A stretch of DNA of 64,000 nucleotides from Methylobacter sp. BlB1 (GTDB lineage Bacteria > Pseudomonadota > Gammaproteobacteria > Methylococcales > Methylomonadaceae), in NCBI RefSeq assembly GCF_015476545.1, contig NZ_JADMKV010000017.1:1-64000 (forward strand). Reading direction: 5' to 3'. The notes beneath the pieces are model-generated. The model was not told the origin of the DNA, made no database searches, and worked only from the letters and a program-made list of their open reading frames with translations. The translations under genes were made by a program, and so were the position numbers. Positions within the stretch are counted from its first letter, which is position 1. Every line of letters starts with the position of its first letter. Positions 1 to 64,000 of the stretch are shown here, one piece after another.

Positions 1-241
1 CTTTTGATGCTTAAATGGAACGGTGAATTGGATACTATAATTAATTAACAATACCATTTTGGCAAGATTGGGCCCACTCTGAGCGCAACGCCGCTTATTT
101 GTTTGCAGAAAAGCCATGTCCTTTTCAAAACGATAAAGCTTTCAAACGATATCTGAAAAACGAGTGCTGAAGCAGCGCCCGATTTATACCGTCAGAATGG
201 GCAAGAGGCCCATCCGGATCTCTTGCCATTCGTCTGTATTG
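1..241. other. Left-edge intergenic DNA with two short open frames
   Basis: Bases 1-48 (+) are an open frame of 15 codons ending in TAA and entering from outside the window, so they could be the end of an upstream gene. Bases 45-170 (+) form a second open frame of 41 codons without an ATG, rich in aromatic residues and with two Cys (PCPF and NEC). It could be a frameshifted continuation or a gene remnant. An imperfect inverted repeat at about 197-232 lies just past the 3' end of the next minus-strand gene and might help end its transcription, but it has no T-run. Nothing here is firmly assigned. Confidence 0.25.
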
Positions 242-607
242 TTAGCCTTTTCCGGGTAACATGCCTACCGAACCAGGCTTAATGCGTTTACAGGTAACGA
301 CCATATCTTCCAAATGACATTGAGCCAAGCCTTTGTTGGCGCCATCCGTGCATTCTTCACAGACGGGCGTGCCAAGATTTTTCACTTCTTCGACATGCCA
401 GCCATAACCTTGTGTTTGGCAGAACTTCTTGCTGTATCTGTTTACATTATATTGCTTCGATGCAGTCTCAATCGCCGCAGATTTTGCTTCGCACTTTGCA
501 GAAGGCAGCGTATTGGCCATAAGATCCCTGTAAACATACTCCGTCGCCGATGCGCCGCCTGAAAAAAGCGATAATGCCGCCACTAGGCCTATCAAGTTAA
601 GTTTCAT
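242..607 (-). CDS. Small secreted Cys-containing protein, function unknown
   Basis: The 121-residue protein starts with a clear Sec signal peptide (MKLNLIGLVAALSLF...GGASA) and probable cleavage near residue 21. The mature part has six Cys (at KCEA, KFCQ, VCEEC, QCHL and VTCK), which suggests disulfide bonds in the periplasm or outside. A good ribosome site (GAGGAGA) precedes the ATG at 607. I do not recognise a family. It stands alone, about 140 bp from the next minus-strand gene, and nothing in the context indicates a role. Confidence 0.6.
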   Translation of the reverse strand: MKLNLIGLVAALSLFSGGASATEYVYRDLMANTLPSAKCEAKSAAIETASKQYNVNRYSKKFCQTQGYGWHVEEVKNLGTPVCEECTDGANKGLAQCHLEDMVVTCKRIKPGSVGMLPGKG

Positions 608-750
608 AATTCTCTCCTCATTATTTATTATTTTAAGCGATCGTTGATACGCTATATCTTCTATATTGTGTTGCCTTCAGACCATGACATACCGCCTTAC
701 TGCAGAAAACAGCAGACGGGGATCACTAAAACATCCTGCGCACCAAGAAT

Positions 751-924
751 TTAGTTTAAAACGCGAATATTCATAAGGGCGGCTTCTTCTTGTATTTGCT
801 CTTTGATCGGAGCAAACTTATCATCCTCGCTTTTCTTAACCAGGATCAAAACCGTCAATAAAGCAAATGTTATGCCGCCAACATACAGCCAGAATTTATC
901 TTTTGTTTGTGATTCATCGTTCAT
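751..924 (-). CDS. Small single-pass membrane protein, function unknown
   Basis: The chosen start is the ATG at 924 (MNDESQTKDKFW), preceded by an AAGGTG ribosome site. An upstream in-frame ATG at 966 has no such site. The 57-residue product has one hydrophobic segment (about residues 12-28, YVGGITFALLTVLILV) followed by a charged tail (KKSEDDKFAPIKEQIQEEAA), so it is probably an inner-membrane protein. No family is recognised. It may form a unit with the secreted protein downstream on the same strand. Confidence 0.5.
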   Translation of the reverse strand: MNDESQTKDKFWLYVGGITFALLTVLILVKKSEDDKFAPIKEQIQEEAALMNIRVLN

Positions 925-966
925 TTTTGCACCTTTATATTTAGCAGTTGTCTGTGGATGCGTCAC

Positions 967-1666
967 AGTTAATGAAAAAGCCCCGAAATTTAACCTGTAC
1001 CGGAACCAAATATCATTCTTGAAGCATCTTTTTATTTATATTTCAGTAATTTCCGCAAAGAGAACGTTTTCATACTGATATTGCACGATCATTGGCATTA
1101 GTCACACTCTGCTTTGCTCTAAACCAGTAAGACATGATGGAAATTACCGCCCTCATAAATACCCTCTCACTTGGTAGTGAATCGATACTATAGGAAAGCC
1201 CAAGCCTACTGTCAAATAAATATCGAATCAATACTACATGAACTCGATCTTGGTTAACCCCACCTTCAGAGCAATGATCTATTTGGGCTAATCTTTGACT
1301 TTTGCAATTGGGGGAGACAGATAGAGTTATCTTCTCCTTACCAAAATCTCGGCCCCTCATGCTTTGTTCAATCACAGCTTGGCGTGATTTTTTAAAAAAA
1401 TATGTATTTGGCGCAGTTTATATCCATGAAGAGAATGAAACTAAAACAGCTGTTAATTACTCTTTAAGTTTGGAAACCGGTTTCTTTTTTAAATGGCGCT
1501 GGAACTTCAGTTTGGAGAATTACCTTAAGCATCTGATGTCACGCACGAATCGATCTCTGTGCTGTTTTAGTTTTATTGTGGTGCAGCTGCGGTGTAGGTG
1601 CAAATTGATCCGCACTGTTAGACCGGCACAAATAGTAAACTTTGACTAATTTGGTGAGGCTTTCCA
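967..1666. other. 700-bp gap without a convincing gene
   Basis: Two opposed open frames overlap here (1070-1375 minus, 1302-1649 plus). Neither has a good ribosome site, a recognisable domain or a natural amino-acid composition, so I do not call them. The region is AT-rich. No strong terminator hairpin, repeat or RNA gene is visible. Confidence 0.4.
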
Positions 1667-1846
1667 ATGTATGACTTCTGCAAAAACGCTTTGTTTAGTT
1701 TACTGGCTGTTATCGTGTTTATCAGCTTTATTTTGAGTATGCTTATGGCTTCAATCATTTTATTTATCGGTTTTATGTTACGGTTTACTTGGAATTACGG
1801 CAATCTCGCCATACAAAAAAGACTCAATTACCTATTTGAAATTTAG
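1667..1846 (+). CDS. Small hydrophobic membrane protein (59 aa)
   Basis: An ATG at 1667 is preceded by a well-spaced ribosome site (GGTGAGG, 7 bp upstream) and opens 59 codons to a TAG at 1844-1846. The product (MYDFCKNALFSLLAVIVFIS...) is almost entirely one long or two tightly packed transmembrane segments (residues 8-40), followed by a polar C-terminal tail with Lys and Arg. No family is recognised. The combination of ribosome site and membrane-protein composition argues that it is real, but its small size leaves doubt. Confidence 0.45.
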   Translation: MYDFCKNALFSLLAVIVFISFILSMLMASIILFIGFMLRFTWNYGNLAIQKRLNYLFEI

Positions 1847-2095
1847 CCATACTTCACAGCCTTCACTAAAACAGTTTTTTATCCCCTAATTTCAGCATCG
1901 GGCAGTGAGAAGACAAGATAGTCTCCTATTATTTTTTCCTCAGTAAACGACATTTCATCTGAGCATTATCCTTCCGCATTTCGAATTATCATTCTTTAAA
2001 CAGGTCAAACTGCTGGGCATGTAATTTCTGTTTAAACATTATTGAGCTTTGTGATACCGTCATGAAGTAACATTTTTATAATGGAGATCAGTACC

Positions 2096-3394
2096 ATGAC
2101 TAACCAGCGCAGAGTTACCCTAGTTAATGAGGAGACTCAGCCCCTATGTGAGCTGCCTGTTTTATCAGGCACTACGGGGCCCGATGTCATCGATGTCCAA
2201 GAACTATATAAACAGACCGGTATGTTCACCTATGATCCTGGCTACACTTCGACGGCCAGCTGTTCTTCCAAGATAACGTATATTGATGGTGAAGCCGGCA
2301 TATTGTTGTATCGTGGTTATCCCATCGAACAATTGGCGGAACAATGCACTTTTCTGGAAGTTTGCTATTTGCTGTTGAACGGCGAACTGCCAAACAGTGA
2401 TCAATTGAAGCAGTTTGAAAATGCTATTACCAAGCATACGATGGTGCATGACCAGCTGACCAATTTCTTTAAAGGCTTTCGCCGTGATGCCCACCCGATG
2501 GCCATCATCGTCGGCGTAGTTGGCGCCTTGTCAGCCTTCTATCATGATGCCCTGGATATTACCAATAAGAATGATCGCGACCTTTGCGCCATCCGCCTGA
2601 TCGCGAAAATACCCACTATCGTGGCCATGAGCCATAAGTACAGCATCGGCCTGCCGTTCATGTATCCGCAAAACAAGCTGACTTATGTAGAAAACTTCAT
2701 GCGCATGATGCTGGCCACGCCTTGTGAAGACTTCGAGCCCAACCCGATTCTGGTGAAGGCATTGGACAGAATCCTGATTCTGCATGCCGATCATGAACAA
2801 AATGCCTCCACGTCGACGGTACGCCTCGCCGGTTCCAGCGGCGCCAATCCCTATGCCTGCATCACTTCGGGAATTGCCTGTCTGTGGGGCGCCGCGCATG
2901 GCGGCGCCAATGAAGCAGTGTTGAATATGCTGGAAAAAATAGGCGATGTTTCGAATATCGATTCTTACATCAAGCGAGCCAAAGATAAAAACGATCCGTT
3001 CAGACTCATGGGTTTCGGCCACCGCGTTTACAAGAATTACGACCCGCGCGCCAAACTAATGCGGGCGACCTGCCATGAAGTGCTTAGCGAACTGGGACTG
3101 CATGACGACAGGTTATTCAAGCTGGCATTGGAACTGGAACGCATCGCTCTGGAAGACGAATACTTCATCGAGAAAAAACTGTACCCGAACGTCGATTTTT
3201 ATTCAGGCATCGTGCTCCGCGCCCTGGGTATCCCCAGCAATATGTTTACGGCCTTGTTTGCCATGGGACGCAGCGTCGGCTGGATTTCGCACTGGGATGA
3301 AATGATATCTGATCCGGAACAGAAAATCGGCCGCCCCAGACAGCTTTATATCGGACAAACGAGTCGTGACGTTCCGCCTATGGCTGCTCGTTAA
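2096..3394 (+). CDS. gltA: Citrate synthase (type II, hexameric class)
   Basis: The enzyme condenses oxaloacetate and acetyl-CoA into citrate at the entry of the TCA cycle. I chose the ATG at 2096 (MTNQRRVTL), which has GGAG 9 bp upstream. The ATG at 2081 would overlap that ribosome site. The resulting 432 residues match the bacterial type II length (E. coli 427). The fold signatures are visible: [20 protein letters not shown] near the N-terminus, [16 protein letters not shown] with its active-site His, [12 protein letters not shown], and the [14 protein letters not shown] motif with the second catalytic His. A C-terminal VDFYSGIV carries the catalytic Asp. It is monocistronic. Confidence 0.97.
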
Positions 3395-3432
3395 ACATTA
3401 AATATACCGCATAAATGTCTTTGCAAGGGTAT

Positions 3433-3463
3433 CGGCTGATAAAACTCCAGATCTTATCAGCCG
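3433..3463 (+). terminator. Inverted repeat after gltA
   Basis: A perfect 10-bp inverted repeat (CGGCTGATAA and TTATCAGCCG, 11-base loop) lies 38 bp after the gltA stop. It lacks a clear T-run, so it may stabilise the 3' end or act as a weak terminator. The rest of the 372-bp gap up to 3766 shows no gene. Confidence 0.45.
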
Positions 3464-3766
3464 CTATATTTCATCGCTTCTGATAGTTCATACGGCTGTC
3501 AGGCGGCTATGACCAACTCCATAGAAAAACTGAAATTCGGCTAAGTCATCGCAAAGCATCGGATTCCTGCACCTGGACTATATGACGCCTGCCTTTCATT
3601 GGCTGCAAGCTGAGGTCAATTTCCAAACCATTCAGCATCAGATCACTCGAATGAAATAAAAGCCTACAGACATAGTCCAATTTTTAAAGCATTATCGAAT
3701 GTTGGCAGGTATTGCTTTATAATATATTAGTTTTTTATTATTTACTTAAATATAGAGGTTAACCCT

Positions 3767-4480
3767 ATGATCTTCAGGCAACTTTTTGAACCCGACACCT
3801 GCACCTACAGCTATCTCATCGGCTGCGAATTCACTCAAAAAGCCGTTCTGATTGATCCTGTCGCAAGCGAAGTGGATAGCTATGTGGCGCTTTTGAATGA
3901 ACTGGAATTAACGCTGATCTACACGATGGAAACGCATGTCCATGCCGATCATATCACCGGCGCCGGTCAATTGAGAGACACGCTGGGCAGTAAAAGCGTT
4001 GTGCACCGCGATGCCGGCGCCATGTGCGCCGATTTGCTGGTCACCGACGGCGTGCCGCTTCAGGTCGGCGAGGTTGAAATACTTGTTCTCCATACGCCGG
4101 GCCATACTGCGGGCTGCGTCAGTTACGTGATCGGAGACCGTGTTTTTACCGGCGATGCCTTACTTATCAATGGCTGCGGGCGCACGGACTTCCAACAGGG
4201 CGATGCCGGCATGCTGTATGACAACATCACGCAAAAACTTTTCACGCTGCCGCCTGACACGCTGCTTTATCCCGGCCATGATTACAACGGCAAGACCGTG
4301 TCCACGATTAAACAGGAAATAGCGACCAATGCCCGCTTGGGCGGCGGCAAGACGCGCGATGAATTTATCAAAATCATGGCGAATCTGAATCTGGCCTACC
4401 CTAAATATATTGATGAAGCGCTGCCTGCCAATCAGGCTTGCGGACAGCTGGATAAACAAAGCCAAGTCATACAAGGCTAA
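3767..4480 (+). CDS. Persulfide dioxygenase (ETHE1-like metallo-beta-lactamase fold)
   Basis: This 237-residue protein belongs to the ETHE1/persulfide dioxygenase group, non-haem iron enzymes that oxidise glutathione persulfide to sulfite. The metal motif HVHADH (in METHVHADHITGAGQLR), the second-ligand region HTPGHTAGCVSY, the metal-binding GDALLI and the family signature GCGRTDFQQGD are all present, followed by YPGHDYNG. It is soluble, with no signal peptide. It starts at an ATG with a GAGG ribosome site and is followed after 2 bp by a sulfite-exporter-type gene. The pair therefore probably detoxifies sulfide-derived persulfide and exports the sulfite. Confidence 0.88.
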   Translation: MIFRQLFEPDTCTYSYLIGCEFTQKAVLIDPVASEVDSYVALLNELELTLIYTMETHVHADHITGAGQLRDTLGSKSVVHRDAGAMCADLLVTDGVPLQVGEVEILVLHTPGHTAGCVSYVIGDRVFTGDALLINGCGRTDFQQGDAGMLYDNITQKLFTLPPDTLLYPGHDYNGKTVSTIKQEIATNARLGGGKTRDEFIKIMANLNLAYPKYIDEALPANQACGQLDKQSQVIQG

Positions 4481-4482
4481 CG

Positions 4483-5400
4483 ATGCTGGTGTTAATTGCG
4501 CTTTCCCTATTGATCGGTGTTCTGCTGGGCCTTTTGGGCGGCGGCGGCTCAATACTGACCGTGCCGGTTCTGGTTTATCTGGCAGGCCTATCGGCTAAAA
4601 ACGCGATCATCACCTCATTAATCGTCGTCTGTCTGACCAGTTTGATAGCCGTAGTCAACCATGCCCGCCGCGGCAAGGTATGCTGGACGGCCGGGCTGGC
4701 CTTCGGTCTGACCGGCATGATCGGCGCCTTTCTCGGCGGCCGACTGGCGGCCTATGTTCCGGACTCGCTGCTATTGGTACTGTTTGCAGTCATTATGCTG
4801 GCCGCTTCACTGTCGATGCTGCGCAGTAAAAAAACACCTAAGCCTTTACAGCCCAACCGACTACCCTTACAGAAGCCCTGTCCTAAGCATTTGCCGCTCA
4901 TAGCGCTGATGCTTGACGGCTTTCTGGTAGGCTCGGTGACAGGCTTGATCGGAGTAGGCGGCGGTTTCCTGATGGTTCCGGCGCTCAATAATCTGGTGGG
5001 CTTACCCATACACGCCGCCATAGGCACATCGCTGTTCATTATGGTGATTCAATCCTCGGCGGCCCTGGCAGGGCACGCCAGCCACATGACCATCGACATA
5101 TTCATAACGGCACTGTTTTCAGCTTTCGCCATTATCGGCAGTTTTATCGGCAGCAGTTTGTCCGGCAAGATCCCCGGCCAGCATTTAAAACGCGGCTTTG
5201 GCATACTCGTTTTTATCCTAGGCTGTTTTCTGCTCTATCGTGAAATCAACCCGCCAATGATGGCTCAAATAAAAGACCTCGTCATCCGTCATCAGGACTT
5301 CATTCTTGGCGCTTCGACCATTCTGGCCATTATGCTGTCTTACCGGCTATGGCTCTGGACTCACTCATTGCAAAAAAACAATGATCGTAATCAAACTTGA
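4483..5400 (+). CDS. TauE/SafE-family anion (sulfite) exporter
   Basis: The 305-residue membrane protein has the two-repeat TauE/SafE architecture. Glycine-rich motifs sit at the start of each half (LIGVLLGLLGGGGSILTVPV and GSVTGLIGVGGGFLMVPAL), with about eight hydrophobic segments and a Lys/Pro-rich cytoplasmic linker between the halves (around residues 110-135). It begins 2 bp after the persulfide dioxygenase stop, so the two are co-transcribed. Family members export sulfite, sulfoacetate or related anions. The neighbour makes sulfite the likely substrate, which is an inference. Confidence 0.85.
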   Translation: MLVLIALSLLIGVLLGLLGGGGSILTVPVLVYLAGLSAKNAIITSLIVVCLTSLIAVVNHARRGKVCWTAGLAFGLTGMIGAFLGGRLAAYVPDSLLLVLFAVIMLAASLSMLRSKKTPKPLQPNRLPLQKPCPKHLPLIALMLDGFLVGSVTGLIGVGGGFLMVPALNNLVGLPIHAAIGTSLFIMVIQSSAALAGHASHMTIDIFITALFSAFAIIGSFIGSSLSGKIPGQHLKRGFGILVFILGCFLLYREINPPMMAQIKDLVIRHQDFILGASTILAIMLSYRLWLWTHSLQKNNDRNQT

Positions 5401-5455
5401 GCTTTTTATACTTATTGGATAATATTGATTCAATACTACCTGGAGTCCTTAGAGA

Positions 5456-7036
5456 ATGAAAAACACAAAAAAGCTTCTGTCCCAATCAGTCATTGCCGGT
5501 TTAACGGCTCTCGTTTTACCTTTAGCCGTACAGGCGAAATCCGATGACAACATGCACCAGTTGTATCAAGACAACTGCGCGAGCTGTCACGGCGCCGATC
5601 ATGGCGGTTACCTGGCCCCGGCGCTGAATGCCGACACACTGAAAGGCCGCAGCCCTACCGCTTTGCGCTCTTTGATCATGACCGGAAGCTTCGATACGCT
5701 GATGCCTCCGTTTTACGGCCGCTTAACGGACGACCAGATCCGAGGCCTGGTCAGCCATCTGCAAAAAACCCCCAAGCTGGATAACCCGGCCTGGACAATT
5801 GACGATATAAAATCGTCATTGAAAGTCTACGTCAAAGACGAAAGCACATTGCCTGACAAGCCGACTTATGAGATCAACAGCATGGATGACGTCATCGGTG
5901 TGGCGGCGCGCGGCAAATACGGGCGCGGTGAAGGCTCCAAGGCCGTCTTCATCAACAGCACGACGCATAAACAAATCGGCGAAGTCCCAACCGTCACAGC
6001 GGCGCATATCATCGATTACAATCCTGCCAATCCACGCTGGGCTTACGTAAAAACCGACACGGCGGAAATTTACAAAATCGACCTGTATTCCATGAAGGCC
6101 GTACGCAGCGTCAAAACCGGCTTTAACGGCCCGGGCATGGGCGTATCGCGCGACGGCAAATACATCATGGCCGGCTCATTTGTGCCGCACAACGCCGTCA
6201 TTCTGGACGCCGACACGCTGGAACCTTTGAAGACCTTTGAACTGGAAGGCGTCGATCCGGACGGCAAAATGGTTACCTCCGATTCCGGCATGGTGATCGG
6301 CACGCCTTATGACGATATCTTCGCCATTGCGCTGGAAAATGCCGGCCAGGTCTGGGTGGTGGACTTGAAAAAAGATCAGGATTTCCCTGTCACTAAAATC
6401 ACCGATGTCGGCCGCCATCTGCATGATGCGTTCCTGACCCATAACGGCCGCAAACTGATGATCGCTTCTTACGATGACAGCATTGTCGCCGCAATTGACC
6501 TGAAAGACCGCAAAATCATCAAGAAACTGGAAGCGGGCTGCGTGCCGCACGTAGGCGGCGGTTCGGCCGTAAAGGTTGACGGCCGCACGCTGGGCTTCGG
6601 CACCAACTTCGGCGATTGCGACAAAACGGTCGTCAGCGTCTGGGATCTGGATACCATGGAAGTGGTCAAGCAGATTCCTGTGTCCGGCGGCACCGAATCA
6701 CCGGCCGCACACGCTAACGCGCCTTACGTAGCCGTGGACATCATCAGCAAAGACAGGCGCGCGCGCACAGTTCAGCTGATCGACAAGAAAACACTGGAAG
6801 TCGTGAAAACGCTGGATGTCGGCGGTCATGCGTATTTCCCTGAATACAGCGCGGACGGCAAATTCCTGTATGTCAGCGCCGGTTACAGCGGCGATGAAGT
6901 CGTGGTCTACGATTCCAACTCGCTGAAAAAAGTCGCTTCTGTCCGGATGGAAAGCCCGGCCGGTATTTTCTCGCACGGCCGTGTTAAATACATGACTCGC
7001 GGTCTTTCTCCGGATGAAATGGAAGGGGCGAAATAA
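5456..7036 (+). CDS. nirS: Cytochrome cd1 nitrite reductase, divergent NirS
   Basis: This periplasmic enzyme reduces nitrite to nitric oxide. The 526-residue product has a signal peptide (cleavage after VQA, about residue 27), an N-terminal cytochrome c domain with CASCHG (haem ligands C41, C44, H45) and an eight-bladed haem d1 propeller. Candidate d1 residues are the proximal His184 (VTAAHII) and the distal pair His323 and His365 (HLHD and VPHVGGGS). The distal pair is 42 residues apart, as between His327 and His369 of Pseudomonas NirS. The sequence is distant from that enzyme (HVGGGS replaces HPGRG), so the related NirN cannot be fully excluded. Retention of both distal His and its place at the head of the operon favour NirS. 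It overlaps the next gene by one base. Confidence 0.82.
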   Translation: MKNTKKLLSQSVIAGLTALVLPLAVQAKSDDNMHQLYQDNCASCHGADHGGYLAPALNADTLKGRSPTALRSLIMTGSFDTLMPPFYGRLTDDQIRGLVSHLQKTPKLDNPAWTIDDIKSSLKVYVKDESTLPDKPTYEINSMDDVIGVAARGKYGRGEGSKAVFINSTTHKQIGEVPTVTAAHIIDYNPANPRWAYVKTDTAEIYKIDLYSMKAVRSVKTGFNGPGMGVSRDGKYIMAGSFVPHNAVILDADTLEPLKTFELEGVDPDGKMVTSDSGMVIGTPYDDIFAIALENAGQVWVVDLKKDQDFPVTKITDVGRHLHDAFLTHNGRKLMIASYDDSIVAAIDLKDRKIIKKLEAGCVPHVGGGSAVKVDGRTLGFGTNFGDCDKTVVSVWDLDTMEVVKQIPVSGGTESPAAHANAPYVAVDIISKDRRARTVQLIDKKTLEVVKTLDVGGHAYFPEYSADGKFLYVSAGYSGDEVVVYDSNSLKKVASVRMESPAGIFSHGRVKYMTRGLSPDEMEGAK

Positions 7037-7347
7037 TGAGAATATTTGCTCTCTCCAGCGTGTTGATCGCAAGTCTGGCCGTCGCCCAAAGCGCTAGTGC
7101 GGCTAGCATCTATGCGGGCCACGCGATTGCGGCTTCCACCTGCGCACAGTGCCACGGCGTTACCACCCCGTCCTCCGGCGCGCCTTTTCCGCCGCTGGCC
7201 GGACGCGATGCCGAGTATCTGAAATCGGCACTGAAGCAATACCGCGACAAGACGCGCGTATCGGACATCATGAATAATATTGCCGGTTCATTAAGCGATA
7301 ATGATATCGACAATGTAGCCGCCTATTATTCAAAGCTGAAACCGTAA
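7036..7347 (+). CDS. Periplasmic class I cytochrome c (c553-type)
   Basis: This 103-residue monohaem cytochrome has a signal peptide (cleavage after SASA), a CAQCHG haem site near residue 35 and a probable axial Met in the SDIMNN segment, in the pattern of c553-type carriers. Its start overlaps the nirS stop (TAATG), so the two are translationally coupled. In this position it is the likely electron donor to NirS, taking the role of NirM, although it is not clearly a c551 of the Pseudomonas type. The next cytochrome gene follows 6 bp later. Confidence 0.85.
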   Translation: MRIFALSSVLIASLAVAQSASAASIYAGHAIAASTCAQCHGVTTPSSGAPFPPLAGRDAEYLKSALKQYRDKTRVSDIMNNIAGSLSDNDIDNVAAYYSKLKP

Positions 7348-7353
7348 GTACGC

Positions 7354-7659
7354 ATGAGAAAACTGCTGCTGTTAATATGGGTTTCCGGTACAGCACTTGC
7401 CGGCGAACCGTCAACAGACAGGCAAAACGCGCTGCGCAACATGCTCAAGCATGATTGCGGAGCGTGTCATGGTTTGACGTTAAAAGGCGGCCTGGGCCCT
7501 GCCCTGTTGCCTGAGGCATTGGCCGGGAAATCGGATGATTTTCTGGCCGATACCATTCTTAACGGCCGCCAAGGCACAGCCATGCCGCCCTGGCAACAAT
7601 TTATCAACCGCGATGAAGCGCTCTGGCTGGTTAAAGTTTTACGCAATCCCGAGCATTAA
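7354..7659 (+). CDS. nirC: Cytochrome c NirC
   Basis: The 101-residue protein has a short signal peptide and the NirC pattern: CGACHGLTLKGGLGPAL with the haem site, followed by LNGRQGTAMPPW carrying the axial Met. NirC proteins serve in maturation of, or electron transfer to, cytochrome cd1, and are nearly always encoded between nirS and nirF. The gene closes the first part of the operon. After it comes an 81-bp spacer with two hairpins. Confidence 0.88.
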   Translation: MRKLLLLIWVSGTALAGEPSTDRQNALRNMLKHDCGACHGLTLKGGLGPALLPEALAGKSDDFLADTILNGRQGTAMPPWQQFINRDEALWLVKVLRNPEH

Positions 7660-7673
7660 TCCATACTAAGCAA

Positions 7674-7729
7674 CAGGATGCGTCCGCGCATCCTGCCTTG
7701 TCCAAAACTTTAAAGTGCGCAAGCGCACT
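7674..7729 (+). other. Two tandem hairpins between nirC and nirF
   Basis: The first is a perfect 9-bp stem with a 4-base loop (CAGGATGCG at 7674-7682, CGCATCCTG at 7687-7695). The second (AGTGCGC at 7714-7720, GCGCACT at 7723-7729) is followed by ATTTTATT and ends 11 bp before the nirF ATG, where no clear ribosome site is seen. They may be a leaky terminator, an mRNA processing or stability boundary, or a control on nirF translation. Confidence 0.55.
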
Positions 7730-7740
7730 ATTTTATTCAT

Positions 7741-8904
7741 ATGAAAAAGCTAATCCCCATTCTAGGCCTCGCATTTTCCCTCAACACCGTTGCTGAACCG
7801 CGCGCTACCGGCGATTTAGGCATCGTTATTCAACGCGAAAACGGCAAGGCGCTGATCATCAACAGTACTGAGCACAAACAGCTGGCTGAAATCGAAGGGC
7901 TGGGGGATTTATCGCATGCCTCGGTCGTCTTCTCGCGCGACGAGCGCTATGCCTATGTTTTCGGCCGCGACGGAGGATTGACCAAAGTCGACCTGCTCAA
8001 TGATGCCATCGCCAAACGCATCGTCCAGGCCGGCAACAGCATCGGCGGCGCTATCTCTCAGGATGGCCGCTTTATCGCCGTATCCAATTACACGCCCGGC
8101 GGCGTCAAGGTTTTTTCTTCCGACACACTGGAACTGATCGCCGATATCCCGGCCGAATATGACGACGGCAAACTGTCCAAAGTGGTGGGCATCGTCGACG
8201 CGCCCGGACAGCGCTTCGTCTTCAGTCTGTTCGATGCCGGCGAAATCTGGGTACTGGACCTTAAAAATCCGAAACAGCCCGATGTGCAAAAATTCAAGAA
8301 TATCGGCAAGCAGCCGTATGACGCACTGATCTCGCCGGACGGCCGTTACTACATTGCCGGCCTGTTCGGCGAGCCCGGCCTGGCCTTGCTGGACTTGTGG
8401 GACATCTCGAAAGGCGCCAAACACATACTGCCGGAATACGGCAAAACCGATGAAAAACTGCCGGTCTATAAAATGCCGCATCTTGAAGGTTGGGCCATAG
8501 CCGGCGATTATCTGCTCGTACCCGCCATCGGCAAACACGAAGTGCTGGTGATCGACAAGCGCCAATGGCAATTGGTGAAAGCCATTCCGGTGGCCGGACA
8601 GCCGGTTTTCGTCAGAGCCAGGCCCGATGCCCGGCAAATCTGGGTTAATTTTGCTTTCCCCGATAACAGCCTGGTGCAGGTCATTGACACCAAGGACCTG
8701 AGCATCAGTAAAACCCTGACGCCGGGCAAAGCGGTCCTGCATATGGAATTCACGCCGCGCGGCGAACAGGTCTGGGTAGCCGTACGGGACGACAACCAGC
8801 TGGTCGTTTACGATACCGAAACACTTGCCGAAATCGCCCGTCTGCCGGCAAAAACGCCCAGCGGCATTTTCTTCAGCTCGCGAGCGCACCAGATAGGGCT
8901 GTAA
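7741..8904 (+). CDS. nirF: Haem d1 biosynthesis protein NirF
   Basis: NirF is a d1-propeller relative of NirS without a cytochrome c domain. It acts on the late precursor dihydro-haem d1 or its side chains in the periplasm. This 387-residue protein has a short signal peptide (cleavage near VAEP), repeated propeller blades (FSRDERYAYVFGRDG, ISQDGRFIAVSN, ISPDGRYYIAGLFG) and the C-terminal AKTPSGIFFSSRAHQIGL. It is encoded after the nirC hairpins and 4 bp before nirD. The start has no obvious Shine-Dalgarno sequence, so control by the preceding hairpins or leaderless-like initiation is possible. Confidence 0.92.
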   Translation: MKKLIPILGLAFSLNTVAEPRATGDLGIVIQRENGKALIINSTEHKQLAEIEGLGDLSHASVVFSRDERYAYVFGRDGGLTKVDLLNDAIAKRIVQAGNSIGGAISQDGRFIAVSNYTPGGVKVFSSDTLELIADIPAEYDDGKLSKVVGIVDAPGQRFVFSLFDAGEIWVLDLKNPKQPDVQKFKNIGKQPYDALISPDGRYYIAGLFGEPGLALLDLWDISKGAKHILPEYGKTDEKLPVYKMPHLEGWAIAGDYLLVPAIGKHEVLVIDKRQWQLVKAIPVAGQPVFVRARPDARQIWVNFAFPDNSLVQVIDTKDLSISKTLTPGKAVLHMEFTPRGEQVWVAVRDDNQLVVYDTETLAEIARLPAKTPSGIFFSSRAHQIGL

Positions 8905-8908
8905 TGCC

Positions 8909-9367
8909 ATGCTGACGTCTTTGCACAAGCGATTGCTGAACGATTTCCAGCATGACTTCCCGCTCACGGAACGCCCCTATCAGGCCATTGCCGATACGCT
9001 GGGCGTTACCGAGGATGATGTGATTTCAGCCTTGAACGATCTGCATGACAGCCACTTTATCAGCCGCATAGGACCTGTCATTCCGCCCAACCACATCGGT
9101 GTCAGTACCTTGGCCGCGATGGCCGTGCCTGAAGAGCGGCTGCAGGAAGTCGCCGACAAAATCAGCGCCTATGCGGAAGTCAACCACAATTACGAGCGCG
9201 AGCACCGGTTCAACCTCTGGTTCGTCATCATCGCCTCCGATGCCGCCCACCTGCAGGATGTGATTGCCTCCATCGAACAGGAAACCGCTTACAAAGTCAT
9301 GCAACTGCCCTTGCTGGATGATTTTTTTATCGATTTAGGCTTTAAGCTGGACCTGAATAATGATTGA
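8909..9367 (+). CDS. nirD: Sirohaem decarboxylase subunit NirD
   Basis: NirD is one of the Lrp/AsnC-like subunits that decarboxylate sirohaem to didecarboxysirohaem in haem d1 synthesis. The 152-residue protein has an N-terminal winged-helix-like part (YQAIADTLGVTEDDVISALNDL) and an AsnC ligand-domain part with the HNYEREHRFNLWFV motif, the probable sirohaem-binding and catalytic His site. It is a close paralogue of the nirG product. Its end overlaps the start of nirL by 8 bp. It is an enzyme subunit, not a transcription factor, despite the Lrp fold. Confidence 0.88.
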   Translation: MLTSLHKRLLNDFQHDFPLTERPYQAIADTLGVTEDDVISALNDLHDSHFISRIGPVIPPNHIGVSTLAAMAVPEERLQEVADKISAYAEVNHNYEREHRFNLWFVIIASDAAHLQDVIASIEQETAYKVMQLPLLDDFFIDLGFKLDLNND

Positions 9368-9869
9368 CAGCCGCGATCTTAAACTGCTGGGGCGCATACA
9401 GACGGGCCTGCCCGTCTGCCCCCGGCCTTATGCCGAAATCGGCCGCTGTTGCGGCATGCCCGAATCGGAAGTGATCGAGCGCCTGGCCCGGTTGAAACAG
9501 CAGGGCTTCATCAAGCGCATGGGCGTCATCGTCAAACACCGGAAGCTGGGTTACCGCGCCAATGCCATGGTTGTCTGGAATATACCCGACGATCAGGTCA
9601 AGCAATTGGGCGCCCGCATGAGCAGTTTTCCGTTCGTGACGCTCTGCTATCAGCGCCCGAGACGGTCGAGCTGGCCTTATAATCTGTTTTGCATGATCCA
9701 CGGCAAGGACAGAGCCACGGTGTTGCAACAACTCGAACAGCTTGCCGACGCTTGCAGTCTGGCGGGCTTTGACCATGAAGTTTTGTTCAGCCGCCGCTGC
9801 TTCAAGCAGCGCGGCGCTGTCTACAAAAACATCGTAACTGTAGCTGACGCGGAAGCAGCCCATGGATAA
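9360..9869 (+). CDS. nirL: Sirohaem decarboxylase subunit NirL
   Basis: This 169-residue Lrp/AsnC-fold partner of NirD has the helix-turn-helix-like start (YAEIGRCCGMPESEVIERLARL) and the partner-type core CYQRPRRSSWPYNLFCMIHG. The HNY...H motif of NirD and NirG is absent, and His is replaced by Gln and Arg relative to the NirH paralogue. That fits a structural or substrate-binding subunit beside the His-bearing subunit. The gene overlaps both neighbours by 8 bp, so expression of the complex is tightly coupled. The name follows the order D-L-G-H-J known in Pseudomonas. Confidence 0.82.
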   Translation: MIDSRDLKLLGRIQTGLPVCPRPYAEIGRCCGMPESEVIERLARLKQQGFIKRMGVIVKHRKLGYRANAMVVWNIPDDQVKQLGARMSSFPFVTLCYQRPRRSSWPYNLFCMIHGKDRATVLQQLEQLADACSLAGFDHEVLFSRRCFKQRGAVYKNIVTVADAEAAHG

Positions 9870-10305
9870 TCTGGACAAAAAAATCATCAATGCGTTGCAA
9901 GGCGGTTTTCCAACTTGCGATGCGCCCTACCGGCAAGTCGCTTTGGCGCTCAATATCACGGAAGCCGAACTGCTGACCCGGCTTCAAAACCTGCGCGCCA
10001 ACGGTATATTGACGCGCTTCGGACCGCTTTATAACGCCGAACAGATGGGCGGAGCGCTTACTCTGGCCGCCGTTAAAGCGCCTGAAGACCGGTTTGATGA
10101 AATCGCCGATATCATCAATGCCTTTCCTGAAGTGGCTCACAACTACGCGCGCCGCCACACTCTGAATATGTGGTTCGTGATTGCTACGGAAACGCCCGAA
10201 CAGGTCCAGCAGACCATTGAAGCGATAGAGCGCCAAACCGGGCTGACCGTCTACAATATGCCGAAAATAAAAGAGTATTTCGTCAACCTGAAGCTGGAAG
10301 CCTGA
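9862..10305 (+). CDS. nirG: Sirohaem decarboxylase subunit NirG
   Basis: This 147-residue paralogue of NirD carries the same HNYARRHTLNMWFV core and the same helix-turn-helix-like start (YRQVALALNITEAELLTRL). Together with NirH it should form the second D/L-like pair of the sirohaem decarboxylase. It overlaps nirL by 8 bp and is 2 bp from nirH. The assignment of G rather than D rests on gene order. Confidence 0.85.
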   Translation: MDNLDKKIINALQGGFPTCDAPYRQVALALNITEAELLTRLQNLRANGILTRFGPLYNAEQMGGALTLAAVKAPEDRFDEIADIINAFPEVAHNYARRHTLNMWFVIATETPEQVQQTIEAIERQTGLTVYNMPKIKEYFVNLKLEA

Positions 10306-10307
10306 TT

Positions 10308-10802
10308 ATGCTCGATGCCACAGACCGCAAACTTATCGAGGCCACACAGGCCGGCCTGCCTTTGACGCCGGAGCCTTACCAGACGATTGCCGAAAAACTG
10401 AATCTGACTGCCGATGAGGTCATGGCACGCCTGTCGGCCATGCAGGACAGCGGCGTCATCCGCCGCATCGGCGCCGTGCCCAATCACTATAAACTGGGCT
10501 ACCACTACAACGGCATGACCGTCTGGGACATACCCGATGACAAAATCGACGAATTGGGCCGGCAAGTCGGGCAACTGGAGTTCGTCAGCCATTGCTACCA
10601 TCGCCCGCGGCATCTGCCCGACTGGCCTTACAACCTGTTTGCGATGGTGCATGGCAAAACCCAAGCCGACGTTGACCGGCAAATCAAGCAAATTGCCGAT
10701 CTGCTCGGCGACTGTAACCGCGGCTGCGATGTGCTGTACAGCACGAAAATCCTGAAAAAGACCGGTTTTCGCAGCCGCCCTTCCGATTCCACAGGCTCAT
10801 AA
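10308..10802 (+). CDS. nirH: Sirohaem decarboxylase subunit NirH
   Basis: This 164-residue paralogue of NirL has the core SHCYHRPRHLPDWPYNLFAM, which keeps two His that NirL lacks, and the start YQTIAEKLNLTADEVMARLSAM. It is the last of the four sirohaem decarboxylase subunits. The stop is followed by the nirJ ATG with a single base between. Having four separate genes, as in Pseudomonas, differs from organisms with only a fused or two-gene nirDL system. Confidence 0.86.
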   Translation: MLDATDRKLIEATQAGLPLTPEPYQTIAEKLNLTADEVMARLSAMQDSGVIRRIGAVPNHYKLGYHYNGMTVWDIPDDKIDELGRQVGQLEFVSHCYHRPRHLPDWPYNLFAMVHGKTQADVDRQIKQIADLLGDCNRGCDVLYSTKILKKTGFRSRPSDSTGS

Positions 10803-10803
10803 C

Positions 10804-11955
10804 ATGTTCAGACTCAGCCACTATATGCGGGAACTGATTACCCCGACGCCGATAAAACCGGCCCGCAAGCCGGCCGCCCCGGTCGTCATCTGGAACCTGA
10901 TCCGCCGCTGCAACCTGGCCTGCAAGCATTGCTACACGACTTCGGCCGATATCGATTTTCCCGGCGAGCTGAGCACGCAGGAAATCTATACGGTCATGGA
11001 CGATCTGAAGGCGTTCAGAGTGCCGGTGCTGATCCTGTCGGGCGGCGAACCGTTGCTGCGCCCCGACATCTTCGATATTTCGCGCCGCGCCAAGGACATG
11101 GGCTTTTATGTCGCACTATCGAGCAACGGCACGAAGATTACGACCGACAATATTAATGAAATCGCCGCGATCGATTATCAATATATCGGCGTCAGCCTGG
11201 ACGGCATCAAGGACACGCACGACCAATTCCGCCGCATGCCGGGCTCGTTTGACGAGGCGTTGCGCGGCGTGCAGCTGTGCCTGGAAAAAGGCATCAAGGT
11301 CGGTATCCGCTTCACGCTGACGCAGGACAACTACCAGGACTTTCCGGCCTTGCTGCAACTGATGGATGACCATAATATCGACAAGTTCTACCTGTCGCAC
11401 TTGAACTACGGCGGCCGCGGCAACCGGAACCGTAAGGATGACGCGCATTTCCAGATGACCCGGACCGCCATGGATCTGCTGTTCGAGACCAGCTATGAAT
11501 GGCTCAAGGCCGGCAAGGACCGCGAATTCGTCACCGGCAATAATGATGCCGATGCCGTCTACTTCCTGCATTGGGTCGCCCGGAAATTCCCCGACAAAGT
11601 CGACCATATCAAGGCCAAGCTGGAGCAATGGGGCGGCAATGCCTCCGGCGTCAATGTGGCCAACATTGACAATCTCGGCAATGTACACCCGGACACATTC
11701 TGGTGGCATTACGATCTGGGCAATGTCAGGCAGCGCCCTTTTTCTGAAATCTGGATGGATGTCTCCGATCCGCTGATGGCCGGGCTTAAGCAGAACCCGA
11801 GACCGCTGGAAGGCCGCTGCGCAACTTGTCATTTCCAGCGCATCTGCAACGGCAACACCCGGGTCAGGGCCCAGCAGACATCGGGCAATGCCTGGGCTGA
11901 AGATCCGGGTTGCTATCTGACTGATGAAGAAATCGGGCTTTCTGCATTAGCTTAG
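10804..11955 (+). CDS. nirJ: Radical SAM haem d1 biosynthesis protein NirJ
   Basis: NirJ is the radical SAM enzyme that removes propionate side chains from didecarboxysirohaem on the way to haem d1. The 383-residue protein has the CNLACKHCYT cluster motif (CxxxCxxC, near residue 39), the SGGEPLLRPD SAM-binding element and a C-terminal SPASM-like Cys region (CATCHFQRICNGN and a later Cys in EDPGCYL) for an auxiliary Fe-S cluster. It closes the operon. No nirE (uroporphyrinogen III methyltransferase) follows, so the precursor must come from a cysG/cobA-type enzyme elsewhere. Confidence 0.93.
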   Translation: MFRLSHYMRELITPTPIKPARKPAAPVVIWNLIRRCNLACKHCYTTSADIDFPGELSTQEIYTVMDDLKAFRVPVLILSGGEPLLRPDIFDISRRAKDMGFYVALSSNGTKITTDNINEIAAIDYQYIGVSLDGIKDTHDQFRRMPGSFDEALRGVQLCLEKGIKVGIRFTLTQDNYQDFPALLQLMDDHNIDKFYLSHLNYGGRGNRNRKDDAHFQMTRTAMDLLFETSYEWLKAGKDREFVTGNNDADAVYFLHWVARKFPDKVDHIKAKLEQWGGNASGVNVANIDNLGNVHPDTFWWHYDLGNVRQRPFSEIWMDVSDPLMAGLKQNPRPLEGRCATCHFQRICNGNTRVRAQQTSGNAWAEDPGCYLTDEEIGLSALA

Positions 11956-12045
11956 GATAAGGCGGGAAGTAACTTTCCTGAATTTTGACAAACAACAGTG
12001 TGGGGAGCGACTTCGCCTGGAGCGCCTACTGTTGGCAGTCGCCCA

Positions 12046-12080
12046 GGGCGAATACCCAAAGGGCGCAAGTAAATTCGCCC
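12046..12080. repeat. REP-like nested inverted repeat
   Basis: The arms GGGCGAAT (12046-12053) and ATTCGCCC (12073-12080) are perfectly complementary, with a smaller CCC-AAA-GGG hairpin inside. It lies in the 189-bp gap between the convergent nirJ and DUF748 genes, where repeated extragenic palindromes are typical. It could also limit read-through. Genome copy number cannot be judged from this window. Confidence 0.4.
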
Positions 12081-12144
12081 CTGCATAAGCGCTGGCTTCA
12101 TCGACGAATCGGAAAGTTATTTTTAACCGACACTCCTTAAGGCA

Positions 12145-15100
12145 TCACCGGGCTTTCAAGGACAATGTGCTGACGATATCACTGTTTTCGCGTTTAGGAT
12201 CGACCGCGGTATCGAGAATAAACACGCGGTCATTCTCTATGCCGCCTTGCTGAACGAGATACCGTGCAATCGCCTGAGCCCTGTCCGCGGCCAGTTCTTT
12301 AAGCCGCCGTTCTTCCGGCTGGATAGCGGCGGTCAGCTTCTGCTTGGCAACTTCATAAAAATCGCCGGCTTTCGAATCCTTTAAGCGCGGCGCGCCGAAA
12401 AACGATCTGTCCGCCAGCAACGGAAACTTCTCGATAAACATATCCGCCAGCAAGCGCTTGTATTGTTCGTCGGACAGTTCGATATATTCTGCGCGTATCT
12501 TTCTGCTGCCCTCCTTATCTATCTCGGCCGCCCGCCTCTGCTTAAGCTGATCCAGCAGGGCGTCATCGGTCAGGGCCGGCCAGTCCTGCTCCTGAAAAGC
12601 AGCACCTTTCACTTCAACCTCCAGCGCCGGGCGCTCCTGAAGCGCTTTGGCGACTTTTTTCAATTTTTCCTGCTGCTGTTCATCCAGTTCAACCTTGCCG
12701 GCGGCAAAATTAATCGCGCTCAGATCCTCCTTGCCATTAGCCAAGGAAGCCAGCGCATTGAACGGCGACTTGATGATTTTGGTGATGATATTCACCAAGG
12801 CATCCTTAATGATCGCGCCGATGCTGAATTTGGGGTCTTCGAGGCTGCCGGTAATGGGCACATCGATCTTTATTTTGCCTTCGGAATCTTTCAGCAGCGC
12901 TACGGCCAATTCAAGCGGCAAGGACACGGCATCGGGATTTTCCACTTTCTCACCTAACGTTAACTGGTCTATCAGAATGCTGTTCGAGGCAGTCAGCTTG
13001 CCGTCCTCGACGGTGTATTTCAGCCCCAGCGTCATCTTGCCTTTCTCAACCTTATAGCCGGCAAATTCCACCATATAAGGCGAAATCAGCGGCATCGGCA
13101 TGCCGCGAAAATTCATTTGCAAATCGAAATCGCCTTGATACGGACTGACTTCCCCTTTGATGTCGACAGGTGCCAGATCGTAGGCCCTGCCTTTCAAAGC
13201 GACATTGATACGAGACTTTTCTTCCGAGGAGAATCCGCCGGCGCCGCCATTGAGGTCGGTAATTTTTGCCGCAAAAGGCAATATCAACGATAAGTCGGCG
13301 AAGTCAGACGAGCCGTCTGTCACCCGAATCCGGTCGATTTTAAAATAAAGTTTTTTATGATCGGCCGATCCCTTTGTTTTAGCCGGCGATGCTTCTTTAG
13401 CCTTCAATGCTTTTTTGGCAGCCGGCGGCGCCGTTTCGGATTTTTTGTCGTCAACGATAACGTCGTTAAAATTGATCGACTTGTCCTTCTCAATGATTAC
13501 CCTTGCGTAAGGTTTATCGATAGCCAGTGTGCCGGCCGTATAACGCTCCGCCAGCATGTCCGCCTTGACATCTTTCAAGGCCAGATTTTTCCATTTGATA
13601 AAATCTTTATTGACCAGCTGATCGCGCGTCAATAGATCGGCAATTCCGGTTTCGCCTTCAAACTTGATGTCAGGCGGCTTTTGTTCCTGTAGCGCGACCG
13701 ACAGCTTGCCATCCATATAGAACTTGCCGTCCATGAGATCGAGCCGCGCAAACTTTTCCCAATAAGACTGAAAGGGCTCCAGACCGATATTCTTGACATC
13801 GACGGATGTACGGGCAGAAAAAGGCTTCATGACCATATCACCTTTGAGCGCTATCGATCCATTCTTATTAACATCGGTGTTGAGCTGAAAAGGCAGGCTG
13901 CTTCCGTCTTCAGTGCTGAAATTGTTCAGCTTGAAATTGACGCCGGACAGTTTCACTGCAACAGGGTTTTTCAGCGTTCTATCTTCAAAAGCCAGCGCTG
14001 AGTTATTGAGTGCAATGCTGTTGATTTTAAGCTTCCAGGGCGCTTTTTCAGCAGCTGCCGGTTGAGGTGCGGAATTGGGAGCTTGATCATTGCCTTTATT
14101 AGGCGCAAACAAAGCTTGGTAATTGACCATGCCATCGGCGTTCAGCCAGGCCTGCACATCGGCGCCATCGGCTGAAACAGAATCAATTCCGACCTGTTGC
14201 CGGTTTAGGTCCAGATCGATTCCGCGCACCGAAAAGCTCGGCACTTTAATCAAGGCTTTGTCCTGCTTTTGTTCCAAGAACTGGAAATCTCGGATGCCAA
14301 ACCGCCCTTGGCTGACCACCAGCTTGAGTTTGTCGTTCGTATAACTGGCTTTGTAATCGACTTCGAGCAGTTCCTCGCCTTTTAAATTAAAGGGCACAGT
14401 ATCCTGCACCATCAGCTGCTGGACTCTTTCAAGCGTCACCTTTTCCAGCTTGATATGGCCTTCCGAGGACAAAGGCTCGGTATTTAGTGTCCCCCGCCAT
14501 TCCAGATGCTCGCCTGTATTCAACACTAACGACAAGTCTATGCCGAAGCGTCCCTTTTCCTTTAACGAATGGATCTTGTAAGTGACTGTCAGCAGTTCAT
14601 CGCCTTTTAATTCAATCGGAGCGTTTTTCTGTCTGCCCAACGCCAGGATTTTTTGCAATTTGATCTTGTCGAGCTTGATACTGCCTTCCGAAACAGCCGG
14701 ATTAACGCCAGCCGTGCCCTGCCAGTCAAACTGACCGCCCGGAGACAGCACGAGCGACAAACTTAAGTTGAACAGCTTATCGACCACTGTCGAGAAATTG
14801 TCTATCTGGAGATTGATCGGGAAAATCTGTTCTTTTATCGGCCGGCTGCCCGATGCATCTTCATAAGCCAGTCTTCCTTCCGTCACGGACAGTACTCTAA
14901 TCGTTACAGGAAATATTTCGTCTTCTTCCTGTTGGGCTTCAGCTTTTTCCTTGATTAAATCTGTAAAGTTGAAGTCTCCGCTTTTTCGTCTGGCGATATG
15001 GACAAAAGGCTTTTCCAGCCGCACGTCATCAATAACCAATACGGATTGCTTGATGGATTCAAGCGCGTTGACATTGAAATGAAAACGATCGAAAGCGGCA

Positions 15101-15345
15101 AAAGGCTGGCCATTTTTCTCCTGAACCTCGATGCCTTCCAAACTTGCAAACAGTAAAAACGGGTTAAACTGAATCTTTTCGATGGATGCTTTCCTGCCGG
15201 TTTGCTGCTCAATGACGTCAGGCAGCTTCGACTTCAATACCGCCGGCACAACATAAAAACCGGCCACGGCATAGACAGCCAGCACGATAGCGATTGCCAA
15301 TAAAACCTTTGCAATGATGGATACTGTTTTCCGTGTCTTTATCAT
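12145..15345 (-). CDS. DUF748 (AsmA-like) envelope protein
   Basis: The 1066-residue protein has one N-terminal transmembrane anchor (residues about 9-34) and a very long periplasmic part of repeated beta-rich AsmA-like segments such as LDKIKLQKILAL and LEKVTLERVQQL. A low-complexity Ala/Lys-rich stretch (about residues 635-660) interrupts it. Towards the C-terminus it has INFAAGKVELDEQQQEKLKK, resembling an OmpA-type motif. Large AsmA/TamB-like proteins are thought to bridge the periplasm and move phospholipid to the outer membrane. This specific role is inferred. It is monocistronic and convergent to the nir operon. Confidence 0.82.
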   Translation of the reverse strand: MIKTRKTVSIIAKVLLAIAIVLAVYAVAGFYVVPAVLKSKLPDVIEQQTGRKASIEKIQFNPFLLFASLEGIEVQEKNGQPFAAFDRFHFNVNALESIKQSVLVIDDVRLEKPFVHIARRKSGDFNFTDLIKEKAEAQQEEDEIFPVTIRVLSVTEGRLAYEDASGSRPIKEQIFPINLQIDNFSTVVDKLFNLSLSLVLSPGGQFDWQGTAGVNPAVSEGSIKLDKIKLQKILALGRQKNAPIELKGDELLTVTYKIHSLKEKGRFGIDLSLVLNTGEHLEWRGTLNTEPLSSEGHIKLEKVTLERVQQLMVQDTVPFNLKGEELLEVDYKASYTNDKLKLVVSQGRFGIRDFQFLEQKQDKALIKVPSFSVRGIDLDLNRQQVGIDSVSADGADVQAWLNADGMVNYQALFAPNKGNDQAPNSAPQPAAAEKAPWKLKINSIALNNSALAFEDRTLKNPVAVKLSGVNFKLNNFSTEDGSSLPFQLNTDVNKNGSIALKGDMVMKPFSARTSVDVKNIGLEPFQSYWEKFARLDLMDGKFYMDGKLSVALQEQKPPDIKFEGETGIADLLTRDQLVNKDFIKWKNLALKDVKADMLAERYTAGTLAIDKPYARVIIEKDKSINFNDVIVDDKKSETAPPAAKKALKAKEASPAKTKGSADHKKLYFKIDRIRVTDGSSDFADLSLILPFAAKITDLNGGAGGFSSEEKSRINVALKGRAYDLAPVDIKGEVSPYQGDFDLQMNFRGMPMPLISPYMVEFAGYKVEKGKMTLGLKYTVEDGKLTASNSILIDQLTLGEKVENPDAVSLPLELAVALLKDSEGKIKIDVPITGSLEDPKFSIGAIIKDALVNIITKIIKSPFNALASLANGKEDLSAINFAAGKVELDEQQQEKLKKVAKALQERPALEVEVKGAAFQEQDWPALTDDALLDQLKQRRAAEIDKEGSRKIRAEYIELSDEQYKRLLADMFIEKFPLLADRSFFGAPRLKDSKAGDFYEVAKQKLTAAIQPEERRLKELAADRAQAIARYLVQQGGIENDRVFILDTAVDPKRENSDIVSTLSLKAR

Positions 15346-15390
15346 AAGCCCCTGCGCTCAGATCAGCTTCATCTGCAACCATTCTAAACA

Positions 15391-15419
15391 AAAAAGGCGA
15401 CCTCTAGCGCCGCCTTTTT
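15391..15419 (-). terminator. Intrinsic terminator of the glnK-amtB operon
   Basis: AAAAAGGCG (15391-15399) pairs with CGCCTTTTT (15411-15419) across an 11-base loop. On the minus strand the stem is followed by a T-run. It lies 25 bp beyond the amtB stop and upstream of the DUF748 gene, separating the two minus-strand units. Confidence 0.8.
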
Positions 15420-15443
15420 TGTGACAAAACACTGAGATTTAAC

Positions 15444-16733
15444 TTATAGATCCTGATAGCCGGTCTCTTCGTGCAACACAATGTCCAGCCCCTGCACCTC
15501 CTCATCGGCAGTTACCCGCAGGCCTATCAGTTTATCCAGCACTTTCAATATCAGATAACTGAAAACAATGCTCCAGGCTGCCGTTACGGCAATCGCCAAA
15601 GCCTGAACACCAACCTGATCCATAATCGATACGCCGTCAGCCAGTCCCAGGCCGCCCAGGCCGCTTGCCGCAAACACGCCGGTCAACAATGAGCCCGTAA
15701 CGCCGCCCACGCCATGTACGGGAAACACGTCCAATGAATCGTCGATTTTCAGCGTGCGCTTCACGTAGTGCGTGGCATAAAAACACACAATGCCAGCAGT
15801 AATACCGATAACCAGAGCGCCGGCGGGGCCTATGAAACCGGAAGCCGGCGTAATAGTACCCAGCCCGGCCACCATGCCGGTCACAATGCCTAAGACACTG
15901 GGTTTGCCAAAATGTTGCCATTCGATAAACATCCAGGTCAAAGAACCGGACGCCGCGCCGATATGCGTGACCAGCATCGCCATGCCGGCATTGCCGTTGG
16001 CCGTCAAGGCGCTGCCGGCGTTGAAACCGAACCAGCCGACCCACAACATGCCGGCGCCGGTCACCACCATGGTCATATTATGCGGCGGCATGGCCGTGGT
16101 TGGAAAACCGCGCCGGTTCCCCAGCACCAGCGCCGCCACCAGGGCCGCAACGCCGGCATTGACATGGATCACAATGCCGCCGGCAAAATCCATTGCGCCC
16201 AGGTCGGCCAGCCAGCCGCCGCCCCAGAGCCAATGGCAGACCGGCAGATAACAGAGAATTAACCATAAACCGCTGAACCAGAGCATCGCCGAAAACTTCA
16301 TGCGTTCGGCAAAACCGCCGACGATCAATGCCGGCGAAATAATCGCGAATGTCATTTGAAACATGAAATAAACTGTTTCAGGGATATCGCCTGTCAGTGA
16401 CTCGGTGCCGATACCCGGTAAAAACAACTTGGATGTGCCGCCTATCAGCTTTTGCAGATCGCCGCCATCGGCAAAAATCAGGCTATAGACGCCGGCCAGC
16501 CAGAGTATGGAAACCAGGCAGGTAATTGTAAAGCACTGCATCAAAACCGACAGCACGTTCTTGCTTCTGACCAGGCCGCCATAAAACAGCGACAATCCCG
16601 GTATCGTCATAAACAATACCAGCGTCGTGGATGTTAATACCCAGGCCGTATTGGCCTGGTTCAACTCGCCGGCTACAGCCAGTTCCGGCACTAATAATAA
16701 AACTAAAGACAGTTCACCCGATTTAAATGACAT
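15444..16733 (-). CDS. amtB: Ammonium transporter AmtB (copy 1)
   Basis: The 429-residue Amt/MEP/Rh channel protein conducts ammonium or ammonia across the inner membrane. It has a signal-peptide-like first segment, then about eleven transmembrane helices with family motifs: PGLSLFYGGLVRSKN, DFAGGIVIHVNAG with a twin-His pore residue, GWFGFNAGSAL and FPVHGVGGVTGSLLTG with the second pore His. It is encoded 16 bp after its own glnK, so gating by that P-II protein is expected. It is somewhat shorter than copy 2 at 17323-18741 and diverged from it. Confidence 0.94.
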   Translation of the reverse strand: MSFKSGELSLVLLLVPELAVAGELNQANTAWVLTSTTLVLFMTIPGLSLFYGGLVRSKNVLSVLMQCFTITCLVSILWLAGVYSLIFADGGDLQKLIGGTSKLFLPGIGTESLTGDIPETVYFMFQMTFAIISPALIVGGFAERMKFSAMLWFSGLWLILCYLPVCHWLWGGGWLADLGAMDFAGGIVIHVNAGVAALVAALVLGNRRGFPTTAMPPHNMTMVVTGAGMLWVGWFGFNAGSALTANGNAGMAMLVTHIGAASGSLTWMFIEWQHFGKPSVLGIVTGMVAGLGTITPASGFIGPAGALVIGITAGIVCFYATHYVKRTLKIDDSLDVFPVHGVGGVTGSLLTGVFAASGLGGLGLADGVSIMDQVGVQALAIAVTAAWSIVFSYLILKVLDKLIGLRVTADEEVQGLDIVLHEETGYQDL

Positions 16734-16749
16734 TCTATTCCTGACATAA

Positions 16750-17100
<351 letters not shown>

Positions 17101-17216
17101 TTATTAAAAGAAAATTAGGGATAACATCAACAGCCATCATAGTGAATTATCAGTCAACATACAATTGCCCGGCCGCCAGGGCATGCCGGGAAGCCCGTAT
17201 CAATCCAAACGAAAAC

Positions 17217-17233
17217 GGGCGCATGACGCGCCC
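17217..17233 (-). terminator. Terminator after glnK2-amtB2
   Basis: GGGCGC (17217-17222) and GCGCCC (17228-17233) form a perfect 6-bp stem with a 5-base loop. On the minus strand GTTTTCGTTT follows. It lies about 90 bp past the amtB2 stop and so separates the two glnK-amtB operons. Confidence 0.65.
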
Positions 17234-17322
17234 ATCTTCTATCCGATGTCTATGACTTTTATTCACCGTTTCATAATGCTTCAAACACCCGGTTTACCCA
17301 GATATCCTAAAGCTCCCAAAAA

Positions 17323-18741
17323 TTAAAGGTTATAAGCCGATTCGCCGTGCTCCGAGACATCGAGACCAGCCCGCTCAACTTCTTCGCTGACTCGCAATCC
17401 GATCAGCATATCCACGATCTTATAGGCAATGAAAGACACCAGGCCGGACCAGATGATCGCCACGCCAACGCCCCATGCCTGGCTTGCGAGTTGGCTGGCC
17501 ATACTGTATTCGGCCACGCTGTTGGTGACATAGTCCCAAACGCCGGTGCCGCCTAATGCCGGGCTGGCAACAATGCCTGTGCCCAGGGCGCCAATAATGC
17601 CGCCGATGCCATGCACGCCAAATGCATCCAGCGAGTCATCATAGTCGAGCCGGCTTTTCAGGCTGGTTACCGACCAGAAACAGATAGCGCCAGAAACCAG
17701 TCCAAGGGCAATAGCGCCCATAGGGCCGGACCAACCGCAGGCGGGCGTAATGGCGACGAGCCCAGCAATAGCGCCCGAAGCCGCGCCCAGCATGCTGGGC
17801 TTGCCCCGAGCCGCCCATTCGGCCGTCATCCATGCCCAGGCTGCGGCCGCGCTGGCCAGCAGCGTATTGACAAAAACCAGGGCGGCCAAGCCGTTGGCTT
17901 CCAGATTGGAACCCACATTGAAGCCAAACCAGCCGACCCAAAGCAAGGCCGCACCGACCATGGTCATCGTGACGCTATGCGGCGCCAGGGATTCTTTTTT
18001 ATAGCCGATACGCTTGCCGATCATCAGGCTGCCAATCAGGCCGGCTATGCCGGCATTGATATGTACAACCGTACCTCCGGCAAAATCCAGCGCACCTTTC
18101 TGGAACAGGAACCCTGCCGTAGCACCGGCGGCTTCAGCAGCATTTGCATCGGTATAGGCGTCAGGGCCCGCCCAGTACCAGACCATATGAGCCATAGGCA
18201 AATAGGCGAAAGTAAACCAGATCAGCATGAACAGCAGTACGGCTGAAAACTTGACACGCTCGGCGAAGGCGCCAACAATCAACGCGGGCGTGATGCCGGC
18301 AAAGGTAAGCTGAAAGGCAACATAAATATATTCAGGCACATAGACGCCCTTGCTGAACGTCCCGACTGCCGAGTCCGGTGTTATGCCTTTAAGAAACATC
18401 TTGCTGAACCCGCCGAAGAAAGCGTTGCCTTCTGTAAATGCGATGCTGTAACCGTAAATCGCCCACAGCAGCGCCATCATCGAAAAAATCACGAACACCT
18501 GCATCAGCATAGACAGCATATTCTTGGCCCTCACCATGCCGCCATAGAATAACGCCAGGCCGGGCACAACCATCAGAACGACCAGCACAGTCGCCACAAT
18601 CATCCAGGCGGTATCGCCCTTTTCGATCGGCGTAGCTACTGCTGGCGCGGTTTCCACTAACACCGCTTCCGTTTCCGCGACTGAAAGCCCCGCAAAACTC
18701 AGCAACATAAACAGTACAAAGGTGTGTAAGAGTCTTTTCAT
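17323..18741 (-). CDS. amtB: Ammonium transporter AmtB (copy 2)
   Basis: The start at 18741 (MKRLLHTFVLFML) is chosen because AGGGGGA lies just upstream. A longer frame would run into the glnK stop. The 472-residue protein has a cleavable signal peptide (cleavage after SVAE), as in E. coli AmtB, a polar Ala/Glu stretch and eleven transmembrane helices with PGLALFYGGMVRAKN, DFAGGTVVHINAG, GWFGFNVGSNL and FGVHGIGGIIGALGTG. It is co-transcribed with glnK copy 2, 13 bp upstream, from a sigma-54 promoter, so induction under nitrogen limitation is expected. Confidence 0.94.
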   Translation of the reverse strand: MKRLLHTFVLFMLLSFAGLSVAETEAVLVETAPAVATPIEKGDTAWMIVATVLVVLMVVPGLALFYGGMVRAKNMLSMLMQVFVIFSMMALLWAIYGYSIAFTEGNAFFGGFSKMFLKGITPDSAVGTFSKGVYVPEYIYVAFQLTFAGITPALIVGAFAERVKFSAVLLFMLIWFTFAYLPMAHMVWYWAGPDAYTDANAAEAAGATAGFLFQKGALDFAGGTVVHINAGIAGLIGSLMIGKRIGYKKESLAPHSVTMTMVGAALLWVGWFGFNVGSNLEANGLAALVFVNTLLASAAAAWAWMTAEWAARGKPSMLGAASGAIAGLVAITPACGWSGPMGAIALGLVSGAICFWSVTSLKSRLDYDDSLDAFGVHGIGGIIGALGTGIVASPALGGTGVWDYVTNSVAEYSMASQLASQAWGVGVAIIWSGLVSFIAYKIVDMLIGLRVSEEVERAGLDVSEHGESAYNL

Positions 18742-18754
18742 ATTTCCCCCTAAA

Positions 18755-19108
<354 letters not shown>

Positions 19109-19133
19109 TTACGTTAACTGTTGGAATATCCAA

Positions 19134-19150
19134 TGCACAGACTGTGCCAA
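19134..19150 (-). promoter_or_regulatory. Sigma-54 promoter of glnK2-amtB2
   Basis: On the minus strand the sequence reads TTGGCACAGTCTGTGCA, with GG at -24 and GC at -12 exactly 10 bp apart, a strong match to the RpoN consensus. It lies about 41-57 bp upstream of the glnK2 start codon, leaving room for a short leader. Confidence 0.85.
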
Positions 19151-19233
19151 GAAAAAAAATCCCGATAAATGCTGATAAAGCTGAGGTTTTTTGAAAAAAG
19201 GCCGCACAACTCCAGTGCAAATAGGGATTTATA

Positions 19234-19250
19234 AGCACCATTTTGAAGCT
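19234..19250 (-). promoter_or_regulatory. NtrC-like half-box upstream of glnK2
   Basis: On the minus strand this reads AGCTTCAAAATGGTGCT. The right half matches the NtrC consensus (TGCACCA-N3-TGGTGCA) well and the left half is weak. It lies about 85-100 bp upstream of the sigma-54 promoter at 19134-19150, a normal enhancer distance. Confidence 0.5.
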
Positions 19251-19470
19251 TAAATACCGTATTAAATCATCCGAACTTTATATTCGCCCTGAACCATGTA
19301 TGCCTGAAATCATTGCAAAGCTCTTCCGGCCAATTGATTTGCTTTGAAGCATAGCTAACGCCGATAATGATTCAACTTAATGTCTGCAGTGAAACAAAAA
19401 ATTCATTGGCATAACTTATGTTCTGCGCACTCCTTGTGACTGAAATACAGAGTCAGCCAGTAACACCTTA

Positions 19471-19517
19471 TGCACCAAAATGGATCAAATAATTTTTCTT
19501 TGCACCATTTTGACTCA
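19471..19517 (+). promoter_or_regulatory. Two NtrC-like boxes upstream of the porin
   Basis: TGCACCAAAATGGATCA (19471-19487) and TGCACCATTTTGACTCA (19501-19517) both carry a perfect left half of the NtrC site and degenerate right halves. They are 30 bp apart, about three helical turns. They lie 64-110 bp upstream of the sigma-54 promoter at 19581, as expected for enhancer sites. Confidence 0.65.
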
Positions 19518-19580
19518 AGCCGATAATATTAATTCTGCCTGATTCTTTATATTTATCAAGGCAATCCTGCTTAAGCATAT

Positions 19581-19597
19581 TTGGCCCGCATCTTGCA
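19581..19597 (+). promoter_or_regulatory. Sigma-54 promoter of the porin gene
   Basis: TTGGCCCGCATCTTGCA keeps GG and GC 10 bp apart and matches the RpoN consensus at nearly all positions. Transcription would begin near 19609, giving a leader of about 150 bases before the porin ATG at 19758. With the two NtrC-like boxes upstream, this predicts nitrogen control of an outer-membrane channel. Confidence 0.8.
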
Positions 19598-19696
19598 TTT
19601 ATGATGTTAAGTGTATTAATAAAACCACATTTTGGGATACAAACAACTATATTTGAAATTAGTTTTACCAATGGACTTAAAATTTAGATTAACTTG

Positions 19697-19727
19697 GCAT
19701 CCCAAGTTTATGATTTTCCTGGGATGC
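19697..19727 (+). other. Hairpin in the porin leader
   Basis: GCATCCCA (19697-19704) and TGGGATGC (19720-19727) form a perfect 8-bp stem with a 15-base loop, ending 30 bp before the porin ATG. It may affect mRNA stability or translation. No T-run follows. Confidence 0.4.
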
Positions 19728-19757
19728 TTGATAAGAACCTGACAAAAGGCAATATTT

Positions 19758-20930
19758 ATGCTGACTCATCACAAAAAATATAACGGCTGGCCGCTTACCT
19801 TATGCAGCGCCCTGCTTTGCTCATCGCTGACACAGGCCGACGACAAAGGGGCGGTTGAAAGCCTGACCGGTTTCAATATTAATGAAACAGCGCCCATGAA
19901 AAACCTGGGCATCAATGTCGGCGGCTGGGTCTCGGCCGGTATCGCGGGCAATCCTGATGATCCTGAAAGCAGAACAAACGGCCCTGTCACATTCAACAAT
20001 CGCGCCAACGAATTCAATGCCCATCAATTGTACGGCTTTATCGAAAGAGCCGTTGACGCCGAAGGCAGCCAATGGGATGTGGGGTTTCGGGCCGATATCG
20101 CCTATGGCATAGACGCCTTCTACACCACGCAAGCCAACTTTGACGACAACCTGATCACGGATGGCTCCTCGCGCCTCTACAAACTCGCGTTCCCGCAAGT
20201 CTATGCGACGGTTTTCGCGCCTGTCGGCAACGGTATCACGACCAAAATTGGCCATTTCTATACGCCCCACGGCTTCGAGGTTGTCACCGCGCCTGATAAC
20301 TTTTTCTTCTCTCATGCCTACACGATGCAATATGGCGAACCATTTACGCATACCGGCATCCTGTCGTCTTATCCTGTTAACGAAAACATCAGTATTTCCG
20401 CCGGTGTTGTATCGGGATGGGATTCATTCTTTCAGGAACCGGCTAATTTCCTAGGCGGGGCTACTTACACGACCGACGATGAAAAAACATCATTGACATT
20501 TACCTTGATTACCGGCGATGTCAACAAAAATGACGAACACAACCGTACGCTGTATACCATATTGCTAAGCCATGACATCACCGACAAGCTGCATTACAAA
20601 CTGCAACACGATATGGGTATAGAAGAAAAATCGCAAAGCGCTGACCCAGCAAAATGGTATGGCATCAACCAGTACCTGACTTATGATGTGTCCGACAAAG
20701 TTGGCGTTGGCGCACGCTTTGAATGGTTCCGCGACGAAGACGGCATCAGGGTCAACGGCAACAAAGGCCATTATCTGGCGGCCACTGTAGGCATGAACTA
20801 CAAACCCATGTCCTGGCTGACGTTACGCCCTGAAGTCAGATACGATCATTCAAATGGAAATGCGGCATATAATGATGGCTTAAGCTATAACCAAGTCCTG
20901 ATTTCAGCCGATGCAATCGTTCGCTTTTAA
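19758..20930 (+). CDS. OmpL-like (BBP2) outer-membrane beta-barrel porin
   Basis: The 390-residue protein has a signal peptide (cleavage after TQA, about residue 27) and then alternating aromatic-hydrophobic strands ending in DAIVRF, whose terminal Phe is the outer-membrane insertion signal. Conserved stretches such as GFRADIAYGID, KIGHFYTPHGFEV and FTHTGILSSYPV suggest the putative beta-barrel porin-2 family. A sigma-54 promoter and NtrC-like boxes precede it and glnA follows, so I infer a channel induced under nitrogen limitation, perhaps for ammonium, nitrate or organic nitrogen. The substrate is not shown by the sequence. Confidence 0.85.
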   Translation: MLTHHKKYNGWPLTLCSALLCSSLTQADDKGAVESLTGFNINETAPMKNLGINVGGWVSAGIAGNPDDPESRTNGPVTFNNRANEFNAHQLYGFIERAVDAEGSQWDVGFRADIAYGIDAFYTTQANFDDNLITDGSSRLYKLAFPQVYATVFAPVGNGITTKIGHFYTPHGFEVVTAPDNFFFSHAYTMQYGEPFTHTGILSSYPVNENISISAGVVSGWDSFFQEPANFLGGATYTTDDEKTSLTFTLITGDVNKNDEHNRTLYTILLSHDITDKLHYKLQHDMGIEEKSQSADPAKWYGINQYLTYDVSDKVGVGARFEWFRDEDGIRVNGNKGHYLAATVGMNYKPMSWLTLRPEVRYDHSNGNAAYNDGLSYNQVLISADAIVRF

Positions 20931-20995
20931 CCCCCGACTCTTAATTTTATGCAACACAAGGACGTGTTTCATGTTTCAGGCGACGCACTAACACC

Positions 20996-21016
20996 GGGCT
21001 TGTTGCGCCCTTTTTT
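20996..21016 (+). terminator. Probable terminator after the porin
   Basis: GGGC (20996-20999) and GCCC (21007-21010) flank a 7-base loop and are followed directly by TTTTTT. The stem is short but the T-run is good. It separates the porin from glnA. Confidence 0.55.
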
Positions 21017-21101
21017 AGTGGCTAAGCTATAAAAAAAAAGGTATGTTATACCGTTTGCCTTTTATAATAATCCGTTCAAGACCATCCAGGAGACAAAGTA
21101 A

Positions 21102-22511
21102 ATGTCTGTAGAAAAAGTACTTAAAATGATCAAAGAAAACGACGTGAAATTCGTCGATTTTCGTTTTTGTGACACACGCGGCAAAGAGCAGCATGTCACA
21201 TTCCCTGCTCATACCATTGATGAAGATACCTTTGAAGAAGGGAACATGTTCGACGGTTCGTCAGTTGCCGGCTGGAAAGGTATCAATGAATCCGACATGA
21301 TCCTGATGCCCGATCCAACTACTGCGGTCATGGATCCGTTCTTTGATGACAACACGCTGATCCTGCGTTGCGACATCATCGAGCCAAGCAACATGCAAGG
21401 TTACGAGCGCGACCCTCGCTCTATCGCCAAACGCGCGGAAGCCTACCTGCAATCAACCGGCATCGCCGATACCGCTTTCTTTGGTCCTGAAAACGAATTT
21501 TTCATTTTCGATGACGTCCGCTGGAACGCCGACATGAGCGGCTCTTTCTTTAAAATCGATTCACAGGAAGCCGGCTGGAACTCGGAAAAAGTCTATGAAG
21601 ACGGCAACATCGGTCACCGTCCAGGCGTTAAAGGCGGTTACTTCCCTGTGCCACCGGTTGATTCATTCCAGGACATGCGTTCTGCAATGTGCCTGACGCT
21701 GGAAGAAATGGGCATGCAGACTGAAGTTCACCACCACGAAGTGGCAACAGCGGGCCAATGCGAAATCGGCGTAAAATTCAATACGCTGGTTAAAAAAGCC
21801 GACGAAGTACTGCAACTGAAATATGTTATCTCGAACATCGCGCATGCTTATGGCAAAACGGTCACTTTCATGCCTAAACCCCTGGTTGGCGACAACGGCA
21901 GCGGCATGCATGTACACCAATCCTTGTCTAAAGGCGGCGTAAACCTGTTCTCAGGCGACTTATACGGCGGTCTGTCTGAAACAGCCCTGTACTACATCGG
22001 CGGTATCATTAAACACGCAAAAGCCCTGAACGCCTTCACAAACGCGTCAACCAACAGCTACAAACGCCTGGTTCCAGGCTTTGAAGCGCCTGTTATGCTG
22101 GCTTATTCCGCACGTAACCGTTCTGCTTCCATCCGTATTCCTTACGTACAAAACCCTAAAGGTCGTCGTATCGAAGTACGCTTCCCTGACTCAACCGCAA
22201 ACCCATACTTGGCATTCTCAGCAATGATGATGGCTGGTCTGGACGGCATTCAGAACAAGATCCATCCTGGCGATGCCATGGATAAAGACCTGTACGACCT
22301 GCCGCCGGAAGAAGAGAAAGAAATTCCACAAGTCTGTCACGCCTTTGACCAAGCTTTGGATGCTCTGGACAAAGACCGTGAATTCCTGACCCGCGGCGGC
22401 GTATTTACTAACGATGTGATTGACGGCTACATCAAACTGAAAATGGAAGAAGTCACTCGTCTGCGTATGAGCACGCACCCTGTAGAATTTGATTTGTACT
22501 ACAGTTTGTAA
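21102..22511 (+). CDS. glnA: Glutamine synthetase type I
   Basis: GlnA condenses glutamate and ammonia to glutamine with ATP. The 469-residue protein is the standard GSI-beta length. It shows [13 protein letters not shown], the ATP/metal-region GPENEFFIF, the signature [30 protein letters not shown] and the adenylylation site with Tyr398 in [10 protein letters not shown], so activity is probably set by GlnE adenylylation. An AGGAGA ribosome site precedes the ATG. I see no sigma-54 promoter directly upstream. A strong terminator follows, before ntrB. Confidence 0.98.
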
Positions 22512-22554
22512 GCCCAGCGAAGCGATCAACTGATCCGCTTTATAAAGCCTACAC

Positions 22555-22581
22555 AAAAACGCCCCATTTTGGGGCGTTTTT
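22555..22581 (+). terminator. Intrinsic terminator of glnA
   Basis: AAAAACGCCCC (22555-22565) pairs perfectly with GGGGCGTTTTT (22571-22581) around an ATTTT loop. The stem ends in a T-run, a textbook rho-independent terminator. It implies that ntrB-ntrC have their own promoter in the roughly 170 bp that follow. Confidence 0.93.
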
Positions 22582-22749
22582 CGTTTCAGCGATTTGCATT
22601 GCCGTTCCGGCGTTTTATTATAGCGACAATGCAGCCCCGCCTGTTCACTGAAACTGCTTCTCCAAAAACTGTTTAAACACAACCCAAGCGACATGGTCTG
22701 ATAATTGCTTGGATTAAAGCACAGCATCAATACAGCCCCTAGAGGAACC

Positions 22750-23796
22750 GTGTATAAACGCATACTTGAACATCTTAACGAAGCCATTTTGCTGTTTGAT
22801 CATGAGTTGAAGCTCACCTACATCAATACAGCAGGCGAAATATTGTTAGCCGACAGTGCGCGTCATTTGATAGGCCTTACTGCTCAGGATTTGTTCAGGT
22901 CTTCCGATCCGGCTCTGCTCCTGAACCTGCAGCAATGTCTGACGATGGAGGAACCGCTGTTCGATCGCGAGCTAACCCTGGACCGCATGGCGCAAACTGT
23001 TACGATCAACTTCAGCGCCACGCCGCTCATCAAGGAGCAGCAACTGGAGGAAATCCTGGTAGAACTGCAACAGGTCGACACCCACCTGCGCATATCGAAA
23101 GAAGAACAGCAACTGCATCAGCAAAACACAGCCCGACTACTGGTCAGAGGGCTGGCCCATGAAATCAAGAACCCGTTGGGCGGCCTGCGCGGCGCGGCGC
23201 AACTGCTGGACCTGGAGCTGCACGAGCCGGAGCTCAAGGAATACACGCATATCATCATCGCCGAATCGGACCGGCTGCAGGGACTCATGGATAAAATGCT
23301 GGGCCCCAACAAGTTGCCTGATAAAAAAGCCTTGAACATTCATGAAGTACTGGAGCGCGTCAGGCAGCTCGTGCAAGCCGAGTCCGCCGGCCTCAAGGTC
23401 AAGCATGACTATGACCCCAGCATCCCCGAGATTCAGGCCGACAGGGACCAACTTATCCAGGCCATCCTGAATATCGCCCGGAACGCCGCACAGGCTATGG
23501 AAGGCAAAGGTGAAATCATGATCAAAACGCGCATACACCGGCAGATGACCATAGGCCGGAAGCGCTACAAACTGGCCGTCAAAATCGACATTATCGACTA
23601 CGGCCCCGGCATAGACGCCGACCTGCTGAACCAGATCTTTTATCCGATGATTACGGGACGCGCGGAAGGCACCGGGCTGGGTTTATCGATAGCGCAATCC
23701 CTGATCAATCAGCATAACGGCCTGATCGAATGCAGCAGCGAACCGGGCCATACTGTGTTTTCGATCTTTTTACCCGTGGAGCCCGGCCATGAATAA
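22750..23796 (+). CDS. glnL: Nitrogen sensor histidine kinase NtrB
   Basis: NtrB phosphorylates or dephosphorylates NtrC according to P-II status. The frame opens at a TTG at 22705. I prefer the GTG at 22750, which has AGAGGA just upstream and gives 348 residues against 349 in E. coli. It has an N-terminal PAS domain (about residues 1-100), a HisKA box LAHEIKNPLGGLRGAAQLL with the phospho-His near residue 137, and an ATPase domain with NIARNAAQAMEG, DYGPGID and GTGLGLSIAQ. No transmembrane segments are present. It overlaps ntrC by 8 bp. Confidence 0.92.
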   Translation: MYKRILEHLNEAILLFDHELKLTYINTAGEILLADSARHLIGLTAQDLFRSSDPALLLNLQQCLTMEEPLFDRELTLDRMAQTVTINFSATPLIKEQQLEEILVELQQVDTHLRISKEEQQLHQQNTARLLVRGLAHEIKNPLGGLRGAAQLLDLELHEPELKEYTHIIIAESDRLQGLMDKMLGPNKLPDKKALNIHEVLERVRQLVQAESAGLKVKHDYDPSIPEIQADRDQLIQAILNIARNAAQAMEGKGEIMIKTRIHRQMTIGRKRYKLAVKIDIIDYGPGIDADLLNQIFYPMITGRAEGTGLGLSIAQSLINQHNGLIECSSEPGHTVFSIFLPVEPGHE

Positions 23797-25210
23797 TCTT
23801 GACACCGTCTGGATCGTCGATGACGACAAATCCATACGCTGGGTTCTTGAAAAAGCGTTTGAAAAAGCCGCCATCATGACGCGCAGCTTTTCCAGCGCGC
23901 AAGAATTGCTGGAGACCTTGCAGCATGAATCGCCTGATGCCTTATTGACCGACGTCCGCATGCCCGGCATGGATGGCTTGAAATTGCTCGATAAAATCCA
24001 GCACAGCCATCCTGACCTGCCGGTTATCGTCATGACCGCGCACTCCGATCTTGAAAGCGCGGTCTCGGCATTTCACGGCGGCGCCTTCGAGTATCTGCCC
24101 AAGCCCTTCGATATCAAGGAAGTTGTCGATCTCGCGCATCGCGCCTGCGTACATAGCCGCCAGCAGCGGGAACGGGCACGCGGCCATGAAGAAACCGCCC
24201 TGATCGAAACTCCGCCAGAAATCATCGGCGAGGCGCCGGCCATGCAGGAAGTCTTCCGCGCCATTGGCCGGCTGGCCCGCTCCCATATCACCGTGCTGAT
24301 CAATGGCGAATCGGGCACTGGCAAGGAACTGGTCGCCAAAGCCCTGCACCGGCACAGCCCCAGAGCCCAGAAACCGTTTATCGCCCTGAATATGGCCGCT
24401 ATCCCGAAAGACCTGATGGAATCGGAACTGTTCGGTCATGAAAAAGGCTCATTTACCGGCGCACAAGCCCGGCGGGCCGGACGCTTCGAACAGGCCAACG
24501 GCGGCACGCTGTTTCTGGACGAGATAGGCGACATGCCGGCCGAACTGCAAACGCGCCTGCTGCGCGTACTGGCCGATGGCGAGTTCTATCCGGTCGGCTC
24601 TCACTCATCTGTAAGAGTCGATGTACGCATCATTGCCGCCACGCACCAGAATCTGGAAGTGCTGGTCAATGAAGGCCGCTTCCGCGAAGATTTGTTCCAT
24701 AGGCTAAATGTCATCCGCATCCATATTCCGCCATTGCGCGACAGGAAGCAGGACATCCCATTGCTGCTGCGCCATTTTCTGAGCCAGGCTGCGCTTGAGC
24801 TGAATACTGAAATCAAAACGTTAAAACCTGAAGCCGAGGCTTTCCTGAGCTCGCTGGAATGGCCCGGCAACGTCCGGCAACTGGAAAACTGCTGCCGCTG
24901 GATGACGGTCATGGCATCGGGCCGCGAAATCCATATCCATGACCTGCCGCCCGAACTGCTGCATATCCAGTCGGAGAAAGACACCACAAGCAGCGATTGG
25001 CAGTCGTTGCTAAGAACTTCGATAGATCAACAGCTGCTGGCCAAAAAGCCTGAAATCGCCAAACATATTATTCCGGCCGTTGAAACGCTGCTGATTAAAG
25101 CCGCATTAGACTATACGCACGGCAAGCGCCACGAAGCGGCGATTATGCTCGGCTATGGGCGCAATACCCTGACGCGGAAAATAAAGGAACTGGGTATAGA
25201 GGATGAATAA
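23789..25210 (+). CDS. glnG: Nitrogen response regulator NtrC (sigma-54 activator)
   Basis: The 473-residue protein has a receiver domain (residues 1-120, phospho-Asp55 in [10 protein letters not shown]), an AAA+ domain with Walker [15 protein letters not shown], the sigma-54 contact loop [23 protein letters not shown] for Walker B, and a C-terminal Fis-type helix-turn-helix ([20 protein letters not shown]). It activates RpoN-dependent genes under nitrogen limitation. The sigma-54 promoters and NtrC-like boxes found nearby (19134-19597) are its likely targets. Overlap with ntrB shows a coupled two-component pair. Confidence 0.96.
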
Positions 25211-25825
25211 CATCCGTTGTGAAAATTACAAGCGGGATGATGACGTGCAAAGCCGTTATATCTCAGTATTTCACCGCTCTTTTGTACACCGGCGCCCATT
25301 GTTTTATCCGAGGATTTGAAAAATGAGGATTGTAGAGCAGATTAGATGCTCAAACACTATGCCATCAGCCTAATGAGGCGGACAATGCCCCCTAGTGAAA
25401 CACCACTAGGGAAAGCCCGCAGTACCGCTTTGAAAAATCACCGGCATTTTGCCTCAGGCTCCCTGTAGATCCGCTGACTTAGCCATAGCAAACCGTAAAG
25501 CGTATACCGTTCCTTGTCAATTCTCCCTTGGTTGTGCATTTCGATTCAAATGGCTGAGGCCCCGTTACCCGCTGCCCCAAGCAGAACCTAGGTATTCTCA
25601 ACAGTTGTTTTTTCAATCCCTTAAGCGTAGCTTAATAACGAGGAGGTTGGGTTGCCTGAGTAGGCATTGTTCAGATGAAATGCTTAAAAATTTTAAATTC
25701 AGCCCCCTGCACGTTTCAACATACAGCTTTTCCTTTTTTGATCGCCTCATTCTTGCCTTCTACCGACAGGTAAAAGGCAAAATGTGGAAGTCCTCAAATT
25801 CAGCATTAAAATTAGAGGTAACGAT
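25211..25825. other. 615-bp gap with one hairpin
   Basis: No convincing gene is present. A small open frame at 25449-25829 has no ribosome site or recognisable content. A perfect hairpin (CCCTAGTG at 25390-25397, CACTAGGG at 25404-25411, 6-base loop) without a T-run lies 180 bp past ntrC. The promoter of the dihaem protein gene should be in the right part, but I cannot place it. Confidence 0.4.
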
Positions 25826-27367
25826 ATGATTATTAAGGCAAGCCAAACCTTGATCGCCACACCCGCTGTGGCCATTCCACTACTTCTCTCTTTCAGCACG
25901 AGCGCAGTCGCGCTCACACCCTTAGAACAATTGGGCAAGAATGTATTTTTCGACAAGATATCCAATCCCGGCACGCTGGCCTGCGCCTCATGCCATGATC
26001 CGGCAGTAGGCTGGGTCTTGCCGGATTCTAACATTAATAACACCATAGTGGTGGCGCCAGGCGCAGCACCCCAGGCGCTAGGCGTCATCAAACCACCGAG
26101 CAACGCTTATGCAATATTTTCTCCGCCTTTTAGTTTCCAACGCCTTGATAATTTTGAAGCCATAACAGAACCTGCACAAGTGGAAGCGCTGATAGGCAGA
26201 AACTTCCAGGGTGGAAGTACCTGGAACGGTTTCGCCGAAGGCTTCGGAAAAACATCCCCATCGGCCAGCCCTATTGGGGACGGCGGGGCCAGCGCTACGG
26301 TTACAGTGGATGACATCCCGCCGGCAAAGCAGGCCGAGTATGCAAAATTTCTTGGCCCTTTGGCAGACCAAGCCCTGAATCCCTTTACGAGTATTATTGA
26401 GCATAACATCAGCAAAGAGGGAGTTTGTGAGGCAATCCGAACGGCTGCATACAAAGATTTGTACAATGCCGCTTATGATGAAGCTATAGACTGTGCCGGA
26501 GGGCTTGAGACTAGTTTCAAGCGAATTGCACTGGCGCTCGCAGCCTGGGAGGCTTCGGACGAAGTCAACCAGTTCAGTTCCAAGCGCGACCAAGCGCTCG
26601 CAACCGATGCCGACAAAAAATTCCCGCTGGACGGCTTTACCGACGCAGAAAATTTGGGACACGATCTGTTCTATGGCCGCAACGATTCAGGCCAAAACCC
26701 TGAGGGTAAAAACGCCGGCTGCTCTGAATGTCACAACAGCGGCGCTGCCGATTCCGATGGTACGGAAGCGGACCAGCTTTACACCGACAACCGCTATCAC
26801 CATACAGGCGTACCTTTCAATCCGGAGATCCCCGGGGTAGGTAAAGGGGTTGTAACGGGTCTGACCGCGCACATCAGTACTGCCAGACCGGAACTCATTG
26901 GTCAATCAGCTCTCATTTCCGTCCCGCCGGGACCTAACAGAGCCCCAACGTTGCGCAATGTAGCCGCCCCGGACGGGTTTATAAAAGCCTATGGTCACAA
27001 CGGCTATTTCAAGAGCCTGGAGCAGATCGTTCACTTCTACAACACGTCCTTGGTCTTCAAAGCGGGCTGTGCCAGCATCAGCATCTTTTCCTCCTCGACG
27101 CCAGTCTGCACGGATGACCCCAACGCCACGCCCGACCCGAACAGCACAGCCGCAACATGGCCAGGTGGGCCGATCACCCGTTGCCCGGGCGACATGAAGG
27201 CCAGCGAGGCGATTGCGGCTAACTGCTGGCCGGAACCCGAGTTCCCGAATGCCACGACTCAAAGTATTAGTGTGATAGGAAATCTGCACCTAACTCAAGC
27301 TGAGGAGGAAGCGGTCGTGCAGTTCGTCAGAACTTTCACAGACCAAAATCCAGTCACCAGACCATAG
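25826..27367 (+). CDS. Dihaem cytochrome c peroxidase / MauG-family protein
   Basis: The start at 25826 (MIIKASQTLIATPAVAIPLL) has a GAGG ribosome site and opens a signal peptide cleaved near AVA. The longer GTG frame at 25784 lacks both features. The 513-residue periplasmic protein has two c-haem sites, CASCH (C53-H57) and CSECH (C299-H303). Their separation (about 246 residues) is far wider than in ordinary bacterial cytochrome c peroxidases, so it has an extended middle region. A Cys-rich C-terminal insertion (about 415-470) is also unusual. Function could be peroxide reduction or MauG-like oxidation of a partner protein. No obvious partner is adjacent. Confidence 0.85.
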   Translation: MIIKASQTLIATPAVAIPLLLSFSTSAVALTPLEQLGKNVFFDKISNPGTLACASCHDPAVGWVLPDSNINNTIVVAPGAAPQALGVIKPPSNAYAIFSPPFSFQRLDNFEAITEPAQVEALIGRNFQGGSTWNGFAEGFGKTSPSASPIGDGGASATVTVDDIPPAKQAEYAKFLGPLADQALNPFTSIIEHNISKEGVCEAIRTAAYKDLYNAAYDEAIDCAGGLETSFKRIALALAAWEASDEVNQFSSKRDQALATDADKKFPLDGFTDAENLGHDLFYGRNDSGQNPEGKNAGCSECHNSGAADSDGTEADQLYTDNRYHHTGVPFNPEIPGVGKGVVTGLTAHISTARPELIGQSALISVPPGPNRAPTLRNVAAPDGFIKAYGHNGYFKSLEQIVHFYNTSLVFKAGCASISIFSSSTPVCTDDPNATPDPNSTAATWPGGPITRCPGDMKASEAIAANCWPEPEFPNATTQSISVIGNLHLTQAEEEAVVQFVRTFTDQNPVTRP

Positions 27368-27403
27368 ACTTTAGTTGACCGGAACCTGATAAGGTAGTCG
27401 AGC

Positions 27404-27433
27404 GCTCACGGCACGCAATAAGGCGCCGTGAGC
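27404..27433. terminator. Hairpin between convergent genes
   Basis: GCTCACGGC (27404-27412) and GCCGTGAGC (27425-27433) form a perfect 9-bp stem with a 12-base loop. It lies between the dihaem protein gene and the convergent tolC-like gene, where it may serve both directions. No long T-run is present. Confidence 0.5.
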
Positions 27434-27517
27434 TGACATATTGAGTTCATTTAGGACAGCACTATCCGGCAAATGAAACCTGGAAGTAGCTGGAGTATTT
27501 CAAAGTACCGATTACTT

Positions 27518-28804
27518 TTACAATACCCCCACCGCACGCCGCAGGCGCAGAGCAGCCTGTGCAGCATCGTAATTGGCATTGTTGAAATTGTCATGTGAAG
27601 TGGTGCGCAGATCTTCGGCTTTCAATACATCGGTATTGGTCGACAGGCCCTGCTGATAGCTATCGGTGGTCACTCTCATGTTTTCTTCAGCCTGCTCGAT
27701 GGCTTGTTGGGTCACGGCGACGCGTTTTTGGGCTTCCTGATAGTCCAGCCAGGCCTGGCGTACTTGCAGGCCGATAGCGCTGGTCAAGTCGTCGCGCTGT
27801 TCCTTCAGGGAGATGGCCTGCCGGCTGATGGCATCGCTCTGGTGGCGCGTGCTGCCGTCGAACAGCTTCCATTTGACACCGGCATTGACCAGCCACATGC
27901 TTTCAGCCGCCTGATAGCGGTTTTCCTGATACTGATAGCCGCCGTTGATGGCAACCTGCGGCAACACGCCGGCCTTGACGCTCTGTGCCTGTTGTTCCAG
28001 AGATTCGATTTGCCGCGTCAGCACAGCCAGCTCGGAACGCTGCTTCAAAGCATCATTATTCAGCGCTTTCAGGTCTTCCTTGGGCATTTCCGGAAATTGT
28101 TTTACCAGCTTGACCTCATCTTCAAGATTGCGGTCCAGCAAACGGTTGTAGCTGGCCTTGGCGATATCGAGCCGGTTGCCGGCCTGCACGACCTGCTGCT
28201 CCGCATTGACCAGTTCCACGTTCGCCGCCAGCACGTCATTGCGGGCCACCATGCCCTGATCGAACAGATTATTGACATCGACAACATGCGCTTTCAGGCT
28301 GTCGACATGGCTTTTTGCGACTTGCAGCGAGCTTTCGGCGCGCAATACCGCGATATAAGCCTCGGCCACCTGCATTTTTATATCCAGCTGGGCCGTGGTT
28401 TCATTGTGCTGCGCGGCCTGAAGGGATGCCTCGGCGGCATTGATGTCGTGACTGATGCGGCCGCCGGTATAAATGGGCAGCGTCGCGATAGCCTGCGCGT
28501 CCATATTGCCCGGCTGCTGAGTATTGAACTGCGCCGTTCTGCCGTCTATTTGCGTCACGGCACCCGGCGTTTCACTGCGCTGAGTATAACCGCTGCTGAC
28601 ATTAAGTTCCGGCAGCCGCTGTCCCTTCGCTGAATTCAACTGCTCTTCGGCTGCCGATGTATCGATTTTGGCAGCCTTGATCTGATGGTTATTATCAATG
28701 GCGCTGTTCCATGCCTCTTCCAGCGTTTCGGCCGATACAGCAGGCGCAGTGGTCACCAAAACACTGATTAGGCTGGCACACAGAGGTTTATTATTGGTCA
28801 GCAT
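27518..28804 (-). CDS. TolC-family outer-membrane efflux protein
   Basis: I chose the ATG at 28804 (MLTNNKPLCASL), with AGGG 9 bp upstream, over a frame beginning at 28840 inside tetR. The 428-residue protein has a signal peptide (cleavage after VSA) and two OEP repeats rich in coiled-coil helices (for example LAANVELVNAEQQVVQAGNR and AEENMRVTTDSYQQGLSTN), the pattern of TolC-type trimeric exit ducts. Its start overlaps the end of the TetR gene by 14 bp, and it is divergent from emrA-emrB. It is therefore the outer-membrane part of the same efflux system. Confidence 0.92.
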   Translation of the reverse strand: MLTNNKPLCASLISVLVTTAPAVSAETLEEAWNSAIDNNHQIKAAKIDTSAAEEQLNSAKGQRLPELNVSSGYTQRSETPGAVTQIDGRTAQFNTQQPGNMDAQAIATLPIYTGGRISHDINAAEASLQAAQHNETTAQLDIKMQVAEAYIAVLRAESSLQVAKSHVDSLKAHVVDVNNLFDQGMVARNDVLAANVELVNAEQQVVQAGNRLDIAKASYNRLLDRNLEDEVKLVKQFPEMPKEDLKALNNDALKQRSELAVLTRQIESLEQQAQSVKAGVLPQVAINGGYQYQENRYQAAESMWLVNAGVKWKLFDGSTRHQSDAISRQAISLKEQRDDLTSAIGLQVRQAWLDYQEAQKRVAVTQQAIEQAEENMRVTTDSYQQGLSTNTDVLKAEDLRTTSHDNFNNANYDAAQAALRLRRAVGVL

Positions 28805-29405
28805 GCAAAATGCCCTGCAGATAAAAAGGAATGACTTCATTGATCACACGGTTTTTTTCGTCGCCCGAAGGCAACGGCCTGATTCCCAGCAAGCAAGGAA
28901 AATACAAGTCGCCTTTCAGCAAGTTGAAAAAGGCATTCGCCGCAAACGCCGGATCGGCAATGCTAAAGCGGCCGTCGTCATTCAGCCGGCGCAGATAATT
29001 TTCCAGCCCGGTCAAGGCCGGCAATGCGCCGCTTTCATAAACCAATTGCCCCAGTTCGGGAAAATCGCGGCTTTCGGTAATGAAAAGCCGGTAGCCGGCC
29101 ATCCCATCTTCCGAAAAAAACAGATCCATAAACGACGCGGCGATTTTTTTCAGATTCTTTTCGACATCATCCGAGTCGATTACAGCCTCGCTCATGGTTT
29201 GCAGCAAAGAAGCGCATAGATTTGAAACGACAGCGGCCAGCAGCGCATTCTTACTGTCAAAATGATTGTACAGCGTGGCTTTGGAAACAGGCGCGGCCTG
29301 TGCAATTTTATCCATGCTGACATTCCGGTAGCCATGCGCCAGAAACATGCGTGTGGCCGCCTCAATAATGGCTTGCCGCTTGGGATCAATGGATTTTGAA
29401 ATCAT
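28791..29405 (-). CDS. TetR/AcrR-family repressor
   Basis: The 204-residue regulator has an N-terminal helix-turn-helix of the TetR type (residues about 10-57, AATRMFLAHGYRNVSMDKIA and SKATLYNHFDSKNALLAAVV) and a ligand-binding C-terminal domain of AcrR type. It is transcribed with the tolC-like gene and lies back to back with emrA. The 21-bp palindrome between them (29448-29468) is its likely operator, so it probably represses both sides until an efflux substrate binds. Confidence 0.92.
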   Translation of the reverse strand: MISKSIDPKRQAIIEAATRMFLAHGYRNVSMDKIAQAAPVSKATLYNHFDSKNALLAAVVSNLCASLLQTMSEAVIDSDDVEKNLKKIAASFMDLFFSEDGMAGYRLFITESRDFPELGQLVYESGALPALTGLENYLRRLNDDGRFSIADPAFAANAFFNLLKGDLYFPCLLGIRPLPSGDEKNRVINEVIPFYLQGILHADQ

Positions 29406-29447
29406 CGAAAGAAAACTATTTTGATAAATAAAACGGATGAGCTAGAC

Positions 29448-29468
29448 TAAACTAAACCGTTTAGTTTA
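29448..29468. promoter_or_regulatory. Palindromic TetR operator
   Basis: TAAACTAAA-CCG-TTTAGTTTA is a perfect 9-bp-arm dyad in the 75-bp space between the divergent tetR and emrA starts, 12 bp before the emrA ATG. Its size and symmetry fit a TetR-family dimer site. Confidence 0.85.
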
Positions 29469-29480
29469 TCAAGGTAGTTT

Positions 29481-30497
29481 ATGCAACGCTCCCGATCCAT
29501 TTTATTAGGCTTACTGTTTATTGTTGTCATCGTCGCCGCGGTCGGCTATTGGCTGCTTGACCGCCGTCAGTATGAAGCCACCGACAATGCCTACTTGAGA
29601 TCCAATATCGTGCTGATCAGTCCCAAGGTAGAGGGCTATGTGACGGAACTGGCCATCGATGACAATCAGGCCGTCAAACAGGGCGATGTGCTGGTCACGA
29701 TAGACGACCGCGATTACCAAGCCAAAGTCGCTCAGGCCGAAGCGGACATTGCGGCCGAAATGGCGCATATCGACCGCCTGCAGGCCATGAAGACATCACA
29801 GCATGCCCGCATAGAGGCCGTCAGGGCCAACATAACCGCATCGCAAGCGAAGCAGGAACAAACCCAGAAGGATTTATACCGCTTTACCAACCTGATCAAC
29901 CGAGGCTCGGCCCCTGCCCAATCGCTCGACAAGATCCAGTCGGAATCCAAGCAGACCGGCGCCGAACTCAAAGCCACGCATTCGACACTGACGGCGGAAC
30001 GTAATCAGCTGACTACGCTGGATATTGAAATCGCCGAAACCGAGGCGCGCCTGAAAAATATTCAAGCCCGATTGACGCTGGCCCAAATAGAACTCGAGCA
30101 TACCAAAGTACGCGCACCGGCCGACGGCATCATTGGCAAGCGCGGCGTGCAGCGCGGGCAGCTGGTCCGTCCGGGCGTCACGCTGGCCTACTTGATAGAA
30201 AATCATAAGATCTGGGTCGAAGCCAATTTCAAGGAAACCCAGCTGGAACACATGCGCGTGGGACAAGCCGTGTCGGTCAAGGTGGATGCCTATCCCGGAC
30301 TTGAGCTGCACGGCAAAGTCGACAGTTTTGCGCCGGCCAGCGGCTCCGAATTCAGCATCCTGCCGCCCGAAAACGCTACCGGCAATTTCACGAAAATCGT
30401 GCGCCGCGTACCGGTCAAGATTGTCTTCGATGCCGGCCAGGACATCAGCCTGCTGAAACCGGGCCTGTCCGTCGAAGCCAAGGTTAAAGTGCTGTAA
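29481..30497 (+). CDS. EmrA/HlyD-type membrane fusion protein
   Basis: The 338-residue periplasmic adaptor has one N-terminal transmembrane anchor (about residues 7-24), a biotinyl-lipoyl-like half (RSNIVLISPKVEGYVTELAI), a long coiled coil (about 75-195), the second lipoyl half (VRAPADGIIGKRGVQRGQLV) and a beta-barrel part (VEANFKETQLEHMRVGQAV). It links the EmrB-like transporter encoded 3 bp downstream to the TolC-like protein encoded divergently. An AAGG ribosome site precedes the start, and the TetR operator overlaps the promoter. Confidence 0.92.
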   Translation: MQRSRSILLGLLFIVVIVAAVGYWLLDRRQYEATDNAYLRSNIVLISPKVEGYVTELAIDDNQAVKQGDVLVTIDDRDYQAKVAQAEADIAAEMAHIDRLQAMKTSQHARIEAVRANITASQAKQEQTQKDLYRFTNLINRGSAPAQSLDKIQSESKQTGAELKATHSTLTAERNQLTTLDIEIAETEARLKNIQARLTLAQIELEHTKVRAPADGIIGKRGVQRGQLVRPGVTLAYLIENHKIWVEANFKETQLEHMRVGQAVSVKVDAYPGLELHGKVDSFAPASGSEFSILPPENATGNFTKIVRRVPVKIVFDAGQDISLLKPGLSVEAKVKVL

Positions 30498-30500
30498 CTT

Positions 30501-32114
30501 ATGTCAGCGCAATTACAAGAGCAGCCCGAATTACCAAACCAGCCGGAGGAAGCACAAAGCCGGATTGAAGAAGCCGGACTGACCACGACGCAGTGGATCG
30601 GCTTTTTCAGCATGGCGGTCGGCGTTTTCATGGCGGTGCTGGACATTCAGATCGTCGCCAGCTCGCTCAAGGAAATACAGGCCGGACTGTCCGCCACGCA
30701 GGATGAAATCGCCTGGGTGCAGACCTCCTATCTGATCGCCGAAGTCATCATCATTCCCCTGTCCGGCTGGCTGGGACGGGTTTTTTCGACGCGCTACCTG
30801 TATGCCATCTCGGCCGGCGGGTTCACGCTGGCCAGCCTGTTCTGCGCATTCGCCTGGAACCTGCCGTCCATGGTCATCTTCCGCCTGATACAGGGCTTTC
30901 TCGGCGGCGCGATGATTCCGGTCACCTTCACGGTCATCTTCATCCTGTTCCCGCCGCGCCTGCAGCCGGCCATGACCATCGTACTGGGCCTGATCGTCAC
31001 GATCGCACCGACCGCCGGCCCGATTCTGGGCGGCTATCTGACCGAAACCTACAGCTGGCAATCGCTGTTTCTGGTCAACGTGGTGCCCGGCATTTTGGTC
31101 TGCATACTGGTCTGGCTGACTGTCGATATCGACCGGCCGGAATGGCATCTGCTGCAGAAAATCGACTTCATCGGCATCGTCCTGATCGCGGTTTGCCTGG
31201 GCTGCATGCAGTATGTGCTGGAAGAAGGCGTGCGCTACCAGTGGTTTGAGGATCGCCTGATCATGACGCTGACCCTGGTCGCGGCGGTCAGCGGCATCGC
31301 CATGCTGATCTGGGAATTAAAAAACCCGCATCCGATCATCGATCTGCGCGCCTTCCGCAATGTCAATTTTGCCGTCGGCTGCCTGTACAGCTTCGTGCTG
31401 GGCATCGGGCTTTTTTCGATCATTTATCTGGTGCCGATTTACCTCGGCAGCGTCAAAGGCCTCAACAGCCTGCAAATCGGCTATTACCTGATGGTGGTCG
31501 GCCTGTTCCAGCTGCTGTCGGCATTCATCGCAGGCCCCTTGGAGAAGAAAATGGATTTGCGCTGGATGCTGTGCCTGGGCTTTGGCCTGTTTGCGCTGGG
31601 CTGCTGGCTGAACGCCGGGCTGACGGCCGAATCGGGCTATTGGGAATTCTTCTGGCCGCAGGCTATTCGCGGCACCGCGCTGATGCTGTGCTTTCTGCCC
31701 ATCAATACGCTGGCGTTAGGCCTGCTGCCGGTCGAAGAAGTCAAAAACGCCAGCGGCCTTTATAACCTGATGCGAAACCTGGGCGGCGCGATCGGACTGG
31801 CCGTGGCCAATACGCTGGTCAGCTATCTGACGAAAAGCCATTATGCGGACTTGCGCGAATCGATGACAGCCACCAACTATCCGGCGCAGCAACTATGGGA
31901 GGGGCTCGCCGAATCGATGGGCCAATTTAATTTATCCGAGCCTTCCTCGGCGGCATTGAAACAGATTACCGCATTGGCCATGCGTGAAGCGGAAGTCATG
32001 ACCTTCAACAATTTGTTCCAGCTCATTGCTTTGATTTTTCTGGGCTCGCTGCTCATCGCGCCGTTTCTGAAAAAAGTGGACCAAGAAAAAGCCGGTTCGA
32101 TTCAGATGGAATAA
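30501..32114 (+). CDS. EmrB/QacA-type MFS drug transporter (DHA2)
   Basis: The 537-residue inner-membrane protein has about fourteen transmembrane helices typical of the DHA2 proton antiporters. Motifs include VFMAVLDIQIVASSLKEIQ, QTSYLIAEVIIIPLSGWLGR (motif A region) and PTAGPILGGYLTETYSWQSL (motif C). It is encoded directly after the EmrA-like adaptor. Together with the TolC-like protein it forms a tripartite pump for toxic hydrophobic compounds. The actual substrates cannot be told from sequence. Confidence 0.92.
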   Translation: MSAQLQEQPELPNQPEEAQSRIEEAGLTTTQWIGFFSMAVGVFMAVLDIQIVASSLKEIQAGLSATQDEIAWVQTSYLIAEVIIIPLSGWLGRVFSTRYLYAISAGGFTLASLFCAFAWNLPSMVIFRLIQGFLGGAMIPVTFTVIFILFPPRLQPAMTIVLGLIVTIAPTAGPILGGYLTETYSWQSLFLVNVVPGILVCILVWLTVDIDRPEWHLLQKIDFIGIVLIAVCLGCMQYVLEEGVRYQWFEDRLIMTLTLVAAVSGIAMLIWELKNPHPIIDLRAFRNVNFAVGCLYSFVLGIGLFSIIYLVPIYLGSVKGLNSLQIGYYLMVVGLFQLLSAFIAGPLEKKMDLRWMLCLGFGLFALGCWLNAGLTAESGYWEFFWPQAIRGTALMLCFLPINTLALGLLPVEEVKNASGLYNLMRNLGGAIGLAVANTLVSYLTKSHYADLRESMTATNYPAQQLWEGLAESMGQFNLSEPSSAALKQITALAMREAEVMTFNNLFQLIALIFLGSLLIAPFLKKVDQEKAGSIQME

Positions 32115-32165
32115 TCCGCTTAATTCTTTATACTGTAAAAATCATTCATTTTTACCTGGAGCATC

Positions 32166-33164
32166 ATGACCGCCAGCTCATCCCTACAACGTCTCGCCTT
32201 GACGCCGGGCGAACCCGCCGGCATCGGCCCCGATCTCTGCGTTCAGTTGGCCCAGCAGGATTTGCCCTGTGAAATCGTCGCCATCGCCAGCCCGGATTTA
32301 TTGGAGCAGCGTGCCCAGCAATTGGGTCTGAAAATCAGGATAAAAACCTTTGACAGCACGCTGCCGCCCAGCCCCCAGCAAGCCGGCAGCCTGACCGTGC
32401 TGCCCGTTGAACTGGCGGAACCGGCCCAATGCGGCCGCTTAAACCCGGCCAACAGCCGCTATGTGTTGAAAACGATTACGAAAGCCACCAAAGGCTGCAT
32501 GGAGGGTTTATTCGATGCGTTGGTGACGGGTCCCGTGCACAAAGGCATCATCAATGACGCCGGTTTCACGTTCAGCGGTCATACCGAATATATCGCTGAT
32601 ATTACCGGCGGCCATCCGGTCATGATGCTGGCCACGCCCGGCCTGCGCGTGGCGCTGGTCACGACTCACCTGCCTTTGTCGGAAGTCAGTGCGGCCATTA
32701 CCCATTCGCGGTTAAGAGCCGTGCTGTGCATACTGGATCAGGACCTGCGCTCGCGCTTCAAGCTGGACAATCCCCGCATCCTGGTCTGCGGCCTGAATCC
32801 TCACGCCGGCGAGAGCGGCCACCTCGGCCGCGAGGAAATCGAAGTCATCGAGCCGGTACTCGACAGTCTGCGCAAGCAGGGCCTGAATCTGCAAGGCCCG
32901 CTGCCGGCCGATACGCTGTTCACGCCGAAATATCTGGCATCGGCCGATGCCGTATTGGCGATGTACCACGATCAGGGACTGCCCGTGCTCAAGCACATGG
33001 GCTTCGGGCAGGCCGTCAACATCACACTGGGCCTGCCGATCATCCGCACGTCCGTGGACCACGGCACGGCCCTGGATCTGGCCGGCACCGGCAAAGCCGA
33101 AATCGGCAGCCTGCTCAGCGCCATAGAAACCGCATTACTCATGGCAACCAACACACCCCGATAA
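32166..33164 (+). CDS. pdxA: 4-hydroxythreonine-4-phosphate dehydrogenase
   Basis: PdxA oxidises 4-phosphohydroxy-threonine in the DXP-dependent pathway to pyridoxal phosphate. The 332-residue protein begins [20 protein letters not shown], has the substrate site [21 protein letters not shown] with a metal His, and the [12 protein letters not shown] element with further metal ligands. The rsmA start lies one base after its stop, the same pdxA-rsmA pairing as in many gammaproteobacteria. Confidence 0.97.
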
Positions 33165-33165
33165 C

Positions 33166-33954
33166 ATGGCCCATATACCACGCAAACGCTTCGGTCAGAA
33201 CTTTCTGCACGATTACCGGATTATTTACGACATTATTTCCAGCCTGCAGGCCCGGCCCGGCGACCATTGGGTCGAAATCGGCCCGGGCCAGGGCGCACTG
33301 ACCGAACCGCTGCTGAAAGAGGGCGTGCACCTTGATGTGGTCGAACTCGACAGGGACCTGGTCGCGCTGCTCAGGGAAAAATTCAAGCAGCGCGACAACT
33401 TGCGCATCCACAGCGCCGACGCCCTGAAATTCGATTTCGCGACGCTGGCCGACGACAGCCGGAAACTGCGCGTCGTCGGCAACCTGCCCTACAACATCTC
33501 CACGCCGCTGATGTTCCATCTGCTGGATAATGCGGCCTGCATACAGGACATGCATTTCATGCTGCAGAAGGAAGTCGTCGACCGGATTTGCGCCGCGCCC
33601 GGCAGCAAGAAATACGGCAGGCTCAGCGTCATGATGCAGTATCACTGCGCAACCGAACTTTTATTTGATGTCCCGCCCGAAAGCTTCGATCCGCCGCCCC
33701 AAGTCATGTCGGCGATCGTGCGCTTGATTCCGCATCAGCAGCCGCCTGTCGAAGTGCATGATGTCGCCAAACTCAACAAAGTCGTCACGCAAGCCTTTTC
33801 GCAACGGCGCAAGACGCTACGCAATTCCCTGAAAACATTGATTGCCGAGGAAGATATAGAAGCCCTGAACATAGATCCGACGCTACGGGCCGAAATGATT
33901 TCGCTGAGCGATTTCGCCAAACTGAGCAATCTGTTGCAAAACGATGCCGCCTGA
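33166..33954 (+). CDS. rsmA: 16S rRNA dimethyladenosine transferase
   Basis: RsmA (KsgA) dimethylates two adjacent adenines in helix 45 of 16S rRNA during small-subunit maturation. The 262-residue protein has KRFGQNFLHDYR at the start, the SAM motif VEIGPGQGALTEPLL, the catalytic NLPYNIS motif and FSQRRKTLRNSLK near the end. It follows pdxA after one base. Four bases after its stop begins the tandem 15-bp repeat of the first small-RNA-like locus. Confidence 0.97.
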   Translation: MAHIPRKRFGQNFLHDYRIIYDIISSLQARPGDHWVEIGPGQGALTEPLLKEGVHLDVVELDRDLVALLREKFKQRDNLRIHSADALKFDFATLADDSRKLRVVGNLPYNISTPLMFHLLDNAACIQDMHFMLQKEVVDRICAAPGSKKYGRLSVMMQYHCATELLFDVPPESFDPPPQVMSAIVRLIPHQQPPVEVHDVAKLNKVVTQAFSQRRKTLRNSLKTLIAEEDIEALNIDPTLRAEMISLSDFAKLSNLLQNDAA

Positions 33955-33957
33955 GCT

Positions 33958-33987
33958 GCGACAATCCGCCACGCGACAATCTGCCAC
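33958..33987 (+). repeat. Tandem 15-bp direct repeat upstream of sRNA-like locus 1
   Basis: Two head-to-tail units (GCGACAATCCGCCAC at 33958-33972, GCGACAATCTGCCAC at 33973-33987) differ at one base. They begin 4 bp after the rsmA stop and end exactly 27 bp before the putative -10 box. The same arrangement is seen at 41683-41712, so these may be binding sites for an activator. Confidence 0.75.
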
Positions 33988-34020
33988 ATTCTAAAGAATA
34001 TTATTTATTGCTAATATAAT

Positions 34021-34105
34021 CTCAATTCTTGAGATGCACTCTCTTTTTAGAGACTTTAGAATTATCCTCCTAATGTAATGCGGCCTTCGTGGCCGCATTT
34101 TTTTT
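34021..34105 (+). ncRNA. Candidate small RNA gene, copy 1
   Basis: A -10 box TATAAT (34015-34020) is followed by a dyad (TCTCAA-TTC-TTGAGA, 34020-34034) over the expected start site, a short stem around TTTT (TCTCT/AGAGA, about 34040-34053) and the conserved block AGAGACTTTAGAATTAT. A pyrimidine-rich stretch with CCTCC comes next, then an 8-bp terminator stem. No ORF fits. A paralogue at 41746-41829 shares these blocks at the same spacing. The exact start (near 34027) is inferred. Read-through from rsmA could also make it as a 3' fragment. Confidence 0.6.
34078..34105 (+). terminator. Intrinsic terminator of sRNA-like locus 1
   Basis: ATGCGGCC (34078-34085) and GGCCGCAT (34091-34098) form a perfect 8-bp stem with a TTCGT loop, followed by a run of eight T. 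It also ends pdxA-rsmA transcription. Confidence 0.92.
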
Positions 34106-34223
34106 ACCTGCCATTTCCGTTTTATTCATGCACACGAGAGCCTTGTCTCGTGTATGACGCTGCCCCAGACAAGACCGGTCCACTCTATAGAATATTGACC
34201 AAACTATGGACGTGCGAGAGATA

Positions 34224-35225
34224 TCAGAGGTGATCAAACATCTTATGATCGAGAGCCGCTTCTTGAATGTGCTTTAGATGCGATTTTGTGGTCTGTACCT
34301 GTTCCGCACATTGCTGTGCTGTCGCCTCGTCGCCGCGCGCGCGTGCCATCTTCTCCATCTCTCCCAGCAGCAGCATGCGCTCGTTGGCGACCCGTACTGC
34401 ACTCCACAACGCCATTTCAACCTCTTCGTTAACATCCGCCATCAATGTCTGGAGCGAATAGGCATGGCCTGTATGACAGCGGTAACGGGTAATTGGCCCT
34501 TCCTCGATTTTGGTCAACACGCCTTTGCACTCCGGACAGGTGTTGGGTGAAATCGATCCTAACTGCATGATTTCCCCCGGTCTGACTCTGGCCTCCAACG
34601 TAACACGGTTTTCAATTCGGGGTGTGTCAGCAATTACGGCATCTCCAATATCGATGATGGGTTTATTGATCAATTGGGCGATGACTCGCGGCATATGAGC
34701 AACGGGGAGCGTGTAATCAACGTCCACATGCCGAAGCACACTTTCCGGCATCGAGGCGTGTTTGGCTTCCTCGGGCGATTGCACCAGCACAACGCCGCCG
34801 CGATCCTTGATCGCCCATGCCCCCGCAGTTCCGTCGTCAAGCAAGCCGCTAAGCACAACCCCGATCACGCGCGGCCCAAATGCATACGCCGCCGAGCGGA
34901 ACAGCACATCGATGGCAGGACGCACCCGGTTTTCCTTGGGCCCGTGCGTCACCCGGAGACGACCTTCCTCCAACATCAGATGGCGGTCCGTCAGGGCTAC
35001 GTATACGCGGCCCGGAACGATCGGTTCACCGTCAATGGCAGGTGTCACAGAAAGCGCCCCGGCGCGTGCAAGTATGGCATCGAGATAGCTTGGAATATGC
35101 GGAGACAGATGGAGCACCACCAGGACTGCGGCCGGCAATGTTGCAGGCAAGCCCGCAACGAGACTCTCCAGAGCAGGAATGCCGCCAGCCGATGCCCCTA
35201 CGACAATAATATCTCGGTGAGCCAT
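34224..35225 (-). CDS. Stand-alone CheB-type methylesterase domain protein
   Basis: The 333-residue protein has an N-terminal CheB esterase domain with the catalytic Ser in VGASAGGIPALES, His in LHLSPHIPSYLD and Asp in LSGLLDDGTAG, but no receiver domain. The C-terminal part (about residues 220-330) has a zinc-ribbon-like CPECKGVL...RYRCHTGHAY motif and a helical tail. No chemotaxis operon is nearby and the next genes on the other strand encode a CheB-CheR fusion and a hybrid kinase, so it probably acts in a non-chemotactic signalling system. Its true substrate is unknown. Confidence 0.85.
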   Translation of the reverse strand: MAHRDIIVVGASAGGIPALESLVAGLPATLPAAVLVVLHLSPHIPSYLDAILARAGALSVTPAIDGEPIVPGRVYVALTDRHLMLEEGRLRVTHGPKENRVRPAIDVLFRSAAYAFGPRVIGVVLSGLLDDGTAGAWAIKDRGGVVLVQSPEEAKHASMPESVLRHVDVDYTLPVAHMPRVIAQLINKPIIDIGDAVIADTPRIENRVTLEARVRPGEIMQLGSISPNTCPECKGVLTKIEEGPITRYRCHTGHAYSLQTLMADVNEEVEMALWSAVRVANERMLLLGEMEKMARARGDEATAQQCAEQVQTTKSHLKHIQEAALDHKMFDHL

Positions 35226-35437
35226 AAATCCTCCGGGTTAAAACGCCTGTCAATGCGACCGCCTGTACATCAGGCCTTTTGCATGATATGCGTAGCGGAA
35301 GCGGTCCTGCAAAAATTATCCGACTCGGACTGTCCCGCCATCCAAATAACTAAAGACAAAAATTATATTTAAGGATTCAACTTCCAAACTGGCAGACATC
35401 GCACATCCCGATGATGCCCTATTTGAATAAGCGTTTC

Positions 35438-35457
35438 GGGTCGAATGAATTCGACCC
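35438..35457. repeat. Short palindrome (REP-like)
   Basis: GGGTCGAA (35438-35445) and TTCGACCC (35450-35457) form a perfect 8-bp stem with a 4-base loop. Its sequence resembles the repeat arms at 12046-12080 (GGGCGAAT), which suggests related extragenic palindromes. Confidence 0.4.
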
Positions 35458-35498
35458 TACAACGGCGTAACATCAGTTAATAATTTCTGTTGTAAGTG

Positions 35499-35583
35499 CA
35501 GCCTTACTCAGTGAAATCACTTATATTCATAAATCGTAAGGCTGGTTATACTTCAGCCTTGCTACCGAATTTTTTATTCGGTA
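35499..35583 (+). other. Competing hairpins in an intergenic region
   Basis: CAGCCTTAC (35499-35507) can pair with GTAAGGCTG (35536-35544). The same middle segment can instead pair, as AAGGCTG (35538-35544), with CAGCCTT (35554-35560). A further perfect stem TACCGAAT-TTTTT-ATTCGGTA (35563-35583) follows. Mutually exclusive stems are a feature of attenuators and switches, but the next gene is 380 bp away. This may be part of an unannotated transcript or the remains of a repeat. Confidence 0.35.
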
Positions 35584-35963
35584 AATAATCGCTGGCCGAA
35601 TAATAAGCCGAAAATGGCAACAATTAGGAAGGGTTTACTTAGAATATAAAAGGTCATCTCATAAATTTCTTTCATATCCTGTTCGTTATCAACTTTAACG
35701 AGCCAAACTGATTCCAGGCAGGTTATATTCAAATAGTTCGAGATATTTTTATAAACCCGAACGTCCTCATCCTCTCTACTGTCTATATGTCATTCGTAGA
35801 CTACAAAAGCGGATGGATCGGTTTGACTTTGTGCCAAATTGGCTGAATTCAGCCACAATTCGCCTAAAAAATCGGCAATTATCAGATTCGGTCCGAACTT
35901 ATAAACCCAAAACATCGAGGGCGATTGTTTATTTTTACCCAGTAATTAATCGTTTATATATCA

Positions 35964-38960
35964 GTGAAAAAAAGTTCGTCAGTTGATCATACATTCCCTA
36001 TTGTGGGCATAGGCGCCTCGGCAGGCGGCCTGGAAGCCCTGCAAGAGTTTTTTGGAGCCATGCCGGCCGATAAAGAACTCGCTTTTGTCATCGTTGTGCA
36101 CTTAGACCCCAATCACGTCAGTCTGTTGCCCAACCTGTTGCAAAAACACACGACAATCAAAATCGCCCAGATTACTGACGGCCTGCAGGTTAAGCCGAAC
36201 AACATCTACATTATTCCGCCCAATAAAAGCCTGACTATTTTCAACGGAAAACTGCATCTGGCGGAGCTGGGGTCTCCCCGCTTCAGCCATTTGCCCATCG
36301 ATATTTTCTTCCGTTCGCTGGCTCAGGACCAGGGCGACAAGGCGATCGGCATTGTTCTATCGGGCACCGGCTCCGATGGCAGTCTGGGTTTGATGGAAAT
36401 CAAGGCGGCAAACGGGCTCGTGATCGTGCAGGATGAAGCGTCCGCTCAATATACCGGTATGCCGAAAAGCGCCATCAATACAGGCGTTGCCGATTTCATA
36501 CTGTCGCCCGACAAAATGCCGGCCCAACTCATCCAATATTCTCAGTACCGGGAGGGTATCAATGATCGCCACATCGTCCAATTACAGAATATCGACGTTT
36601 TTCTGCAAAAAATATTTTTTCTGATTCACAATCAGACCGGCCACGATTTCTCGATGTATAAAAAAAACACGATCTGCCGGCGCATCGAACGACGCATGCA
36701 ATTGCGGCAAATAAGCAATATGGCAGACTATGTCACTTTCTTGCAGAAAAACGAGCAGGAGATTGGCATCCTGGCCAACGAACTATTCATCGGCGTGACC
36801 AGTTTTTTCCGGGATACTGAAGCCTATGATGTGCTCCAGAGCAAGATTCTGCCGGCATTCCTCAACCAAAAGCCCAACAATTATACCCTGCGTGTCTGGG
36901 TTCCCGGCTGCAGCACAGGCGAAGAAGCCTATTCCATCGCGATCATTATTCAGGAATGCCTCGATAATATAAAACATGCCATCAACGTGCAGATTTTCGG
37001 CACCGATATTAATGAAAATGCCATTGAAAAAGCGCGCAGAGGGATTTACCTGTCCGGCATTGAAAACGTCGATATCAGCCCTGAGCGCCTCAAACGCTTT
37101 TTTATCAAGGAAGACAATAGCTACCGGATTAAGAAATCCATTCGGGAAATGGTGGTCTTCGCGCCCCAAAATATCATTAGCGATCCGCCTTTTACCAAGC
37201 TGGACATTATCAGTTGCAGAAATCTGCTGATTTATTTCAGATCGGAATTGCAAAGAAAAGTCCTGCAAACATTCCATTACAGCTTAAAAGAAGATGGCAT
37301 CATGTTTCTGGGCCCTTCAGAAACAACGGGGCAATCCGATCGTTTTTTCTCCGTACTGGACAAAAAATGGAAAGTTTTCCGTCGAACCCCTGTTGCCGAA
37401 ACGATTCCCAGATCCCTGCATCTCCTTGAATCACCGTCTCATTCGATGATCAACGACGATATGAAAATGCCCGACTCTATGCAGAAAGCAGAAGAATTAA
37501 GTATCATGCAACTGGTTGAAGCTATCCTCAGGCATAGCTCGGTGCCGCCCTGCGCGATTATCGACGCCAAGAGCAACATCATCTATGTGCATGGCAGGCT
37601 GGGCAAATATCTGGAACCTGCGGAGGGTAAAATCAGCGTCAATATTGTCGACATGGCTCGTTTCGGACTAAAAACGGAACTGGCGGCCGGGATTCGTCAG
37701 GCCTCCCAGAGCCGAAAAAAAGTACAGAAAAAAGTCTATGCCATCCAGCAGGATGGCAGCCAGATCAGTGTAGATATGACGATCAGCCCCATTATGGAGT
37801 TCTCGCCCATCCCTGGACTTATCATGGTGACTTTCGAAGATGTGTCGATGGAAAATCTGATAAAAACGGAAACAGCAAAGCTCTTGCCGACCACGGCGGA
37901 AGAAGTCGCAAAGCTGCAGCAGCAATTGGATTTCACTAAAGAAAGCCTGCAAACCACCATCGAAGAACTGGAAACCTCAAATGAAGAACTCAAATCGACC
38001 AACGAAGAGCTCCAGTCCACCAATGAGGAATTGCAGAGCACGAATGAAGAACTGGAAACGTCAAAAGAAGAATTGCAGTCGCTGAATGAAGAGGCCGTGA
38101 CCGTCAATGCGGAGCTGCAAAGCCGTATCGACGAATTGCAGACCGCCAATGACGATATGAAGAACCTGTTTGACAGCACGCAGGTTGCCACGCTGTTTCT
38201 GGACACCAAATTCTGTATCCGCCGTTTTACACCCAAAGTCAAGGAACTCATCAACTTGGAGGCCGGCGATGTCGGGCGCCCGATTGCCCATTTTTCCTCC
38301 TCTCTGCAAAATCCGGATTTGACGGGCCATGCCAGTGAAGTGCTGAGAACGCTCAGTAAGCATGAATCTGAAATCTGCGATGATCAAGGCCGCTGTTTTT
38401 GTGTACGCATCCTGCCCTATCGCACTACCAATAATGTCATTGATGGCGTAGTCATTACCTTTGAAGACATTACCGTTAGGAAAGAAGTCGAGCAAGCCCT
38501 CATCAATAACGAGAAACGCTATAAACGCATGATTGATTTCTGCCCCGTCCCGATGTGGGAAAACGATTTTTCCAAGGTTGCACAGACTTTACACGCGCTT
38601 CATGATCAAGGCGTAACTGATCTTGCCGCTTATCTGGATAAACATCCACAGGAGCTGAAAGAACTGTTAAAAAAAGTGCAGGTTTCGCATGTCAATAATG
38701 CGGCTATGGTGTTGTTCAGAGCCGGCGACAAGGAAAAGCTGGCATTAACTATCCAGGGATTACTTACCCGGCGTTCAATCCAGCCTTTTATAACGCAGCT
38801 GCTGGCCATCTGGGACAGAAAAGACAAGTTCAGCTTTGAATGCCATTGCGAAGACCTGCAGGGAAATCCATTAACTTTAAATCTGGAATGGGCGGTCCCC
38901 ACGGATGAGGACCGGTTAAATTACGACAACGTGATTGTCGCGTTGCCACGCTTACGTTAG
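35964..38960 (+). CDS. CheB-CheR fusion with PAS domains
   Basis: This 998-residue signalling protein has, in order, a CheB methylesterase domain (residues about 10-190, GIGASAGGLEAL, HLDPNHVS, LSGTGSDGSLG), a CheR N-terminal domain and SAM methyltransferase domain (about 205-475, WVPGCSTGEEAYS and SCRNLLIYF), and a PAS-like segment (about 500-640). A long coiled coil of repeated EELQSTNEELQSTN units (about 645-715) leads to one or two PAS domains up to the end. Both methylation activities look intact. It begins with GTG, is 31 bp from the hybrid kinase and probably works with it. The target is not a classic chemoreceptor in this window. Confidence 0.9.
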   Translation: MKKSSSVDHTFPIVGIGASAGGLEALQEFFGAMPADKELAFVIVVHLDPNHVSLLPNLLQKHTTIKIAQITDGLQVKPNNIYIIPPNKSLTIFNGKLHLAELGSPRFSHLPIDIFFRSLAQDQGDKAIGIVLSGTGSDGSLGLMEIKAANGLVIVQDEASAQYTGMPKSAINTGVADFILSPDKMPAQLIQYSQYREGINDRHIVQLQNIDVFLQKIFFLIHNQTGHDFSMYKKNTICRRIERRMQLRQISNMADYVTFLQKNEQEIGILANELFIGVTSFFRDTEAYDVLQSKILPAFLNQKPNNYTLRVWVPGCSTGEEAYSIAIIIQECLDNIKHAINVQIFGTDINENAIEKARRGIYLSGIENVDISPERLKRFFIKEDNSYRIKKSIREMVVFAPQNIISDPPFTKLDIISCRNLLIYFRSELQRKVLQTFHYSLKEDGIMFLGPSETTGQSDRFFSVLDKKWKVFRRTPVAETIPRSLHLLESPSHSMINDDMKMPDSMQKAEELSIMQLVEAILRHSSVPPCAIIDAKSNIIYVHGRLGKYLEPAEGKISVNIVDMARFGLKTELAAGIRQASQSRKKVQKKVYAIQQDGSQISVDMTISPIMEFSPIPGLIMVTFEDVSMENLIKTETAKLLPTTAEEVAKLQQQLDFTKESLQTTIEELETSNEELKSTNEELQSTNEELQSTNEELETSKEELQSLNEEAVTVNAELQSRIDELQTANDDMKNLFDSTQVATLFLDTKFCIRRFTPKVKELINLEAGDVGRPIAHFSSSLQNPDLTGHASEVLRTLSKHESEICDDQGRCFCVRILPYRTTNNVIDGVVITFEDITVRKEVEQALINNEKRYKRMIDFCPVPMWENDFSKVAQTLHALHDQGVTDLAAYLDKHPQELKELLKKVQVSHVNNAAMVLFRAGDKEKLALTIQGLLTRRSIQPFITQLLAIWDRKDKFSFECHCEDLQGNPLTLNLEWAVPTDEDRLNYDNVIVALPRLR

Positions 38961-38991
38961 CAGCACATATCGACGTATCGGGGTTAAGCTT

Positions 38992-41046
38992 ATGTTAAAC
39001 AAAGTGGATAAATTCTATGAATTGAGGCGGCGGGCGAAAGAGCTATTAACTGCACATCATCCATCATCAGCTCCCTATTCAATGGAAGAACTCCTTAACC
39101 TGTTGCAGGAATTGGATACGCACCGGATCGAACTGGAATTACAAAACGACGAGCTGCTCAAAACCCAACAACAACTTCAGGAAACAACGCAGGAATATCT
39201 CGATTTTTATCATTATTCCCCGGTCGGCTACCTCACTCTCAACAGTGAAGGCATCATTCTTAAAGCCAACATGACGCTACGCGGCCTGTTCGGCATTGAA
39301 CAAAAAGCCATTATCAATAAGCCTTTTTCCGATTTTGTGCTGGACCTCGACCAGGATGTCTTATATTTCTATCGTCAGGCCTTGTTAAACCATAAAAGCG
39401 TCCAAAGCTGCGAATTGCGTTTGCGCAGAAGTGATGGCCAAACGGTATGGGTTAAGCTGTCTGGCTTGTCTCAAAAAGCCCAGCGAGGGCATCATTTCAG
39501 GCTGGCAGTCACAGACATCCATGAATTAAAGGAAACGGAAGCACTGCTGAGCGAAAATGAAGCGGATTTGCGCGCCATTTTCGATAGCGTCATCGCTGGT
39601 ATTATCAGAGTTAATGAGCGCGGCTTCATCGAATCGGCCAATGCCGCTGCCGAGAGTATTTTCGGCTTTTCCACTGCGGAAATGATCGACAGCCCTATCA
39701 GCGGATTAATGCCCAAACTCGACTGGAAGGCATATGAAGCTCAACTGGCTTGCCGTAAAGACGATTGCAAAGATCAGATTGCCGGCATCCGGCAAGAGCT
39801 GGAGGGCCTTAGAAAAGACGGTTCGCTGTTTCCGGTAGATATCGGCATCAGTGAAATCGGCAATGGCAAATCCCGTGACTTCATTATCACTATCCATGAC
39901 ATCACCGAACGCAAGCAGATGGAAATAGCGCTTCGGCAAGCCGATCATCAGAAAAATGAATTTCTGGCCATGCTGGGACACGAACTCAGAAATCCTCTGG
40001 CCCCTATCCGCAATGCCGTGCAGGTGTTGAAAACTCAAGGTTCCGTGAACCCCACGCTGGACTGGTGCGGCAAGATCATCGACCGGCAGGTCAATCATAT
40101 GGCATTATTGCTCGACGATTTGCTGGACGTAGCTCGCATCATGCGGGACAAAATCACGCTTAAGATTGACCTTGTCGACTGCAACGAGATTATAGACAGT
40201 GCCGTAGAAATCAACTTGCCGCTGATACAGTCCCGCCAACAGGAGCTGGTCGTTTCCCGCCCGGAAACACCGATATGGATCGAAGGTGATCGTGTCCGAT
40301 TGACTCAGGCGCTGTCCAATCTGTTGAACAACGCCACCAAGTACACTGATGAGAAAGGCAGGATCATCCTGAAGGTGATGCAGGAAAATGGCGGCTTGGT
40401 GATTAAAGTACAAGACAACGGATCAGGCATTCCGCCGGAGATACTGCCTCACATTTTTGACCTTTTTACTCAGGCCGACTCTTCTTTGGCCCGATCCCAA
40501 GGCGGTCTAGGCATCGGACTTACGCTGGCGCGCAGATTGGTCGAAATGCATGGAGGAACGATCAGTGCATCCAGTGCGGGCAGTCAGCAGGGTAGTGAAT
40601 TCATTATGCGTCTGCCATTATCCGATGCGTCTGCGGCTGTCGAATCAACACAAACCGACACTGCTCTGCTAAAAGACAGGCTGCGTATCTTACTGATAGA
40701 TGATAATGCCGATGTCGCGGAAAGTCTTGCCCTCCTGCTGCAGATAGAAGGGCACGAGGTCGATACTGCAGACTGCGGCTTAAAAGGCATAGAAAAAGCA
40801 CAGGCTTTCCGGCCTCAAGCTGTCCTGCTGGACATCGGCCTTCCTGATATTAGTGGTTATGAAGTTGCCAGACGGTTGCGCGAGTTGCCGGAAACACGAC
40901 AAGCGTGCTTAGTCGCCATCAGCGGATATGGACAGCCTGAAGATCACGAGCAGTCAAAGTCCGCCGGCTTCGACCATCATCTGCTTAAACCAGTAGATCC
41001 CTCGAATTTATTTGCTTTGTTGGCGACTTTAAAGAACCAAACCTAA
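38992..41046 (+). CDS. PAS-containing hybrid histidine kinase
   Basis: The start at 38992 (MLNKVDKFYELRRRAKELL) has GGGG upstream and avoids overlap with the previous gene. The 684-residue soluble protein has a short coiled coil, two PAS domains (about residues 60-185 and 190-310), a HisKA box with the phospho-His in FLAMLGHELRNPLAPIRNA, an ATPase domain (LLNNATKYT, DNGSGIPPEI, GGLGIGLTLARRL) and a C-terminal receiver with the phospho-Asp in AVLLDIGLPDISG. Output must pass to another regulator. The pairing with the CheB-CheR fusion suggests a joint methylation and phosphorylation pathway. Confidence 0.92.
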   Translation: MLNKVDKFYELRRRAKELLTAHHPSSAPYSMEELLNLLQELDTHRIELELQNDELLKTQQQLQETTQEYLDFYHYSPVGYLTLNSEGIILKANMTLRGLFGIEQKAIINKPFSDFVLDLDQDVLYFYRQALLNHKSVQSCELRLRRSDGQTVWVKLSGLSQKAQRGHHFRLAVTDIHELKETEALLSENEADLRAIFDSVIAGIIRVNERGFIESANAAAESIFGFSTAEMIDSPISGLMPKLDWKAYEAQLACRKDDCKDQIAGIRQELEGLRKDGSLFPVDIGISEIGNGKSRDFIITIHDITERKQMEIALRQADHQKNEFLAMLGHELRNPLAPIRNAVQVLKTQGSVNPTLDWCGKIIDRQVNHMALLLDDLLDVARIMRDKITLKIDLVDCNEIIDSAVEINLPLIQSRQQELVVSRPETPIWIEGDRVRLTQALSNLLNNATKYTDEKGRIILKVMQENGGLVIKVQDNGSGIPPEILPHIFDLFTQADSSLARSQGGLGIGLTLARRLVEMHGGTISASSAGSQQGSEFIMRLPLSDASAAVESTQTDTALLKDRLRILLIDDNADVAESLALLLQIEGHEVDTADCGLKGIEKAQAFRPQAVLLDIGLPDISGYEVARRLRELPETRQACLVAISGYGQPEDHEQSKSAGFDHHLLKPVDPSNLFALLATLKNQT

Positions 41047-41081
41047 ATTTTTGGCAGTTATTAAGCATCACTGTGCCGCCT

Positions 41082-41501
41082 CTAGTTATCGCTTTCAAGC
41101 CGCTTGCCAAGGCTAACGACATTATCATTTTTATAGCCTATCGCCTCGTAGAACTTGATCACGTCAGTATTAGTCTGGCGAACCTGAAGATTTATTTTGG
41201 GGCAGCCTTTCTGCTTGATGAGCCCTTCAACAAACGCCACGAGCTGACGGCCGTAGCCTTTTCGCTGATGCGCCGGCGCAACAGCCAGATAGTTGATCCA
41301 GCCCCGGTGGCCTTCATAGCCGCCCATGACCGTTGCGATAATACCGCCTGCTATCTCGCCGACAATGAACAGATCCGGGTCCACTTTCAACTTTCTCTGG
41401 ATGTCCTTGTAGGGATCGTTCCACGGCACAACCAGATTGCACTCATGCCATAGCTTGACAACACTATCTTGGTCTTTCGCCTCAAACGTCCGTATTTGCA
41501 T
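41082..41501 (-). CDS. ypeA: GNAT acetyltransferase (YpeA-like)
   Basis: The 139-residue protein is a GCN5-related N-acetyltransferase with the acetyl-CoA motif AVAPAHQRKGYGRQLVAF and the C-terminal NTDVIKFYEAIGYK. Length and sequence resemble YpeA/YhbS-type enzymes whose substrates are mostly unknown. It is convergent with the hybrid kinase gene, about 35 bp apart, and shows no operon partner. Acetyl transfer to a protein or small amine is inferred only from the family. Confidence 0.85.
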   Translation of the reverse strand: MQIRTFEAKDQDSVVKLWHECNLVVPWNDPYKDIQRKLKVDPDLFIVGEIAGGIIATVMGGYEGHRGWINYLAVAPAHQRKGYGRQLVAFVEGLIKQKGCPKINLQVRQTNTDVIKFYEAIGYKNDNVVSLGKRLESDN

Positions 41502-41682
41502 AGACTGACTCCTGATGACAGCTAACCTGGCGCATCCGGCCCGTTGGCCCCGTTATCGCTAAAATAAAATGTTTCATTATTCACCTGCCTTGATCAACAA
41601 ATTGCCGACCTGAAAAGTGCGCGCCTCGCCAAGAACGCTTACCCGCCTGTTAAATTCATGGACAAAAACGTGCTTTAGCCCT

Positions 41683-41712
41683 GCGGCAATCTGTCACGCG
41701 ACAATCTGCCAC
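41683..41712 (+). repeat. Tandem 15-bp direct repeat upstream of sRNA-like locus 2
   Basis: GCGGCAATCTGTCAC (41683-41697) is followed directly by GCGACAATCTGCCAC (41698-41712). The second unit is identical to the second unit at 33973-33987. The distance to the -10 box is again exactly 27 bp, which argues for functional binding sites rather than chance. Confidence 0.75.
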
Positions 41713-41745
41713 ATTCCAGCACTTATCATTTGCCGCTAATATACT

Positions 41746-41829
41746 CTCAATTCTTGAGATGCGATCTCGTATAGAGACTTTAGAATTATATCCTTCTTCA
41801 AATGCGGCTTTAACGGCCGCATTTTTTTT
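41746..41829 (+). ncRNA. Candidate small RNA gene, copy 2
   Basis: A -10 box TATACT (41740-41745) precedes CTCAATTCTTGAGATGC, identical to copy 1 for 17 bases, then a short TCTC...GAGA stem and the block TAGAGACTTTAGAATTAT, identical for 18 bases. A variable pyrimidine-rich stretch comes next, then a terminator stem (ATGCGGCT/GGCCGCAT, 41802-41822, one G-U pair) and eight T. The stem thus survives a base change. The locus lies in a 605-bp gap (41502-42106) with no gene on the same strand, so it is not simply a terminator of a neighbour. Start near 41752 is inferred. Confidence 0.62.
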
Positions 41830-42106
41830 GCCTGCCGTTTTTGCTCCGTAAGCTTGAACCGCCTGTCCGCGCCTACTGATGCGTTTATCCTGACTTAATA
41901 AGGCATAGCCCCTACTTGCGTTTTTTCTACCAATAAGTTTATCCTGATAACCGCTGATCAGGCATGATCTTCTGGACGGCATTTTTGCCATGCGGCAAGG
42001 CGCGTGCGCCCTTTTGCCAAGACAAAATATTTTGGTATTTTTTCTGGCATTGTTAATAATATCGATTATTTTCTTGTAACGTCGCAACAAGCATTGAGGT
42101 AACACC

Positions 42107-42406
42107 ATGACAACAGTAGCAGACCCTATTATTGGAAGCTGGTATAAAGACGTAGAGAACAATCTGATGTTTAAAGTCGTTGCGATTGAAGAAAGCGACG
42201 ATTCAATCGAAGTCCAATATTATAACGGCGATATCGGCGAATACGATCATGACAGCTGGTATAACTCGACCTTTGATTATATCGAGGACCCAGAGGACTG
42301 GAGCGCGCCGTTTGACGATCTCGAAAACGACGATCTGGGTTATACGGACCCTGACGACCATCGGCCTAGCCCTGACGATATGGATATCGAAGATTATCTG
42401 GATTAA
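42107..42406 (+). CDS. Small acidic protein (DUF6763-like)
   Basis: The 99-residue protein is strongly acidic (tail DDLGYTDPDDHRPSPDDMD) with a compact beta-rich N-terminal part (PIIGSWYKDVENNLMFKVVA) in which Trp and Tyr recur. I place it in a small conserved gammaproteobacterial family (DUF6763, from memory) without known function. A GAGGT ribosome site precedes the ATG. It is 15 bp from the P-loop ATPase gene, so the two are probably co-transcribed. Confidence 0.75.
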   Translation: MTTVADPIIGSWYKDVENNLMFKVVAIEESDDSIEVQYYNGDIGEYDHDSWYNSTFDYIEDPEDWSAPFDDLENDDLGYTDPDDHRPSPDDMDIEDYLD

Positions 42407-42421
42407 TTAGGAATTTATCAC

Positions 42422-43273
42422 ATGAAAATGAGTCCCCGGGAATTCCTGGACTGGCAAACGAAAAGAGTTACCCTGCTGGCAATGTCCGGTGCGGGGAAAA
42501 CCACGCTGGCTAATAAGCTGCCGAAATCCAAATGGTTTCACTATTCCGGCGACTATCGGATAGGCACGAAATACCTGGAAGAGCCGATCCTGGACAATAT
42601 CAAGCGCCAGGCCATGCGTGTGCCGTTCCTGCGCGAGTTGCTGCTGTCCGATTCCATTTATATCGCCAACAAGATAACCGTGGACAACCTCGCGCCTGTA
42701 TCGACTTTTCTCGGCAAACTTGGGAATCCCGAACTGGGCGGTTTATCCTTACAGGAGTTCAAGCGCCGGCAAAAACTGCATCATCAGGCTGAAATCGCAG
42801 CCATGAATGATGTGCCGGAGTTTATTCACAAGGCTGAAGACATCTACGGCTACAAGCACTTCATCAATGACGCCGGCGGCAGCGTTTGCGAACTGGACAG
42901 CCCGGAAGTGCTGGAGACCCTGGCCCAAAATACCTTGATCATCTATATCAAAATTCCGCCGGCCATGGAGCAGATCATCATCGAGCGCGCCAAAACCGAT
43001 CCCAAGCCGCTCTATTACCGGGAAGCGTTTCTTGATGAAAAGCTGGCCGAATTCATGTCGCTGCATGGCTACGCTGATCCTAATGCCATACCGCCCAATG
43101 AATTTGTCACCTGGGTTTTCCCTGAATTGTTCAAATCCCGTCTGCCCCGCTATGAAGCGATCGCCGAACAGTATGGCTATACCGTCGACGCGCGCGATGT
43201 CGCCGAAGTGAAAGACGAAGACGACTTTATCAGATTGATTGCCGATGCGATTGCCAGGCAGCAATCCAATTAA
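42422..43273 (+). CDS. P-loop ATPase/kinase-like protein of unknown function
   Basis: The 283-residue soluble protein opens with a Walker A motif (LLAMSGAGKTTLANKL, about residue 18-33) followed by a segment like a nucleotide kinase. It has an INDAGGSVCELDSPEVLETL part and an alpha-helical C-terminal half. I recognise it as a conserved ATPase-like family but no function is established. It sits between the acidic small protein and metA (12 bp), suggesting a shared operon. A phosphotransfer or chaperone-like role would be guesswork. Confidence 0.75.
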   Translation: MKMSPREFLDWQTKRVTLLAMSGAGKTTLANKLPKSKWFHYSGDYRIGTKYLEEPILDNIKRQAMRVPFLRELLLSDSIYIANKITVDNLAPVSTFLGKLGNPELGGLSLQEFKRRQKLHHQAEIAAMNDVPEFIHKAEDIYGYKHFINDAGGSVCELDSPEVLETLAQNTLIIYIKIPPAMEQIIIERAKTDPKPLYYREAFLDEKLAEFMSLHGYADPNAIPPNEFVTWVFPELFKSRLPRYEAIAEQYGYTVDARDVAEVKDEDDFIRLIADAIARQQSN

Positions 43274-43285
43274 CGAAGAAAAACT

Positions 43286-44350
43286 ATGCCATTAGTCGCT
43301 CACTCTGACTTACCGACTTTCCAGCGTCTTCGAGAAGAAGGCGAAGAAATCCTGGCGCCGGACCGCGCCAGTCATCAAGACATACGGGAGATGCATATCG
43401 GCCTGCTCAATATGATGCCCGACGCTGCGCTGGAAGCCACGGAAAGACAATTTTTCCGGTTAGTCGGCGCTTGCAATCAGATCACGCAATTCCATGTTCA
43501 TCCATTCACGATCGATGGCCTGCCCAGAGGCCCCGAGGCGCAAGCCCACATCGACAAATATTATGAGCCATTTGAAAAAATCAAACAGGATGGCCTGGAC
43601 GCATTGATCATCAGCGGCGCTAACGTGACTCATCCGAGATTGCCTGAAGAGGACTTCTGGCAGCCGCTAACGGAGGTGTTTTCCTGGGCCAAGGAAAACG
43701 TAACCTCGGTGCTCTGCTCCTGCCTCGCCACGCATGCCTTGATCCAATACTGTTATGGCATAGAGCGTACGCGCCTGCCGGCCAAGCGTTGGGGCGTCTT
43801 TGCGCATAAAGTCACCGATCGCAAGCACCCGTTAGTGGCTGAAATCAATACCCGCTTTGACGTGCCGCATTCCCGTTTCAACGAAATATTCCAGAGCGAT
43901 ATGGAACAGCATGGGCTCAAGGTCCTGGTTGTCAGCAAGGAAGCCGGCGCACATTTGGCCGTCAGCCCGGACGGCTTCCGCATCGTTTATTTTCAGGGCC
44001 ATCCTGAATACGACGACATCAGCCTGCTGAAAGAATACAAACGGGAAGTCATGCGTTTTTATCGGGCCGAAATCGATGAATACCCGCCTTTCCCCGAGAA
44101 TTATTTCAATACTTATGTCCGGCAGGTATTTACCGACTACGAACAACATGTCAGATCCGCCAGAAAAACCGGCCGATCGCTGGATGTCTTTCCCGAAGCG
44201 TTGGTTCTGGAACATATCGACAACACCTGGCGCGACACGGCCAAAGCCGTATTCAACAACTGGCTGGGAAAAGTTTATCAATTGACCAACCAGGATCGGC
44301 GCCTACCCTTTATGGACGGCATCGATCCTGAAAATCCTTTAGGGCTTTAA
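43286..44350 (+). CDS. metA: Homoserine O-succinyltransferase
   Basis: MetA acylates homoserine in the first committed step of methionine synthesis. The 354-residue protein has the MetA fold: HIGLLNMMPDAALEATERQF, the catalytic Cys146 in the segment LCSCLATHALIQYCYG, a WGVFAHKV stretch and the GHPEYD motif with the catalytic His. It is longer than E. coli MetA (309) by a C-terminal tail. Acyl donor (succinyl versus acetyl) cannot be decided by eye. Its stop is directly followed by the guanine deaminase start. Confidence 0.9.
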   Translation: MPLVAHSDLPTFQRLREEGEEILAPDRASHQDIREMHIGLLNMMPDAALEATERQFFRLVGACNQITQFHVHPFTIDGLPRGPEAQAHIDKYYEPFEKIKQDGLDALIISGANVTHPRLPEEDFWQPLTEVFSWAKENVTSVLCSCLATHALIQYCYGIERTRLPAKRWGVFAHKVTDRKHPLVAEINTRFDVPHSRFNEIFQSDMEQHGLKVLVVSKEAGAHLAVSPDGFRIVYFQGHPEYDDISLLKEYKREVMRFYRAEIDEYPPFPENYFNTYVRQVFTDYEQHVRSARKTGRSLDVFPEALVLEHIDNTWRDTAKAVFNNWLGKVYQLTNQDRRLPFMDGIDPENPLGL

Positions 44351-44818
44351 ATGCACGAGGAATTTTTGCGGCAAGCCATCGATCTGGCCGTCAACAATGC
44401 GATTACCGGCGCAGGCGGTCCCTACGGCGCGGTCGTCGTAAAAGACGACCAGGTGATTGCGGCCAGCGCCAACGGCGTTACCCGTACAATGGACCCGACG
44501 GCGCATGCCGAGATCATGGCCATCCGCATGGCCTGTAAAAAATTGAATGACTTTCAGTTGCGCGGCTGCATTCTGTACACCAGCTGCGAGCCCTGCCCTA
44601 TGTGTCTGGGCGCCATTTACTGGGCCAGGATGGAAAGAGTGTATTTCGGCTGCACGCGGCATGAAGCCGCTGCCGCCAATTTTGACGACAGCTTCATTTA
44701 TGATGAGATTGCCGTGTCGCCGTCCGAGCGTAAAATCGCCATGCTGCATTTAGACCTGCCCAATGCCCGGCAACCGTTTGACATCTGGATGAAAAACAAC
44801 CTCAAGGTGCCTTATTAA
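44351..44818 (+). CDS. guaD: Guanine deaminase (CDA fold)
   Basis: The 155-residue zinc enzyme converts guanine to xanthine. It shows the HAE zinc and proton-shuttle motif (DPTAHAEIMAIRMACK) and the PCPMCLGAIYWAR zinc Cys motif. The closing NFDDSFIYDEIAVSPSERK is close to the small B. subtilis GuaD, which separates it from tRNA adenosine deaminase TadA. No base separates it from the metA stop, so it is translated from the same mRNA. The link to methionine synthesis is not obvious. Confidence 0.87.
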   Translation: MHEEFLRQAIDLAVNNAITGAGGPYGAVVVKDDQVIAASANGVTRTMDPTAHAEIMAIRMACKKLNDFQLRGCILYTSCEPCPMCLGAIYWARMERVYFGCTRHEAAAANFDDSFIYDEIAVSPSERKIAMLHLDLPNARQPFDIWMKNNLKVPY

Positions 44819-44880
44819 GCACTCTTGGACAAAGGTTTGGAAAGGACGACCGGCTCGGACGCCCTTATCTTTTACTTTAG

Positions 44881-45288
44881 CTATTTCTGAGCAACTTTTA
44901 CCAGCCAGCCCATCTGATCATCACACCCCAGCACAGCCTTGACGCTGGCATTGATTCTGACAAAGCTGCCATTGAACGCCGCCGGGAGCTTGGCCTTTAT
45001 ACGGTGAAAACTGGAAGTGGTCTCCACAGTGAATGGCAATTTTTGATTCTTGGCGGTCAGTTTGAGCGTCTTTGGGTCCGACCATGGCGATATCATGAAA
45101 GTGAGTTCCGATTCAGGCGCGACTTCAGTCTTTTCAGGCGCCTTATATACCGGCAGACTAAAGTTCATGAACTTGGGTTTTTTGCAGATTTCTTCGGTTT
45201 CGCCCTCGCTGCTGTAAGCGAATGCCGCACCATTAGATAGAATCGCGGCTATCAATAACCCCGCTTTTAATACTTTTATTGTTCTCAT
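44881..45288 (-). CDS. Periplasmic protein of unknown function
   Basis: The 135-residue protein has a signal peptide (MRTIKVLKAGLLIAAILSNG, cleavage near AFA) and a beta-rich mature part with two Cys (EEICKK and VLGCDD) that could form a disulfide. A GAGGAAG ribosome site precedes the ATG. No family is recognised. It lies on the strand opposite to its neighbours with no operon partner. Confidence 0.6.
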   Translation of the reverse strand: MRTIKVLKAGLLIAAILSNGAAFAYSSEGETEEICKKPKFMNFSLPVYKAPEKTEVAPESELTFMISPWSDPKTLKLTAKNQKLPFTVETTSSFHRIKAKLPAAFNGSFVRINASVKAVLGCDDQMGWLVKVAQK

Positions 45289-45570
45289 ATATCTTCCTCA
45301 ACACGAATTTTTATTTTTAATTATCTTATATTTACCAGAATTCACTTTAATTATTTTTTTACTGAAATTCAACCGGCTAAATGCTTAATTATCGTTACAG
45401 TAACAATTGATTTCCAGCCCATTTGCGCCTGTATCATCAGCGCGATGCGAATTTGATCCTGGTCAGCGATTTCAAATAATCGCGCTGTGCCGCCTCATAT
45501 CCTTCGCACAAAACCGGCGATGTCTAGTACAATATTGCTCATCAATCATTACTTTAAAGAGAACATCACA

Positions 45571-46614
45571 TTGAGCGAACAAAATCAAGACAGCTTGAAT
45601 TATAAAAGTGCCGGCGTCGATATCGAAGCCGGGAATGCACTCGTTGAACGCATCAAGCCTATTGCAGCCCGAACACGTACTGCAGGCGTGCTGGCGGGAC
45701 TGGGCGGTTTCGGCTCAATGTTCGAACTGCCGCTGGACCGTTATAAAAACCCGATCCTGGTTTCCGGTACCGATGGCGTCGGCACCAAACTGAAACTGGC
45801 TATTGAAGCCGGCATCCATGATACGGTCGGCATCGACCTGGTCGCCATGTGCGTCAACGACATCATCGTCCAGGGCGCCGAGCCATTGTTCTTCCTCGAT
45901 TATTTCGCAACCGGCAAGCTCGACGTGGACACTGCCGCCGCGGTCATCGCCGGCATCGGCAAAGGCTGCGAACTGGCCGGCGCGGCGCTGGTCGGCGGCG
46001 AGACAGCCGAAATGCCCGGCATGTATGCCGACGGCGAATATGACCTGGCCGGTTTTTGCGTCGGCATCGTCGAGAAAAGCAAAGTGCTGGACGGCAGTAA
46101 AGTTAAAGTCGGCGATAAACTGATCGGCATTGCTTCGTCCGGACCGCATTCCAACGGCTACTCACTGATCCGCAAAATCATCGACCGCAGCCAGGCTTCA
46201 TTGGCCGATGATTTCCAAGGCATACCACTGGGCACGGCCCTGCTGGAACCGACCCGCATCTATGTCAAGTCCTTGCTGTCGCTGCTGGAAAAGATTGATG
46301 TCCATGCGCTTGCGCACATTACCGGCGGCGGCCTGACCGAAAATCTGCCGCGCGTGCTGCCGGAAGGGCTCGATGCGCGGATTGACCTGTCTGCCTGGCA
46401 ATTCCCGGCCATCTTCCAATGGCTGCAAACACAGGGCAACGTCTCTCAAGCCGATATGCTGACAACCTTCAACTGCGGCATCGGCATGATTGTCTGCGTC
46501 GCACCGGAGGATGAAGACGCGGCTCTGGAAACGCTGACCAGCCTGGGCGAAACCGTTTTCGCCATCGGGGAACTGGTGGCATCCGAAGGCAAGCCGAAAG
46601 TCGTCTATATCTAA
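45571..46614 (+). CDS. purM: Phosphoribosylformylglycinamidine cyclo-ligase
   Basis: PurM closes the imidazole ring of AIR in purine synthesis. The longer frame from 45487 adds unrelated residues. The family start is the TTG at 45571 (read as [21 protein letters not shown]), with AAAGAGA upstream, giving 347 residues against 345 in E. coli. Diagnostic parts are [50 protein letters not shown] and [16 protein letters not shown]. It is followed by two hairpins and a convergent permease gene. Confidence 0.96.
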
Positions 46615-46619
46615 ACCGC

Positions 46620-46673
46620 GGAACCATCCCCGAAGAAAACCATGGTTCCTGCAGGGCCGGATTCATCCGGCCC
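46620..46673. terminator. Two tandem hairpins after purM
   Basis: GGAACCAT (46620-46627) pairs with ATGGTTCC (46642-46649). Then GGGCCGGAT (46654-46662) pairs with ATCCGGCCC (46665-46673) around two bases. They lie between the convergent purM and permease genes and may end transcription or protect the 3' end. T-runs are lacking. Confidence 0.5.
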
Positions 46674-46774
46674 AAAACCCCGCCCAGTCGATTATCACTT
46701 GCCTGACGATCGCCTCTGTCATCCCTGCCGCTGCCTACAGAGCACAGCGTGAGCAATGAGGTCCGTAATTCCCC

Positions 46775-47830
46775 TTACTGTTTGCTGTAAAAAACACTAT
46801 CTCTGTAGATATCATGCGCATGCCGCAACAGCACCATAATCACTGAGGCCACGGGCAAGGCCAGCAGTATTCCCAGGAAACCGAACAACTGCCCGCCAGC
46901 CAAGACCGCAAAAATAACAGCCACCGGATGCAGGCCGATTTTATCGCCGACCAGCAGCGGCGTCAGCACCATGCCTTCCAGAGCCTGCCCAACCATGAAC
47001 ACAATGGCGACCGGAATCAGATACACCGCATCCTGAAATTGCACTAAGGCGGCCAGGCAGGCCATGACGATACCGACAATAGCCCCCAGATAGGGCACAA
47101 AACTGACCAGTCCTGCCACCATGCCTATCAATAAAGCCAGATCCAGCCCTGTTATCCACAGCCCGATGCTGTAGATTCCGCCCAGAGCCAGCATGACATA
47201 AAACTGGCCGCGCACAAACGCAGCCAGCACTGAATTGACTTCGGTAGCCAGTTTAACTGCCGTCGGCGCAATGCGGCGTGGCAACAAATCATAGATATTG
47301 GCGACCAGCTTGTCCCAATCGCGCAGCAGATAAAATGTCACAACCGGAATCAACAGCAAATTCATGAGCCACGCCGCGATGACTGCGCCGGACCGCGACA
47401 GCGAATTCATGACCGTAGCGGCAATACCGCCGGCTTTCTGCCAATGGCTTTTGAATACATCGATCAGCTCGTTGATCTCGATTGGCTTGATATCCAGATC
47501 AAGTTGCTGTTGAGCCCAAGGAATAACGGTCTGATTCAGCCAGGCTGCGTAAGCCGGCAGGTTGCTGATGAAGCGTGCGATCTGATATTCCAGTTGGGGG
47601 ACCAATAGCAGCAAAATCAGAACCAATATCAGAGTCATGACCGAAAATACGACAATGACCGAGCTGGTTCTCGACAAGTGGTAGGTTTCGAGCCTATCAG
47701 CCAACGGATCGCCAAGATAGGCCAGCATCGCGGCAAAGGCAAACGGCATCAATACCGGCGCCAGCAAATAAATCAGCCAGGCGCCAACCGCGATAAAAGC
47801 AAAAATCAGCCATTTTTGTGAATCAGTCAT
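46775..47830 (-). CDS. AI-2E-family (PerM-like) membrane permease
   Basis: The start at 47830 (MTDSQKWLIFAF) uses the GGAG that lies within the longer frame. The 351-residue protein has about eight transmembrane helices with a long loop (about residues 90-150) and the motif PVASVIMVLLRHAHDIY at its end. This is the AI-2E/PerM/TqsA family, members of which export small molecules or ions. The substrate is unknown, and a quorum-signal role is not supported by context. Confidence 0.87.
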   Translation of the reverse strand: MTDSQKWLIFAFIAVGAWLIYLLAPVLMPFAFAAMLAYLGDPLADRLETYHLSRTSSVIVVFSVMTLILVLILLLLVPQLEYQIARFISNLPAYAAWLNQTVIPWAQQQLDLDIKPIEINELIDVFKSHWQKAGGIAATVMNSLSRSGAVIAAWLMNLLLIPVVTFYLLRDWDKLVANIYDLLPRRIAPTAVKLATEVNSVLAAFVRGQFYVMLALGGIYSIGLWITGLDLALLIGMVAGLVSFVPYLGAIVGIVMACLAALVQFQDAVYLIPVAIVFMVGQALEGMVLTPLLVGDKIGLHPVAVIFAVLAGGQLFGFLGILLALPVASVIMVLLRHAHDIYRDSVFYSKQ

Positions 47831-48084
47831 TAAGAACTCCATTTATATAATTATCAGCTTGCTGCGATTACTGGTCATCCGGCTGTGCTTAGAGTACGGA
47901 TGAGCATAAGCAAGCACAGGATTTCAGCCGCCGCACCAGACTCATGTTCAGGCTTTCCTATGTTCGATAGGGCACAGACTTTACTAGATATAAAGCTTAA
48001 CTTTTAGGCATCTCCAGTAATCATATGAGGTGGCAATAGAGATCTATAAACACTCAAGTTTGCATCTTAAGAAGGACTCTGAAC

Positions 48085-48255
48085 ATGAATATTATAAAGA
48101 ATAGTCTGGAATGCATGACTTCTTTTCCTCGCAGAGGAATCCTTATTGCGCGCTCCATATCAAGAACTTCAAAGGCCATTAGCGCGGCATCTATCCGCAT
48201 CATGTCTTTCAAGCTCATGCTGAAAAATAGTTTGAGTGAGGCCGTAGTACCATGA
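48085..48255 (+). CDS. Small cationic ORF coupled to the GH1-like gene
   Basis: A 56-codon frame from ATG 48085 (AAGGA ribosome site 9 bp upstream) ends in the TGA at 48253-48255, overlapping the ATG of the hydrolase at 48252 (ATGA). The product is basic, rich in Ser, Ile and Arg (RRGILIARSISRTSKAISAA), with no clear signal peptide. Coupling suggests that it is translated, either as a small protein or as a leader that carries ribosomes to the hydrolase start, which lacks its own strong ribosome site. Function unknown. Confidence 0.5.
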   Translation: MNIIKNSLECMTSFPRRGILIARSISRTSKAISAASIRIMSFKLMLKNSLSEAVVP

Positions 48256-49466
48256 ATAAAAACGAAAACCTATTCTACAGCTTTTGGCAGGGAGGCTATG
48301 AAGGCGCGGATCATATCAACAGTTGCGCGCATCCGCTCGATATGAATGCCAGCAATCAACACAGAACGCACGTGCGCGAGGATTATATGCTGCTGCAGCC
48401 TTTCGGCCTTCGCACCATACGCGAGAGCATCGGCTGGCGCCTGGCTGAGCCGACCCCCAATCACTACGATTTCAGCTTTCTGGAGCCCGTGATCGAAGCC
48501 GCTCAGGAGTTCGATCTACAGATTTTGTGGACACTGTGCCATTATGGCTGGCCACAGGATATAGACATTTTTTCTCCCGAATTTGTCGAGCGGTATGCCC
48601 GTTACGCAGCCGCCGCCGCGGAATTTCTGGCACCGTTCAGTAAGGGTGAACCGATTTACACGCCGATCAACGAAATCTCGTTCCTAGCTTATGCCACCTG
48701 CGAAACGACGCTGATCTATCCTTACGGGACTCACTTGCGCGCGCGCAGCGTAGAATTCAAACGCCAGCTCGTACGTGCCGCGATTGCAGGCATGGAGGCC
48801 ATCTGGAAAGTCGACCCGCGCGCCCGGTTTCTGCATGTGGACCCGCTCATTCATGTGATTGCGCCCCGGGGCCGCCCCGACCTGGTAGAGATAGCCGAAA
48901 CCGTGCGTCTTTCACAGTATCAGGCTTGGGATATGCTGTCCGGCTCGATAGAACCGGAACTGGGCGGGGCATCCAAATACCTCGACATCATCGGCGTCAA
49001 CTATTACCACAGCAATCAGTGGGAGTGGGAAACGTTCAACACTCTGTTCTGGCATTTGAAAGACCCGCGCCGTCGGCGATTCAAGGATATGCTCCTGGAA
49101 ATCAATGAGCGCTACGGCCGCGGCCGGCCGCTGGTCATAGCCGAAACCAGCCACGTCGGATCGGGCCGCGGCGAATGGATTACCGATATTACCGAGGAAA
49201 TCATACAGGCCGCGCATGAAGGCTTAGTTCTGCAGGGCATCTGCCTCTATCCGATACTGGACAGACACGGCTGGGAAAATCTTGATCACTGGCATCGAAG
49301 CGGTATGTGGGACGTGCATCCCGATGCCAAAGGCAACCTCGTGCGCGTTATGGACAAGCCCTATGCCAAAAGCCTGATCGAAGCCCAATGGAAACTCGCG
49401 AAAACGCCTTATTATCAAGCGTTTCAGCCTCATGATGATCAGTACATCTTCTGTCAAAATCTCTAG
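48252..49466 (+). CDS. Glycoside hydrolase, GH1-like (clan A)
   Basis: The 404-residue intracellular TIM-barrel protein resembles family 1 beta-glycosidases, with the acid/base Glu in YTPINEISFL and the nucleophile Glu in PLVIAETSHVGSG. IGVNYYHSNQWEW and the shape of the first strands also fit. Typical GH1 length is 440-480, so this is a compact member. No signal peptide is seen. It is followed 8 bp later by the glycosyltransferase/mutase-like fusion. Activity on beta-galactosides or glucosides is inferred only. Confidence 0.82.
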   Translation: MNKNENLFYSFWQGGYEGADHINSCAHPLDMNASNQHRTHVREDYMLLQPFGLRTIRESIGWRLAEPTPNHYDFSFLEPVIEAAQEFDLQILWTLCHYGWPQDIDIFSPEFVERYARYAAAAAEFLAPFSKGEPIYTPINEISFLAYATCETTLIYPYGTHLRARSVEFKRQLVRAAIAGMEAIWKVDPRARFLHVDPLIHVIAPRGRPDLVEIAETVRLSQYQAWDMLSGSIEPELGGASKYLDIIGVNYYHSNQWEWETFNTLFWHLKDPRRRRFKDMLLEINERYGRGRPLVIAETSHVGSGRGEWITDITEEIIQAAHEGLVLQGICLYPILDRHGWENLDHWHRSGMWDVHPDAKGNLVRVMDKPYAKSLIEAQWKLAKTPYYQAFQPHDDQYIFCQNL

Positions 49467-49474
49467 GAGGTAGC

Positions 49475-52132
49475 ATGACGACAATTATTGTTTTTTCGCA
49501 TCTACGCTGGGATTTCGTATTTCAGCGCCCGCAGCAGCTCATGAGCAGGCTGGCCAAAAAATATCAGATTGTGTTTCTGGAAGAACCTATCTTTCATAAA
49601 GGCAAAGCGCACTGTGTTCACTACGAAGCGGCACCGAACATCCTGGTCGTACAGCCGCATACGCCGATATCGTCGCCAGGTTTTCACGATGACCAGCTCG
49701 CCGCATTGACACCATTGGTACCTGAACTGATCTCTGAATTGAAAATCGAGGATTACATTGTCTGGTTGTATACGCCTATGGCGCTACCTTTGATTAATCA
49801 GTTGCAGCCCAAAGCCATAGCCTACGATTGCATGGATGAGCTGACCGGTTTCCTGAATGCGCCGCGGCAATTGGTACAGCGTGAGCATGCCTTGCTTAAA
49901 GCGGCCAATGTTGTGTTCACAGGCGGTATCAGCCTCTACAATGCGCGCCGCGACAAGCATCCGGCCATTCACTGTCTGCCGAGCAGCGTTGATGCAGAGC
50001 ATTTCTCGCGCGCCATTGACCGCGACATTACCCATCCGGCGCAGCAACATCTCGGCGGTCCACGCCTGGGTTTTTTTGGTGTGATCGATGAGCGCCTCGA
50101 TTTGAGCCTGATTGCCGCACTTGCCGATAGTCATCCCGAATGGCAGATTGCCATGGTTGGCCCCGTGGTCAAAATCCCCGAAAGTTCGCTGCCGCAGCGG
50201 CTTAATATTCATTATTTCGGGCAACAGGCCTATGAGCAACTGCCTCATTTCCTGGCCGGCTGGGATGTCTGCCTGTTGCCTTTCGCGCTGAACGATGCGA
50301 CCCGTTATATCAGTCCGACCAAAACTCTGGAATACATGGCGGCTGAGCTGCCCATCGTCAGCACGCCGATCAAGGACGTCGAAGAACCTTACGGCCATCT
50401 GGTCCATATCGCTGCTGACGCTGAAGCCTTCATCGCCGCATGCGAGACAGCACTTAACGAAAGCCCTGATCGGCGGCAGGAACGACTGGCCGGCTACCGT
50501 AAAGTGCTGGGTGAGACATCTTGGGATCGCACTGCTGATACGGTCGCCCGCCATCTCGAGGCAGCCTGTCGGCAGGGCCTGAATGAGACGGCGCGCCTGA
50601 TGCTAACGCCGTCGACCAGCAAGCTCCAGCCCCAACACTTCGACAATGTCATTCTCGGCGCCGGGCCGACCGGGCTCGCAGCCGCGTATTATCTGCCAGA
50701 GAATACACTGCTGGTAGAAAAAAACGCGCATGTCGGCGGCGGCTGCCGTTCCATCAATGAAGCGGGATTCACGTTCGATCATGCCGGCCACATCATGTTC
50801 TCCAATGACAACACGGTGCTGGAACTCTATGACAAACTGCTTGGCGCTAACATGCACTGGCAAAATCGAGAAGCCTGGGTGTACAGCAAAAATGTCCATA
50901 CCCGTTACCCGTTTCAGGGCGCACTTTACGGGCTGCCCGTCGACGTGATCAAGGAATGCATCATCGGTGCCGTTGAAGCCCGGTTCGGCAAGCTCGATAC
51001 CAGCGCGGCCGATACGCCTCCTAAACAAGCCTCATCATGCAAGACGACGCAACTGAATGACTGCTGCGCGGACGGCATCCAGGAAGCGACAGCGCCGCTG
51101 GCCTTTGTGCCTACATTGAAATCAACGCAACCTGCCGCGCAAAATTTCGAGGACTTTATCTATCAGACCTGGGGCGCCGGTATCGCCAAGCATTTTGCCA
51201 TTCCCTACAATCGCAAGCTCTGGGCGGTGCCGCTCAAGGAAATGGAAACCTCGTGGCTGGGCGGACGGGTACCGCTGCCGAATCTGGAAGAGATGATCGA
51301 AGGCGCGCTGCAGCCGGTCGCCAAGCCCATGGGACCTAATGCGCGCTTCGGCTATCCGTTGCGCGGCGGCTTCCAGGCGCTCATGGAAGGTTTTCTGCCG
51401 CATCTCAAGGGAAAACTCCAGTTGAATACGCAGGTCGCCGCAGTGTCGCCTTCGCGCAAGACCGTGACCTTTAACAATGGCCGTACCGTCGGCTATGATC
51501 AGCTCATCAGCACCATGCCGCTGCCGGCGCTGGTCCGTGCCATAGGCGATGAAGCGCCCGACCCTATCAAGGCGGCCGCCAAACGGCTGCGCCATGTCTC
51601 GGTCCGTTGCGTCAACCTAGGGATAGGCCGCGAAGCACTGACTGAAAAGCACTGGATCTATTATCCCGAGGACACGGTGTTCCATCGCATTTTCGTCCAG
51701 GGCAACGCCAGCCCGCATTGCAATCCCGAAGGCGGCTTCGGGCTTACTTGCGAGATCACCTATTCGCCCAGCAAGCCGTTGCCTTGCGATGGCGATGAGC
51801 TGATCAAACGCTGCATCGAAGACTGCATTGCCGTGGACATGATCCAACGTGATGACCCGGTCATCGTCGCCAATCAGGTGGATATTCCGTATGCCTATGT
51901 CGTCTATGACCATGCCCGGGCCGAAGCGGTGGCGACTATTCGGGAATGGCTGACGCCGTACGATATCTTGTTGGCGGGACGGTACAGTGAGTGGGAATAC
52001 TACAATTCCGACCACGCCTTCCTGGCCGGCAAGCGTGCGGCAGAAGCGGTGCAGAAAAAACAGCTTGCCTCGGCAGCGTTAAAAAAGCGGGCGAAAGCCG
52101 GCGATTCAGTCATGCGTGAGCGGCACCTATGA
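49475..52132 (+). CDS. Fusion of glycosyltransferase and UDP-galactopyranose-mutase-like FAD enzyme
   Basis: The 885-residue protein has two parts. Residues about 1-370 form a GT-B glycosyltransferase (HLRWDFVFQRPQQLMSRLAK at the start, PTKTLEYMAAELPIVSTPI as the donor-binding region). Residues about 390-860 form a flavoprotein with the dinucleotide motif ILGAGPTGLAAAYYLPENTL, GGGCRSINEAG and TFDHAGHIMF, as in UDP-galactopyranose mutase and related amine-oxidase-fold proteins. A variable linker with Cys pairs (about 515-535) lies within the flavin part. Coupling of a mutase-like reaction with sugar transfer is plausible but not proven. It is in one operon with the GH1-like gene. Confidence 0.8.
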   Translation: MTTIIVFSHLRWDFVFQRPQQLMSRLAKKYQIVFLEEPIFHKGKAHCVHYEAAPNILVVQPHTPISSPGFHDDQLAALTPLVPELISELKIEDYIVWLYTPMALPLINQLQPKAIAYDCMDELTGFLNAPRQLVQREHALLKAANVVFTGGISLYNARRDKHPAIHCLPSSVDAEHFSRAIDRDITHPAQQHLGGPRLGFFGVIDERLDLSLIAALADSHPEWQIAMVGPVVKIPESSLPQRLNIHYFGQQAYEQLPHFLAGWDVCLLPFALNDATRYISPTKTLEYMAAELPIVSTPIKDVEEPYGHLVHIAADAEAFIAACETALNESPDRRQERLAGYRKVLGETSWDRTADTVARHLEAACRQGLNETARLMLTPSTSKLQPQHFDNVILGAGPTGLAAAYYLPENTLLVEKNAHVGGGCRSINEAGFTFDHAGHIMFSNDNTVLELYDKLLGANMHWQNREAWVYSKNVHTRYPFQGALYGLPVDVIKECIIGAVEARFGKLDTSAADTPPKQASSCKTTQLNDCCADGIQEATAPLAFVPTLKSTQPAAQNFEDFIYQTWGAGIAKHFAIPYNRKLWAVPLKEMETSWLGGRVPLPNLEEMIEGALQPVAKPMGPNARFGYPLRGGFQALMEGFLPHLKGKLQLNTQVAAVSPSRKTVTFNNGRTVGYDQLISTMPLPALVRAIGDEAPDPIKAAAKRLRHVSVRCVNLGIGREALTEKHWIYYPEDTVFHRIFVQGNASPHCNPEGGFGLTCEITYSPSKPLPCDGDELIKRCIEDCIAVDMIQRDDPVIVANQVDIPYAYVVYDHARAEAVATIREWLTPYDILLAGRYSEWEYYNSDHAFLAGKRAAEAVQKKQLASAALKKRAKAGDSVMRERHL

Positions 52133-52194
52133 TGACTGGCACGTACGCAGTGTTACATTAAGGAAAGAGGAATTGATGAGTATTTTGTATAACC

Positions 52195-52238
52195 ACGAAG
52201 AACACGAATTTCTTATTTTTTGTTCGTGTTCTTCGTGC
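52195..52238. repeat. Perfect 15-bp inverted repeat
   Basis: CACGAAGAACACGAA (52195-52209) and TTCGTGTTCTTCGTG (52224-52238) are exactly complementary, with a 14-base AT-rich loop. It lies after the fusion gene and before a convergent gene, and could terminate transcription in both directions. A 27-codon frame (52177-52260) runs through it but is unlikely to be a gene. Confidence 0.7.
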
Positions 52239-52300
52239 CTGTCAATCTGCTTAAGCTGAGCAGAGCATCTGGCCAGCCAATCATGGCGCCTACAGGCGGC

Positions 52301-52663
52301 TTAGATTTTTTTCTTGATGATGACTTTATCGTCAATGATGAGTTCTGAGATGCCGCCCAGATTCAGGCTCAATGTGCAGGATGCCGTTTTAAATCCATCC
52401 TTGTTTTCGCCGACCCACTTCAGCGTAATATAGCTGTCTTTGTCGCTCTCGGTTTCGGAAGGGAAAAATACCTGTTCGCCGGTATGCTGTTTGATCGCCA
52501 GCGGGCACTTGGTATTCGCCATCGACTGCATAGCGGCATAGGTTCTGATCTGTGAGGCGGCCTCCATTTGCTCCGGAGACTGGTTTTTATTGGCGCCGAC
52601 CATGATAAAGCCGATGACGAAGAAGCCCACTACGGCTGCTATTAATTTAGTTGTTTCACTCAT
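52301..52663 (-). CDS. Small membrane-anchored protein, function unknown
   Basis: The 120-residue protein has one N-terminal hydrophobic helix (residues about 7-24, LIAAVVGFFVIGFIMVG) and a beta-rich C-terminal domain with two Cys (NTKCPLA and TASCTLSL). It looks like an inner-membrane-anchored periplasmic protein. I do not recognise a family. It lies about 130 bp downstream of cobO on the same strand, but the spacing does not demand one operon. Confidence 0.55.
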   Translation of the reverse strand: MSETTKLIAAVVGFFVIGFIMVGANKNQSPEQMEAASQIRTYAAMQSMANTKCPLAIKQHTGEQVFFPSETESDKDSYITLKWVGENKDGFKTASCTLSLNLGGISELIIDDKVIIKKKI

Positions 52664-52793
52664 TTGCGTTCTCTTGCTGTTTTAATAATGACGCGCCATT
52701 AATGGCGTTACTGGGTATTACCATACGGATTCTATGCGAATTGCCATTCCTCGGCAATGGAAAGAATAAACGCTGAAGGGGTCTGTTTTCGCC

Positions 52794-53330
52794 TTAAAAT
52801 TCAATCCCCTGCTCGGCTTTAATGCCTTGTTCATAGGCGTGTTTGATCTTGATCATTTCCGTGACCGTGTCGGCACAGGCGATGACTTCAGGCGAGGCAT
52901 TGCGGCCGGTCAGGATCAAATGCATCCAGGCCGGCTTGTGCTGACGGATGAAGTCGGCGATCTCCTGACCCGAAATCCAGCCGTAGCCGCAGCAGTAATT
53001 GACCTCATCGAGCAAGACCACATCGTATTCGCCGGAAGCGATTTTCTGCTTGCTGAATTCCCAGATCTCCCGGCTGGTTTTGATGTCCTGCTCCGGATTT
53101 TTGGTGTCCCAGGTAAAGCCGTCTCCCAAGGCGTGCCATTCGATGTTGTCGAAGCGCTCGGCGGCCTTTTGCTCGCCCGTTTGCCATTGCCCTTTGATGT
53201 ACTGGATCACGCAGACTTTCATGCCCCAGCCTGCGGCGCGAAACACCATGCCCAGCGCACTGGATGACTTGCCCTTGCCTTCGCCAGTATTGACCACGAC
53301 CAGCCCGTGCCGCCTGTCTCTTGCTTTCAT
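52794..53330 (-). CDS. cobO: Cob(I)yrinic acid a,c-diamide adenosyltransferase
   Basis: CobO/BtuR attaches the adenosyl group to corrinoids during cobalamin synthesis or salvage. The ATG at 53330 (MKARDRRHG) has GGAATGG at proper distance. An ATG three codons upstream does not. The 178-residue protein has the ATP-binding loop NTGEGKGKSSSALG, VIQYIKGQW, DVVLLDEVNYCCGYG and LILTGRNASPEVI. It stands between two carbohydrate clusters without other cobalamin genes. Confidence 0.95.
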   Translation of the reverse strand: MKARDRRHGLVVVNTGEGKGKSSSALGMVFRAAGWGMKVCVIQYIKGQWQTGEQKAAERFDNIEWHALGDGFTWDTKNPEQDIKTSREIWEFSKQKIASGEYDVVLLDEVNYCCGYGWISGQEIADFIRQHKPAWMHLILTGRNASPEVIACADTVTEMIKIKHAYEQGIKAEQGIEF

Positions 53331-53797
53331 AAAAACCATTCCATAATCTAATCACTAATTTTAAAAAAACCATACACATACGAAGTCAGGAAGCCGCACA
53401 TTTCTATAAGGCGCGCCGCTCACCCGATGCGCAATCAAAACATTTCCGAAGAGCATTATCCCGCTCGCGCCTGGGAAAATGAAACTCATGCCGTCGAACC
53501 CTCCGGCTACAGTTTTTTCGCAGCAGGAATGCATTCCAGCCAATATGCTGCTGTTTTTATACATTTTTCCTGGTTAATAGTTTACTCCTTACCGAGTTGT
53601 CCTTGAAATTTGTAATTCAGACTCGGTTCGTCATATTCCTTGACAACTGTAATGATTGATCTTCTGGGCTCCAAGTGAACTTACTGACCATTTAGGGCAT
53701 CGATAAAGAACATTTCGCCGAACTGTGTTCTACTCAGACGGTCTAGAAGGTATATGCAAAGTTGATCAACTATTCTAATTTTAATAGGGAGATCGCT
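53331..53797. other. 467-bp gap upstream of the GH2-gal operon
   Basis: No gene is recognised. The promoter of the GH2-galT-galK-galM operon and that of cobO should lie here back to back. An imperfect arrangement with ACCGAGT (53591-53597) and ACTCGGT (53631-53637) forms a long-loop inverted repeat. A TTGACA at 53640 has no matching -10 box. No operator for a GalR-type repressor is evident. Confidence 0.4.
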
Positions 53798-55579
53798 GTG
53801 ACTTGCCCTTACCCCCGCCCTCAATTGGTACGTAAGCATTGGATGTCACTGAATGGTCCTTGGCGATTTATATTTGATGAAGAGCGCAAATTCCGGCAAC
53901 CATCAGATATCTCCGAATGGCCGCTGGAGATTCTGGTACCGTTCCCGCCGGAATCGAAAACCAGCGGTATTGGTGATCGCGGTTTTCACCCCGCCTGTTG
54001 GTATCAACGCGATTTCCATATCAAAACCGAAGACGGCCGCGTTCTGCTACACTTCGGCGCTGTCGACTATTTCTCCAAAGTGTGGGTCAACGGATGCCTG
54101 GTCGTCAGCCATGAAGGCGGCCATACGCCTTTTTTTGCCGACATCACGTTTGCATTAAATGAATCCGGCGACCAGACGGTGACCGTCTTTGTAGAAGATG
54201 ACCCGCATGAGCTGGCTAAGCCGCGCGGCAAGCAGGATTGGCAACTGGAGCCACATTCCATCTGGTATCCACGCACGACCGGCATCTGGCAGACCGTATG
54301 GCTAGAGCGCGTGGGCCGCAGTTATGTCAGCAAGATCCGCTGGACGCCTCACATGGAAGAATTCTCGATCGGCTTCGAAGCACGCGTCATAGGTGGCAAT
54401 ACGACTGGCCTGTCGGTAGAGGTCAAGTTACAGCATCAGGACCGCATACTGGCTTGGGATAGTTATCATGTCATAGATGGCGATGCGGATCGGCGTATTG
54501 TCCTGTCTGACCCCGGTATTGATGATTTTCGTAATGAGCTGCTGTGGAGTCCGGAGCGACCAACCCTGCTCGATGCCGAAATCCGCCTGAAGCGTGGCAA
54601 CGAGGTACTGGACGAATTTACCTCCTACACGGCATTGCGCTCGGTCAATATCCTGCGCGATCGTTTCATGTTGAACGGACGGCCATACTTTTTAAGGCTG
54701 GTGCTGGACCAAGGCTACTGGCCCGATACTTTGCTGACGGCACCTAATGACGATGCCTTACGGGCCGATATCGAATTGGCCAAAGCAATGGGCTTCAATG
54801 GCGTGCGCAAACACCAGAAGATCGAAGACCCGCGCTATCTTTACTGGGCCGACAGGCTGGGCCTGCTGGTCTGGGAAGAAATGCCTTCGGCTTATCAATT
54901 CACGCGCACGGCCATCAAGCGTTTGGTGCAGGAATGGACTGAGGTTATCGAACGCGACTTCAGCCACCCCTGTGTCATCGTATGGGTCCCGTTCAATGAA
55001 TCCTGGGGCGTGCCGGAACTGACTACGCTACAGGAACATCGCAGTGCCGTCGTCGCGCTTTATCATCTGACCAAAACCTTGGATGTAACCCGGCCGGTTA
55101 TCGGTAATGACGGTTGGGAAAGCAGCGCGACCGATATTCTCGGCATTCACGATTATGATTTCCGTCCGGATCATCTCAGAGTGCGCTATGGTGTCGAAGC
55201 AAACCCCGAAATGCTGTTCGACCGTCGGCGTCCTGGCGGACGCATTCTGACGCTGGACGGCTACCCGCATCGCGGTCAGCCGATTATGTTGACTGAATTT
55301 GGTGGTGTCGCCTATGCCAAATGTCCTCAACCCGGAGTGGAGCAGACCTGGGGCTACTCGGTCGCCCATAGCGACGAGGAGTTTATTCGAATGTATAAAG
55401 GTCTCATCGAAGTCATTACTGAGACATCATTGTTCAGCGGCTTCTGCTACACACAATTTACCGATACCTTTCAGGAAGCGAATGGTTTGCTGTGCGCGGA
55501 TCGCACGCCTAAGCTGCCGCTGGAAACTATTGCTGATATCACACGGATGTCCAGCACACATGTTCATGGAGGCGTCTGA
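53798..55579 (+). CDS. Glycoside hydrolase family 2 enzyme
   Basis: The frame opens at a TTG at 53762. I chose the GTG at 53798 because GGGAG lies 6-7 bp upstream. The 593-residue protein has the GH2 order: a sugar-binding jelly-roll (about residues 1-150, HPACWYQRDF, WVNGCLVVSHEGGHTPF), an immunoglobulin-like domain and a TIM barrel (KHQKIEDPRYLYWADRLGLL). The acid/base Glu is in VWVPFNESWGV and the nucleophile Glu in PIMLTEFGGVAY. No signal peptide, so it acts in the cytoplasm. Followed by galT after 2 bp, it probably supplies galactose from a beta-galactoside. Confidence 0.87.
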   Translation: MTCPYPRPQLVRKHWMSLNGPWRFIFDEERKFRQPSDISEWPLEILVPFPPESKTSGIGDRGFHPACWYQRDFHIKTEDGRVLLHFGAVDYFSKVWVNGCLVVSHEGGHTPFFADITFALNESGDQTVTVFVEDDPHELAKPRGKQDWQLEPHSIWYPRTTGIWQTVWLERVGRSYVSKIRWTPHMEEFSIGFEARVIGGNTTGLSVEVKLQHQDRILAWDSYHVIDGDADRRIVLSDPGIDDFRNELLWSPERPTLLDAEIRLKRGNEVLDEFTSYTALRSVNILRDRFMLNGRPYFLRLVLDQGYWPDTLLTAPNDDALRADIELAKAMGFNGVRKHQKIEDPRYLYWADRLGLLVWEEMPSAYQFTRTAIKRLVQEWTEVIERDFSHPCVIVWVPFNESWGVPELTTLQEHRSAVVALYHLTKTLDVTRPVIGNDGWESSATDILGIHDYDFRPDHLRVRYGVEANPEMLFDRRRPGGRILTLDGYPHRGQPIMLTEFGGVAYAKCPQPGVEQTWGYSVAHSDEEFIRMYKGLIEVITETSLFSGFCYTQFTDTFQEANGLLCADRTPKLPLETIADITRMSSTHVHGGV

Positions 55580-55581
55580 TC

Positions 55582-56682
55582 ATGTATATGCACGAACTAA
55601 CTAAGCCGGATGGCCGGCATCTCTGGCTGTACAGCCAGCATCCGATGGATGAACCGCCTCCAAGCGCTCCCAGCCCATTCCCGGAATCGCTGCAGGCTAA
55701 TCCGCATCTGCGCTGGCACCCGCTGCGCGGCGAATGGGTGACTTATGCCGCCTATCGGCAAGGGCGCACGTTCTTGCCGCCGCCTGAATATAACCCGCTG
55801 GCCGTCACTGTAAAGGCCGATAACCCGACTGAACTGCCGCCAGGCAAATGGCAAATCGCCGTCTTTGATAATCGCTTTCCATCCCTGAGTCTAGACGCGC
55901 ATTCAGCGCCTGACTTAGTCGTGCCGACACGCCCTGCAACCGGCAAATGTGAAGTCGTCGTGTTTACGCAAGACGCCCATTCCTCACTGGCTAAGCTGCC
56001 GCTCGCGCATATTGAGCTGTTGTTTCAGGTCTGGGCAGAGCGCACACAGCAATTGGGGCAACATCCTGATATTGCTTACGTGCTGCCGTTCGAGAACAAA
56101 GGCGCCGAAGTCGGGGTCACGCTGCATCATCCACATGGACAAATCTATGCCTATCCGATCGTACCTCCCGTACCTGCCCGCATGCTGCATGAAGAGCTCA
56201 GCCACTACCGGCTGCATGGCCGCAGCCTATTGTTCTCGTTGATCCAACAGGAACTGCATGAAGCGAGACGCATCCTGTACCAAGGCGAGCACGCGGTCGC
56301 TTTCGTACCGGTTTGCGCGCGTTACCCATATGAAGTCTGGGTTGCGCCGATCGAGCCTGTGCCCAGTTTTGCCAAGCTGAGTGATGTCCAAGGTGCTGAT
56401 CTCGCGCGTGCATTGAAAACCGTACTGATGAAATATGACGCCTTATGGCATCGGCCTTTTCCTTACATGATGGCCTGGTACCAGGCTCCGACCGATGATC
56501 AAGCCCACCCTGAAGCGCATCTGCACGCCGAGTTTTATCCCCCTTATCGCACGGCGGATAGATTGAAATACTTGGCCGGTACCGAATTGGCCGCCGGTCT
56601 GTTTGCCATGGATGTCCTGCCTGAAGATAAAGCGCGCGAACTTCAGAATATCGCCGTCGATATTGAGTGCATGCAACCATGA
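55582..56682 (+). CDS. galT: Galactose-1-phosphate uridylyltransferase
   Basis: GalT exchanges UMP between UDP-glucose and galactose-1-phosphate in the Leloir pathway. The 366-residue protein has the HIT-family catalytic His in TLHHPHGQIYAYPIVPP, an FDNRFPSLS motif and a C-terminal HAEFYPPYR. The length fits the family (about 350). It starts 2 bp after the GH2 stop and its own TGA overlaps the galK ATG (ATGA), so the operon is translationally coupled. Confidence 0.94.
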   Translation: MYMHELTKPDGRHLWLYSQHPMDEPPPSAPSPFPESLQANPHLRWHPLRGEWVTYAAYRQGRTFLPPPEYNPLAVTVKADNPTELPPGKWQIAVFDNRFPSLSLDAHSAPDLVVPTRPATGKCEVVVFTQDAHSSLAKLPLAHIELLFQVWAERTQQLGQHPDIAYVLPFENKGAEVGVTLHHPHGQIYAYPIVPPVPARMLHEELSHYRLHGRSLLFSLIQQELHEARRILYQGEHAVAFVPVCARYPYEVWVAPIEPVPSFAKLSDVQGADLARALKTVLMKYDALWHRPFPYMMAWYQAPTDDQAHPEAHLHAEFYPPYRTADRLKYLAGTELAAGLFAMDVLPEDKARELQNIAVDIECMQP

Positions 56683-57752
56683 AGACATTCGCCGCCATAT
56701 TTGGCACACATCCTACGGCCAGCGCCGAAGCGCCGGGACGCGTCAATTTGCTCGGTGAACATACTGATTACAACGATGGTTATGTGCTGCCGACGGCGAT
56801 CCCTCAATCCACGCACGTCCTACTGCGCCCTAACGAAGGCAATATTTTCAGGGTTTATGCGGCTAATTTGAACCAGTTTATAGAATTTAACATGGTTGCG
56901 ATGCCGGAGGAGCATTTTGGCCATTACATTTACGGCTGTCTGCGCCAAATCGAAGAGCTCGGGATCGATATACCGAAATTGGATATTTATATCTCATCCA
57001 ATGTCCCTATCGGCCTGGGTCTGTCTTCTAGTGCAGCTCTCGAGGTGGCAATGCTACGAGCTCTACGCGTGCTGCTTTCACTTTCACTGGACGATGTTCA
57101 GATTGCCCAACTCGCTCAACGTGCCGAAATAGACTATGCGGGCGTCAATTGCGGTCTGATGGACCAGATGGCGTCCAGCCTGGCCAGCGTGGGCTACATG
57201 CTATTCCTCGATATCCGCACATTGGAGCGCCAAAAGCTGCCGCTACCGGCTGGCGCGGAAATTCTGGTCCTCGATTCAGGCATCATACGCATGTTGGCGG
57301 GCAGCAAATACAACGAACGCCGCGCTGAATGCGAAGAGGCGGCAAGGTTATTGGGTGTACCCGCATTGCGCGACGTACTGGACCCGAGCCTGACCGATCC
57401 CTTGCCAGAGCCGTTATGCCGACGGGCCCGCCATGTCATCAACGAGAACAACCGCGTGCTGCGCGCGCGTGAAAACATCAGTGCCGAGAAATTTGGGCAA
57501 CTAATGAATGATTCGCATGAAAGCTTGCGCGACGATTACGAAGTTTCGATACCCGAGCTCGACGAGCTGGTGTCGATTCTGCGGTCCCAGGATGGCGTAT
57601 ATGGGGCACGGCTCACGGGTGCCGGCTTCGGCGGCGCCTGTGTTGCTTTATGCGAGCAAGGCGCTGCGCAGCATATTGGACTGGAAACCCTGAGGCTTTA
57701 CAACCAGGCCGGCCACAGCGGGCGAATGCTGGTTCCAAGACCGCCAACATAA
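56679..57752 (+). CDS. galK: Galactokinase
   Basis: GalK phosphorylates alpha-D-galactose at C1 with ATP. The ATG at 56679 overlaps the galT stop. The frame could begin at a GTG 12 bp earlier but that is not needed. The 357-residue GHMP kinase shows the galactokinase signature GRVNLLGEHTDYNDGYVLP, the ATP loop PIGLGLSSSAALEVAML, the catalytic Asp in NCGLMDQMAS and the third motif TGAGFGGACVAL. It is shorter than E. coli GalK (382) but complete. Confidence 0.95.
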   Translation: MKTFAAIFGTHPTASAEAPGRVNLLGEHTDYNDGYVLPTAIPQSTHVLLRPNEGNIFRVYAANLNQFIEFNMVAMPEEHFGHYIYGCLRQIEELGIDIPKLDIYISSNVPIGLGLSSSAALEVAMLRALRVLLSLSLDDVQIAQLAQRAEIDYAGVNCGLMDQMASSLASVGYMLFLDIRTLERQKLPLPAGAEILVLDSGIIRMLAGSKYNERRAECEEAARLLGVPALRDVLDPSLTDPLPEPLCRRARHVINENNRVLRARENISAEKFGQLMNDSHESLRDDYEVSIPELDELVSILRSQDGVYGARLTGAGFGGACVALCEQGAAQHIGLETLRLYNQAGHSGRMLVPRPPT

Positions 57753-57756
57753 CCAT

Positions 57757-58821
57757 ATGCCCGCTACGAAACAGCGTATCGGTTCTACTCATGACGGCCA
57801 CACCGTTGATTGCTACACGTTGACCAATGAGAGCGGCATGACTGCAAAGATCATGACCTATGGCGGCATTCTGTTATCGCTGCACGTACCCGACCGGCAA
57901 GGCCGCCTCGAAGATGTTGTGCTAGGCTTCGATACACTGGAACCTTATCTGGGCGAGCATCCTTATTTCGGCGCACTTATCGGCCGCTATGCCAACCGCA
58001 TTGCCCGGGGGCATTTTCGCCTGAACAACGTGGACTATCAATTGGCCTGCAACAATGGCCTTAATCATCTACATGGAGGCCTGATGGGATTCGACCGGCG
58101 CATATGGCATGCGCGACTATCTGGGCCAGAGGCAGAACCGCGACTGGTATTGAGCTACCTGAGTTCGGAAGGCGAAGAAGGCTATCCCGGCAATCTGCAG
58201 GTCGAAGTGACTTATACGCTGACCGTGCGCGATGAGTTGCGGCTCGACTACCGGGCCAAAACTGATATGCCCACCATCATCAATCTGACCAATCACACTT
58301 ACTTTAATCTGGCAGGATACGGTACGGTGCTGAACCATCAGCTGCGCCTGTTGGCTGATCGCTTTCTGCCGGTCGATGACATGCTGATTCCTACCGGCGA
58401 ACAGGCCTCTGTAGCCGGTACTGTAATGGATTTCCGGCAATTAACGCCCATAGGCTCACGCCTGCAATCAGGCGATGAACAATTGCGCCGAGCAGAAGGC
58501 GGTTACGACCATAACTGGATAGTGGCGAGAAAATCCGAAGGCTGCGAACTTGCCGCTGAAGTTGTGGAGCCGTTGAGTGGCCGGCACATGAGTGTTTACA
58601 CCACGCAGCCCGGTATTCAGTTTTACAGTGGCAATTTTCTTGATGGCCGACTGCGGGGCAAAGGCGGCCGGTTTTATGAAAAACATGCCGGCTTCTGTCT
58701 TGAAACCCAACATTTTCCTGACTCGCCCAATCATCCTGCATTTCCCTCGACACAGTTGCAGCCGGCCGATAACTACCATCACTCAACCATCTACCGGTTT
58801 GATGCCGGGCTGCGGCCATAG
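57757..58821 (+). CDS. galM: Aldose 1-epimerase (mutarotase)
   Basis: GalM interconverts the anomers of galactose and feeds the alpha form to galactokinase. The 354-residue protein has YANRIARGHF, NGLNHLHGGLMGFDRR with a catalytic His region, NLTNHTYFNLAG with the second His, and GFCLETQHFPDSPNHPAFP with the catalytic Glu. It begins 4 bp after galK and ends the operon. No galE is present in the window, so UDP-galactose epimerisation must be supplied from elsewhere. Confidence 0.94.
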   Translation: MPATKQRIGSTHDGHTVDCYTLTNESGMTAKIMTYGGILLSLHVPDRQGRLEDVVLGFDTLEPYLGEHPYFGALIGRYANRIARGHFRLNNVDYQLACNNGLNHLHGGLMGFDRRIWHARLSGPEAEPRLVLSYLSSEGEEGYPGNLQVEVTYTLTVRDELRLDYRAKTDMPTIINLTNHTYFNLAGYGTVLNHQLRLLADRFLPVDDMLIPTGEQASVAGTVMDFRQLTPIGSRLQSGDEQLRRAEGGYDHNWIVARKSEGCELAAEVVEPLSGRHMSVYTTQPGIQFYSGNFLDGRLRGKGGRFYEKHAGFCLETQHFPDSPNHPAFPSTQLQPADNYHHSTIYRFDAGLRP

Positions 58822-58959
58822 TGTTTTTCCGTCAACACAATGGCGCCTTATCCGCACGGGCCGGTTTCTATATTAACGGTGGATAAGCTCTAAAATAAGA
58901 TCAAACCCGGCGCTGACAGACCTTATTGGTGCAAAAACAGAGACATTGCGCCTTACTGA

Positions 58960-59136
58960 TGCACTCAATTCGCTGTTGTCCATCCGCCCGAAAAAGGCAT
59001 TCATACCTTTCTTATTGCCTGCCGGGACTTGCCTGACAAGGCTTGGGGCAATTTTCATGACTATGATCCAGTTTATGGCATGCCTATTGCAGAGATATCA
59101 ATGTCTAGACAAAAACTCGGAACCTACTGTCATTAA
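58960..59136 (+). pseudogene. Possible remnant coding frame in the galM downstream gap
   Basis: The 384-bp gap (58822-59205) contains an open frame of 58 codons with no ATG near its start, ending in TAA. Its translation (including HPPEKGIHTFLIACRDLPDK and FHDYDPVYGMPIAEISMS) looks protein-like in composition, unlike the surrounding frames. It may be the end of a truncated gene. No family is recognised and chance is possible. Confidence 0.25.
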
Positions 59137-59205
59137 AGGTTAATAAATTTTATTTAAGCTGCTGGCTGTAGATTGTTATATCCCTTAAATCACAAGGTGA
59201 AGTCG

Positions 59206-60225
59206 ATGTCACATTTAAACGCATTTTTTGAACCCATCATAACGCGGGCTGCGCTGACATCCGGAGAACTGGCTGTAACGGCGCTGCTTGTGTTTTTCGT
59301 CGTGCTGGCAACAGTTGAAGCACGCATTCCTAAAATCCAAAACCCTGCGTCAGGTAAACGCCGGTCTATTAAGGCCAATGTCAATTTGTTCTTTTTTAAC
59401 AGCATCGCGCTTTCGCTGTTGCCGGTTTCGTCCCTGTTGCTGCTGGCCGAACAATACTCAGGCAATGGGCTGCTGAGCTATATTGCCGATCCCATATGGA
59501 AAGCCATCGTGTCATTTTTAGCGTTCGACCTGATGTATTATCTCTGGCATAAAGCCAGCCACAATTTTGATTGTCTGTGGATATTCCACAGAGTCCATCA
59601 CAGCGACCCCTATTTAAATGTCTCGACGGCATTTCGCGTGCACTTTGTGGAACTATTGATCATTACGGCACTGAAAGCAGTTTACATCGTGATGCTGGGC
59701 GCGGACAAAACCATCGTGCTGATTAATGAGACTATCGCGGCGCTGTTCGTCATGTTCCATCATACGAATATTGCATTCCCGGGCGAAAAACTGCTGGGCC
59801 GAATTATTGTCGTGCCCTGCCTGCACCGGGTTCATCATTCAACCGAGCGCCATGAGCATGACCGCAACTACGGCTCAGTGCTGTCGGTGTGGGACCGCCT
59901 GTTCGGCACTTGTGCGGAATTGGAACCTGTCAAGGTCGGCATCAAAAACAGTGCGCCAGAAGACCTGCTGGGCCTTTTGAAGCTGGGCTTTACTGATGCC
60001 TCTGTCCCGGCAGCGCCTGTCCCTGAACATATCAAACCGATGATCGCCGAGGCAGCCTATTTCAAGGCCAAAAAACGCGGCTTTTCTCCCGGTCATGAGC
60101 TTCGTGACTGGCTGGAAGCGGAAAGAGAAATCATCAGGTTCATTTGTAAGGGCCGTCTTCAGAGAAAGGCGATGCCTAAACAGAAAATACTCAATCCCAG
60201 ACTGATACTATCGCGCTATGTTTGA
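59206..60225 (+). CDS. Sterol desaturase/fatty acid hydroxylase-family membrane enzyme
   Basis: The start at 59206 (MSHLNAFFEPII) has AAGGTG upstream. The longer frame at 59173 lacks it. The 339-residue protein has four or so transmembrane helices and the di-iron His motifs of the family: HKASH, HRVHHSD and HRVHHSTERHEHD. Such enzymes hydroxylate or desaturate sterols, hopanoids or fatty acids. A lipid substrate is likely, but which one is not evident. It is monocistronic and convergent with the O-antigen-ligase-like gene. Confidence 0.87.
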   Translation: MSHLNAFFEPIITRAALTSGELAVTALLVFFVVLATVEARIPKIQNPASGKRRSIKANVNLFFFNSIALSLLPVSSLLLLAEQYSGNGLLSYIADPIWKAIVSFLAFDLMYYLWHKASHNFDCLWIFHRVHHSDPYLNVSTAFRVHFVELLIITALKAVYIVMLGADKTIVLINETIAALFVMFHHTNIAFPGEKLLGRIIVVPCLHRVHHSTERHEHDRNYGSVLSVWDRLFGTCAELEPVKVGIKNSAPEDLLGLLKLGFTDASVPAAPVPEHIKPMIAEAAYFKAKKRGFSPGHELRDWLEAEREIIRFICKGRLQRKAMPKQKILNPRLILSRYV

Positions 60226-60251
60226 GCATCAGATTTGGCATAATTCTCTCC

Positions 60252-60284
60252 GGCCGGGCTTGCGGAAGCGTAGCGGACCCGGCC
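60252..60284. terminator. Hairpin between convergent genes
   Basis: GGCCGGG (60252-60258) and CCCGGCC (60278-60284) form a perfect stem with a GC-rich inner loop that has further pairing. It overlaps the stop of the minus-strand gene and probably acts in both directions. No clear T-run. Confidence 0.5.
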
Positions 60285-61660
60285 TATCTTCTGATCACGG
60301 TACGGGGCTGAGCGGAAGAACTAAAAGACTGCGCGCAAGCCACTCCCATTAATAATGCATAAACATAAGGAATGGCTGGAACTTGCATGCTGAAGTCAAC
60401 CAATGAATGCACCCCAATCAAAACCGTGGCAGCAACACCGATTGCCGAATAAATCATATCTCTCTTTCTCATCAGAAAGCCTTTAAGGCAGAGCCACGTG
60501 ATTTTTAAAAAACCATAAAACAACGCCAGCGCTGCCGGGAAACCGAGTTCGAAAACGGTTTCCAGATACGTGTTATGGGCATAGTCATGAATCAGCGGAG
60601 CCGCCTCGATCCCGCCGATATCCATGCTCTGGTACAATTGAAAAGCCTCCTCATAACTGCCCAATCCGAAACCCGCCCAGGGATTGCCGGTAATAGCATT
60701 CCAGGTCAAACCGTAAACAGTCGTTCTGATTTTACTTTCTTCATCCAGACGTCCGAAACGATCAAGCAAGGCATCGCTGCTGACGAAAAAAGCAAGCGCT
60801 CCCAACACGACCAGAGAACCAAAGATAATCAATGTGTTTTTATTACGGGTACGGGGATTGATATAAAACAGTATCAAAAAAACTGACAAGGCCAGACTGA
60901 AACTTAAGAAACCGCCACGCGAATGCGACAGGATTAATGCCGAACTGATGGTGAAAAAAGCCAGTAAAGGCAACCATGCCTGTGTAATCAGATCCTCAAT
61001 AAAGCGCTGCCTGTCGAAATTACTGGCCAGATTATAGTCCGCCAATGTTTCCATGCGTTCACTCAGCAAGGCCAGCGAGCAAAGCAGCGTTAACCCCGCA
61101 AAGGTCGCAAAATGATTTCTATTGATAAAAGTCGAGGATACAGAATCGGCATAGGGCCTTTCGTGCCAGAGAACCACTTTGAAATCGCCCAGCTGAACGA
61201 TCAAGCCATATGCCGAGTAAACAAAACCGGCTGCCATCAAGCCATAAAAAGCGGATCTGGCCTTCTGTCGATCCTGGCCGTAGCATAATGCCAACCAAAA
61301 CACTAACGCGTAGCTTAACAGGCGCATGACTGAAGTTATCGTATCAGCCGGATTCAAAGAAATGGCTCCGGAAGAAAAGTTCAACAGTTCATTTCGCACC
61401 TGCCATAGCGGATGAAGCCACTCGTCGGTTGTTTGTATCCAAGCCCAGCATAGTGCGGCAAAAAACAATATTGCCGCATCGCCGACCGAACCCCAATGCT
61501 GAAAAAAAGGAGTTTGCCGCTTCCTGACAAAAAACTGTACAGCCCAGGCCATGGCCAACAGCGCTATCAACAGTGAGCATAAACTCCATGACCAGGGTCG
61601 ATTGGCTCCGTAAGGCAGAGGAGACAAAAATACAACAGCCAACAAACTATAAAAGATCAT
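60284..61660 (-). CDS. O-antigen ligase/polymerase-family (Wzy-like) membrane protein
   Basis: The 458-residue protein has ten to twelve transmembrane helices and a large periplasmic loop (about residues 320-375) with NAITGNPWAGFGLGSYEEAF and HDYAHNTYLETVFELGFPAA, the Wzy_C/WaaL pattern with a conserved His. Such proteins polymerise or ligate surface polysaccharide on the periplasmic side. It lies 10 bp downstream of the WecA-like fusion gene on the same strand, so both belong to one polysaccharide operon. Confidence 0.87.
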   Translation of the reverse strand: MIFYSLLAVVFLSPLPYGANRPWSWSLCSLLIALLAMAWAVQFFVRKRQTPFFQHWGSVGDAAILFFAALCWAWIQTTDEWLHPLWQVRNELLNFSSGAISLNPADTITSVMRLLSYALVFWLALCYGQDRQKARSAFYGLMAAGFVYSAYGLIVQLGDFKVVLWHERPYADSVSSTFINRNHFATFAGLTLLCSLALLSERMETLADYNLASNFDRQRFIEDLITQAWLPLLAFFTISSALILSHSRGGFLSFSLALSVFLILFYINPRTRNKNTLIIFGSLVVLGALAFFVSSDALLDRFGRLDEESKIRTTVYGLTWNAITGNPWAGFGLGSYEEAFQLYQSMDIGGIEAAPLIHDYAHNTYLETVFELGFPAALALFYGFLKITWLCLKGFLMRKRDMIYSAIGVAATVLIGVHSLVDFSMQVPAIPYVYALLMGVACAQSFSSSAQPRTVIRR

Positions 61661-61670
61661 TGTTGCTCAC

Positions 61671-63527
61671 CTAGTGAACGCCGACGGTATAAGCGCGCCA
61701 TTCCATTAATTTGATCTTATGCTGATCAGCAATTTGTTTTAATTTGGATAATTTATCGGTTGAGATAGGCGTCGTCAGTACGACTTCATCGATATTATGT
61801 TTTGAAACCAGTTCCTTGAAATCGTTTAACTCACCCAATACGGCTTTTCCGTAAATATATTTTTCCTTTAACAGGCTATTGTCATCGATAAAACCGATCA
61901 CATTAACAGAGCCCAGCTCAACGCCATGATTTAAGTGACGCTCACGCATGTACAAACCGCCATGCGTACCGGCGCCATAAACCAGTACATTGCGTTTATC
62001 ATGTTTATGGCTAGCAACGCACCATTCCCTGATGATTTGATGGAGAGTCCGTATGCCGATCACGCCTAGCAAAGAAAACAAGCAAAACAACAACAGTTGA
62101 TTAAATGTAGAAATGCTTGCATTGCTGGTCAGCAAACAAATCAATGACCAACTGATGCTGCAACCGACAACTATGGCCAGCATCAAGGTCAAATAATCCC
62201 TGAAGAAACTGTTCCGCCAAATCTTGATATAAGCCTTGGATATAAACAGCGATAAAAGAACGGGCAGCACCCATAAAGGCAAACGAAACGCCCACTCGCT
62301 TACATTATGAAAAGGCTGCTGACCCGATAGCGCAATGACGCCTGCCAGCCAAGCGGAAAACGATATCCACGACAAATCGAACAACGGATAAAAAACCAGC
62401 ATGAAGCGTGTGAGTTGAGGTTTGTCGTTGGATCGGGCCAATAATTTGCTCGTCTCCCATAACTCGATCTGCAGCACATATTTAACAAGCAGATAAGCAG
62501 CGGAGATAAAAACAATCAAAAACAATCCGCTGGCAACTTCTTGAGCGATGACATAGAACAACCCCAAACCGACGATCAGCATATTAACCGCGTATAAAAC
62601 CAGCGCGACATGGTGCTGCTTAAGGCCGTAATCGAGCAGCCTGTGATGCAAATGCTCTTTATCGGGCTGCATGATCTTAACGCCAGGCTGGCCGTCTCGA
62701 TCAGCCAGTATTTTACGGATTGAACGCCGCCAGATGGCCAGCAACGTATCGGTAATGGGAATGCCGGCAATAAAAAAAGGCACGGCTAAAATGACAAAGA
62801 AAGAGCCCTTGCCGCCCGCATGCAAACTGACACTGGCCAAAGCAAAGCCCAGGAACATGCTGCCGGTATCACCCAGGAAAACCTTGGCCGGAAAAAAGTT
62901 GTAACGAAGAAATCCTACGCAGCCTCCAGCCAAAGCCAGGCAAATCATTGCATCCCCAGGCACTCCCCGGAACAGAAAAACAGCCGCCAGCCCTACGCTG
63001 GAAATCATCGCCAGACCCGAGCATAAGCCGTCTAATCCATCTATTAAATTAAATGCGTTGACTATGCCCAGCGTCCAGATCAAGACAAAAATCAAACCGC
63101 CCCAAAATCCAAAATCAAAGCCCAACAAGTTAAACTGGTAGCCCGATAATAAATAAAGTGAAACAGTCGCCAGCGCCTGTCCTGCCAACTTGCTTACAGG
63201 CGACATGCCCTGGTAGTCATCGACCAAACCGACAACCAGTAAAATAGCCGAGGAGATAAAAAAAGCGTGCCACCAATTGATGCCCAGCCGGCCGGCAAAG
63301 TCCGGCCAGAGATAATGATACAGCGCGTAACAAGCGAGATTGAATCCAACAAAAACTACAAACCCGCCGCCTAAGGGTGTGACTTTTTTATGAATACAAC
63401 GCTCATTGGGAACATCCATTAAGCCGACATGCGGAGCCAACTTTATAAAGAGCGGAGTCAGCAAGATGACAACTGCGGCAGATATACCAAATACTGCCCA
63501 ATATTCGAACAAATAATCAGATAGCAT
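61671..63527 (-). CDS. WecA-like glycosyl-1-phosphate transferase fused to a CapD-type N-terminal half
   Basis: The N-terminal part (residues about 1-350) is a polytopic undecaprenyl-phosphate sugar-1-phosphate transferase. It shows VGLVDDYQGMSP, FNLIDGLDGLCSG, FLGDTGSMFLGF and the HLHHRLL cytoplasmic His motif. The C-terminal part (about 360-618) has four more transmembrane helices and a Rossmann segment (RNVLVYGAGTHGGLYMRERH, VIGFIDDN, EVVLTTPI), like the N-terminal half of CapD/FlaA1-type sugar-nucleotide dehydratases but without the dehydratase domain. It should start lipid-linked polysaccharide assembly. The role of the extra half is unknown. Confidence 0.85.
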   Translation of the reverse strand: MLSDYLFEYWAVFGISAAVVILLTPLFIKLAPHVGLMDVPNERCIHKKVTPLGGGFVVFVGFNLACYALYHYLWPDFAGRLGINWWHAFFISSAILLVVGLVDDYQGMSPVSKLAGQALATVSLYLLSGYQFNLLGFDFGFWGGLIFVLIWTLGIVNAFNLIDGLDGLCSGLAMISSVGLAAVFLFRGVPGDAMICLALAGGCVGFLRYNFFPAKVFLGDTGSMFLGFALASVSLHAGGKGSFFVILAVPFFIAGIPITDTLLAIWRRSIRKILADRDGQPGVKIMQPDKEHLHHRLLDYGLKQHHVALVLYAVNMLIVGLGLFYVIAQEVASGLFLIVFISAAYLLVKYVLQIELWETSKLLARSNDKPQLTRFMLVFYPLFDLSWISFSAWLAGVIALSGQQPFHNVSEWAFRLPLWVLPVLLSLFISKAYIKIWRNSFFRDYLTLMLAIVVGCSISWSLICLLTSNASISTFNQLLLFCLFSLLGVIGIRTLHQIIREWCVASHKHDKRNVLVYGAGTHGGLYMRERHLNHGVELGSVNVIGFIDDNSLLKEKYIYGKAVLGELNDFKELVSKHNIDEVVLTTPISTDKLSKLKQIADQHKIKLMEWRAYTVGVH

Positions 63528-63769
63528 TTATGTGTAATCCTTTAAGTCAAAAAGTACGATGAGTATATGAACAACAATATCTACATAAAAAGTCAGCCGG
63601 ATCACTGATTGAGAATGGTTTCGCTTTTATCTTTTAAGGCAAGCCCTCTTCTTTGCATTTATCGAATTCAACTTAAATTTTTTGAGATTGAATGCCGTAG
63701 CGCTCTTCCCTGACTGTTGCGGCTTATTTGTAATGACATGAACTCAGGCAACTCATCCATTCTTAGCAA

Positions 63770-64000
63770 TTAGTTAGAACGCAGCGCAATGGGCTCGAGT
63801 TTTTCTGATTCCGCTTCCCTATCGTTTATAGCGCTAACACCATGGCCGACAGCAAAGGCTATGATTTTGTCGACTGCAGATGCAACGGAGAATTGCTCAT
63901 TCAGTAGCTTGTTCGCATTTTCTCCCATTTGAGTCCTCAATGTTTCATCATGCAGCAGCTTCAAGGCATTTTTTAACAGCCCTTCGTCATCGCCATTGCT
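63770..64000 (-). CDS. Glycosyltransferase, C-terminal end (partial)
   Basis: The minus-strand frame is open to the window edge and ends at 63770. The 76 visible residues (GDDEGLLKNALKLLHDETL, MGENANKLLNEQFSVASAVD) match the C-terminal end of GT4/GT-B glycosyltransferases, where a Glu after the nucleotide-sugar site precedes this helix. It is 242 bp upstream of the WecA-like fusion on the same strand, so it belongs to the polysaccharide region. Sugar specificity cannot be told. Confidence 0.75.
   Translation of the reverse strand, partial: SNGDDEGLLKNALKLLHDETLRTQMGENANKLLNEQFSVASAVDKIIAFAVGHGVSAINDREAESEKLEPIALRSN

Follow-up and report, generated by a model that had tools for sequence, protein, structure and literature searches.

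Described sRNAs with exposed CU-rich stretches

The closest described counterparts of the loci analyzed here are the small RNAs (sRNAs) ncS03, ncS05, ncS27 and ncS62 of RF02278 (Betaproteobacteria toxic small RNA). According to PMC5688073 they have two hairpins as well as unpaired CU-rich stretches with complementarity to ribosome-binding sites, each genome contains several homologues, and three of the four have a common upstream motif; we place Bordetella S17 (PMC11722255) beside these double-hairpin RNAs. In Neisseria, NmsR is summarized as a pair of homologous sRNAs whose CU-rich, unpaired stretches can be matched to ribosome-binding regions of TCA-cycle genes by complementarity (PMC5688073). 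PcrZ of Rhodobacter sphaeroides is presented as an sRNA in the photosynthesis network controlled by PrrA, a RegA homologue, an arrangement likened to an incoherent feed-forward loop (outline in PMC4263372). Among methanotrophs, the type II organism Methylosinus sporium 5 is reported to possess the native sRNAs EcpR1 and alpha-r45 (summary of PMC12403871), while for type I methanotrophs the summaries found in the literature search dealt with synthetic sRNA only (PMC7720504, PMC10355033).

The window, i.e., the whole stretch of 64,000 nucleotides from Methylobacter sp. BlB1 analyzed in this work, carries two intergenic, presumably transcribed units (Table 1), whose identity along 107 nt is 83% (whole-genome search, E = 5.8e-23). 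They share with the RF02278 RNAs and S17 the two hairpins, the unpaired CU-rich stretch and the several homologues per genome, a likeness of architecture only and not of homology, and, as far as descriptions can be compared, the common upstream motif; in contrast to those RNAs, they occur in another bacterial group and have another sequence and another outer helix. NmsR, compared by description only, resembles them in consisting of homologous siblings with CU-rich unpaired stretches, whereas a RegA-type box is unmentioned in the NmsR summary (PMC5688073). PcrZ, as outlined and likewise compared by description only, is similar in belonging to a network under a RegA homologue, but it is alphaproteobacterial and concerns photosynthesis genes.

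No Rfam family reached its gathering score with the window copies, in line with the first-pass annotation, which had recognized no known RNA family in them. RF02278 (gathering score 50) gave no row for the window copies, its best match in the genome (20.6 bits) being located elsewhere; a search of 201 family genomes yielded 0 hits, its controls being likewise silent. For ncS025 (RF02869) the scores were 19.8 and 17.4 bits against a gathering score of 46, and MicF and suhB either gave no row or stayed below the gathering score. SorX (RF02784), with 25.2 bits (E 1.4e-4, gathering score 46.6), was the best weak match for copy 1 in the 106-base search, which was run for copy 1, and was unlisted in the 301-base searches of copy 1 and copy 2. 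The two loci look like members of an uncatalogued RNA family spread across gammaproteobacterial methanotrophs.

Anatomy and conservation of the two loci

Both segments are built to one plan, just as the first-pass annotation had it: the -10 region precedes the block CTCAATTCTTGAGATGC, after which come a short stem that varies, the block TAGAGACTTTAGAATTAT, a pyrimidine-rich stretch that likewise varies and, last, an intrinsic terminator; both blocks are identical between the copies. The starts guessed there (34027 and 41752) are to be moved 3 bases upstream, to 34024 and 41749, on the basis of the conserved -10 element. The short stem described earlier is present, but the outer helix AAUUCU/AGAAUU that encloses it (34024-34029 with 34058-34063) had been missed, and the similarity of the segments, correctly noticed, reaches further upstream than was thought, into a pair of direct repeats, 15 bp each and of the type GCGACAATCYGCCAC (copy 1: 33958-33972, 33973-33987; copy 2: 41683-41697, 41698-41712). 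In the outer helix described for copy 1, a C-G pair is exchanged for U-A within the family, both sides changing, and in the terminator stem the C-to-U change is indeed tolerated, as the U pairs with G. Neither copy has an ORF of its own, also as stated before: the overlapping sense-strand ORFs of at least 20 aa (22, 51 and 30 aa) begin inside the units and exit past the terminator. With their own promoter and terminator, conserved fold and lack of an ORF, the copies possess the sequence features of a trans-acting base-pairing sRNA.

Table 1. Coordinates of the two predicted sRNA loci and their promoter elements in the window
Feature	Position	Strand	Remarks
pdxA-ksgA pair, conserved upstream neighbour of copy 1	32166..33954	+	Pfam PF04166, PF00398; same neighbours in relatives
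Distal box GCGACAATCCGCCAC, copy 1	33958..33972	+	head-to-tail with proximal box
Proximal box GCGACAATCTGCCACATT, copy 1	33973..33990	+	-51 to -34; score 30.6; presumed RegA site
-10 element TAATAT, copy 1	34012..34017	+	sequence, promoter alignment
sRNA copy 1 (predicted)	34024..34105	+	predicted start A34024, end in U-run 34098-34105; 75.5 bits, model R1
Outer helix 5' arm AAUUCU, copy 1	34024..34029	+	pairs with AGAAUU 34058-34063; MFE
CU-rich stretch UUAUCCUCCUAAUG, presumed seed, copy 1	34062..34075	+	unpaired from 34064 (MFE); first two bases in outer helix
Intrinsic terminator, copy 1	34077..34105	+	helix 3: 98.7% of alignment cells paired
Distal box GCGGCAATCTGTCAC, copy 2	41683..41697	+	sequence, box scan
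Proximal box GCGACAATCTGCCACATT, copy 2	41698..41715	+	score 30.6
-10 element TAATAT, copy 2	41737..41742	+	sequence, promoter alignment
sRNA copy 2 (predicted)	41749..41829	+	predicted start A41749; 71.8 bits, model R1
CU-rich stretch UUAUAUCCUUCUUC, presumed seed, copy 2	41786..41799	+	family-consensus form; first two bases in outer helix

Model R1 was built from 31 sequences, both window copies among them. Conservation in relatives, which the first-pass annotation had proposed as a check, was found on a broad scale: the RNA covariance model matched 179/311 genomes of the order, a count made with Infernal's stricter filters, due to which weak members are missed. Methylobacter tundripaludum SV96 is among the relatives that carry such units (L054 and L098). 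BLAST matches at E <= 0.01 were obtained in 74/201 genomes, terminator-only matches being included in this tally. The conserved fold is reflected in 93.9% of cells being paired over 103 distinct rows, in an alignment fitted to the structure; when the partners were slid by 1-3 columns, pairing fell to 18-58%. Covariation was strong, with changes on both sides in 14/21 pairs vs. 7.4 in shuffles (0/500 shuffles). The CU-rich stretch is retained across the family, and in relatives 2-4 units can stand in tandem at intervals of about 170-240 nt. In the genome of this gammaproteobacterial methanotroph itself, the whole-genome search revealed no third close copy at E <= 0.001; the two paralogous loci of the first-pass annotation stand, but more distant siblings occur elsewhere in the genome, bringing the number to at least five in all.

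The upstream box and its presumed regulator

Alignment of 82 distinct promoters revealed an 18-bp box, GCGACAATNTGNCACATT, beginning at -51 or -50 at a fixed distance from the TAATAT -10 element, in which T at -12, A at -11 and T at -7 are each conserved in 79/82 promoters; CRCATT lies 39 nt (77 promoters) or 38 nt (5 promoters) ahead of AAYTCT. The arrangement of a distal and a proximal box is common to both copies and also to part of the relatives. By eye, no sigma-70 -35 element was evident at the right spacing; the box ends at -34. A sigma-54 promoter was rejected in the same way, since TTGCT occurs at 34008 while a GG is missing at the spacing required. Regulation, as claimed in the first-pass annotation, fits this rigid anatomy, although the upstream box had not been identified there; its interpretation of the loci as a duplicated, regulated sRNA gene agrees well with the anatomy kept in relatives, the covarying base pairs and the rigid placement of box and -10 element.

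The position matrix of the box was trained on the 82 promoters, including both window copies, with 24.6 as the lowest training score; the best site in the window apart from the two proximal boxes scores 8.4. Among 33 RNA-model hits outside the motif training set, 29 have a box of at least 12 within 80 nt, 26 of these boxes starting at -51 or -50, yet the RNA model has no promoter part; the random control gave a box in 142/20000 80-nt stretches drawn from the retrieved loci. The 33 hits were listed by hand, with L283 left out and L172 and L259 representing the same place, and two of the four box-less hits are precisely L172/L259, whose box escapes because the model hit begins too far downstream. 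A box of at least 15 was present at 18/18 further loci, four of which (L292-L295) come from genomes used in training. In 27/28 named relative stretches holding ksgA the box is situated within 104 nt after this gene, like that of copy 1. Some siblings have weak boxes (L161, 6.0; L170, 9.7), and the L170 box also overlaps a 265-codon ORF.

The units could alternatively be short terminated leaders (attenuators) of downstream genes instead of stand-alone sRNAs. The L161 sibling ends 17 nt ahead of the start codon of a HEAGH-motif gene, and units in L285, L288, L290, L299, L302 and L032 (its second unit) are likewise placed ahead of a HEAGH-motif ORF; however, copy 1 is followed by CheB on the opposite strand (34224-35225), copy 2 is 278 nt away from the next gene on its own strand (DUF6763), and tandem arrays are hard to explain as leaders of one gene, so that we regard leaders as very improbable. 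Still less credence can be given to a non-transcribed or decayed extragenic repeat. Transcription of the units is deduced from their sequence, and two copies occur within 8 kb, which would suit a repeat, but the compensatory pair changes, the spacing kept across 82 promoters and the conserved place after ksgA all argue against it, as does the number of close copies, only two, where the first-pass annotation had named an ordinary many-copy repeat as the case to be checked.

The identity of the regulator is a matter of closer weighing. The genome encodes, at C184, a RegB/RegA pair with best hits spanning nearly the whole models, RegB scoring 217 bits against NF033792 (below the curated cut-off of 350) and RegA 188 bits against NF033791 (below the curated cut-off of 250); RegB carries GGASNPI and RegA carries D59, matching the description of Methylomonas sp. 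DH-1 (PMC13274454). A near-perfect box (31.5) lies between regB and a further, divergent sRNA, ending 80 nt ahead of the regB start, and, with this one, 11 of the best 30 regB loci have a box upstream of regB, each read toward a divergent unit, with the exact core AGCTGAAAGTTGCGTT in eight of them and variants in three. Moreover, the symmetry of the box agrees with the description of RegA-type sites, and the strict box outside long ORFs precedes sRNA-like units in this genome, one of them divergent to regB. On the other hand, the sRNAs might be real while the box serves some other regulator, of the two-component or Fis type, with regB as merely one of its targets. No box of at least 12 was found upstream of regB in 19 of the best 30 loci, two of which have less than 140 nt of upstream sequence. 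The feo promoter, where RegA was found by ChIP in Methylomonas sp. DH-1 and which is the only RegA ChIP target known in a relative (PMC13274454), shows no such box here: none scoring at least 6 was found in the five feoB loci (L130-L134) of the four genus genomes. Neither did the sRNA and RegB tend to co-occur across 61 genomes (both in 39, RegB only in 13, sRNA only in 8, neither in 1). The RegB search scored at most 23 candidates per genome, and the eight RegB absences are weak evidence because in seven of them only 23 of 37-64 candidates were scored, G017 being scored fully; conversely, true RegB may be rarer, since in 12/52 RegB genomes the best listed match covers the kinase half only. 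Considering both sides, we find a regulator other than RegA rather unlikely.

Proposed circuit and candidate targets

Units, structure, promoter anatomy, conservation and the box shared with regB are established by sequence comparison. The reading that we prefer, and hold to be reasonably probable, is that the two loci are paralogous genes of stand-alone trans-acting sRNAs from a methanotroph sibling family, activated by RegA and blocking mRNA translation through the CU-rich stretch. The boxes just upstream of and over the -35 position would be the binding sites of a response regulator, RegA from the RegB/RegA redox system being the likeliest candidate, which would activate a promoter having a -10 element without an evident -35. 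The resulting RNA of about 82 nt would fold into the outer helix with its nested stem and a terminator carrying eight U, leaving the CU-rich stretch exposed; this stretch would pair with ribosome-binding sites of mRNAs, presumably with participation of Hfq, and thereby block their translation. The same signal would be answered by several siblings whose seeds differ slightly and one of which is divergent to regB. The twin sRNAs probably tune metabolism as the redox balance of the cell shifts.

More specifically, and only as a tentative and rather doubtful scheme, an over-reduced quinone pool, sensed by RegB, might act via RegA on at least five sibling sRNAs, switching them on, and so turn off translation of pmoB (particulate methane monooxygenase) and of fchA and zwf, which belong to C1 metabolism and NADPH production, through pairing at their ribosome-binding sites, while the regB-divergent sibling, sharing the regBA operator region, might close a feedback loop. 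The siblings could also be the intermediary behind the indirect RegA targets reported in Methylomonas sp. DH-1 (PMC13274454).

The seed search AGRAGGATAN{1,8}ATG gave 15 matches in the genome vs. 1 in the reversed control, 8 of the 15 being followed by at most 30 aa after the start; the list is only suggestive, since strong Shine-Dalgarno sites match by nature. Ranking its members against the 44 window genes is circular because the same seed picked them. This partial search suggests pmoB, fchA and zwf as candidate targets. PmoB aligns well with 6cxh, though many differences are present. Methanotrophs act as a biological sink for methane and are candidates for industrial use as hosts, and no case of methane monooxygenase being controlled by an sRNA is known to us. 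The present work provides an sRNA family that is conserved and occurs in several copies, its coordinates being exact, its box defined and a candidate regulator named; if methane monooxygenase is a target, an RNA layer would be added to the control of methane oxidation. The least circular target check is the comparison of pmoB with pmoA, within one operon. Over 30 pmoB starts (the best 30 loci) and 29 pmoA starts, two of which (L242, L251) are mis-called, the copy 1 seed gave mean values of -15.0 kcal/mol for pmoB vs. -11.8 kcal/mol for pmoA, and the copy 2 seed -15.2 vs. -6.8 kcal/mol.

Two putative small-RNA units in a methanotroph genome

The pair of similar intergenic segments reported by the first-pass annotation was borne out by a search of the whole genome (4.87 Mb), in which the second unit matched the first with 83% identity (E = 5.8e-23). 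No third place matched at E ≤ 0.001, so that these two places are not an extragenic repeat present in many copies, the alternative raised in the same annotation. The host encodes PmoA (PF02461, 434 bits) and PmoB (PF04744), and all 53 named stretches carrying the RNA core pattern are, by record title, Methylococcales (Methylobacter, Crenothrix, Methylovulum and uncultured members); it is therefore a gammaproteobacterial methanotroph.

Coordinates of the sRNA units, their neighbours and sibling loci
Feature	Location	Description
Unit 1 (copy 1)	window 34015-34105 (+)	intergenic, near-identical to unit 2
Unit 2 (copy 2)	window 41740-41829 (+)	intergenic, near-identical to unit 1
Genes between copies	window 34224-41046	CheB-family methylesterase; CheB/CheR/PAS fusion; PAS histidine kinase with receiver domain
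Genes downstream of copy 2	window 42107-43273	DUF6763 protein; 283-aa protein without Pfam match
Second sRNA class	L172:1368-1515 (own genome, contig C184)	divergent to regB; core AACUUU...GAAAGUUGCGUUAUAU; box between sRNA and regB
Third sibling class	L032:1055-1132	terminator ends just before HEAGH-motif ORF

Both copies share one predicted fold: a stem nested within an outer helix (AAUUCU/AGAAUU) is followed by an unpaired CU-rich stretch and then by a terminator. Minimum free energies from the inferred start were -24.8 (copy 1) and -21.8 kcal/mol (copy 2); the z-scores, folded from the start proposed in the first-pass annotation, were -3.96 and -2.39, respectively. The outer helix of relatives is AACUCU/AGAGUU, a C-G to U-A exchange affecting both sides, and the sequence of the nested stem varies freely; bases 4-6 of the first helix are paired in the minimum-energy folds of 70 of 81 distinct family sequences. 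In an alignment of 124 model matches (103 distinct), 93.9% of the cells were paired and 14 of 21 pairs had changed on both sides, against a shuffled mean of 7.4 (equalled in none of 500 shuffles), figures that lean towards the structure, as the alignment was fitted to it and the sequences are related. Sliding the helix partners in the same alignment destroyed the pairing.

The first-pass annotation did not recognise a known RNA family in the pair, and no Rfam family reached its gathering score anywhere in the window; SorX and ncS025 gave weak scores, far below their cut-offs. The family resembles NmsR and the double-hairpin RNAs of RF02278 in architecture and logic, but fails the RF02278 model test. 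EcpR1 and alpha-r45 are native sRNAs reported for Methylosinus sporium 5, a type II methanotroph (PMC12403871); no description of the present family was found among the papers searched for native methanotroph sRNAs, some of them judged by title and opening of the abstract. Since Rfam gave no match at gathering score, the RF02278 test failed and no description was found, the window pair belongs, judged from sequence, to a new RNA family of known kind.

Promoter box, distribution and further members

An 18-bp box, GCGACAATNTGNCACATT, begins at -51 in 77 and at -50 in 5 of 82 distinct promoters, positions set by its CRCATT, which lies 39 or 38 nt ahead of AAYTCT; the A of AAYTCT is the inferred transcription start. 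TA at -12/-11 together with T at -7 makes up the -10 element. Some copies, the two of the window among them, carry a further box immediately upstream, within a 15-bp direct repeat. R1, a covariance model built from 31 transcripts without any promoter information, had 33 matches outside the motif training set; the box was found at 29, starting at -51 or -50 in 26 of these, and in 142 of 20000 random 80-nt control stretches. The box likewise stood at each of 18 loci that came from the genus itself or from additional genera.

BLAST matches at E ≤ 0.01, some to the terminator alone, occurred in 74 of 201 family genomes, each of the four genus genomes having two copies. Conservation among relatives, for which the earlier reading had pointed to a covariance model, was confirmed: of 311 genomes in the order R1 matched 179, from 28 of 50 genera (E ≤ 0.001), every matched genome lying within the window's own family. 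Copies stand singly, in tandem with a spacing of about 170-240 bp, or at a distance of some 7 kb.

In the own genome the strict box GYGACANNNTGNCRC matched 16 times, at 15 places, against 8 times for the reversed control pattern. Three places lie in the two window promoters and eight inside ORFs of 247-717 codons; a terminator-bearing sRNA-like unit follows each of the remaining four (L161, L169, L170 and L172), the L170 box also overlapping a 265-codon ORF. R1 scored L170 at 37.6, L161 at 35.5 and L172 at 27.1 bits (E 1e-5 to 0.002), so that with the two window copies the genome would carry at least five predicted members. The L169 unit did not match R1 and folds differently; there (contig C149) the box GTGACAATTTGCCAC lies between a gene and the unit, which has a GGGAGCUUAA terminator stem. 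The L161 type (L161 on contig C44, L285, L288, L290, L299, L302 and L032) forms a third sibling class, in which the terminator stops shortly ahead of a HEAGH-motif ORF, and may have a leader role; the ORF has 210-233 aa if intact (87 aa in L299), and the L161 protein had no Pfam match.

RegA as the probable regulator

The own genome carries regB and regA in tandem, their products having best NCBIfam matches to the ActS/PrrB/RegB and ActR/PrrA/RegA models, both below the curated cut-off. RegB has GGASNPI and RegA has Asp59; GGASNPI and the Asp are also reported for the functional RegB/A system of Methylomonas sp. DH-1 (PMC13274454). L172 is an intergenic region with regB on one side and a divergent sRNA on the other, and its box, ending 80 nt before the regB start, scores 31.5, equal to the median sRNA box. 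Eleven of the best 30 family regB loci, the own one included, have a box upstream of regB; all 11 boxes point away from regB, towards a unit that contains a CU-rich stretch and that in 8 has the exact core AGCTGAAAGTTGCGTT. The second sRNA class was also observed divergent to regB at L259 (the same place as L172), L262, L263, L266-L271, L274 and L281, with core variants in L267, L270 and L281.

The binding site of RegA and PrrA has been described as a degenerate GCG inverted repeat (PMC4263372). RegA is probably the regulator acting at the box. Two results count against it: no box was found at the feoB loci of the genus, feo being the RegA ChIP target in Methylomonas sp. DH-1 (PMC13274454), and no pattern of co-occurrence of sRNA and RegB was seen among 61 genomes searched for both (both in 39, RegB only in 13, sRNA only in 8, neither in 1); in 7 of the 8 sRNA-only genomes, RegB scoring covered a subset of the candidates. 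The proposed wiring of the sRNA family is uncommon and testable.

Exposed stretch, pmoB and gene neighbourhood

The exposed stretch is UUAUAUCCUUCUU, the family-consensus form, in copy 2 and UUAUCCUCCU in copy 1; for such CU-rich stretches in known sRNAs, masking of ribosome-binding sites has been predicted (PMC5688073). The seed was searched in the four genus genomes. The 15 matches in the own genome include pmoB (string and PmoB start identical in each of the four), an FTCD_C-family cyclodeaminase gene, here called fchA (same string in G053), and glucose-6-phosphate dehydrogenase (same string in G029); of the others, 4 have ORFs of 74-270 aa and 8 of 30 aa or less. The copy 2 seed had a mean pairing energy of -15.2 kcal/mol with pmoB, versus -6.8 with its operon partner pmoA, whose Shine-Dalgarno site is likewise strong; the gap was smaller for copy 1 (-15.0 versus -11.8 kcal/mol). 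We regard pmoB as a candidate for sRNA pairing, not as a target. Upstream of pmoB (L225-L254), the ribosome-binding site AGAGGAGGATATATG is strikingly conserved, being intact in 28 of the best 30 family loci and differing by a single base in the other 2; many also have a strikingly conserved CTCTATTATAGAG-like hairpin ahead of it.

With gene families assigned by Pfam, ksgA is present in 28 of the 53 named stretches, and in 27 of these a same-strand box starts ≤104 nt downstream of it, likewise at copy 1; only Methylovulum miyakonense departs from this (1.8 kb). The CheB, CheB/CheR, histidine kinase and acetyltransferase genes between the copies are the same in G029 as in the window; G074 matches in CheB/CheR and kinase only, and G053 in CheB/CheR (two stretches), kinase and acetyltransferase over a longer interval. 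The two genes downstream of copy 2 are found in G029, G053 and G074 as well.
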